34,897 nt of DNA from NCBI GenBank assembly GCA_001914815.1, contig MNDG01000163.1, positions 1 through 34,897 of the forward strand, given 5' to 3'. Position numbers and translations under genes: made by a program. The notes under the pieces are model-generated. The model was not told where the DNA came from. It did not search any database and saw only the letters and a program-made list of their open reading frames with translations. The DNA is from Acidobacteriales bacterium 13_2_20CM_55_8. Its GTDB lineage: Bacteria; Acidobacteriota; Terriglobia; Terriglobales; Acidobacteriaceae. Position 1 is the first letter of the stretch; every line of letters begins with the position of its first letter. Positions 1 through 34,897 of this stretch are shown piece after piece.

Positions 1-1044
1 GAAACCGGGAAAGTCGTATGCCTCCTTTACTCCGTGCTGGAACGCGAAAGTCCGAATACTGTTGCCATAGTCGAAAGTCACCGCCCCCATTTTCTGCAGT
101 CGCAGCATGCCTTCGACGTGTTGTGCGATTGCATCCAGCGAGCGCTCCTGGTACCCCTGCGGATCGAGCTGGCGAAGTTTAACTGCTGCTGAGAGCGTCA
201 TTCCGTTCGGTACGTAACCATTCAGCGGATCGTGCGCAGAAGTTTGATCGGTGAGGATATCCGGCACCACGCCTCGCGCGGCTAGTTCCGGAATAACGTC
301 AGCACAGTTCCCTACCAGGCCGACAGAAACATTTTCTTTTTTACGGATCGCGTTCTTCAAAATGCGCAGCGCCTCGTCAAGCGAGGTCACCATGAAGTCG
401 CAATAGCCGGTCTTCAATCGCTTTTTGATTCGTTCCGGATCGACGTCAATTCCCAGGAAAGCGGCTCCAGTCATGGTCGCAGCCAGAGGCTGGGCGCCAC
501 CCATGCCGCCCATCCCGCCACTCACGATTAATTTGCCCGCCAGGTAGCCGCCAAAGTGTTTTTCGCCGGCAGCGGCGAAGGTTTCGAAAGTTCCCTGCAC
601 AATTCCTTGCGACCCGATATAGATCCACGAGCCCGCAGTCATTTGCCCGTACATCATGAGCCCGGCACGCTCCAGTTCGTTAAACTTCTCCCAATTGGAC
701 CAATGCCCCACCAGATTGGAATTCGCGATCAAGACGCGCGGCGCATACTCATGGGTTTTGAAAATGCCCACCGGTTTTCCGGATTGCACCAGTAGGGTTT
801 CGTCATTTTCGAGATTCTTCAGCGCATTCACGATAGCGTGATAAGCCTGCCAACTGCGCGCCGCCCGGCCGGTTCCGCCATAAACCACCAAGTCCCGCGG
901 CCGCTCGCCCACCTCTTCGTCGAGGTTGTTCATGAGCATCCGCATAGCCGCTTCCTGCTGCCAGCCTTTGCAGGAAAGGGTTGTACCGCGCGGGGCCCGG
1001 ATGGGAGTGTAGGTTGAAGAAGTGATCTCGGTTTCCACCGGCAT
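1..1044 (-). CDS. hutU: urocanate hydratase, N-terminal part (cut by window edge)
   Basis: Urocanate hydratase converts urocanate to imidazolonepropionate, the second step of histidine degradation, in the cytoplasm with tightly bound NAD+. I translated the minus strand by hand: it is open from ATG at 1044 to the left edge, 348 codons of a family that is usually about 550-560 residues, so the C-terminal part with the family's conserved cysteine lies outside. Visible family motifs are the N-terminal [13 protein letters not shown], the [10 protein letters not shown] stretch (residues 56-65) and the glycine-rich nucleotide-binding stretch [11 protein letters not shown] (about 176-186). An in-frame TAA lies seven codons upstream of the ATG; a TTG two codons upstream is the only alternative start. 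No clear Shine-Dalgarno sequence is seen. Other hut genes, if present, are outside the window. Confidence 0.95.
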
Positions 1045-1120
1045 AGACAAGATGGTAGTGCTTTAGCGGAAAGTGTTCAAATTCGTGGGACTCTTGGGAA
1101 GAAGGTACGAACTTGTTGTC

Positions 1121-1531
1121 CTACCAGCTGCTATAGGCGGTGCCGCTGGTTGATATCAGACTTGATCCGCTGTGCACGTCCGTAATTCCCGTTTCCTGTT
1201 GATCGACTGAGAGCGAGTAGTCTTCCTGGTCCACCGTCCAACTATCGTTCTTGCCGGTGAATGGATCGATTGGGATTTGCTTGATGTATTGGGCTTGAAC
1301 CAGATCTTCCAGCGACTGCGGAGCTTTCTGCTTGTCCAGCGTGTATTGCGAGATCAAAGAACGGAGAGTGAACAAGTTCTGCAGCAATACGGATTCTTTA
1401 GCCCGCAGGATGGATTGGTTGTAAGCCGGAATGGAGATGGAAACCAGGATCAGAATCAGGCTGATGACGATCATCAGCTCGATCAAGGTGAATCCCCGGT
1501 TCCGATTTCTGTGTTTATGGACGCCTGCCAT
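1121..1531 (-). CDS. type II secretion / type IV pilus pseudopilin (GspG-like)
   Basis: A 136-residue prepilin-like protein. After a short basic leader (residues 1-12) comes the prepilin peptidase site RGFTLIE, with cleavage expected after the Gly, then a hydrophobic helix to about residue 35 that would anchor the protein in the inner membrane before assembly. The C-terminal domain carries IPIDPFTGKNDSW, like the Pro-Asp-Pro segment of GspG-type major pseudopilins. The protein ends in Trp. The ATG follows the TAA of the upstream pseudopilin gene with no gap, so translation is probably coupled. It is the third gene of a secretin-pseudopilin-pseudopilin set. Whether the machine secretes proteins or builds a pilus cannot be told, because no ATPase or platform gene is in the window. 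Confidence 0.85.
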   Translation of the reverse strand: MAGVHKHRNRNRGFTLIELMIVISLILILVSISIPAYNQSILRAKESVLLQNLFTLRSLISQYTLDKQKAPQSLEDLVQAQYIKQIPIDPFTGKNDSWTVDQEDYSLSVDQQETGITDVHSGSSLISTSGTAYSSW

Positions 1532-2008
1532 TTACCAATCCTTGTACGGTGTACCATCCAGCGCGGTGGCTTGCGATTTGGTGTACACATCGAATACGTT
1601 CTGTCCGCCCCAGGAATCGGACGCTGGATCGTCCGCCATCGAGCGCAATCCCCATTCATTCGTTCCCGTCATCGGATCCACTGGGATCCGGCGCAGGAAA
1701 CGCACTTTCTTTCCGCCGACGTCTAGGCCATTCACCAATGTTTCCAAATCCGGAGGATAGCCTTCGGTTCCCACCTTGGTCTGGAATGCGCCGCGATCGG
1801 CGGAGTCTTTGTAGCGGTCGATGGCGTCACGCACTTCCCACAAGTCACGTCGCAACTCGTGCTCTCTTTCCCGCTTGATAGTTACTCTCGCCAGAGGAAG
1901 AGCCATTCCGGTCAGGATGACCAGAATCGCCGTCGCCACGATCAACTCGATCAAAGTGAATCCGCGCGTTTTTGGGGAAGAAATATTTTTTGGAACTGCT
2001 AAATTCAT
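1532..2008 (-). CDS. type II secretion / type IV pilus pseudopilin (GspG-like)
   Basis: A prepilin-like protein with a 15-16-residue leader, the processing motif RGFTLIE, a hydrophobic helix (ATAILVILTGMALPLA) and a charged extended helix (KREREHELRRDL), as in GspG-type pseudopilins. The C-terminal part has IPVDPMTGTNEW, matching the IPIDPFTGKNDSW of the next gene, and the chain also ends in Trp. I chose ATG at 2008, which gives a leader of typical length; an in-frame GTG at 2026 would add six residues and cannot be excluded. The gene lies 47 nt after the secretin stop and abuts the second pseudopilin gene directly. The two pseudopilins are similar in layout but clearly diverged, suggesting an old duplication (inference). 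Confidence 0.85.
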   Translation of the reverse strand: MNLAVPKNISSPKTRGFTLIELIVATAILVILTGMALPLARVTIKREREHELRRDLWEVRDAIDRYKDSADRGAFQTKVGTEGYPPDLETLVNGLDVGGKKVRFLRRIPVDPMTGTNEWGLRSMADDPASDSWGGQNVFDVYTKSQATALDGTPYKDW

Positions 2009-2055
2009 TTTGAATACTCGGATCACTGGTTCGTGAAGACGGCGTGCGGGTCGCG

Positions 2056-4350
2056 CTACTGCACGCTAACCGTTGCCACTCCTCCAGCCACGGGCAGGGC
2101 CTGCATAGCCGGATCGCGCGCACCACCCCTTGAGATAGTCAGTTGGGACTGTCCGCTGGCTTTAGCGAGAAAAGTCAAAGTCACAACCGCACCTTGTCCG
2201 GAAACTCCTCCCGAGCCCGGCGGCCTGGTGGCTGTGATTTGCAGCGCGCCACTCTGCTCATCGTCGCGATGCACCACTGCGACGGCCTGTCCGTCTTGTG
2301 AGAGGAAGCCTCCGTTGGAGATGTTCACTACTTGCAAAAGCTTGGGATCATAGCTGACCTGCAAGGGCACGGAATATACGTTTTGCGCCCCAGTCAGCAG
2401 TACATTCACTGCAAACGTAGCTCCTGCCGGTTGACTGATAGCCGGCGGATCGAATACGAAACTCGCTCCTCCGGGCACGAAAGCCTGGGGCGGCGAGGCC
2501 TGCTGCGGGTTTGCAGGTGGCGCGGTCGTCGGAGTTGATGGCTGCGATGCCGGCGCTGTGGTCTGGCCCGGAGCGGCAGCCGGAGTTGCTGGCCGGCTCA
2601 CGCGTCGTAATTCAATTGCGCTGGCCGTCCCCACCTGCAGCGCCCGCTGGTTCAGTTCGCTGAGTTCCTGTCCTCGAACGATGTGCGGAATCAGGACAAA
2701 GACGATTTCATTTTCCTTATGCTCTGTATTGGTCTGCGAAAACAGATACTTCAGAATCGGAACCTGGGCCAGTCCCGGAATCCCGCTCAGCGATTTGATA
2801 TCCTGATCCTCCAGAAGTCCACCCAGCAGATTTACTTCCCCTTCCTTCAGCCGGATTTCATGCTCGATCTTTCTTTGTCCGATTACCGGCTGGTCAATGC
2901 CGCCAATGTTGACCCGCGACGTCACTGAGGAGATATCCAACATCACTTTCAGTGTGACTTCTCGTCCAGCATGCACCCTTGGCGTTATATCGATGTTCAC
3001 GCCTACATCGAGGTATTGAAATTGGGTATTTACCAGCGGATTGATGCCCACCCCGCCGATGCCAGGTTGGAACGATCCCGTGGCCACCGGGACCTTGTCA
3101 CCAATTTTAAGCGAGGCTTTTTGCCCATCGACTGCCCGTATCTGGGGATTTTGGATCAGCTTCACGCTGCTATCACTGAACAGCGCCGTTGCGGTAGCCG
3201 GGGGGATTGTCACAGTAAAATCGGTCGCGTTCAGATTTCCCAGCCGGTTGAGGTTGATCTGATTCGGGGTGCCGGTCGTCGTAGTACCGGTGGTGGTCGT
3301 ACCCGTTCCAGTCGTGGTGTTGATATTGTTCTGCAGCGCGAAAGTAGAGCTGGTGGGCGGGCTGATGCCCAAGTTACGCATTTTGTCTCGGCTGATCTGC
3401 ATAACCGCCACTTCTACGATCACTTCGGACTTGGCCTTGTCCAGATCGCCCACCAGCTTTTCCGCCAGTGCGATCTGGTCAGGAGTGCCGCGGACCACCA
3501 GTGCTCCTTGTGAGTTCAACGGCTGTATCCGGGAGATCTCCAGAATCTGACGCAGCGCATTGACGACATCTTGCAGTTCCGTGGGTTGAGAAAGATTGGC
3601 CAGGTAAAAAGTCTTAATGACGCTTTGTTCAATGTCCTTGCGCTTTGCCGGTGTGTCGCTGGCCACAAAGATGGTATTGGGGGTAACCGCACGCCAGAAT
3701 GTTTTCGACTCTAAAGCGATAATCTGTAACGCTTCTTCCAGCGTCACTCCATTCAGTTCGATGCGGATGCGCCGCGACGTATAGTCGGGATCGAACAACA
3801 CATTGATTCCCGCCAGCTTGCCCACAGTGTCGTAGATCACCTTGGTGTCTTCGGTGAGTTTCAGAGTGATAGGGACATTCGAGATGGCCGCCAGGTCCAC
3901 CGGACCTTGCGCGTCGTCCAACCGCTTCTGCAGGCCCGTGCGGGGAGGCGGGGCTGCCTGGGGCGACGGCCCAGCGCTGGCCGCGTCGATCATCTTTTGC
4001 GTGCGACGGATTTCCTGTTGCGCAATAGAGCTGGCGGAATCAATTTCTGCCGCTTTTCGGAACTCCGCCATCGCGTCGTCTAACTTGCCCGCATCACGCA
4101 ACAATTGGCCGCGGTGTACATGCGAAGCCCCGGCCAGGAAGCGTGTCCGTTCATAGGAAGCCCGGTACTGAATGTCCCTGGGCTTGAGCTCATAAGCCTG
4201 CTTGTAATAATCGTAGGCTTCTTCATAATTCTGCCGCGCTTCCGCATCCTTCCCTTTGTTGTACAAGGACTTGGCCTTATCAGCGGCGGCGGGCAGGGTA
4301 ATAGCCACGACGAGCATAACGATAGCTGCCGGGCGTATCAGGCGTTTCAT
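2056..4350 (-). CDS. gspD: secretin (GspD/PilQ-like) with TPR and C-terminal cohesin-like domain
   Basis: A 764-residue outer-membrane secretin that would form the multimeric pore of a type II secretion or type IV pilus system. Domain order read from the sequence: signal peptide 1-23; TPR-like helices about 25-120; Pro-rich link; secretin/TonB short N-terminal domain about 160-232; N1-type domain about 245-305; secretin core about 310-560, including the conserved VPILKYLFSQT segment; Pro/Ala/Thr linker about 583-622; and a beta-rich cohesin-like domain about 627-764. A Thr/Gly-only stretch (344-361) interrupts the core. I chose ATG at 4350 because GAGGA lies just upstream and the signal peptide starts there; an upstream in-frame ATG at 4392 would add 14 unlikely residues. 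It is followed by two pseudopilin genes. Confidence 0.92.
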   Translation of the reverse strand: MKRLIRPAAIVMLVVAITLPAAADKAKSLYNKGKDAEARQNYEEAYDYYKQAYELKPRDIQYRASYERTRFLAGASHVHRGQLLRDAGKLDDAMAEFRKAAEIDSASSIAQQEIRRTQKMIDAASAGPSPQAAPPPRTGLQKRLDDAQGPVDLAAISNVPITLKLTEDTKVIYDTVGKLAGINVLFDPDYTSRRIRIELNGVTLEEALQIIALESKTFWRAVTPNTIFVASDTPAKRKDIEQSVIKTFYLANLSQPTELQDVVNALRQILEISRIQPLNSQGALVVRGTPDQIALAEKLVGDLDKAKSEVIVEVAVMQISRDKMRNLGISPPTSSTFALQNNINTTTGTGTTTTGTTTTGTPNQINLNRLGNLNATDFTVTIPPATATALFSDSSVKLIQNPQIRAVDGQKASLKIGDKVPVATGSFQPGIGGVGINPLVNTQFQYLDVGVNIDITPRVHAGREVTLKVMLDISSVTSRVNIGGIDQPVIGQRKIEHEIRLKEGEVNLLGGLLEDQDIKSLSGIPGLAQVPILKYLFSQTNTEHKENEIVFVLIPHIVRGQELSELNQRALQVGTASAIELRRVSRPATPAAAPGQTTAPASQPSTPTTAPPANPQQASPPQAFVPGGASFVFDPPAISQPAGATFAVNVLLTGAQNVYSVPLQVSYDPKLLQVVNISNGGFLSQDGQAVAVVHRDDEQSGALQITATRPPGSGGVSGQGAVVTLTFLAKASGQSQLTISRGGARDPAMQALPVAGGVATVSVQ

Positions 4351-4443
4351 CACTGGTTCCTCGCAGACAGTCTTCCCTTGGGGCTCGGCCATGGCCCTGG
4401 GCGGGTAGCTTTAATTTGCGTTGAAGAAGACAAAAGCTGCGTG

Positions 4444-4471
4444 ATTATAACATCGCTCCAATACTTCGGAA
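4444..4471 (-). promoter_or_regulatory. candidate sigma-70 promoter of the secretin operon
   Basis: On the minus strand a perfect -10 hexamer TATAAT occupies 4449-4444. A weak -35 candidate TTCCGA (4471-4466) lies 16 nt upstream. Transcription would start near 4437, giving a leader of about 85 nt before the ATG at 4350. The -10 match is exact; the -35 is poor, so this is a moderate prediction. Confidence 0.4.
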
Positions 4472-4670
4472 GTGACTGCTGTGGTAGCAGTTACTCAGTA
4501 GGCTTAGTCCCTATAGCCAAGGCTGCAAATCGGTCTCAGGTGCTAGGTGCCAGGTCTCTGCCTTCCAGTGTCCCGCGACGCCAAGCTGATATTGGCGACC
4601 CGGCAGCTGAGACCCGTCACGCGTGATCGCTTCTCGACCCCTTCCCTGCTGTGAGATAACTTACTCAGCC
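4472..4670. other. intergenic region between the secretin operon and smpB
   Basis: Together with the secretin leader this makes about 320 nt without a gene between divergent genes. I see no RNA gene and no convincing smpB promoter. The only structure noted is an 8-nt inverted repeat, GGTCTCAG (4532-4539) and CTGAGACC (4607-4614), 67 nt apart, which is too far apart and too short to interpret. Confidence 0.5.
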
Positions 4671-5201
4671 ATGGCCCGTCAGCCCATACATCCGACCCGT
4701 CCCAATCCAGAGAAAAATCCCCGCCGCGATCCCACCGCAGCCGGCCAACGGGATGCCTCTGTGAATAGGATCGCTTCGCATAACTATTTCTTGCTGGAAA
4801 AATTTGAGGCCGGAGTGGCCTTGACCGGTACCGAGGTCAAATCGATCCGGGCCGGCCGCGCCAATCTAAAAGACTCCTACGGTCTTCTCAAGGACGGGGA
4901 GTTGTGGCTGCTGAACTGTCATATCGGCCCCTACGAGCACGGCAACATTTTCAATCACGCTCCCCTTCGAACCCGCAAACTACTGGTCCACAAAGAGGAA
5001 ATCCGTAAGCTGATTGGCAAGACACAGCAACGCGGGCTCACCCTAATTCCCACGCGCATGTACTTCAAGAATGGGAAAGTGAAAGTTGAGCTGGCACTCG
5101 CCAAGGGCAAGCAGCTGTGGGATAAACGCGAAACCGAACGCCGCAAAACTGCCGATAAAGAAGCCCGCGAAGCAGTAGCGAGGGGCCGGAAGCGGGACTA
5201 G
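4671..5201 (+). CDS. smpB: SsrA-binding protein SmpB
   Basis: SmpB binds tmRNA and delivers it to stalled ribosomes for trans-translation. The 176-residue product has the typical start of the folded core (NRIASHNYFLLEKFEAGVAL), the TEVKSIR and RANLKDSY segments, and the KQLWDKRET motif before a basic C-terminal tail, which in the family inserts into the mRNA channel. The family is usually 150-160 residues; here a basic, Pro-rich N-terminal extension of about 25 residues precedes the core. I chose ATG at 4671 (MARQPIH); an upstream ATG at 4623 would add 16 residues with no family character. No ssrA gene is visible. The gene converges on the kinase gene ending at 5237. Confidence 0.95.
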   Translation: MARQPIHPTRPNPEKNPRRDPTAAGQRDASVNRIASHNYFLLEKFEAGVALTGTEVKSIRAGRANLKDSYGLLKDGELWLLNCHIGPYEHGNIFNHAPLRTRKLLVHKEEIRKLIGKTQQRGLTLIPTRMYFKNGKVKVELALAKGKQLWDKRETERRKTADKEAREAVARGRKRD

Positions 5202-5236
5202 CGCCGTTGTTGGGCTACTTAGGGTAGGTTTTGACA

Positions 5237-5785
5237 TCACGCATTGTGGGTGTTTACATCGCCGGTTCTATCAATGAGGTAGCGCAGAGCCCCATCGACA
5301 CATGAGTCCAAGTTCGCGTCCGTGTCGAGAACGAGTTTAGGGTGGTCGATAGGCTCCCAAGCCTTTCGGATTTGGCGATAGAGCTCCGGCGTGCGATTGG
5401 CGGCGGGGTGGGTGTTTTGCGCCACCGCTTCCGCCAGGCGTCGGAGCGCGGTCTGCTCCGCACAGACGCACTCCAGCGTGGCCGAAGTGCTACCCACCTG
5501 CATGCAGAATTCGATCACGCGCTCCCGCTGGTATCGCCGCGAGAACGTACGGCCATCCAACAGAACGTGGAGTTCGGCATCCTTAGCCAGCAGATACGCG
5601 GCAGTTTGCAGCATAATTTCCTGGCAGAAATCGTCCTGCGCCAGCGAATACTCGACGTGCGCCGGCTGGAAGAGCGCCGCTCGAATTGCGTCCTTATCGA
5701 GAACCGCGCCCGGAAGCCGCTGCGCCAGCGCTCGCGCCACCGTGGTCTTACCCGTACCGGGCAGTCCCGCCATGATCACGATCAT
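5237..5785 (-). CDS. small P-loop kinase (AAA_33 / zeta-toxin-like fold)
   Basis: A 182-residue cytoplasmic ATP-binding protein. The Walker A motif GLPGTGKTT is at residues 7-15, and a hydrophobic strand ending in LLDGRTF supplies a probable catalytic Asp. Small kinases of this class phosphorylate sugars, nucleosides or antibiotics, and zeta-type toxins share the fold; the sequence does not fix the substrate. I chose ATG at 5785 because the P-loop normally lies at the very N-terminus; longer upstream starts would run into the preceding gene. It starts 13 nt after the stop of the epimerase-like gene, so the pair is probably one operon, which favours a sugar or sugar-phosphate substrate (inference). 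Confidence 0.8.
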   Translation of the reverse strand: MIVIMAGLPGTGKTTVARALAQRLPGAVLDKDAIRAALFQPAHVEYSLAQDDFCQEIMLQTAAYLLAKDAELHVLLDGRTFSRRYQRERVIEFCMQVGSTSATLECVCAEQTALRRLAEAVAQNTHPAANRTPELYRQIRKAWEPIDHPKLVLDTDANLDSCVDGALRYLIDRTGDVNTHNA

Positions 5786-5798
5786 AGATAAGTCCCAG

Positions 5799-6545
5799 CT
5801 AGAGCGCGCGCAGCCACGAGAAAGTCTCGACCAGGTTCTGCGACTGGAATACGAGCGATCCAGGCACGATGACATCAGCGCCGGCGCGGCGCAGGAGAGG
5901 CACGGTATGGGAACGGATGCCGCCATCGGCGATCAGCCGGACGCGAGCGCGCCGTTCGCCCAGCATAGACGCCGCGCTTACCAGACGGTCGCAGGCTTCG
6001 GGCGCCAGATCCTGGCCTTTGACGCCTAACCCCGTACCGAGCAGAAGTAGAGCGTCAATGCGGTCGAGGTAAGGCTCGGAGGCGGTAAGGGGAGTGTCTA
6101 GGCGCAACGCCAACCCGGCTGAACGGCCCACGCGAACAATGGCTTGGATGGCCGCTCCCGCCTCGGATTTGCCCACCTCCGCGTGTACCGTGATCAAGTC
6201 AGCGCCGCTAGTCACGAAGTCCTCAATAATGGTCGTGGGGCGCTCGACCATCAGGTGAATGTGAAATGGTCGTTTAGTCAGCGGACGCAAGGCGCGGATC
6301 AGGTCCGGAAAGAACAGCAGACTGGGGGCGAAGCGTGCGTCGGAGACGTCGAGGTGAAACGAGTCGGCGAATGGATCAACGCGCTCAATCCCAGCCGCTA
6401 AGTTGGCGAGATCCGCCGACCACAAGGAGACGTCGGCCAGGAGGCGCGTATGCGGCAGATCCTGCCAGCCGCTCGTGTTCAAAATGCACCAGCCGCGGTG
6501 GCTCGTTCCGTCGAGGCACGGGGCGGTGCTCCGTGGATATGACAC
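5799..6545 (-). CDS. ribulose-phosphate 3-epimerase-like protein
   Basis: A 248-residue TIM-barrel protein of the ribulose-phosphate 3-epimerase family. The metal-binding residues of the family all seem present: His64 and Asp66 in FHLDVSD, His97 in HIHLMVERP and Asp207 in ADGGI. The phosphate-binding end has GADVIVPGSLVF. The usual NPGFGGQ loop is replaced by LGTGLGVKGQ, and alignment to the family start (LADVSLWSADL) leaves an extra N-terminal segment of about 35 residues. A TTG start at codon 22 would shorten that extension. A different pentulose- or hexulose-phosphate substrate is therefore possible. The gene is upstream of, and likely co-transcribed with, the P-loop kinase. Confidence 0.8.
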   Translation of the reverse strand: MSYPRSTAPCLDGTSHRGWCILNTSGWQDLPHTRLLADVSLWSADLANLAAGIERVDPFADSFHLDVSDARFAPSLLFFPDLIRALRPLTKRPFHIHLMVERPTTIIEDFVTSGADLITVHAEVGKSEAGAAIQAIVRVGRSAGLALRLDTPLTASEPYLDRIDALLLLGTGLGVKGQDLAPEACDRLVSAASMLGERRARVRLIADGGIRSHTVPLLRRAGADVIVPGSLVFQSQNLVETFSWLRAL

Positions 6546-6725
6546 GAGCTCATTCGGTTAATAGTATAAGGTCGCCATTCTGGGGAGCGCCTTATCGGCG
6601 GGGCGCCGCACAGGAAACTGACTGCTTGGGGGCTGTGCTGCTGAATTCCTTCGCTCCCTCCAGCTCTCGCATTGCCCGGCCCTTGCACTTTTCCCTATTC
6701 GCAAACGATACTAAAAGAATTCCCT

Positions 6726-8213
6726 ATGAAGACAAATCTTTCATTCGCTAATCCTGTCGAACTCCAAACCGAATGTCTCGTTGTCGTGGCACTCGACCAC
6801 GGCCAAATGGAAAAGACCGAGGTCTCCGTCGAGACTAACCAGGCCGAAATCAAGGACGCTGTCACCGATGTCATCGCCAGCCGTGAGGTCACGGCAAAGA
6901 TCTTTGAGCCTACCCTGTTGCATCGTCCTGCCAAGCTGAAGGCCAAGCGCTTGCTGCTTTTGGGTGGTGGCAAGGCCAAGGATTTTTCGTCCTTCGAACT
7001 GCGCCGACTGGCAGGGGCTGCGGTGCGTACCCTGAAAGCTCGCGGGCTTCGCAGCTTTGCTTTTGTTGCTCCCAACAATATCGCCGGTGAAGATGCGGTA
7101 AAAGCCATTGTCGAAGGCGCATTCGTAGGCAACTTCGATTCCGATACCTACAAGAGCGATCGCAAGGATCAGAACATCGATGCTTTGACCGTGGTGGCGC
7201 ATGGCGACCAAGCCCGCGTACAACGAGCCATGAACGAGGCTGGCATTATCGGCGAATCGCAAAACTTTACTCGCGAATTGGTGAATGAACCGAGCAATCG
7301 CATGACGCCCACTATGCTGGCCGAACACGCCCGCAAAATGGCCGACGAAGTCGGTTTGAAGTGCGAAGTGTATGGCGCTGACAAGATTAAGTCGCTCAAG
7401 ATGGGAGCATTCTGGGGTGTAGCCCAAGGCTCAGATGAACCGCCGGCGCTGATCGTGTTGCGATACGAACCGCCGAACGCGCCCGCGAGTCCCGTTCTCG
7501 GGCTGGTGGGAAAAGGCATTACGTTTGACACCGGCGGCATCTCCATCAAGCCTGCGGATGGCATGGAGAAGATGAAATACGACATGGCGGGGGGCGCTGC
7601 CATGCTGGGCGCCATGCGCGCGATTGCGCTGCTAAAACCGAAAGTGAAAGTCACCATGATTGTCTGCGCGACGGAGAACATGCCGTCAGGCAAGGCACAG
7701 AAGCCTGGTGACGTGCAAATTGCCATGTCGGGCAAATCAATCGAGATCATCAACACCGATGCCGAGGGACGCCTGGTCCTCGCCGATGGCCTCTTCTACG
7801 CCCGCCAACTCGGCTGCACTCATTTGATTGATGCTGCCACACTGACTGGAGCCGTCGTAGTTGCCCTCGGCTATGTCAACGCCGGGGTGTTCGCCAATGA
7901 CGAGAAAATGTATCAGCGTTTCCACCAGGCGCTGGAAAAAGCCGGCGAGAAGATGTGGCGCATGCCGCTCGACGAAGAGTACAAAGAGAACATTCGCTCC
8001 AACATTGCCGATATTGTGAACTCCGGCGGACGCTGGGGCGGCGCCGTCAACGCCGCCATGTTCCTGAAAGAATTCGCCGAAGACACGCCCTGGCTTCATC
8101 TCGATATCGCCGGTACCGCATGGATGGAGGACGCCAAGCCTTGGATCGCAAAAGGCCCATCAGGGATTGCAGTGCGAAGTCTGGTGGAGTTTGCCAAGGC
8201 TTTCGCCGGATAA
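6726..8213 (+). CDS. pepA: leucyl aminopeptidase (M17 family)
   Basis: A 495-residue cytosolic two-metal aminopeptidase that removes N-terminal residues from peptides. The metal ligands are visible: Lys263 and Asp268 in VGKGITFDTGG, Asp286 in MKYDMAGG, and Asp345 and Glu347 in the family signature NTDAEGRL. Catalytic Lys275 and Arg349 are also in place. The N-terminal M17 domain covers about 1-160. I chose ATG at 6726 (MKTNLSF), which fits family length; a longer frame from 6672 adds 18 residues without family character. Shine-Dalgarno is weak. A TATAAG hexamer at 6565-6570 could be a -10 element, but no matching -35 is clear. Confidence 0.95.
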   Translation: MKTNLSFANPVELQTECLVVVALDHGQMEKTEVSVETNQAEIKDAVTDVIASREVTAKIFEPTLLHRPAKLKAKRLLLLGGGKAKDFSSFELRRLAGAAVRTLKARGLRSFAFVAPNNIAGEDAVKAIVEGAFVGNFDSDTYKSDRKDQNIDALTVVAHGDQARVQRAMNEAGIIGESQNFTRELVNEPSNRMTPTMLAEHARKMADEVGLKCEVYGADKIKSLKMGAFWGVAQGSDEPPALIVLRYEPPNAPASPVLGLVGKGITFDTGGISIKPADGMEKMKYDMAGGAAMLGAMRAIALLKPKVKVTMIVCATENMPSGKAQKPGDVQIAMSGKSIEIINTDAEGRLVLADGLFYARQLGCTHLIDAATLTGAVVVALGYVNAGVFANDEKMYQRFHQALEKAGEKMWRMPLDEEYKENIRSNIADIVNSGGRWGGAVNAAMFLKEFAEDTPWLHLDIAGTAWMEDAKPWIAKGPSGIAVRSLVEFAKAFAG

Positions 8214-8286
8214 CCGGATCGCTGTCGCATTAGATTTTCCTCGGGTTAGCGTAGAATCGCACTCAATTTCACCCTGGAGGTTTTCT

Positions 8287-8505
8287 ATGAAAGGCTTGTT
8301 CCTGGTAGGGCTAGTCGTGTTGATCCTGGGCATTGCTTCTTTCTTGGTTCCCATTCCCCACTCCGAGACAGAAGGCATCAAAGCGGGCGATATGAGTATC
8401 GGCGTGCAAACCCATCACAGCGAAAAGCTCAATCCGATCATCGGTGTCGTGATGGTCGTAGCGGGCGCGGGGCTGATGATCGCCGGACGAGGCGGTAAGG
8501 CTTAA
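8287..8505 (+). CDS. small two-helix membrane protein (DUF3185-like)
   Basis: A 72-residue protein. GGAGG at 8276-8280 sits ideally before the ATG. Two hydrophobic segments are visible, residues 3-20 (GLFLVGLVVLILGIASFL) and about 50-67 (PIIGVVMVVAGAGLMIAG), joined by a polar loop. The layout matches the DUF3185-type small membrane proteins common in Acidobacteria. That name is from memory and no function is known. It lies 73 nt after pepA and may be co-transcribed, but its strong own ribosome-binding site suggests independent translation. It converges on argS with only 21 nt between the stops and no visible terminator. Confidence 0.75.
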   Translation: MKGLFLVGLVVLILGIASFLVPIPHSETEGIKAGDMSIGVQTHHSEKLNPIIGVVMVVAGAGLMIAGRGGKA

Positions 8506-8526
8506 TCTTTACCGATCACGCGTCGT

Positions 8527-10425
8527 TCACATCACCGGCGGCACACTGATACCCATCACTGCCAAGGCGCGGATCAGTTCGCGGCGCACCACGGCGACTG
8601 TGGTCAGCAAAAATTTCTTTCGTTCTTCGTCTGGTTCCGAAAGAATCGGGTAGCGATGGTAGAAGTAGTTGAACTGTTGCGCCAATTGAAATGCGTGCTT
8701 TGCCAAATAAGCGGGCTCGGCAGTTGCGATGCACTGGTCGATAATGTAAGACGTTTTCGACGAAGCCAGCCAGAGTTCCCATATCTCGTTGCCGCCTTCA
8801 CCGGAAAAATACTTCGAGAAGTCGATTTCTTCCCCCGTGAATTGATCCGGTTCCATCCCACCTTTACGAAAAATATTCCCGGCCCGGACCACGGCATACT
8901 GAGCGTAAGGGCCGGTTTCTCCCTCGAAGCTCAACGCTTCCTTAAAATCGAAGGCGATCACGGAAGACTTCGTGAACTTGAGCATGAAATAACGCAATGC
9001 GCCCACTGCGATCTGTGTCGCGATGGAGAGACGCTCGGGCTCGGCCACCGCTGCATGCCGGTCATCAACTTCTTTTTTGGCCGACGCGATAAGCGAGTCG
9101 ATCAGGTCATCGGCTTTCACGCCGAAGCCCTTGCGTCCGGATACTTCGATATAAGACCGCGCCTTATCTTCTTCCGAGAGTTGATACCCCAGTTCAGCAG
9201 CACAGCGCGGGGTAAGCGCTACCATCTCGTATGAAAAGTGAGTGTAGTGATCGGCTTGCCGGTTGTACCCAAGCGCGCGCAAGGCTTCGATCACGCTATT
9301 CTGGGCTTCCGCCTGGCGGGCATCAATGACGTTATAAATTTCCTCAACACCGCCAAAATGCGGATGATCCAACGCCCCCACAGTGGTCGAGATCCAGCAA
9401 TCGTGGCCTCGCGGATAGTGATAGAACTTCCGATAGCCGAAGTCGCGTCCCAGCAATCCGAACTTCCATAGATGGTAAGCAATGTCTTTTCCGACGTAGC
9501 CCACGGTGCCGTTCGAGCGGACAATTACTTTCTGATCCTCTTCCGAAAGCTGCTCGCCTTCGCCAACACTTGCTCCAGCACGTTTCATTACCCAGCAACC
9601 TTTATTCTTGCCCTCAGTTTCCAGGTAGAGCACACCACTTTCTTTCAGTTTGGCAAAGGCTTCAATGCCGAGCCGATCCATGGTCATGAGATGGCGGCGA
9701 AGCACCATGATTGAAATCACATCGGCAATGGCGGCAGTTTCATTGCCTCCTTCCCCAATGGCGTGCAGCACCTGGTGGCGCGCCGTCCGGTTCTCCTTGT
9801 TTTGCTCATACCACTGCGAGACGCGCGCATAAAGGTCCCAGCAGTAGTAGTCGAAGCGAGGCTGGCGAGTGACCTGCTCGATTTCCTCTCGCGACTTTTT
9901 TTCGATGTGCAGGAATCCGACCACTACGTCGGCTACCTGCACACCGGTGTTGTCAATGTAGTTCTGGACATCCACGTCGCGCCCTGCGAATTGCAGTAAT
10001 CGCACAAACGTATCGCCGAGAATCGCATTGCGCAGGTGGCCGATGTGGGCAGCCTTGTTGGGATTGATGCTGGTGTGCTCGACCAAAATTTTGCCAGGTG
10101 GAACCTGCGCTCGTGGTTTTTCGTCGGCAGCCAGAGCAGAAGCCAATTCCTCCCTCTTAACGTGTGCATTGATATATCCCGCACCCGCCAGTTCGAACTT
10201 TTCAAAGCCCGGCACGGCGCCCAATCCGGCGACAATCTCTTCCGCAATTTTCCGCGGCGACTTGCGCAGTTTCTTGGCCAGTTCGAAGGCGAGAGGCAAG
10301 GCATATTCACCCAGCTCGACGCGAGGTGGTTGCTCGATGACGATCCGCGGCAGTTCGAGATCGTAGGTGCGGCGCAGAAAGTCGCGCACGTGCTGGGTCA
10401 GGCGGCCTTCCAGATGGCGATACAA
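8527..10425 (-). CDS. argS: arginyl-tRNA synthetase
   Basis: A 632-residue class I aminoacyl-tRNA synthetase charging tRNA-Arg. The N-terminal additional domain for tRNA recognition covers about 1-115. The HIGH-type motif is AHIGHLRN in INPNKAAHIGHLRN. The KMSKS-equivalent loop is VSGRKGFGVKADDL, the degenerate form usual for ArgRS. The C-terminal anticodon-binding domain (DALR type) contains FEGETGPYAQYAVVRAGNI and ends at PPVM. The start is TTG at 10425, with GAGGG six nt upstream; no in-frame ATG near it would keep the family N-terminus. It is transcribed divergently from larC. Confidence 0.95.
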   Translation of the reverse strand: MYRHLEGRLTQHVRDFLRRTYDLELPRIVIEQPPRVELGEYALPLAFELAKKLRKSPRKIAEEIVAGLGAVPGFEKFELAGAGYINAHVKREELASALAADEKPRAQVPPGKILVEHTSINPNKAAHIGHLRNAILGDTFVRLLQFAGRDVDVQNYIDNTGVQVADVVVGFLHIEKKSREEIEQVTRQPRFDYYCWDLYARVSQWYEQNKENRTARHQVLHAIGEGGNETAAIADVISIMVLRRHLMTMDRLGIEAFAKLKESGVLYLETEGKNKGCWVMKRAGASVGEGEQLSEEDQKVIVRSNGTVGYVGKDIAYHLWKFGLLGRDFGYRKFYHYPRGHDCWISTTVGALDHPHFGGVEEIYNVIDARQAEAQNSVIEALRALGYNRQADHYTHFSYEMVALTPRCAAELGYQLSEEDKARSYIEVSGRKGFGVKADDLIDSLIASAKKEVDDRHAAVAEPERLSIATQIAVGALRYFMLKFTKSSVIAFDFKEALSFEGETGPYAQYAVVRAGNIFRKGGMEPDQFTGEEIDFSKYFSGEGGNEIWELWLASSKTSYIIDQCIATAEPAYLAKHAFQLAQQFNYFYHRYPILSEPDEERKKFLLTTVAVVRRELIRALAVMGISVPPVM

Positions 10426-10463
10426 GAATCCCTCTAAGCTGTTGAAGAAGATAGTGATTGTAG

Positions 10464-10490
10464 CAAACCCCGCAGCACATCGCGGGTTTG
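10464..10490. repeat. palindrome in the argS-larC promoter region
   Basis: An inverted repeat with arms CAAACCC (10464-10470) and GGGTTTG (10484-10490), seven exact pairs, extended inside by two more pairs across a single bulged base. It overlaps the -35 element of the larC promoter and sits just upstream of a TACAAT -10 candidate for argS (10462-10457, minus strand). The position suits an operator, but the regulator is unknown. Confidence 0.45.
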
Positions 10491-10516
10491 ACGCACATTC
10501 CAGCGTTCCCTATGAT
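10488..10516 (+). promoter_or_regulatory. sigma-70 promoter of larC
   Basis: TTGACG (10488-10493, 5 of 6 matches to the -35 consensus), a 17-nt spacer and TATGAT (10511-10516, 5 of 6 to the -10). Transcription would start near 10523, only about 15 nt before the larC ATG at 10538. This fits the lack of a good Shine-Dalgarno sequence there. Confidence 0.6.
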
Positions 10517-10537
10517 GAAGGTTCCAGAATTAAAGTC

Positions 10538-11896
10538 ATGCGCATAGCATACCTCGATTGTTTTTCCGGCATGAGTGGCGATATGTTCCTGGGCGCGCTC
10601 GTGGATGCAGGAGTGCCCGTGCACTTGTTGGAAGAAACCGTGGCAGCCCTGAATGTCGGAGCACGCCTGGAAATTTCGCGAGTGCAGCGCAGCGGCATCT
10701 CGGCGACCAAGGTTGATGTTTATGTTGGCGGTGAAAAAGAATTACCGCGTGAGGTCTATTGGGAGCAGAAAGGCCACAATCACGGACGCGATCACTCCCA
10801 CCCACATAGCCATGACCACGAACACGTCCAGTTGCGTGAGCACAATTACTCACAAGAAAGTAAGGAGCCTTCGCCGCCGGCTGCACCCACATCACATCAG
10901 CACGAACACGGGCGTGGGCTGAAGGAGATTCGCGAGATTATTCGCAACTCAAAGATCGCAGAGAGCGCCAAACAGACGGCCATCGCGATCTTCGAAACAT
11001 TAGGCGCCGCGGAAGCGAAGATTCACAACACCGACATCGAAAAGATCCATTTTCACGAAGTGGGTGCGGTGGATGCGATAGTGGACATTGTGTGCGCCGC
11101 CGTGGGGTCCGAAGCGTTGGCTGTGGATGAGTTCATTTGCTCATCGCTGAACGTTGGAGGAGGCACAGTGAAGTGCGCTCACGGAACCTTCCCGGTGCCC
11201 GCTCCTGCGACTGTCGAATTGCTGAAAGAGGCGCCGGTATATTCGTCCGGCATTCAGCTTGAGCTGGTGACGCCGACCGGAGCCGCCATTGTAAAAACTC
11301 TGTGTAAACGATTTTCGTCATTCCCCGAAATGAAGATCGATAAAAGCGGCTACGGCGCCGGCTCGCGGGATTTGCCCGGCCATGCCAACGTCGTGCGGCT
11401 CACCATCGGAGAAGCGCAATCTGAAGTTGTGAGGAAAACTTCGGACGAAACCATCACCGTGCTCGAGGCCAATATCGACGATTTGAATCCCCAGGTATTC
11501 GGCTATGTGATGGATCGCTTGCTGGAAGAAGGCGCCTTGGACGCTTTCGGCATCCCGGTGCAGATGAAGAAGAATCGGCCCGGCATGCTGCTGAGCGTGC
11601 TCTGTCGGCCCCAGGACGCGAGTAGGCTGACCAATCTCATTCTCTCCGAAACCACTACACTAGGTGTGCGCAGACGAGAGGAACGGCGCGAGGTGCTGGC
11701 GCGGAAATTGGTCACGGTATCTACGCGCTGGGGTGATGTGCGGTTGAAGGTCGCCAGCATGAATGGGACGATCACTAACTACGCTCCGGAATACGACGAC
11801 TGCCGGCGGATCGCAGTTGAGCATCATGTGCCTTTGAAGAATGTCATGCAAGAAGCGATGCAGGCGTATATGAAAGTTCGGGCTAAAGCTGGGTAG
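10538..11896 (+). CDS. larC: nickel-pincer cofactor biosynthesis protein LarC
   Basis: LarC inserts nickel, in a CTP-dependent reaction, into the pyridinium-dithiocarboxylate ligand to make the nickel-pincer nucleotide used by lactate racemase-type enzymes. The 452-residue chain starts with the family signature MRIAYLDCFSGMSGDM and has IHFHEVGAVDAIVDIV in the middle and ITVLEANIDDLNPQ at the start of the LarC2-like half. Both halves are in one frame, unlike lactobacilli where a programmed frameshift joins them. A His-rich insert at about 80-124 carries 12 histidines and probably holds nickel. I chose ATG at 10538; the frame is open further upstream but lacks family character. No larA, larB or larE is in the window. 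Confidence 0.92.
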   Translation: MRIAYLDCFSGMSGDMFLGALVDAGVPVHLLEETVAALNVGARLEISRVQRSGISATKVDVYVGGEKELPREVYWEQKGHNHGRDHSHPHSHDHEHVQLREHNYSQESKEPSPPAAPTSHQHEHGRGLKEIREIIRNSKIAESAKQTAIAIFETLGAAEAKIHNTDIEKIHFHEVGAVDAIVDIVCAAVGSEALAVDEFICSSLNVGGGTVKCAHGTFPVPAPATVELLKEAPVYSSGIQLELVTPTGAAIVKTLCKRFSSFPEMKIDKSGYGAGSRDLPGHANVVRLTIGEAQSEVVRKTSDETITVLEANIDDLNPQVFGYVMDRLLEEGALDAFGIPVQMKKNRPGMLLSVLCRPQDASRLTNLILSETTTLGVRRREERREVLARKLVTVSTRWGDVRLKVASMNGTITNYAPEYDDCRRIAVEHHVPLKNVMQEAMQAYMKVRAKAG

Positions 11897-11979
11897 AAGT
11901 TCCTGGTAGCTTCACGTCAGATAGTTTCCGCTACTCAACAGTAAGTGAGAACAATCGAAAGCAGAAGCCAAAGCGCGCA

Positions 11980-14007
11980 ATGAGCAAGAAGTTTTACATT
12001 ACGACGCCTATCTACTACGTCAATGCGCGGCCACATATCGGGCACGCCTACACCACGATTGCCTGTGACACGATCGCGCGCCGTCAGCGCATGCTCGGGG
12101 CGGGCACGTTCTTCCTGACCGGCACCGACGAGCACGGTCAGAAGATTGAGAGAGCCGCCCAAGCCGCTGGTAAAACGCCGCAACAACTCACCGACGAAGT
12201 CTCGGCCGAGTTTCGTGCCTTGTGGGACCGGATGGGATTGACTTACGACGACTACATCCGCACCACTTCCGACAAACACAAACGCGGCGTACAAGAACTT
12301 TTCCGTCGCATTCGCGATAACGGATACATCTACAAAGGCCGTTACACCGGCCAGTACTGCGTGTTCGATGAACTATATGTGGATGCCGTCGGGCCAGGCG
12401 CACCATGTCCGGAGTGTGGGCGTCCAACGGAAACGGTTGAGGAAGAGAACTATTTTTTTAAGCTCTCTGCGTTCCAGGACAAGTTAATAAAGTTGTACAC
12501 CGAGCAGCCGGACTTCATTCGACCAGAGACGCGGCGCAACGAAGTCATGTCTTTCGTACGTTCCGGGCTTCGGGATCTCTCCATTAGCCGCAGCACGTTC
12601 GCCTGGGGCATCCCCGTGCCAGACGATCCCAAGCACGTGATTTACGTGTGGCTCGACGCGCTCGCGAATTACATCACAGCGCTCGGTTTTGGTTCGCCGG
12701 ACACAACTCTTTACGACAAGTTTTGGCCCGCCGACCTGCACATGATTGGCAAGGAAATCGTGCGCTTCCACTGCGTGTACTGGCCGGCCTTCCTGATGGC
12801 GGCAGGACTACCGTTGCCACGCGGAATCATGGCGCATGGCTGGCTGCTGTTCGAAGAGAACAAAATGTCCAAATCGCGCGGCAATATTGTGCGCGCGGAG
12901 ACCATTCTTGATGTCCTGGGAGCGGACGCGCTGCGATATTTCCTGCTGCGCGAAATTGTATTCGGACAGGATGGCTCGTTCTCGTTCGATGCGCTGGTGC
13001 AGCGCTATAACGCCGATCTGGCGAATGGCCTGGGCAATCTCGCCAGTCGCACTCTCACCATGATCACCCGCTATTTCCGCGGCGAAGTCCCGTATCCGTC
13101 ACATACCGCGTCTCACACCCGTGCCGAAGATGCGATTGCGGAAACTGCGCGAAAAGTAATCGCGGACTGCGGCACGCTTTTTGATGAATACCAATTTTCA
13201 CGCGCGCTCGAGACGGCGTGGGGACTGGTTGCAGCTGTGGACAAGTACATCGTCGAGAACGAGCCATGGGCGCTGGGCGAAAAGCGCGATGAGGCGAGCC
13301 TGTCGCGCCTGGCCACGGTTCTGTATACCAGCGCCGAGGCATTGCGAGTCGTAACCGCGCTGGCGCATCCAGTAATTCCAGAGGCCACGGCGAAAATCTG
13401 GGCCCAACTGGGACTCGGGGATATCAAGAAATTCGCCTTGTCGGATTTGAAATGGGGACAGCTCAAGTTGGGTGGAAAACTAGGCCGCGTGGAACCTGTA
13501 TTCCCGCGCGCTGATAAGTTCGCGATCGAAAGGATGCAGAAACTGGAAGAGCAGCAACAGGTGCCGCGAGCTACTGAAGCGATACCTTCCGCCGAGCCAG
13601 CGCGCGCCACAGGCGCCACGTTCGCCGCGGAACCCGCGTCCGCAACTCCGGCAACCAAGCCCTCTACGGTCCCAGCCGACGGCAAAATCAGCATCGACGA
13701 TTTTGCCAAGATTGAACTGCGTGTCGGGCAAGTGAAGGTTGCCGAAAAAGTCAAAGGCGCAGATAAGCTGTTACGACTGGAAGTCGATCTTGGCACCGAA
13801 GTGCGGCAGGTAGTGGCTGGCATCGCGGAAGCGTATGCGCCAGAAACGCTGATCGGTCGCAAAGTTGTAATCGTGGCCAATCTTGCGCCCAGAAAGTTAC
13901 GCGGGTTGGAATCGAATGGAATGATTGTGGCAGCGTCGGCTGAGGGAGGAAAGCCGGTGTTGTGTAGTTTCCTGGAAGATGTGCCGGTGGGAACGAGATT
14001 GAAGTAA
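11980..14007 (+). CDS. metG: methionyl-tRNA synthetase
   Basis: A 675-residue class I synthetase charging tRNA-Met. HIGH is at residues 19-22 (PHIGHAY) and KMSKS at 295-299. The connective domain has one CxxC knuckle (CPEC, 143-146), as in the single-knuckle MetRS types. The anticodon-binding helical domain follows to about residue 520. A linker rich in Ala, Pro and Thr (about 527-566) then leads to a C-terminal OB-fold tRNA-binding domain (DFAKIELRVGQV to the end), which in the family promotes dimerisation and tRNA binding. Length and domains are those of a complete enzyme. It lies 83 nt after larC and 66 nt before tatD. Confidence 0.96.
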   Translation: MSKKFYITTPIYYVNARPHIGHAYTTIACDTIARRQRMLGAGTFFLTGTDEHGQKIERAAQAAGKTPQQLTDEVSAEFRALWDRMGLTYDDYIRTTSDKHKRGVQELFRRIRDNGYIYKGRYTGQYCVFDELYVDAVGPGAPCPECGRPTETVEEENYFFKLSAFQDKLIKLYTEQPDFIRPETRRNEVMSFVRSGLRDLSISRSTFAWGIPVPDDPKHVIYVWLDALANYITALGFGSPDTTLYDKFWPADLHMIGKEIVRFHCVYWPAFLMAAGLPLPRGIMAHGWLLFEENKMSKSRGNIVRAETILDVLGADALRYFLLREIVFGQDGSFSFDALVQRYNADLANGLGNLASRTLTMITRYFRGEVPYPSHTASHTRAEDAIAETARKVIADCGTLFDEYQFSRALETAWGLVAAVDKYIVENEPWALGEKRDEASLSRLATVLYTSAEALRVVTALAHPVIPEATAKIWAQLGLGDIKKFALSDLKWGQLKLGGKLGRVEPVFPRADKFAIERMQKLEEQQQVPRATEAIPSAEPARATGATFAAEPASATPATKPSTVPADGKISIDDFAKIELRVGQVKVAEKVKGADKLLRLEVDLGTEVRQVVAGIAEAYAPETLIGRKVVIVANLAPRKLRGLESNGMIVAASAEGGKPVLCSFLEDVPVGTRLK

Positions 14008-14073
14008 TCGCAGAAGTGAGATTTCAGAACCATCAAATATCCGCTCAGCGCGGAAACTCGGTTATATCCCATC

Positions 14074-14886
14074 ATGTTCGTTGACTCCCACGCCCACCTC
14101 GAGATGGAACAATTTAATGCCGACCGCGAGCAGATGCTGGCTCGCGCACGGGACACAGGTGTCGAGACAATCGTTGCCATCGGCAGCGGAACAGGTCCAG
14201 GCTCGTTGGACTGCGGCATTGCACTCGCAACAAAATATGAGTTCATTTATGCCACCATCGGGATTCATCCCCATGAAGCCAACCTTGCCACTGCTGCCGA
14301 CTTTGAAGAACTAGAGCAATTGGCCAAGCAGCCAAAGGTCATAGCCTGGGGCGAGATTGGACTGGATTATTTTTACGACCATTCGCCGCGCGACATTCAA
14401 AAACAGGTTTTTCTTAAGCAACTGGAAATGGCGCGGTCGGCCAAGCTGCCCATCGTGATCCACTGCCGTCCCTCGGATGGAAGCGACAACGCGTGGCAAG
14501 ACTGCCTCGAAATACTACGCGCAAACTGGGCGAAGGCTGGCCTGGGAGGCATTCTGCACTGCTTCACCGGAACCTGGGAACACGCGAATTCCGCCCTCGA
14601 GATGGGATTCATGATTTCCTTCGCCGGAAATATTACTTTCCCCAAGGCACAACAGATCCGCGACGTCGCCAAAGAAGTCCCGTTGGACCGATTGCTGATC
14701 GAAACCGATTCGCCCTTCCTGGCTCCAATTCCCAACCGAGGCAAACGCAACGAACCTGCATTTGTAAGAGAAGTAGCGCGGCAAGTGGGCGAATTACGCG
14801 GGCTTTCCACTGAAGAAGTGGGTCTCCGGACGGCAAAGAACTTCTATCGCTTCTTTTCGCTTCACGAAAAGCTCAACTCCATTTAG
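14074..14886 (+). CDS. tatD: TatD family metal-dependent deoxyribonuclease
   Basis: A 270-residue TIM-barrel metal-dependent hydrolase of the TatD/YcfH group; family members are 3'-5' exonucleases or DNases in repair, and some act on D-aminoacyl-tRNA. Expected metal ligands are visible: the His pair in DSHAHLE (residues 5-11), Glu in GEIGLDY, His in VIHCRP, His in LHCFTG and Asp in IETDSPFL. The C-terminal segment RNEPAFVREVA is typical. The ATG at 14074 gives the family N-terminus directly. It sits directly downstream of metG, an order found in many bacteria. Confidence 0.93.
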   Translation: MFVDSHAHLEMEQFNADREQMLARARDTGVETIVAIGSGTGPGSLDCGIALATKYEFIYATIGIHPHEANLATAADFEELEQLAKQPKVIAWGEIGLDYFYDHSPRDIQKQVFLKQLEMARSAKLPIVIHCRPSDGSDNAWQDCLEILRANWAKAGLGGILHCFTGTWEHANSALEMGFMISFAGNITFPKAQQIRDVAKEVPLDRLLIETDSPFLAPIPNRGKRNEPAFVREVARQVGELRGLSTEEVGLRTAKNFYRFFSLHEKLNSI

Positions 14887-15003
14887 CTTGTTGTGTGCAT
14901 CGTGTGCGCTTGGGGACTCATCTATGACAAAGGGGCAAGTGAGCGCAATCCACGTTGACTGAGAAAACGCAAAAGCGCCCTTGTTAGAAAGACTGATTTT
15001 CAA

Positions 15004-15501
15004 ATGCCTGAAAACACTTTTGATATCGTGAGCAAAATTGATTTGCAGGAAGTCAGCAACGCTATCCAGCAGGCGTTGAAGGAAGTCCATACCCGCTTCG
15101 ATTTGAAAGATTCGAAATCGAATATCGAACTGGAAGGCAAAGACGCGATCGTCCTGCACTCGATTGACGAATACAAGCTGAAAGCGGTCAACGACGTATT
15201 TCAGCAGAAACTGGTGAAACGCGGAGTGCCGCTGAAAGGCCTCACCTACGCCCCAGTCGAGCCTTCGGCGGGAGGCATGGCCAAGCAGCGCATCACCATG
15301 CAACAAGGAATTCCCATAGAGAAAGCCCGCGAAATCGTAAAGCTGATCAAGAATTCCAAGAAGAGAGTACAGGCGTCGATTCAGGCTGATTTGATCAGGG
15401 TAAGCGGAAAAGATCGTGACACCTTGCAGGAAATCATTGCCCTGCTGAAGCAGCAGGATTTCGGAATCGATATGCAGTTCACCAATTACCGGTCAAACTA
15501 G
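15004..15501 (+). CDS. YajQ family nucleotide-binding protein
   Basis: A 165-residue protein of the YajQ family (UPF0234), two ferredoxin-like domains that bind nucleotides; a Xanthomonas member is a cyclic di-GMP receptor. The signature N-terminus FDIVSKIDLQEVSNAI, the RFDLKDS segment and the C-terminal QFTNYRSN are all present, and the length is normal. Regulatory function in this organism is unknown. A 117-nt gap separates it from tatD. A TTGACT at 14955-14960 is a possible -35 element but has no good -10. The polyprenyl synthase gene follows 17 nt downstream and is probably co-transcribed. Confidence 0.93.
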   Translation: MPENTFDIVSKIDLQEVSNAIQQALKEVHTRFDLKDSKSNIELEGKDAIVLHSIDEYKLKAVNDVFQQKLVKRGVPLKGLTYAPVEPSAGGMAKQRITMQQGIPIEKAREIVKLIKNSKKRVQASIQADLIRVSGKDRDTLQEIIALLKQQDFGIDMQFTNYRSN

Positions 15502-15518
15502 CGAGGACAAACGTAAAG

Positions 15519-16508
15519 TTGAGCTCACCAGCCATCATCAACGGCAAAGAAGTCTTTGAGTTGTTGCGCGACGACTTGGCCGCCATCGAGCGCGAATTCG
15601 GGCGCGACACGGTATCGAACGTCGAAGCCATCACGGAAATCGGCGAATATCTCCGCGCCGGCGGGGGCAAACGCATACGTCCCGCTCTGCTGCTGCTTTC
15701 TTCCCGACTTTTCAATTACCAGGGACGCGGCGCCATCCGGCTGGGCGCGGTAGTTGAAATCATCCACACTGCCACTCTCGTGCACGACGACATCATCGAC
15801 GAAGCGCAGACCCGGCGCGGCCGTCCCGCTGCAAACACTCAGTGGGGAAACTCCAAATGTGTGCTGGCCGGCGACTGGCTCTACATGCAGGCGTTCAAAA
15901 TCGCCGTGCAGGAACGCAATTTCCGTATTCTCGACACCCTGATCGAACTGACTCAGCAGATGGTCGAAGGCGAACTGCTGCAGATGGAGAAACTAGGCAA
16001 GCTGATCTCGCTGGACGAACACTTCGATCTCATCTTCCGCAAGACGGCGTGTCTATTCTCAGTGTGCATGCGGATGGGAGCAATTCTGGGGGAAGCCGCT
16101 CCCGAGCAGGAAGAGAGTCTGGCGCAGTACGGACGCGATCTTGGAATGGCATTTCAGATTGTGGACGATGTGCTCGATCTGACGGCATCGGAAAGCATTC
16201 TCGGCAAGCCCGTCGCCAGCGATTTGCGCGAAGGTAAAGTCACAATGGCGGTGATTCACGCGTTGGAACGCTGCACGTCTCCCGAACGCAAGTCGATTGA
16301 AACAGTAGTACGCGAGCAAGGCTTTGACGGAGTAACTCACTCCCAAATTCTTGCCATCCTCAATCGCTACGGATCACTGGATGCTGCCAGCGCACGTGCC
16401 ATGCAATACGCCGCGCTGGCCCGAAATGCGATTTGCGATTTTCCCGATAGCGAAATCAAGCGGGCGTTGTTGTGGGCGCCGGATTTCGTGGTGGCGCGGG
16501 AAAAATAG
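15519..16508 (+). CDS. trans-polyprenyl diphosphate synthase
   Basis: A 329-residue isoprenoid chain-elongating enzyme that condenses isopentenyl diphosphate units, probably making the octaprenyl or similar chain of menaquinone. The first Asp-rich motif DDIID is at 90-94 with the following RRGRPA, and the second DDVLD at 216-220. The GGGKRIRP substrate-binding motif is at 48-55. The start is TTG at 15519, with GAGGA upstream at a somewhat long spacing. It is 17 nt after the yajQ stop. Chain length cannot be fixed from sequence alone, so I give no gene symbol. Confidence 0.92.
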   Translation: MSSPAIINGKEVFELLRDDLAAIEREFGRDTVSNVEAITEIGEYLRAGGGKRIRPALLLLSSRLFNYQGRGAIRLGAVVEIIHTATLVHDDIIDEAQTRRGRPAANTQWGNSKCVLAGDWLYMQAFKIAVQERNFRILDTLIELTQQMVEGELLQMEKLGKLISLDEHFDLIFRKTACLFSVCMRMGAILGEAAPEQEESLAQYGRDLGMAFQIVDDVLDLTASESILGKPVASDLREGKVTMAVIHALERCTSPERKSIETVVREQGFDGVTHSQILAILNRYGSLDAASARAMQYAALARNAICDFPDSEIKRALLWAPDFVVAREK

Positions 16509-16556
16509 CGTCAGAACATCCTCTAACAATGGATTCCAAAGTCTAAGCGGAGCGGT

Positions 16557-17464
16557 ATGCACGATGTTCTCTCATTGATTGCCCATCACGGCTACGCAGT
16601 GGTCTTCGTGGTCGTATTGTCTGAAGCCATCGGATTGCCAGTTCCGGCGGCAATAGCATTGCTGGCGGCGGGCGCAGCCGTTGCCTCGGGAGCTCTGAGT
16701 GCACCTGTGCTGCTGCTGGTAGCCGTGCTCGGCATGCTTGTGGGAGATTCCCTGCTTTTCGTTTTGGGCCGCCACATGGGATGGGCGCTGCTCGGCTGGC
16801 TGTGCAAATTATCCGTCAATCCGGAAACCTGCATCCTGCGTTCGGCCGAATCTTTTTACAAACGCGGCAAGATATGAAAATGGACCCGCTACTTTTCTTG
16901 CAGCTCGATGTGGCGGGTGCGACGCTTTACGCGCTGGCCTACGGAAGCCTGGGATTCCTGTTTCGCGATTTTCTGGTGGCGATAACGCATGGCTTCCAGA
17001 CAGCTAGTCGTGCGGTGGAGATGGTGCTGCTGCTCGGCCTGATCGCCTATATCGTTTACCGCGTACAGCTCTACCGCAAACACTCTATCTATCGCATCGT
17101 GCCGCGAGTGCAAGTCGAAGAATTAGCTCGCAAGCTGGCGTCAGAGGACAAGAGCAACGTTCTGCTGGTGGATGTCCGGAGCCATGGCTACTACGACCCT
17201 AATGCGGCTCGCATCCAAAATTCAATCCGCCTCGAGCCGAATAATTTGCCTGAAGAAATCAAGAATCTTCCAAAAGATAAAGATATTTACGTTTACTGTA
17301 CTTGAATGCGCGAAGCGACTAGCGCCCGGGTGGCGCACTTGCTGCGGGAAAAAGGATTCAACGCGTTTGTGCTTGTGGGAGGATTCGCAGCCTGGAGAAA
17401 AGCCGGCCAGGCTACGGAGCCGGTGCCTCGCGATGATCTGGTGAAACTGCCCACGTTTAGGTAG
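16557..17464 (+). pseudogene. VTT/DedA-rhodanese fusion gene with frameshift and in-frame TGA
   Basis: Three consecutive open segments make one recognisable protein: a DedA/VTT membrane domain (16557 to about 16870), the rest of that domain plus a rhodanese domain (about 16870-17302, +2 frame), and the rhodanese C-terminus after an in-frame TGA at 17303-17305 (17306-17464, ending TAG). The frame change near 16865-16875 joins SFYKRGK to MKMDPLLF. In homologues as I remember them, about 20 residues with a conserved AKFIPG-type re-entrant loop lie between, so a deletion of roughly 60-70 nt (length 3n+1) is likely. The TGA occupies the second cysteine position of the loop, YCT-(TGA)-MREATS. It may be selenocysteine or a nonsense change. 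Both flanks remain in good coding frame with no other stops. Confidence 0.75.
17322..17336 (+). promoter_or_regulatory. SECIS-like hairpin after an in-frame TGA
   Basis: A five-pair all-GC stem, GCGCC (17322-17326) with GGCGC (17332-17336), closes a CGGGT loop. The loop begins 21 nt after the TGA at 17303-17305 and has G as its second base. Bacterial SECIS elements, as I recall the consensus, have a small apical loop about 16-37 nt after UGA with a G in the first two positions. A competing pairing TGCGC (17307-17311) with GCGCA (17333-17337) is also possible. Function is unproven. Confidence 0.35.
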
Positions 17465-17501
17465 TCAGGTCTCAAGTCTCCGTCGCTTTATACTGCTTTA
17501 A

Positions 17502-18092
17502 ATGGCTTCCCACAAAGAAGTTGAGATCAAGTTTTGTGTAGATGATCTCCGCCACCTCGCCCGCCGATTGCGGGCGGCTGGATTTCGACAAATTACGCCG
17601 CCCACTCAGGAGATGAACACTCTTTATGATTTGCCTGGTCAACCGCTGCGGCGGCGTGGAGAACTATTGCGTTTGCGCCGGTACGGTAAGGAATGGCTGC
17701 TGACTCACAAAGCCAAGGGCACGGCTGGCCGTCACAAGGCGCGCGAAGAACACGAGACCAAGATTAGCGATGGTAAGAAAATGGATACCATTCTCCGCGC
17801 CCTGGGTTTCGAACCTATGTTTCGCTACGAGAAATTTCGCGCCGAGTGGGATGATGGGAAGGGGCACGTAGTCGTTGACGAGACTCCCATTGGCAACTTT
17901 GGCGAGATTGAAGGACCGTCGCGCTGGATTGATGCGACCGCTCGTCGTCTCGGAATTGGACGCAATGACTACATCACTCAGAACTACGCGGGGCTATTTC
18001 AGCAGTGGAAGCAACGGACCGGAAGTCCGGCGAGAGAAATGACTTTCAAAGCAGTTAGACAAAGAAGATCGAGAACGCGAAAAAGCCGCTGA
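17502..18092 (+). CDS. CYTH domain protein (class IV adenylate cyclase CyaB / triphosphatase family)
   Basis: A 196-residue protein of the CYTH fold, a tunnel-shaped beta barrel that binds triphosphates with divalent metal. The signature ExExK is at residues 6-10 (EVEIK), followed by RRRGELLRLRRYG, THKAKG and the acidic VVVDETPIGNFGEIEG strand. Members include class IV adenylate cyclases, thiamine triphosphatases and inorganic triphosphatases, and sequence alone does not choose between them. The last 30 residues are strongly basic (RQRRSRTRKSR), beyond the usual fold, and could bind nucleic acid or polyphosphate (inference). It starts 37 nt after the broken VTT-rhodanese gene. Confidence 0.85.
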   Translation: MASHKEVEIKFCVDDLRHLARRLRAAGFRQITPPTQEMNTLYDLPGQPLRRRGELLRLRRYGKEWLLTHKAKGTAGRHKAREEHETKISDGKKMDTILRALGFEPMFRYEKFRAEWDDGKGHVVVDETPIGNFGEIEGPSRWIDATARRLGIGRNDYITQNYAGLFQQWKQRTGSPAREMTFKAVRQRRSRTRKSR

Positions 18093-18142
18093 ACGATCTG
18101 GTTTCCAGAAATAAGTGCGTGATGTCGAATTAGCAAGCGGGT

Positions 18143-18997
18143 TCAAAGGGCCATGACACCCTTAACCAAGCTTAAGAAGAAGGGCAAGTTGCCGAAGCTG
18201 TGGCCGACAATGCCCGGCCATATGCTTTTTGTGCGTTGTGCAACAAAAGAAAGCGCGACACCTGTAATCGCCATCCGGACCGTGTCCCAGAGAGTGGGCT
18301 GAATAAAGAGGTGGAAGGCTGACCAAGAGATGCCATGGACAACCCACGCAGTCCTGCCAAAAGCCAGTTCCTGTCGTGGCAGCACATAACCGCGCCACCA
18401 CAGTTCCTCCCCGCCGATGTTGCACACGAGCATCACAACAGCATAGTAGACGGGAATCCACCAGGCCCCTCGCAAAGAGATACCCATGAAGTCTTGTGGA
18501 CCGAAATGGCTGAAGAACTCGGTGTAGAAGGTGGAAGGATCGAAGAATCTTACAGACTGTAGAGTGGGTTGAAAGAGCGCTGCGTTACGCTTGACGAACG
18601 TGCCTATCAAGATCGCCACGAACATCCACTTTTGGCTCGTCTTCTCTTTCCAGAGGGCAAGCCACGACGCTGCGACAGCAATGAGATCCGCCCAATTACC
18701 GCCGTACATAAATCCGGAGAGCGCTACTGCCCAGAGCCAAACTGTGCCACTTGGAACGGAGAGCCGCAGCCGTTGTCGGAGACTCTTCCAAGAGACACAA
18801 CGTAGATCAATCGCCGCGCCTAGAAGTGCCGCGACCAACATGAGGGCAAGCGGCAAAACCAGCAACAAGTGGAAAATGCACCACCAAGAGGTCCCCTGTC
18901 GCCAGAGATCTGGCCCCAGCCGATGAAACAGGAAAGCAAAAACCAAGGCCGGAACGCCGAATAGCAGCGCTGTCGCGAGCCAACTTGCTGGCTTCAT
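18143..18997 (-). CDS. CPBP family intramembrane metalloprotease homologue
   Basis: A 284-residue polytopic membrane protein with the CPBP (Abi/CAAX protease) motifs near the C-terminus: EE at 197-198 with Arg202 (GGEELWWRGYVLPRQE), His229 (SWSAFHLF) and HxxxN at 266-270 (GHSFGN). Hydrophobic segments cover about 5-25, 40-65, 85-115 and 180-195. The family includes prenyl-protein proteases and bacteriocin-immunity proteins; the substrate here is unknown. I chose ATG at 18997 (MKPASW), where the first membrane segment begins; an upstream ATG at 19111 would add 38 polar residues and overlap the upstream gene. It is the second gene after bacilliredoxin on this strand, 83 nt apart. Confidence 0.8.
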   Translation of the reverse strand: MKPASWLATALLFGVPALVFAFLFHRLGPDLWRQGTSWWCIFHLLLVLPLALMLVAALLGAAIDLRCVSWKSLRQRLRLSVPSGTVWLWAVALSGFMYGGNWADLIAVAASWLALWKEKTSQKWMFVAILIGTFVKRNAALFQPTLQSVRFFDPSTFYTEFFSHFGPQDFMGISLRGAWWIPVYYAVVMLVCNIGGEELWWRGYVLPRQELAFGRTAWVVHGISWSAFHLFIQPTLWDTVRMAITGVALSFVAQRTKSIWPGIVGHSFGNLPFFLSLVKGVMAL

Positions 18998-19080
18998 TCC
19001 GGGTGCCGAGTGCACGTGGTGAGTGTAGCTGACCTGAGACAGAGGCAACGAAAAGAATCTTGGGAAAAAACCTACTTTGT

Positions 19081-19518
19081 TCAGCGGGTGGCGGGAGCTG
19101 TCTTGGCGCAAAACTTGTCGAATGCATGCGTGAGTTCGGCTGCGATTTCTTCCGCGTCACGATACTCAATGTCGCTGCGCTGCATCATGTAGATCAGCTT
19201 GCCGTCTCGGAACAACCCAATGGAAGGCGATGAGGGTGGGTATCCCGTGAAGTAACTGCGTGCGCGCTCCGTGGCCTGCGTGTCTTGCCCGGCAAAAACT
19301 GTGAACAAATTCTCGGGGCGATTGGGATGCTGAAGCGCTCGGCGGACACCGGGTCTCATGCGTCCCGCAGCACATCCGCAGATGGAATTGACGACTACCA
19401 TGGTCGTGCCGGCTTGATTGGCCAGTGCGCCATCAACTTCCTCCGAAGTCCGCAACTCTTGAATGCCCACCCGAGTCAACTCTTCACGCATTGGAATCAA
19501 CATGAGTTCCGGATACAT
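19081..19518 (-). CDS. BrxA/BrxB family bacilliredoxin
   Basis: A 145-residue thioredoxin-fold protein of the BrxA/BrxB (YphP/YqiW) family. In Firmicutes these remove bacillithiol from oxidised proteins. The defining CGC active site is at Cys47-Gly-Cys49 in NSICGCAAGRMRP, preceded by a strand (TTMVVVNS) and followed by the FAGQDTQATERAR and GYPPSSPSIGLFRDG segments typical of the family. AAGGAG lies just upstream of ATG 19518. A TACAAT at 19553-19548 (minus strand) could be its -10. It is divergent from murB. Confidence 0.92.
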   Translation of the reverse strand: MYPELMLIPMREELTRVGIQELRTSEEVDGALANQAGTTMVVVNSICGCAAGRMRPGVRRALQHPNRPENLFTVFAGQDTQATERARSYFTGYPPSSPSIGLFRDGKLIYMMQRSDIEYRDAEEIAAELTHAFDKFCAKTAPATR

Positions 19519-19619
19519 TCCAGCTCCTTTGAAATCGCAACACCATCATTGTAATACGCGACCTTCCTCAAACTCCGAAGAACCCAGCTTTTTCACTCGT
19601 ATATATTGATGGCAGCCCC

Positions 19620-20666
19620 ATGCTCATTCAGGAAAACGTGCCTCTGGCGCCACTGACTACGCTCAAGGTCGGTGGCCCGGCTCGATATTTTGTTCAAGCA
19701 CACACCATCGCCGAGGTGGGCGAAGCGGTGTCGCTCGCACGCTCAAGAAATCTTGCGTTTTTTGTTCTGGGCGGAGGCAGCAATCTGGTGATCTCCGACG
19801 CCGGGTGGCCTGGCCTCGTTTTGAAGGTGTCGATTCCCGGCGTCGAAGAGCGCAGCCAAGGCGATAAATCTCTGTTCGAAGTCGGAGCAGGCGAGCAGTG
19901 GGACAAATTTGTCGCCCAGGCTGTGTCCCGCAATTGCGCCGGGGTTGAGTGCCTGAGCGGCATCCCCGGAAGCGTGGGTGGAACTCCGGTACAAAACGTA
20001 GGCGCTTATGGACAGGAAGTGGCGGATACTATCGAATCCGTTCTGGCTCTGGATCTTAAAGATGGTCAAGTGCGTGAACTTTGCAATGAAGCGTGCAGCT
20101 TCCAATATCGCACCAGCATTTTTAACACCTCTGAACGTGGACGATACGTCATCCTGCGCGTCACTTACGCGCTGACTCCTGACGGCGAGCCGGCAATCCT
20201 TTACGCCGATCTCAAAAAATATTTTGCGGGCTGGAGTACGAAGCCCAGCTTGGCCGATACGCGCGAGGCCGTCCGGCAGATTCGGGCCAGCAAGGCCATG
20301 CTGATCACACCCGGCGACGAGGATTGCCGCAGCGCTGGATCTTTCTTCAAGAATCCCGTCTTGTCCGATGAACAATACAAAGAGCTTAGCCAACGCGCCA
20401 CGGCGAAAGGTCTGCAGATTCCCAGCTATCCGGCGCTTCAGGCTCAAAGAAAAATTTCGGCGGCGTGGCTGGTGGAGCACTCTGGGTTCAGCAAAGGCTA
20501 TGGGAATGGTCGCGTGGGCATCTCCCGCAAACACGCGCTAGCGATTGTGAATCGTGGCGATGCAACCGCAGCCGAGTTCGTCGCATTGAAAGAACAGATC
20601 CAGCGGCGCGTAGAAGATACTTGGGGCCTTCGTTTGGAAACGGAGCCTGTATTCGTAGGGTTCTAG
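19620..20666 (+). CDS. murB: UDP-N-acetylenolpyruvoylglucosamine reductase
   Basis: A 348-residue FAD enzyme that reduces UDP-GlcNAc-enolpyruvate to UDP-MurNAc with NADPH in peptidoglycan precursor synthesis. Key features are the FAD-binding LGGGSNLVISD (50-60), SGIPGSVGGTPVQNVGAYGQE (113-132), Arg164 in FQYRTS, the proton-donating Ser241 in SAGSFFKNP, and a C-terminal Glu in ETEPVFVGF. The AYGQE and FQYRTS forms point to the type I (E. coli-like) MurB. The ATG at 19620 has no Shine-Dalgarno sequence. A TATATT at 19600-19605 just upstream could be a -10 with a very short leader. It stands alone, not in a mur cluster. Confidence 0.95.
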   Translation: MLIQENVPLAPLTTLKVGGPARYFVQAHTIAEVGEAVSLARSRNLAFFVLGGGSNLVISDAGWPGLVLKVSIPGVEERSQGDKSLFEVGAGEQWDKFVAQAVSRNCAGVECLSGIPGSVGGTPVQNVGAYGQEVADTIESVLALDLKDGQVRELCNEACSFQYRTSIFNTSERGRYVILRVTYALTPDGEPAILYADLKKYFAGWSTKPSLADTREAVRQIRASKAMLITPGDEDCRSAGSFFKNPVLSDEQYKELSQRATAKGLQIPSYPALQAQRKISAAWLVEHSGFSKGYGNGRVGISRKHALAIVNRGDATAAEFVALKEQIQRRVEDTWGLRLETEPVFVGF

Positions 20667-20732
20667 CGAGAACAATCTTCGTCTTGCGCTAGCACGACCA
20701 TGTTGATCCAAAGTGTCCGCGCCGGTTCTGAA

Positions 20733-21635
20733 CTATTTCCCAGGCAGCTTGCGAAAGGGATGCTCGAAACTCAGATAGAGAAAGACGCCCTTCTCGCCAC
20801 TGCTGGGGCCAACGCCGATTGGTACGCCGATACCAGGTACGATCTGTAGCCCATTTTTAAAGTTGTAGGCCCAGCGAATTCCAGGGCTGAGAAAGAGCGA
20901 TCGTGACCACTCGGTTTTGTCAGGCGCTACTACGAACTGCGAATTCGTAAATACAGTTTCCAGCATGACGTTGAAGCGAGGATTGGTTAACCAGATGAAG
21001 CTTTGTCCCAGGTTGTAGCCGGTAGCGGAAGCGCGATCGCCAGATGCGTCCTGAGCGTGGGGTACGACAGTAGCTCCGGCATTCCAGTGGCTCACCAGGT
21101 TTTTGCTCAAGACGAGACTTACAGGAAGGCTGGTCTGCACGCCGAGTCCGCCCGCGCCGCGTCCGTCGGCAACGCTCCCTGTGGGCAATATCAAGCTCAG
21201 CCGTGGGGCGAAAGCCACGTTAGCGTTTCCGTCTCCTACAAGTTGGTAACGGTAGTGGAGAAAGAGGTCGCCAATTCCCATGCCCGAATTCTGTAATGCT
21301 CCGGCGTGCACAAACGGCAACGTGAAGCTGAGCTGGTGACGTGCGTCCCCGGGGATGGGCCATTCTTGAGTAAAAGTGTAGGCCCAATCTTTGCTGTTCC
21401 AGAGACGAGCGAAACCGCTGATGTGCTGCACCACACCATAGTTCTGGTTGTACGCTTCTTCGATCAAAAAGCTGTTGTCTTGAATACCAGGCTGCTGAGA
21501 AGGTGACGAAGCGGAATCTTGCTGGGCCAGCGCAGCGCCAGCCAAGAAAAAGACCGCGCAGACGAAGTAAAAGCAGCCAATGATGACCGTGCGGCCCTCG
21601 GCACTGCGTCCCCAACCACCCACGATTCCGGTCAT
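20733..21635 (-). CDS. predicted outer-membrane beta-barrel protein (transporter-like)
   Basis: A 300-residue exported protein. The N-terminus has a hydrophobic signal (about 19-36) ending AALA before QQD. The rest is rich in alternating hydrophobic/polar strands with aromatic girdle residues (for example WAYTFTQEWPIPG and SLFLSPGIRWAYNFKNG), and it ends in a short strand (VFLYLSFEHPF), as expected for a beta barrel. It resembles COG4313-type putative phenol-pathway transporters found in Acidobacteria, recalled and unverified. Its ATG overlaps the stop of the uracil-DNA glycosylase gene as ATGA (21635-21632), so translation is coupled although the products act in different places. Function unknown. 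Confidence 0.7.
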   Translation of the reverse strand: MTGIVGGWGRSAEGRTVIIGCFYFVCAVFFLAGAALAQQDSASSPSQQPGIQDNSFLIEEAYNQNYGVVQHISGFARLWNSKDWAYTFTQEWPIPGDARHQLSFTLPFVHAGALQNSGMGIGDLFLHYRYQLVGDGNANVAFAPRLSLILPTGSVADGRGAGGLGVQTSLPVSLVLSKNLVSHWNAGATVVPHAQDASGDRASATGYNLGQSFIWLTNPRFNVMLETVFTNSQFVVAPDKTEWSRSLFLSPGIRWAYNFKNGLQIVPGIGVPIGVGPSSGEKGVFLYLSFEHPFRKLPGK

Positions 21636-22351
21636 TGATTGGCCAATTGCGCTACTTCCTCAAAAATGCGGACGAACATTTGGCGTGTAAGTTTGCCGGT
21701 TTGCGTGTTCTGGTTCGAAGGATGGTAGGACGCTAGCAAAATCTTCCCATCCGGCATTTCGTATTTTGCGCCGTGCTGAAAAAGATAGGGTTTCTTGCCC
21801 GCAAGCTGTCCTCTGCGCTTGAGGTAGTTTAGATAGGCATCGAAACCGATTTTTCCCAAAGCCACCACCACTCTCAAATTCTTGAGACCATCCATTTCGC
21901 GATCGAGATATGTCGCACAGTTGGCCAGTTCCTGTGGCAACGGCTTGTTATCGGGAGGAGCACAGCGCACCGCGGCGGTAATGAACAGATCTTTCAACGT
22001 GAGTCCGTCATCGCAATGAGTGGCATTGGGCTGATTGGCAAAGCCGGTCTCGTATAAGACTGGGTACATGAATTTGCCCGACGCATCACCGGTGAAGGGC
22101 CGCCCCGTACGGTTCGAGCCATGGGCGCCCGGGGCCAGTCCGAGCACGAGAACTCGAGCGTTGGGATCGCCGAAGCCCGGGACAGGTTTTCCCCAATATT
22201 CGCAGTCACGATACGCGCGACGTTTCTCACGAGCCACTCGCTCGCGATAAGCCACCAGCCGAGGACAGCGAGTACAGGCAACAACCTCATCGTTGAGTTG
22301 ATGCAGCCAGGAAGCGGACACGTCGGATATTGGACTACAGGCGTGTGGCAT
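21632..22351 (-). CDS. family 5 uracil-DNA glycosylase (UDGb type)
   Basis: A 239-residue DNA repair enzyme that removes uracil, and in family 5 also other deaminated bases, from DNA. Motif A is GLAPGAHGSNRTGRPFTGD (71-89), which has no catalytic Asp or Asn at the family-1 position and is diagnostic of family 5. The C-terminal motif HPSNQNTQTGKLT is the family 5 form too. Four cysteines likely bind an iron-sulfur cluster: Cys26 and Cys29 in CTRC, then Cys130 and Cys145. It is 24 nt after the secreted TPR gene and overlaps the next gene by ATGA. Confidence 0.93.
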   Translation of the reverse strand: MPHACSPISDVSASWLHQLNDEVVACTRCPRLVAYRERVAREKRRAYRDCEYWGKPVPGFGDPNARVLVLGLAPGAHGSNRTGRPFTGDASGKFMYPVLYETGFANQPNATHCDDGLTLKDLFITAAVRCAPPDNKPLPQELANCATYLDREMDGLKNLRVVVALGKIGFDAYLNYLKRRGQLAGKKPYLFQHGAKYEMPDGKILLASYHPSNQNTQTGKLTRQMFVRIFEEVAQLANQ

Positions 22352-22375
22352 TCGATTGAAGAATATTCTACAGGT

Positions 22376-23251
22376 CTATTGGCCAGAATCGAGGCGGGCG
22401 ATTTCTCTCGCGAACAAAGGATTCTTTGGATAATCATCACGCAGCGCAGCCAACAGCTCTCGCGCACGCGGCTTGTCTTTTTCACGGACGTAGGCAATGG
22501 CCAGCAGAATTCGCGCAAAAGGGGCCAGATAACGCCCTCGCTGGGCGGTTAACTGCAACTCCGCGATCCCAGCTTTCTTGTCTCCGGAAACTCCGCCGAG
22601 GCGCATGATCCAACGCACCGGCGCGGCCATACTGCCGATAATATATTTGCTGATCCCGGAAGCGATGTGGCCGTCATAACACTGGGGATCTACCGCCAGC
22701 AACTGCTCTGACCATTTCGTCGAGTCTTTGGTGTAACGCATGGAAGCCAGATTACGTTTCTCGATCAAGGCAGCATAATCAGCTCTCAATCCGGAAGAAA
22801 GCGTCATGGCAAACAATGCGTCGCGATCTTTGGGATTCTTTTCCAGAAGCGCCCGTGCACGGCTCTCCGACTGGTCAAGCGCAAGGTTAAAGCGATCGCG
22901 AATGCCAGGATCGGGAACGAATTTCTTTCGGGCGTTAAACGCCTTGTCGTTTTCGTAGAACTGCGCTTCCAGCACGCCCAGACGCTCAAATTCGGAGAAC
23001 AGTAGTCCCGCCGCATCCGCAGCAGGGCTGACCGGATCCTCGGGATGCTCCCGTTGCCAGGAAGAAAAAAACTGGTGAGCTCGATCGAATTCCAGGTCAT
23101 ACATGAGCCGGAAGCCTTGGTCGAAAGGCGTGTTGGCCACGCTAACATCGGCTGCCCAAACGGGTAGGCAGAAAGATGCCAGGAAGATAACGCCCAAAAC
23201 CCGCAGCCCCCGCCTCGTAAATTTGTCTGTCATACGACCGAGTCCTGCCAT
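22376..23251 (-). CDS. exported TPR-like protein of unknown function
   Basis: A 291-residue protein with a signal peptide (about 7-33, ending VWAA). The remainder is helical, with TPR-like repeats: GFRLMYDLEFDRAHQFFSSWQREHPEDP near the N-terminus, ARALLEKNPKDRDALF in the middle and ARELLAALRDDYPKNPLF at the C-terminus. Such proteins are usually periplasmic scaffolds, and I recognise no catalytic motif. M1 is used; a start at Met7 (MTDKFTRRG) would give a cleaner signal peptide. It heads an apparent three-gene operon with the uracil-DNA glycosylase and the outer-membrane protein. Confidence 0.75.
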   Translation of the reverse strand: MAGLGRMTDKFTRRGLRVLGVIFLASFCLPVWAADVSVANTPFDQGFRLMYDLEFDRAHQFFSSWQREHPEDPVSPAADAAGLLFSEFERLGVLEAQFYENDKAFNARKKFVPDPGIRDRFNLALDQSESRARALLEKNPKDRDALFAMTLSSGLRADYAALIEKRNLASMRYTKDSTKWSEQLLAVDPQCYDGHIASGISKYIIGSMAAPVRWIMRLGGVSGDKKAGIAELQLTAQRGRYLAPFARILLAIAYVREKDKPRARELLAALRDDYPKNPLFAREIARLDSGQ

Positions 23252-23464
23252 GTGCTGTCCTCAAGTTTAGATGCTGATTGCGCAGCCTGCCGGAATCATT
23301 TGCAAAAATATTGTAAAAATCAGCACCGGACACTCATTCGGCACCCGGCCCTTTTTGGCCTTGGCTAATTGCCAAATGCTAAGTGCTAATTGCTGCCTCC
23401 GGTTTGACGCCCCTAGCACCCTTTGTTACCTTCTAGAGTTTCCCCGTCCTCAACTGAGATCCCC

Positions 23465-24643
23465 ATGGCCATCAAGTTCCGCGGAGTAGACTTCATCGAG
23501 TTTGACGCTCTGCTCACGGACGACGAGCGCCTGGTCCGCGACACCGCCCGCAGATTCATTGAAGACAACCTCATCCCCATCATTGAAGAATGCAATCGTG
23601 CAGGACGCTTTCCTCGCGAATTGGTCAAACCCATGGCCGATCTTGGTTTCTATGGCGCCAGTCTCAAAGGATATGGCTGCGCGGGCATGTCGAACGTCGA
23701 ATATGGTCTGGTCATGCAGGAACTGGAACGTGGCGATTCCGGCGTGCGCTCTTTTGTCAGCGTGCAGTCAGCGCTGGTCATGTATCCGATTTACGCATTC
23801 GGCAGCGAAGAGCAGAAACAAAAATGGCTTCCGGCACTTCAGAAGGGCGAAAAGCTTGGCTGTTTTGGTCTGACCGAGCCGGACTTCGGTTCCAACCCGG
23901 GCGGAATGCGCACGCGCGCTCGCAGAGTCGGGAAAGAGTACGTGCTGAACGGCGAGAAGATGTGGATCACCTCTGGCTCTATCGCCGACGTCGCTGTCAT
24001 CTGGGCCAAAGTAGAAGATGAAGACAACAATGTCCGCGGATTTCTGGTGGAAACCAATCGCCCTGGCTTCCGCGCCGAAGATATTCACGGCAAGTGGTCC
24101 TTGCGTGCGTCCGTGACTTCCAGCCTCTCTATGCAGGATGTCCACGTGCCCGAATCGAACTTGCTGCCGGAGAGTGGAGGGCTCAAGTCTCCACTGAAAT
24201 GTCTGAACCAGGCACGCTATGGCATCGGTTGGGGGGCAATCGGCGCGGCGATGGCCTGCTACGACTGCGCCTTGCAATATTCATTGTTTCGCAAACAGTT
24301 CCGCGACCAGCCCATCGCGTCCCACCAACTGGTGCAGGAAAAACTGGCATGGATGATCACTGAGATCACCAAGGCGCAGTTGCTGGCGCTGCAAACCGGG
24401 CGACTCAAAGATAAAGACAAGGCCGGCCCGCAACACATTTCCATGGCCAAGCGAAACAATGTCTGGATGGCGCTGGAGTGTGCCCGCATGTCACGAGATA
24501 TCCTGGGCGCCAATGGCGTTGCTGATGAATATCCTATCTTCCGCCACATGGCCAATCTCGAATCCGTTAAAACTTATGAAGGCACCCATGATATTCACAC
24601 CTTAATCATCGGACAGAGTGTGACTGGGATCGACGCGTTCTAA
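23465..24643 (+). CDS. gcdH: acyl-CoA dehydrogenase, glutaryl-CoA dehydrogenase-like
   Basis: A 392-residue FAD acyl-CoA dehydrogenase. The catalytic Glu372 is in YEGTHDIHTLIIG, in the position used by glutaryl-CoA, short-chain and related members. The segment DSGVRSFVSVQSALVMYPIYAF (91-112), with Arg95, matches the glutaryl-CoA dehydrogenase form in which Arg binds the distal carboxylate. FAD and substrate segments CFGLTEPDFGSNPGG and MWITSGSIADVAVIWA are present. The likely reaction is glutaryl-CoA to crotonyl-CoA and CO2, in lysine, tryptophan or aromatic degradation. I chose ATG at 23465 (MAIKFRG); the upstream ATG at 23423 adds 14 residues without family character. Confidence 0.88.
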   Translation: MAIKFRGVDFIEFDALLTDDERLVRDTARRFIEDNLIPIIEECNRAGRFPRELVKPMADLGFYGASLKGYGCAGMSNVEYGLVMQELERGDSGVRSFVSVQSALVMYPIYAFGSEEQKQKWLPALQKGEKLGCFGLTEPDFGSNPGGMRTRARRVGKEYVLNGEKMWITSGSIADVAVIWAKVEDEDNNVRGFLVETNRPGFRAEDIHGKWSLRASVTSSLSMQDVHVPESNLLPESGGLKSPLKCLNQARYGIGWGAIGAAMACYDCALQYSLFRKQFRDQPIASHQLVQEKLAWMITEITKAQLLALQTGRLKDKDKAGPQHISMAKRNNVWMALECARMSRDILGANGVADEYPIFRHMANLESVKTYEGTHDIHTLIIGQSVTGIDAF

Positions 24644-24746
24644 AACACCTGCCCCTTCCCTGCCAACCGCGAAAGCGTATGATTTCGCTTGCGAAGCCGC
24701 TACTGGGGCGGCTCGACCTAATGTTGGAATCCAGGGGAGGGATGCC

Positions 24747-25100
24747 ATGCGTCAGGTGCAAGTGGTTCCCAAAGATAATTACAGATTGTATGGCGCGATT
24801 GTCGCCAAGGAGGTCGAGCTCGCCCACAAGCACAAGGGAACGTTTCATCGCAGCGGGCCGAAGGAAAAAGATCGTGCCAAGTGGTCGCACGCTAACTATG
24901 ACGGCTGGCTCAACCTGGCTCGCAGTATGGGAGAAGTGGTCGCCATCGAAGTCCGCTCCAAGAAACCTGAAAAGGAGTGGATGCTGCTTAGAGCATTGCT
25001 TGGCTTTCTCGACCGGCACTTCGCCGAGAAGATTCAGGCCATCAATATCCAAATGAATGAAAGTCACGTCAAGCCGAAACGTCGTCGCCGGAGACGCTAG
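24747..25100 (+). CDS. conserved-looking basic protein of unknown function
   Basis: A 117-residue protein I do not recognise. GGGAGGGA just before ATG 24747 is a strong ribosome-binding site, so the gene is probably real. The middle holds a Trp-rich stretch (AKWSHANYDGWLNLARS), followed by a strand (EVVAIEVRS) and a helix (EWMLLRALLGFLDRHF). The C-terminus is KPKRRRRRR, suggesting nucleic-acid binding (inference). No signal peptide or membrane segment is seen. It lies 103 nt after the acyl-CoA dehydrogenase and converges on the NmrA-like gene with 27 nt between the stops. Confidence 0.65.
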   Translation: MRQVQVVPKDNYRLYGAIVAKEVELAHKHKGTFHRSGPKEKDRAKWSHANYDGWLNLARSMGEVVAIEVRSKKPEKEWMLLRALLGFLDRHFAEKIQAINIQMNESHVKPKRRRRRR

Positions 25101-25127
25101 CTACTCTCCCGGTCCTATTTCACAAAC

Positions 25128-26027
25128 TCAAGCCGCAGTACCAGCGCTTTCGCCGCGGACCCGCGAGGCGTAGTCGGCCACCGAACTTAAGCGGATCCCA
25201 TATTTTCTGGCAGTTTCCTGAGCTCCTTTTGTTTCGTCTCCTTGCGTATAACCGAGCATCAGCGCGGCAAAAGTTTTCTGCAGCGGATCAGGGGAGCTGT
25301 ATTGCTGCTGCAAAGCCTCCGCCGGCACATGTTCGAGCCGAAACTTCTTTTCCAAAGCTTGTTCAAAGACCTTCACTGCGTCCAGTTGCGACAAAGGTTC
25401 AGGTCCACCCATCTCGAGGATTGCGTTCTCATCCTCTTTTCGCGTGGCAGCGGCCACAGCAAAGTCGGCGACGTCGAACGCGGAGATATAACTGCCCTTC
25501 GCCTCGCCCGAGCCGTAAATCCGAACTGAACCGCTGACGAAGTCAAAGCCAAGTGCCGGGCTTAGCCACACTTCCGCGAAATAAGTAGGCCGCAGGATGA
25601 CGTTTTGCATGGAACTCCGGAGCAGGCGGTTCTCGCAAGTTCGCTTGGCTGTCTCGAGCGGCGAAGCGATTTGGATATTTCCGGAGTAAGAAGTGTAAAC
25701 AAAACGCTTGACCCCAGCGCGCTCGGCAGCTTCAATCAGCGCCAAAGTGCCGTCGAGGTCCACGCGTCGCAGCCCATCATTGGCTCCCGTGGGCATGGAT
25801 GTTGCGGTAGTGACCACGGTGGCAATCCCGCGGCAGGCTAGTGCGAGAGTCTCCGGAACAGTTAAATCGCCATCCACGATCTCCATGCCGGCAGCGCGAA
25901 GTGGTTGGACTTTCGGGTGGGCGTCGCCACCGCGCACAAGAGCTCTTACTGATTCTCCTTGCCGTCGAAGCTTCTGGGCCACCTGGCCGCCCACCAAACC
26001 CGTCGCTCCCACCACTAGAATGGACAT
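25128..26027 (-). CDS. NmrA-like / atypical short-chain dehydrogenase family NAD(P)-binding protein
   Basis: A 299-residue Rossmann-fold protein. The N-terminus MSILVVGATGLVGG carries the GxxGxxG nucleotide-binding motif of atypical SDRs, and ALVRG follows the second strand. KRFVYTSYSG replaces the YxxxK of classical SDRs, and there is an FxxLRPT-like segment (NVILRPTYFAEVW). Such proteins reduce substrates or sense NAD(P), and the substrate is not predictable. GGAGG precedes the ATG at 26027, and a good promoter lies about 35 nt upstream. It is a single-gene unit. Confidence 0.85.
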   Translation of the reverse strand: MSILVVGATGLVGGQVAQKLRRQGESVRALVRGGDAHPKVQPLRAAGMEIVDGDLTVPETLALACRGIATVVTTATSMPTGANDGLRRVDLDGTLALIEAAERAGVKRFVYTSYSGNIQIASPLETAKRTCENRLLRSSMQNVILRPTYFAEVWLSPALGFDFVSGSVRIYGSGEAKGSYISAFDVADFAVAAATRKEDENAILEMGGPEPLSQLDAVKVFEQALEKKFRLEHVPAEALQQQYSSPDPLQKTFAALMLGYTQGDETKGAQETARKYGIRLSSVADYASRVRGESAGTAA

Positions 26028-26065
26028 GTTTCCTCCATTGGATCTGCACTGTTCTTGTCCCGAAG

Positions 26066-26094
26066 AATTTAGGTCCGTAGATAAGGCGTGTCAA
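26066..26094 (-). promoter_or_regulatory. sigma-70 promoter of the NmrA-like gene
   Basis: On the minus strand a perfect TTGACA (26094-26089), a 17-nt spacer and TAAATT (26071-26066, 4 of 6). Transcription would start near 26059, leaving a leader of about 32 nt that contains the GGAGG ribosome-binding site before ATG 26027. Confidence 0.6.
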
Positions 26095-26355
26095 GGCCTG
26101 TCGGGGTGAAACATAGCGACATCGAAGATGCACCGCTTTCTGCAAAGACCCTCGGGGGAAGGCCGACCACTTCACTAACGCATCGGAATATTCGATAGAA
26201 AACCCGTCGGAAACATCCCGATTGAGTTCTATTAAAAGGATCGCCGCGTCTCTGCCCTACCGAAAAATAGCGCCATCCCGCGTCGGCAGATTTTCCGCTT
26301 TCATTTGCCGCGCTCAAGCGTCCAACCTGCAACGCATGTTGAGCTGCGCCCTAGA
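26095..26355. other. intergenic region upstream of the DUF5916 gene
   Basis: With the NmrA promoter and leader this forms about 330 nt without a gene between divergent genes. An 87-codon minus-strand frame (26069-26332) has no protein-like features. I see no RNA gene, repeat or clear plus-strand promoter. Confidence 0.5.
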
Positions 26356-28559
26356 ATGAAACTGATTGTCAGCCTCGTGCTCGGCTATTCGCTGATAGTG
26401 GCGCTGACTCCCGTCTTGCTTGCTGACAACGTGCCCACCAGCTCCGATCGCTCAGCGGCAATTCCCCGCATGGCACAACCACCCACGCTCGAGGACTTCC
26501 TGACCATGGAGCCCAGCCCGCGCATGGCCGGCAAGATGGCGAGGATCGAGGGGTTTCGGCAATGGATTCCACACGACGGCGACCCCGTCAGCCAACGCAC
26601 TGTCGCCTATTTAGGCATCGTGACGACATCTGGGACGACGACTTTGTTGATGTCTGGATTGATAGCTTCCACGATCACCGCCGCGCTTACGAGTTTGTCG
26701 TCAATCCACTGGGGCTGCAGGGAGACGGCCTCGCGACCGACAACAATGAAGACTTCAGCTTTGACACGGTTTGGTACTCTCGCGGGCAGATCAACCAGCA
26801 AGGCTGGGTCGCCTGGTTTGCCATCCCATTTAAATCGCTGCGCTTCACCAAAGCACCGGTGCAGACATGGGGCATTACCCTGCAGCGCGAAATCCATCGC
26901 GCCAACGAGAAATCATTCTGGCCATATACCACGCGCCGCGAAGAAGGAATCATCTCCCAAAACGGCGAGATCCGAGGAATGGAAAACATTTCGCCCGGGC
27001 GCAACATGCAATTCATACCCTATGGCCTGTTTCGTTCCTTTCGTGGCCTTGATCTACGGGATCCTAACGTTCCAGGTTTCAATTCGCGTGCGGCAAAGTT
27101 CGATGGCGGGCTGGATTCCAAATTTATCCTCAAGGACAGCTTGGTCCTGGACACTACCATCGAGCCCGACTTCAGCCAGGTTGAATCCGACGAGCCGCAG
27201 GTCACCGTCAGCCAGCGCTTTGAAGTCTTCTTTCCAGAGAAACGTCCATTTTTTCAGGAAAATTCGAATTACTTCGATACGCCCATAAATTTATTTTTTA
27301 CACGACGTATTGTTCATCCGCAATTTGGATCGCGCCTCACCGGCAAGATAGGAAAATACTCGCTGGGCATGCTGCTGGCCGACGACCGCTCGCCCGGATT
27401 GCTGGTTCCCGATAACGATCCGCTCGCCAACAAACGCGCTTATTTTGCCATTGGGCGGATCAGCCGCGACATCCTGAAGGATTCCAATATCGGCTTGATG
27501 TACACCGATCGTGAGTTCGATGGCAGTTTCAACCGCGTCGGCGGTGTCGACGCCACCATCCGGCTATCGAAAACCGTGGTTAGCAGGTTTCAGGCGGTGG
27601 AGAGTTCCACTCAACAGACCGACGGCACATATCTCGCGGGTCCCGCATTTGAAGGTGACATCAGCCGCTTTGGGCACAGCCTCAACGCCGATCTTCACTA
27701 CAGGGGACGCAGCGACGGGTTCCGAACCGAGACCGGTTTCGATCCCCAGCCCGATATTCACAATGAGGATCTCAATGTCTGGTACAACTTCTGGCCTAAA
27801 AAGTATGTCCTGCGCTGGGGACCGCAGTTTGAGACCTATCGTATCGACGACCATGAAGGCAATCGCCTGAATTGGGGCTACATTCCGGAATTCTTTTTTG
27901 AGATGCCGCGGCAAACTCGTCTAACCCTGGGGTATGCCGAGGAAGCTGAGCTTCTCCGCCCGCGGGATTTCTCCGTCCTCGCCCAAAACCAGGATTTTCT
28001 CCGCAATACCAAGTTGTTCTTCTTCCGTACCGCGCCCAACAAGCAAATTATCTTTGATATCGACTGGCGCTGGGGCCGCCGCATCAACTACGCACCCCCG
28101 TCCGGCGTCGATCCGTATCTCGCGCGCCGCAACAGCGTGACCACCGATCTCAGTATCATTCCCACGAGTCACTTGCGCGTCGACAATACTTACCTTTGGT
28201 TCCGGCTGGGTGACTTCAACGACCGCGGTGCTGCGTTCAACAACCACATCATTCGCTCCAAGTGGAATTACCAATTCACGCCCAAGCTCTCGGCGCGCAT
28301 CATTATGCAGTATTCCGCCGTACTCGCTAACCCGGCCTTCACCAGCCTGGCCACGACAAAGAACCTGAATGCTGATTTTCTGATTTCTTACCTGGTCCAC
28401 CCTGGAACCGCAGTGTATGTCGGCTATAACAGCAACCTTCAAAACCTGGATCACGATCTTGCGCTTGACACTGATGGCAACCTGGTTCGCACACGCAACT
28501 CCTTCATCAACGATAGCCGTCAGTTTTTCGTAAAAGTTTCGTACCTATTTCGTTTCTGA
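26356..28559 (+). pseudogene. DUF5916 / carbohydrate-binding family 9-like outer-membrane protein gene, frameshifted
   Basis: A large exported protein split between two frames. The first frame starts at ATG 26356 with a signal peptide (MKLIVSLVLGYSLIVALTPVLLA) and the N-terminal lead PPTLEDFLTMEP through QWIPHDGDPVSQRTVAYLG. The second frame resumes at RDDIWDDDFVDVWIDSFHDHRRAYEF and runs to 28559 with the DUF5916 beta-barrel-like body (EPDFSQVESDEPQVTVSQRFEVFFPEKRPFF), ending in Phe. The switch is at about 26613-26620. In the family roughly 25 more residues separate these parts, so an internal deletion of length 3n+1 is likely. The remaining 640 codons are intact. An assembly error would restore a normal gene; otherwise it is a recent pseudogene. 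Confidence 0.75.
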
Positions 28560-28619
28560 GACTAAGTGCAGCGGGCCGGGTTACAACAGCAAATCAACCG
28601 AAGCCGATTTCCCGAACTT

Positions 28620-29882
28620 TTATAGCAGCGGCTGCAAAATCACGTTCGGAAAGCCAGGAATCCCAAAATTGAAATCCGTCCGCTCACCGGCTTTCTTACG
28701 CGGGGCAGGGATCAGCCTCGCAGCCAAAGGTTTGTGCCACTTCAACGCCAGGCTAGCCACGTCGCCAATGATGCGTTCCAATTGCTGCTGCGATACGTCT
28801 CCCGGCAACGGGATGGTGTCCAACCCCGCTCCACATACCGCGGAGTACGCCACGAGAGAATCGATGTTGTAATTCCTTTCGCTCCAGCCCTGCGCCAGCA
28901 CCGGATCCTCGAGCGGAGGCAGCATCAATCCTGAATAGCCAACTCGCTTCACTGGGATAGAACGTACGGCGTCGGTGATGATGGCCGCGGCGGTCAATGT
29001 GCCGCTGAAACCGAACTTCGTTCCTGTGAATTGCTGGATAGCAGCTCCGATGGAAGAGTCGGGGCCGGGGGCGGGCGTGGCATCCAGGCCCATGTAGCTC
29101 CATCCCGAATCCTTTTCGACTTGCAGCGCTATGGCTTCCAACGATCGGGCGTTTTCTGCCAGTTTGCGCGATAGAAGTTCCCGCGCCATGCGGGGGTCAC
29201 CGTGACTCCCCGTGAAAACATCGGCCACAAACGCGCCGGCTTCGAGTCCGACAGAAAATTGATGGCCGTGCCCATTGTGATTGGAAGCGGGAAAAAACGG
29301 AGTGTAAGGTGGCACAAATGCCGCCGCCGCAAAATCAAAGTTGCGGGCACCATTTGCGCTGTGATCCTCGACATACTTGATGGTTTTCGCCGCCGCACGG
29401 ATTGCGTTCCAATGGATGCCATCGTCTGCGGCAATCACCAGGCTTGTGTTGATGTCAGTGGTCACAAGAATGTCGGCTAGCAGGTCTACCGCCGAGTCAT
29501 CTTGATCATTCAGCATCGCTGGCCCGACATTGGCGAGGAATGACTCTTTTTTTGATAAATCGTCCAACTTTTTGAAAAACTCGAGTGCTTCCGCTTTCGT
29601 TATGCCGCGTGTGTACTGCGGGAATGGCTGAGTAGTGATGCGAATGGTCTGAACCTCATATCCCCCTTTCTCAAACGCGGATTTGGCTTTTCGAAGCATT
29701 GCCAGCGTGTCCTGAATTTGGCCGGCATAGGTCGAGCGGTCTATGCTTATAAAGGCGGTGATCGCCCGAACTTTTGGTTTCCGCGGCACATCGCTAGCCA
29801 AAAGAGTTGCGGCGCAGCCGACCAACAGGATCAGAATGAAAGGTCCGCGGAACGCAACAAACTTGATCAATCTTTTTGTCAT
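28620..29882 (-). CDS. exported DUF711 family protein
   Basis: A 420-residue member of the DUF711 (UPF0210) family by its C-terminal half: GFSGTLTAAAIITDAV, GYSGLMLPPLEDPVLAQ and YNIDSLVAYSAVCGAGLDTIPLPGD. The biochemical role of the family is unknown to me. Known members are mostly cytosolic as I recall, but this one has an N-terminal signal (about 10-30) with LVGC at 20-23, fitting a lipobox, or alternatively a cleavage after residue 30. GGGAGGT precedes ATG 29882. It is a single gene, convergent with the DUF5916 gene and divergent from glpX. Confidence 0.82.
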   Translation of the reverse strand: MTKRLIKFVAFRGPFILILLVGCAATLLASDVPRKPKVRAITAFISIDRSTYAGQIQDTLAMLRKAKSAFEKGGYEVQTIRITTQPFPQYTRGITKAEALEFFKKLDDLSKKESFLANVGPAMLNDQDDSAVDLLADILVTTDINTSLVIAADDGIHWNAIRAAAKTIKYVEDHSANGARNFDFAAAAFVPPYTPFFPASNHNGHGHQFSVGLEAGAFVADVFTGSHGDPRMARELLSRKLAENARSLEAIALQVEKDSGWSYMGLDATPAPGPDSSIGAAIQQFTGTKFGFSGTLTAAAIITDAVRSIPVKRVGYSGLMLPPLEDPVLAQGWSERNYNIDSLVAYSAVCGAGLDTIPLPGDVSQQQLERIIGDVASLALKWHKPLAARLIPAPRKKAGERTDFNFGIPGFPNVILQPLL

Positions 29883-29968
29883 CCTACCTCCCGGCTAAAT
29901 GAGGACACTTACAGAGTCGAGCTATTGTGCCAAAAATTCACCATGCCGGCACGACCGGCTTCGCGCGA

Positions 29969-29997
29969 TTTCCCTGACGGACATAAATCGTTATAGT
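29969..29997 (+). promoter_or_regulatory. weak promoter candidate for glpX
   Basis: TATAGT (29992-29997) matches 5 of 6 of the -10 consensus, about 30 nt before the glpX start. The hexamer 17 nt upstream (TTTCCC, 29969-29974) is a poor -35, so an activator or another sigma factor may be needed if this is real. Confidence 0.3.
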
Positions 29998-30025
29998 CTG
30001 TGACCGCTCTTTTATACATGGAGAC

Positions 30026-31063
30026 ATGATGGCAACCCATACCAGGTCTGAAACCAAAGCCAGAACTTTTGGCGAAAACATTGAAAGCGACCTAGCTTCG
30101 AGATTCCTTCGTGTAGTGGAGACGGCCGCCATCGTTTCAGCCCGCACCATGGGCAAAGGCGACCGCAGGCTCGCCGACGACGTGGCCACACAAGCTATGC
30201 GCCGCACCATGGACAATGTACCGATGCGAGGGACAATCGTGATTGGCGAAGGCGAACGCGATGAAGCGCCAATGCTATATATCGGCGAAAAAGTGGGAGC
30301 CGAGTTTCCGGATGGAACCGAGGTCCCGGAAGTGGACATCGCTGTCGATCCTCTGGAAGGCACGAACCTCTGCGCGACTGGCGCTCCCGGCGCGATTACC
30401 GTGCTGGCAGCGTCCGAACGAAACGGTCTGCTGAACGCACCCGATTGTTACATGGAGAAGATCGTTGTCGGGCCGTCGTGTAAGGGCGCCGTCGAGTTGG
30501 ACGCGCCCGTCGCCGACAACCTGAAGAACATTGCTAAACGCATGGAACGTGACGTAGAAGACTTGGTGGTAGTCGTGCTCGACCGTCCACGTCATGAAAA
30601 GCTGATCTCGGACATCCGCAATGCCGGCGCCCGTATAAAGTTGATCGGCGATGGCGATCTCTCTGCCGGAATTGCAGCAGCCGTAATTGGCACCGGAGTA
30701 CACGCGGTCATGGGCTCGGGAGGCGCTCCGGAAGGCGTCATCACGGCTGCAGCCATTCGCTGCCTGAATGGATACATGCTGGGCCGTTTGGTGATCGACA
30801 AACCTGAATTGGAAGAGCGCATCGCCCGCATGGGCATCAAAGACAAAAATAAAATCTACGAAGCTGAGGACCTTGCTCCCGGCAAGCAACTGATCTTCGC
30901 CGCCACGGGCGTCACTGATGGCTCACTCATGCGGGGGGTGCGCTTCTTCGGAGAAGGTATACGGACGTCCTCGGTAATTCTGACCCTTCGGACAGGGAAA
31001 GTCCGTTTTATTGACAGCATTCACTTGGAGAAAGGGCCGGATGTGAAGGTGAGGTTCGCGTAG
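30026..31063 (+). CDS. glpX: fructose-1,6-bisphosphatase class II
   Basis: A 345-residue metal-dependent sugar phosphatase that hydrolyses fructose-1,6-bisphosphate in gluconeogenesis; some members also act on sedoheptulose-1,7-bisphosphate. The metal-binding motif DPLEGTN is at about 108-114, preceded by [16 protein letters not shown] and followed by MEKIVVGP. The FIG-like late motif [18 protein letters not shown] is also present. Start: two ATGs in a row (30026 and 30029); GGAG at 30020-30023 is better spaced for the second, which would shorten the protein by one residue. A 57-residue ORF follows nine nt after the stop. Confidence 0.95.
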
Positions 31064-31072
31064 AATGACTAC

Positions 31073-31246
31073 ATGGTCAGTCGCACTCGAAAGGCCGCCG
31101 TCCCTGCCGCAAAGAGAGTTAAGCGCGTGACTCGACTCGCCGCTCGGCCTCGCAGTCTGGTCAAGTTCTTTGCTGAATCGCCGTTAGCGCGCGCCGAAGT
31201 AAATTTGGAACGCAAATCAGATCACGGACGCAGGGTCAAGTTGTGA
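31073..31246 (+). CDS. small basic protein with an antitoxin-like C-terminal tail
   Basis: A 57-residue ORF from ATG 31073 to TGA 31246, nine nt after the glpX stop. The first half is very basic (RTRKAAVPAAKRVKRVTRLAAR). The second half, LVKFFAESPLARAEVNLERK followed by a Gly-Arg-Arg-Val-Lys-Leu end, resembles the toxin-binding tail of Phd/AbrB-type antitoxins, which often read SPL...LDLER...GR. No toxin gene is adjacent: the next gene is on the other strand. It may be co-transcribed with glpX. It could be an antitoxin remnant, an orphan antitoxin, or a chance ORF. The Shine-Dalgarno match is weak. Confidence 0.45.
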   Translation: MVSRTRKAAVPAAKRVKRVTRLAARPRSLVKFFAESPLARAEVNLERKSDHGRRVKL

Positions 31247-31286
31247 GGTTCTAGATCCGATACACCGCCTCGGAATCCCGTAATCA

Positions 31287-32492
31287 CTAAGCTGGCGTCG
31301 GTGGCCATTCTTGCGATAGTCCCGGGAACAGGTTCACAGTTTTCTCCGCGCGCTTGCTTCCGTCATGGATCGCAATGCGATGCGGTTTGCCGGGCTCTGA
31401 AGCGTATCCCTCCCACAGCGACACGCCTGCGTAAACTCCGTCTTTACGCAGGATGTAATACGTCATGTCGATGAATTTCAGGCGGTCTCGGTCGCCGTTG
31501 TAATTGCGCACGATTCTTTTCAGGGCATCGGTTCCTGCCTCAAGCGGTGACATTCCTTTCCGCATGTTCTCGATGATGGTGTGAGCGCCCGCGACTTTGA
31601 TGTTTTCTTCTCCACTGCCGGTGGCGCCCGCCGAGCCCACGTCCTGATCGGCATAGCAGCCCGCGCCGATGATCGGCGAGTCACCCACGCGGCCGGGAAG
31701 CTTCCACGCAAGTCCGCTTGTGGTTGTGCAGCCCGAGATGTCACCTCTGTCATTCAGCGCTGAGCAATGAATGGTACCGGTGGGCGGGAAAATCACTTCG
31801 CGAATTGCGGTTGCTCGCTGCTCCGGCGCAATGCCCAGCTGAGCAGCAACTTCTTTCATACGTTTCATTCGAATTTGCCACTCGTCCTTCTGTGATTTCC
31901 CCGCGGGAAAGCGTTTCTTCCAGTTAGGATCCGCCAGTCCAGGCCCCCACCAGTCGGAATGAGTCTCTTTCCACAACAACCAGACCTTGCGCGAATAATC
32001 GGTTAACAAAGTTTCTCGCGGAAAACCTTGAGCAACGGCGAAACGTTCCGCGCCGTCGCCCACCAGGAAGACGTGTCCGGTGTGCTCCATGACCGCCTTG
32101 ACTACCTGGGAAGGATTCTTGATATTACGGATGCCGCCCACCGCGCCAGCTCGCCTGGATGGTCCGTGCATGCAGCAGGCATCGAGTTCTACTACGCCTT
32201 CCTCATTAGGCAATCCACCAAGGCCGACACTGTGATCGTTGGGATCGTCTTCCGGGCCCTTCACCACCCGCAATGCGGCGTCGAGTGTGTCGCCGCCACC
32301 TCGAAGGAAGTTGTACGCATCGTCGAGGTAGTTGTACCCGTTTGCCGAGGAGACAATGATGGGGCGCTTGCCGGCCAGCGTTCGTGTTTGCGCTTTCCTG
32401 GAGTCCTGTTGTTTCTGTTCCTGACTTTCTAATCCAAGTGATAACGAACCGACAACAGCAGTAGTAAGAAAATCACGGCGCGAAAAAGCCAT
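31287..32492 (-). CDS. N4-(beta-N-acetylglucosaminyl)-L-asparaginase-like Ntn-hydrolase, Tat-exported
   Basis: A 401-residue self-processing hydrolase of the glycosylasparaginase / isoaspartyl peptidase family. The N-terminus has a twin-arginine signal (SRRDFLTTAVVGSLSLGL), so export to the periplasm is expected. The alpha-subunit signature SVGLGGLPNEEGVVELDACCMHG is at about 88-110. The probable autoproteolysis site and nucleophile is Thr240 in PTGTIHCSALN, followed by GDISGCTTTSGLAWKLPGRVGDSPIIGAG. The enzyme would cleave the GlcNAc-Asn bond of glycoasparagine. GGAGG lies just upstream of ATG 32492. It is divergent from the cupin gene. Confidence 0.9.
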   Translation of the reverse strand: MAFSRRDFLTTAVVGSLSLGLESQEQKQQDSRKAQTRTLAGKRPIIVSSANGYNYLDDAYNFLRGGGDTLDAALRVVKGPEDDPNDHSVGLGGLPNEEGVVELDACCMHGPSRRAGAVGGIRNIKNPSQVVKAVMEHTGHVFLVGDGAERFAVAQGFPRETLLTDYSRKVWLLWKETHSDWWGPGLADPNWKKRFPAGKSQKDEWQIRMKRMKEVAAQLGIAPEQRATAIREVIFPPTGTIHCSALNDRGDISGCTTTSGLAWKLPGRVGDSPIIGAGCYADQDVGSAGATGSGEENIKVAGAHTIIENMRKGMSPLEAGTDALKRIVRNYNGDRDRLKFIDMTYYILRKDGVYAGVSLWEGYASEPGKPHRIAIHDGSKRAEKTVNLFPGLSQEWPPTPA

Positions 32493-32554
32493 GGCAGCCT
32501 CCGCTAAGATTGCTTGTCAAAAACGCCGAACAGCATAGCATGCGAATTCTTTTC

Positions 32555-32582
32555 TTGACGTCTCATCCACTTGTCCTCTAAT
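32555..32582 (+). promoter_or_regulatory. sigma-70 promoter of the cupin gene
   Basis: TTGACG (32555-32560, 5 of 6), a 16-nt spacer and TCTAAT (32577-32582, 5 of 6). Transcription would start near 32589, leaving about 63 nt of leader before the cupin start. Confidence 0.5.
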
Positions 32583-32651
32583 GTGCGGTGACTCGCTGCG
32601 GATTGCCAGAATCTGGCGTCCTAAAATTCACGGCACGGAGAGGAAATCGTG

Positions 32652-33137
32652 ATGAAGAAACCAGTAATTACGTTTGCGTTCGTGGCTCTACTCGCTTTTA
32701 TTTGTTTATGCCCTGATGTAGTCCAGGCTCAAGGCAGCACTTCTGCCGCTTCGGCGGTCACCATTACCCCAGATGCGGTGAAGTGGAACCCCCTGTTACC
32801 AGGAATCCAGATTTCCGCGCTCGCTGGAGATTCCAGTAAGCCCGGCCCTTACACCGTGCGACTGAAGTTCGCCGATGGCGCTCGCGTCGCTCCGCACTGG
32901 CACCCCGAAGACGAGAGCGTCACCGTGATACAGGGCACGTTCCTGGCGGGGATGGGCGAAAAGTACGACGCGGCAAGCTTGCACGAGTTCCCCACTGGCT
33001 CGTTTATTCTCATGCCAAAGCAAATGCGGCACTTCGCGGCAGCGCGTGGTGAGACTATCGTGCAACTGCATGGCAATGGGCCTTTCGTGATCAATTACGT
33101 GAATCCGGCGGACGATCCATCTAAGTCCAATAAATAG
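32652..33137 (+). CDS. exported cupin-domain protein
   Basis: A 161-residue protein with a signal peptide (about 1-26, ending VQA) and one cupin beta barrel. The metal-binding residues are His82, His84 and Glu88 in PHWHPEDE and His127 in KQMRHFA, the standard cupin two-motif set. Exported small cupins of this kind are of unknown or varied enzymatic function. GAGAGGA lies upstream. A GTG immediately before the ATG (32649) is an alternative start with no effect on the mature protein. Its own promoter is likely at 32555-32582, and a hairpin follows the stop. Confidence 0.85.
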   Translation: MKKPVITFAFVALLAFICLCPDVVQAQGSTSAASAVTITPDAVKWNPLLPGIQISALAGDSSKPGPYTVRLKFADGARVAPHWHPEDESVTVIQGTFLAGMGEKYDAASLHEFPTGSFILMPKQMRHFAAARGETIVQLHGNGPFVINYVNPADDPSKSNK

Positions 33138-33144
33138 GATTGCT

Positions 33145-33167
33145 AGTGTTAGCCAATGGCTAACACT
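33145..33167. terminator. hairpin between convergent genes, possible bidirectional terminator
   Basis: A perfect inverted repeat: AGTGTTAGCC (33145-33154) and GGCTAACACT (33158-33167), ten pairs with a three-base AAT loop, eight nt after the cupin stop. No T-tract follows on either strand, so if it terminates it is not a classic intrinsic terminator. Confidence 0.4.
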
Positions 33168-33413
33168 TCGCGGCAGGATTCGACCTTGGCTCGCCGCCGT
33201 TCGGGATGACCCGGAAAACCATCTTGACCGCTATCGGCGCACCACGGGCATCCAAAGGCCGGGAAACAGCATTCTGCGCGAAGGGTTGGATTGGAGAATT
33301 GTCTAGGCACTTAACAGCTCTTTGTCCTAAATAAAATAGCTATAAGATATTAACGTTGTAAGTTGCTGATAATAGAATAGAGCAGTTCTTTTTTCGAGAG
33401 AGTGGGGTCGGAT
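33168..33413. other. intergenic region between convergent cupin and eRF1-like genes
   Basis: About 245 nt without a supported gene. The part from 33330 to 33390 is AT-rich compared with the surroundings. A minus-strand frame at 33350-33598 overlaps the eRF1-like gene and has no protein-like features. Nothing else seen. Confidence 0.45.
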
Positions 33414-34595
33414 TCAAGAAGCCACGGCGACACCGCCGCCCTTGCTCTGGTCGGCGCGGAAGCGCAGCAGAGCAGCGATATTTCCGACTTTGTCGAATTC
33501 CGGGTCTCCATCCACGTAAAACAACTCGATATCACGGCGGATCGTCGCTGGAACAATGGCATCGCAGACGTCTTCGAGTTCCCGCGTACTGCGGCCACAA
33601 GCGGGACAATAGCGCACCATATGCGCGTCCAGATGACCGCAACCGGTGCACTCCACCGCGTGGGCGCGATAATTCTCCCCCATCAGAAGTGTCTGTACTT
33701 CCCCCATTTCGAGGGACCGCAACACGCGGCGCAGGCCAGTGACTCCTCGACTATTGCTTTTGGCCTGGTCGAGCACTTCTTTCACCAGATTGCGCCGGCG
33801 CTCATCTTGCGATTCCCGCAGAATGCGTCCAGCCTGCTCCCGCACCTGCTCTGTCTTCATGCTGCCCACGTCGGCGGAAAAACGTCCTAACATGCGTTTC
33901 TTCAAATAGGGATGCAAGTGGGTTTCAAGATCGTGCCAGTTACTCTCCTGGCAGCCGAAGATCAGATTGTCGAACAGATCTTTCTCCAGAGCTTCTCGCA
34001 AGTGCTCAGCGACGAATTTAAAATGATGTAGAGCCTCGTCCTGCACGCTACGCTCGGCGTGGCCACCGTCATAGCCGGCGAAACCATCGCCGCGGCCGCG
34101 GCGCGGCAGGGGACGAAAAAGGCCCTCCTGCTCTTTGACTTCATCCAGTCGCAGATCGAAGACGCGCGCCTTGTGACGATCCAGCAACACCACACAGATA
34201 CGTGGGTGCGCGCCCAGCAGCACCGCTAGCGGCTTCAGGTGGAAGCGACGATTGACAAAGAGCTGCGTGCCAGACAATTGTGGGGGAAGATCAAACTCGC
34301 GCCAGAAGTGCCGGTTGCCGCAAGCGAAGACAGCCTTGGCGCGCGCCTGATTTCCGTGCAAGCGCCCGGCTAAATCAACAATGCGTTGCAAATCACGCCG
34401 GAGGCTTTCATTTTTGCCACCTTTCTCCGCCTCGCGAATCGTGTCACGTACCAGGTCCTTCAGCAAAATTGCTTCTTCCCGGTGGGATTTGTTCTGGGGT
34501 GTCCGTGGCTGAAAATAAAAAGTGAGCGCGCAGCCTTCTTCATCCTCGATGCATTGCAGTTGGGCCAGCTCACGGATGTCTTCGCGCGTAATCAT
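33414..34595 (-). CDS. bacterial eRF1-like (baeRF-type) protein with zinc ribbon
   Basis: A 393-residue protein resembling archaeal/eukaryotic release factor 1 domains 2 and 3, as found in bacterial baeRF families of proposed ribosome rescue or stress roles. A central strand (RICVVLLDRHKARVFDL, about 132-148) leads into the position where release factors have the GGQ loop. Here it reads GYDGGHAERSVQDEALHHF, with GGH at 177-179, so peptide release as in true RF1 is doubtful. A zinc ribbon, Cys316, Cys319, Cys330 and Cys333 (CTGCG and CPACG), follows a helical region. No signal or membrane segment. ATG 34595 is 31 nt downstream of the sigma-factor stop, so the two are probably co-transcribed. 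Confidence 0.78.
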   Translation of the reverse strand: MITREDIRELAQLQCIEDEEGCALTFYFQPRTPQNKSHREEAILLKDLVRDTIREAEKGGKNESLRRDLQRIVDLAGRLHGNQARAKAVFACGNRHFWREFDLPPQLSGTQLFVNRRFHLKPLAVLLGAHPRICVVLLDRHKARVFDLRLDEVKEQEGLFRPLPRRGRGDGFAGYDGGHAERSVQDEALHHFKFVAEHLREALEKDLFDNLIFGCQESNWHDLETHLHPYLKKRMLGRFSADVGSMKTEQVREQAGRILRESQDERRRNLVKEVLDQAKSNSRGVTGLRRVLRSLEMGEVQTLLMGENYRAHAVECTGCGHLDAHMVRYCPACGRSTRELEDVCDAIVPATIRRDIELFYVDGDPEFDKVGNIAALLRFRADQSKGGGVAVAS

Positions 34596-34626
34596 TCACC
34601 ATTTCTCCTGAGCATCGTATTCAGGC

Positions 34627-34897
34627 TTAATCGGATCCTGTTCTTTGCAGCTTGTTCTTCGATCGATCGGCAAGCGGCGGAGAACGGCGGAGGTGCTCGC
34701 GAGTAGCAACAATAGAAGACATGATCTCGCCGGGCTTTCGGTCGGTGATGGCCACAATTTCGTCCACCGAAAAACCTTCAATAGCGTGCAAGATGAAAAC
34801 CTCGCGGTCGGCGCGGGAAGTGCCATCCAGAGCATATTGCACCAGGGTGACCATTTCGTCAGAGTAAGCGATATCCTCCGGGGTAGCGGTACGGCGG
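34627..34897 (-). CDS. RNA polymerase sigma factor, C-terminal part (cut by window edge)
   Basis: The last 89 residues of a sigma-70 family factor; the 5' end lies beyond the right edge. The readable part contains a region 4 helix-turn-helix (ADREVFILHAIEGFSVDEIVAITDRKPGEIMSSIVATREHLRRS), where SVDEIVAITDRKPGEI aligns with the -35-binding helices. ECF-type is likely, because regions 2 and 4 only are usual with such a short C-terminus, but region 2 is not seen. An internal ATG at 34854 is not the start, as the frame is open to the edge. The downstream gene is the eRF1-like protein. Confidence 0.8.
   Translation of the reverse strand, partial: RRTATPEDIAYSDEMVTLVQYALDGTSRADREVFILHAIEGFSVDEIVAITDRKPGEIMSSIVATREHLRRSPPLADRSKNKLQRTGSD

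Follow-up and report, generated by a model that had tools for sequence, protein, structure and literature searches.

In rhodaneses, a cysteine in the active-site loop takes up sulfane sulfur. Rhodaneses whose loop has the form C-x-U (U is selenocysteine, or Sec) have been catalogued as NF041203, "rhodanese form 3" CxU (PMC13188914), and as COG0607 form 2, CxU (PMC9312934). A 2026 review gives four other forms of Sec rhodanese besides C-x-U, and none of them is described as a fusion to a DedA/VTT membrane domain. A rhodanese selenoprotein that is joined to a second domain is known in TsoB (NF045694, rhodanese/DsbD fusion-like), but TsoB has a UxxxxU motif (PMC13188914) and a DsbD-like partner domain.

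Fusions of DedA to rhodanese are known within COG0586, for example PA1209 of Pseudomonas aeruginosa. As these are described in the relevant passages of two papers (PMC10127716, PMC12893004), PF09335 is N-terminal and PF00581 is C-terminal, and the same passages mention no selenocysteine for the fusion. In PMC10127716, undecaprenyl phosphate is the presumed substrate that DedA proteins of COG0586 flip, and it is called unclear how their rhodanese fusions are tied to this role. The likeness of PA1209 to the protein described here is drawn from its published description. Ledgham et al. 2005, which PMC10127716 cites, reportedly connected a DedA protein, as a probable factor, with resistance to selenite.

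The Sec form of the DedA-rhodanese fusion is absent from the openly accessible selenoprotein catalogues that we consulted. Our search of openly accessible journal papers found no paper on DedA, rhodanese, and selenocysteine together, and for selenoproteins in Acidobacteriota the only directly relevant work that it found was deep-Sep. Within a single genome of this phylum, that study counts three known selenoprotein genes, and it makes no mention of rhodanese.

The gene that we describe lies in a window of 34,897 nucleotides (the whole stretch of DNA that was analysed) from Acidobacteriales bacterium 13_2_20CM_55_8. The best NCBIfam match of its product is NF041203 (rhodanese_LYCAU, rhodanese-related (seleno)protein; 85.5 bits, E 2.3e-24, below the curated cut-off of 115); its probable Sec has the same place as in this family, two positions beyond the cysteine of the loop. 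However, NF041203 is a single-domain model of 126 positions, while the family of the window protein has a DedA/VTT membrane domain as well, at the N terminus. The match to TsoB is weak (19.2 bits; cut-off 805).

Intact relatives are single proteins of about 320-330 amino acids that match both PF09335 (VTT/DedA) and PF00581 (rhodanese); L044 and L023, for instance, have both families in one protein. In the window, a break in the frame comes between the two domains (Table 1). The VTT half shares 56-75% identity with the corresponding part of relatives from other genera, and on its own it matches no Pfam family at E 0.01. The C-terminal part matches PF00581 at residues 84-176 (53.1 bits). AlphaFold gives this part a rhodanese fold (mean pLDDT 82, pTM 0.58; the full-length model is weaker, at 74.3), and Foldseek matches the model to BH2092, Alr3790, the Wolinella polysulfide-sulfur transferase, and the rhodanese domains of CoA-persulfide reductases. 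A catalytic cysteine is predicted at the start of the loop (Cys 142), as in active rhodanese sulfurtransferases. The gene order TatD-YajQ-polyprenyl synthase-DedA/rhodanese-CYTH is kept in most relatives with enough flanking sequence. (The CYTH neighbour scores 50.6 bits against TIGR00318, below the cut-off of 57.95.)

Table 1. Features of the DedA/rhodanese gene and its neighbours (positions in the window)
Feature	Position	Strand	Basis
trans-polyprenyl diphosphate synthase (neighbour)	15519..16508	+	
N-terminal half, DedA/VTT membrane domain, first open frame	16557..16871	+	similarity to the VTT part of relatives
Junction, 64 bases missing in the VTT core	16872..16876	+	DNA comparison with relatives
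C-terminal part: final helices of the VTT domain, linker helix, and rhodanese domain; its residue 144 is the putative Sec	16874..17461	+	PF00581, AlphaFold
Active-site loop motif C-T-U of the rhodanese (codons TGT ACT TGA)	17297..17305	+	conserved in relatives
In-frame TGA, very probably read as Sec	17303-17305	+	conservation in relatives and Sec machinery in the genome
Putative bacterial SECIS hairpin, GCGCC-CGGGT-GGCGC	17322..17336	+	comparative evidence
CYTH / class IV adenylate cyclase-like protein (neighbour)	17502..18092	+	TIGR00318 and conserved position

A conserved TGA in the rhodanese loop

An earlier note on this DNA had proposed that selenocysteine is encoded by a TGA in the rhodanese loop, with 52 more codons in frame behind it. 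The TGA does stand in frame, between ACT (Thr) and ATG, and the frame stays open for 52 codons to a TAG at 17462-17464, so that the read-through translation is ...KDKDIYVYCT-U-MREATSARVAHLLREKGFNAFVLVGGFAAWRKAG... The loop motif that the note had given, YC-x-C-x3-E, is right, and Y-C-T-U in this loop gives the C-x-U motif of NF041203. In an alignment with the solved rhodanese 6mxv, Cys 142 falls on the cysteine of the loop, and Sec 144 would be two residues further.

We searched 120 relatives for orthologues. The TGA is present in 33 of 36 close orthologues (at least 38% identity; 31 genera), and each of these 33 is at least 43% identical and has exactly one internal TGA; the three orthologues without one are from G057, G053, and G065. 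Across an alignment of 30 orthologues, TGA is confined to one column, and L023 alone has TGC. Another 19 genomes have TGA at the equivalent place in a more distant relative that is full-length and 27-37% identical. The 52 codons that follow are in frame in all relatives and are as conserved as the remainder of the gene. Across 396 surveyed genomes from the phylum, we counted by eye about 30 full-length TGA-bearing relatives, spread over about 11 families besides the window's own, as well as many Cys forms, which are concentrated in a few genera.

The TGA is thus not peculiar to this strain, and, as the note had it, it stands in place of a cysteine: a minority of homologues, mostly from genomes without tRNA-Sec, have Cys at the equivalent codon. 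An in-frame UGA that is conserved among homologues and replaced by Cys in others is what is expected of a bacterial selenoprotein. The Cys orthologue L023 is nested within the Sec clade. Our tree requires at least 8 changes between Sec and Cys, 4 of them forced by well-supported branches, although it is a quick tree with many open forks and one very long branch.

Single-domain rhodaneses with a C-T-U loop are also present among these bacteria, and one is in the window's own genome (L090:1297-1644, or G000:C24:5296-5643), with the same SECIS. This paralogue scores 107.8 bits against NF041203, which is also below the cut-off of 115.

The Thr codon before the TGA (17300-17302) is ACT in 26 of the 27 close TGA orthologues that have Thr there, and it is mostly ACC in Cys homologues. 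A constraint on the 5' context of the UGA is a possible reason for this bias.

The downstream hairpin

Bacterial SECIS elements are stem-loops directly after the UGA with a small apical loop that contains G (PMC1088965). The five-pair hairpin that the earlier note had pointed out is present and ends where it had said, at 17336, but its figure for the spacing differs slightly from ours: the stem (GCGCC at 17322-17326 and GGCGC at 17332-17336) starts at the 17th base after the TGA, and the five-base loop (CGGGT, 17327-17331) starts at the 22nd. As the note had also cautioned, hairpins are common in GC-rich DNA, and folding of this one by itself is unremarkable (z = 0.15 against shuffles). Because folding alone gave no signal, we turned to comparative evidence.

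At +6, +7, +9, and +10, where S, A, V, and A are encoded, all 29 orthologues with TGA that we compared have zero synonymous variation (AGC, GCC, GTG, and GCG), and the Arg codon between the hairpin arms, all three bases of which are in the loop, is CGG or CGT. The mean pairwise codon difference from +6 to +10 is 0.076, as compared to 0.60 in 62 other degenerate conserved columns, and none of 100,000 random sets of codons was as low. In a larger set of 68 TGA sequences, the second position of the loop is always G (68/68) and the five pairs are intact in 336 of 340 cells; the four pairings that are lost are all outermost ones. Two of the five pairs are invariant in this set and, having no variation, are uninformative either way. 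RNAalifold recovered only 4 of the 5 pairs. In contrast, Cys homologues keep the stem pairs in 71 of 105 cells and have all five in only 2 of 21 sequences, so the hairpin is broken in 19 of 21. The Cys orthologue L023 has a broken hairpin.

The middle pair changes from G-C to A-T on both sides in four sequences from two lineages: L086, L087, and L088 (family f10, VTT type) and L099 (a separate lineage, single-domain type). This change costs the protein an Ala to Thr and an Ala to Val substitution, and in these sequences the RNA structure is apparently driving the change in amino acids. We also scanned the 2.77 Mb genome for TGA-N16-GCRCC-N5-GGYGC, which matched twice, in the window gene and in the second TGA-bearing rhodanese; as a control, the backward pattern matched once. 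The hairpin is above chance because the codons of its arms are conserved and because the pattern is confined to the two rhodanese genes.

Selenocysteine machinery and a proposed mechanism

The earlier note had suggested looking for selA, selB, selC, and selD. The window's assembly, which is 67% complete and has 168 contigs totalling 2.77 Mb, contains the first three: SelA (546.3 bits), SelB (TIGR00475, 372.8 bits, over a cut-off of 242, with a further match to the SelB domain PF25461), and tRNA-Sec (Rfam, 67.9 bits; ARAGORN calls it tRNA-SeC). We did not find selD in this 67%-complete assembly. Its sister genome G001 and four other relatives (G007, G046, G050, and G069) do have selD, and the three genomes with a Cys orthologue are without it. 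The nearest named relatives are metagenome-assembled genomes of Acidobacteriota, several of them labelled Terriglobales. Within the window itself, neither Rfam at the gathering threshold nor ARAGORN had any match. A second tRNA-Sec-like match over the cut-off (on C75) was rejected, as ARAGORN calls it tRNA-Ser. The selD genes of G001 and the four other relatives have one in-frame TGA each, so SelD is probably a selenoprotein itself in these five genomes.

Counting one full-length protein per genome, tRNA-Sec is found in 47 of 52 genomes with the TGA form versus 7 of 29 with the Cys form (Fisher p 1.8e-9, a value that takes no account of common descent). In five TGA genomes no tRNA-Sec was detected. 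Three of these have SelB over the cut-off; the other two (G025 and G058, both incomplete, at 75% and 85%) do not.

Judged by comparison of sequences, the UGA in this gene is very probably recoded as selenocysteine, because dozens of related soil bacteria keep both the TGA and the recoding hairpin. The conserved TGA, the constrained and covarying hairpin, the exchange of Sec and Cys, and the co-occurrence with the Sec machinery together support this reading very strongly. The product would be a selenoprotein in which a DedA/VTT membrane domain is fused to a cytoplasmic rhodanese with the loop C-T-U. SelB with Sec-tRNA would bind the hairpin and insert selenocysteine at the UGA; otherwise the protein would stop in the catalytic loop and lose its last 52 residues.

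The first Cys of the loop is presumably the usual persulfide-forming cysteine of rhodaneses. At the inner membrane, the Sec two residues on might be its partner in redox chemistry or in the reduction of the persulfide: the selenol could form a selenenylsulfide with the loop Cys, or it could reduce the persulfide. We put this role forward tentatively, on the basis of how rhodaneses generally work. The DedA half may still flip undecaprenyl phosphate, or it may serve only as an anchor for the rhodanese. A broader and rather doubtful idea is that a C-x-U rhodanese coupled to a DedA lipid flippase is a membrane-bound selenoenzyme, widespread in Acidobacteriota, that acts on the transport of lipid carriers at the inner membrane, or controls it, through persulfide or redox chemistry that depends on selenium.

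Standard annotation ends each of these genes at the UGA, so that the last part of the rhodanese is lost and the predicted protein is cut in its active-site loop. Recognising the Sec form would bring out a well-conserved family of membrane selenoproteins in soil bacteria. Natural Cys and Sec versions coexist, which is material for testing what selenium contributes to a rhodanese. The decay of the hairpin where the codon turns to Cys is also a clean natural experiment in the evolution of SECIS elements.

Alternative readings and the interrupted membrane domain

The earlier note had reported a separate frameshift, and this is real in the assembly. The 64 missing bases are from the VTT core, where relatives that read through have the consensus T-L-x-x-A-K-F-I-P-G-V-N-T-M-A-P-P-L-A-G-S. 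Their loss causes a change of frame, and because of this, the first frame ends at a TGA at 16875-16877. This change of frame is separate from the TGA in the rhodanese loop.

If the gene were a decaying pseudogene, then the loop TGA would have arisen from a Cys codon by chance, as a nonsense mutation accompanied by a frameshifting deletion, and the broken VTT frame does look like this. But the identical TGA is found in more than 50 relatives, and this conservation refutes a chance origin for it. Furthermore, dN/dS between the window's genome and G001 is 0.15 for the VTT half and 0.12 for the rhodanese half, much like the neighbouring CYTH gene (0.14). Both halves are thus under purifying selection, and any decay of the gene must be recent. 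Leaving aside the 64-base loss, the note's worry about decay found no support in either half, and we consider a pseudogene exceedingly unlikely. That the UGA is a true stop, giving a truncated membrane protein that ends in the rhodanese loop, is very unlikely: UGA does also serve as a normal stop codon, and some relatives of this gene, for instance, end with it, but this would not account for the conserved reading frame beyond it or for the invariant codons of the hairpin arms. Those codons might instead be held by the protein or by codon usage rather than by RNA structure, since S-A-R-V-A is conserved in the protein and pairs that never vary carry no information by themselves. However, Cys homologues with the identical residues use other codons and have a broken stem, and the compensatory change to A-T alters two amino acids while keeping the pair, which makes this explanation extremely improbable. 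The selenocysteine reading was also open to failure if the genome had lacked Sec genes or if the TGA had been unique to this strain among Cys homologues, and neither was so.

A further alternative accepts selenocysteine at this codon throughout the family and differs only as to the state of the window's copy: the 64-base deletion may be real, either as a recent loss of function or as a truncated variant that starts inside the VTT domain. The assembly runs through the spot without Ns, and the second frame begins with an in-frame ATG at 16874. On the other side, both halves are under purifying selection, and G001 (the only genome of the same genus) has a gap of Ns over the same spot, which points to difficulty in assembly. 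We consider a real deletion quite possible, though somewhat less than probable. Because the loss interrupts the VTT half, the window's copy may be truncated or misassembled; the absence could be a recent lesion or an assembly error, and the sequence data fit both. Whichever it is, the selenocysteine reading of the loop codon stands as before.

The gap in G001 is a run of 21 Ns (L010:450-470, on G001:C21) that overlaps the site of the absent bases. Elsewhere in the window, two long frames of 327 and 665 amino acids overlap on the + strand at 26305-28559, and these may be one gene with a change of frame.
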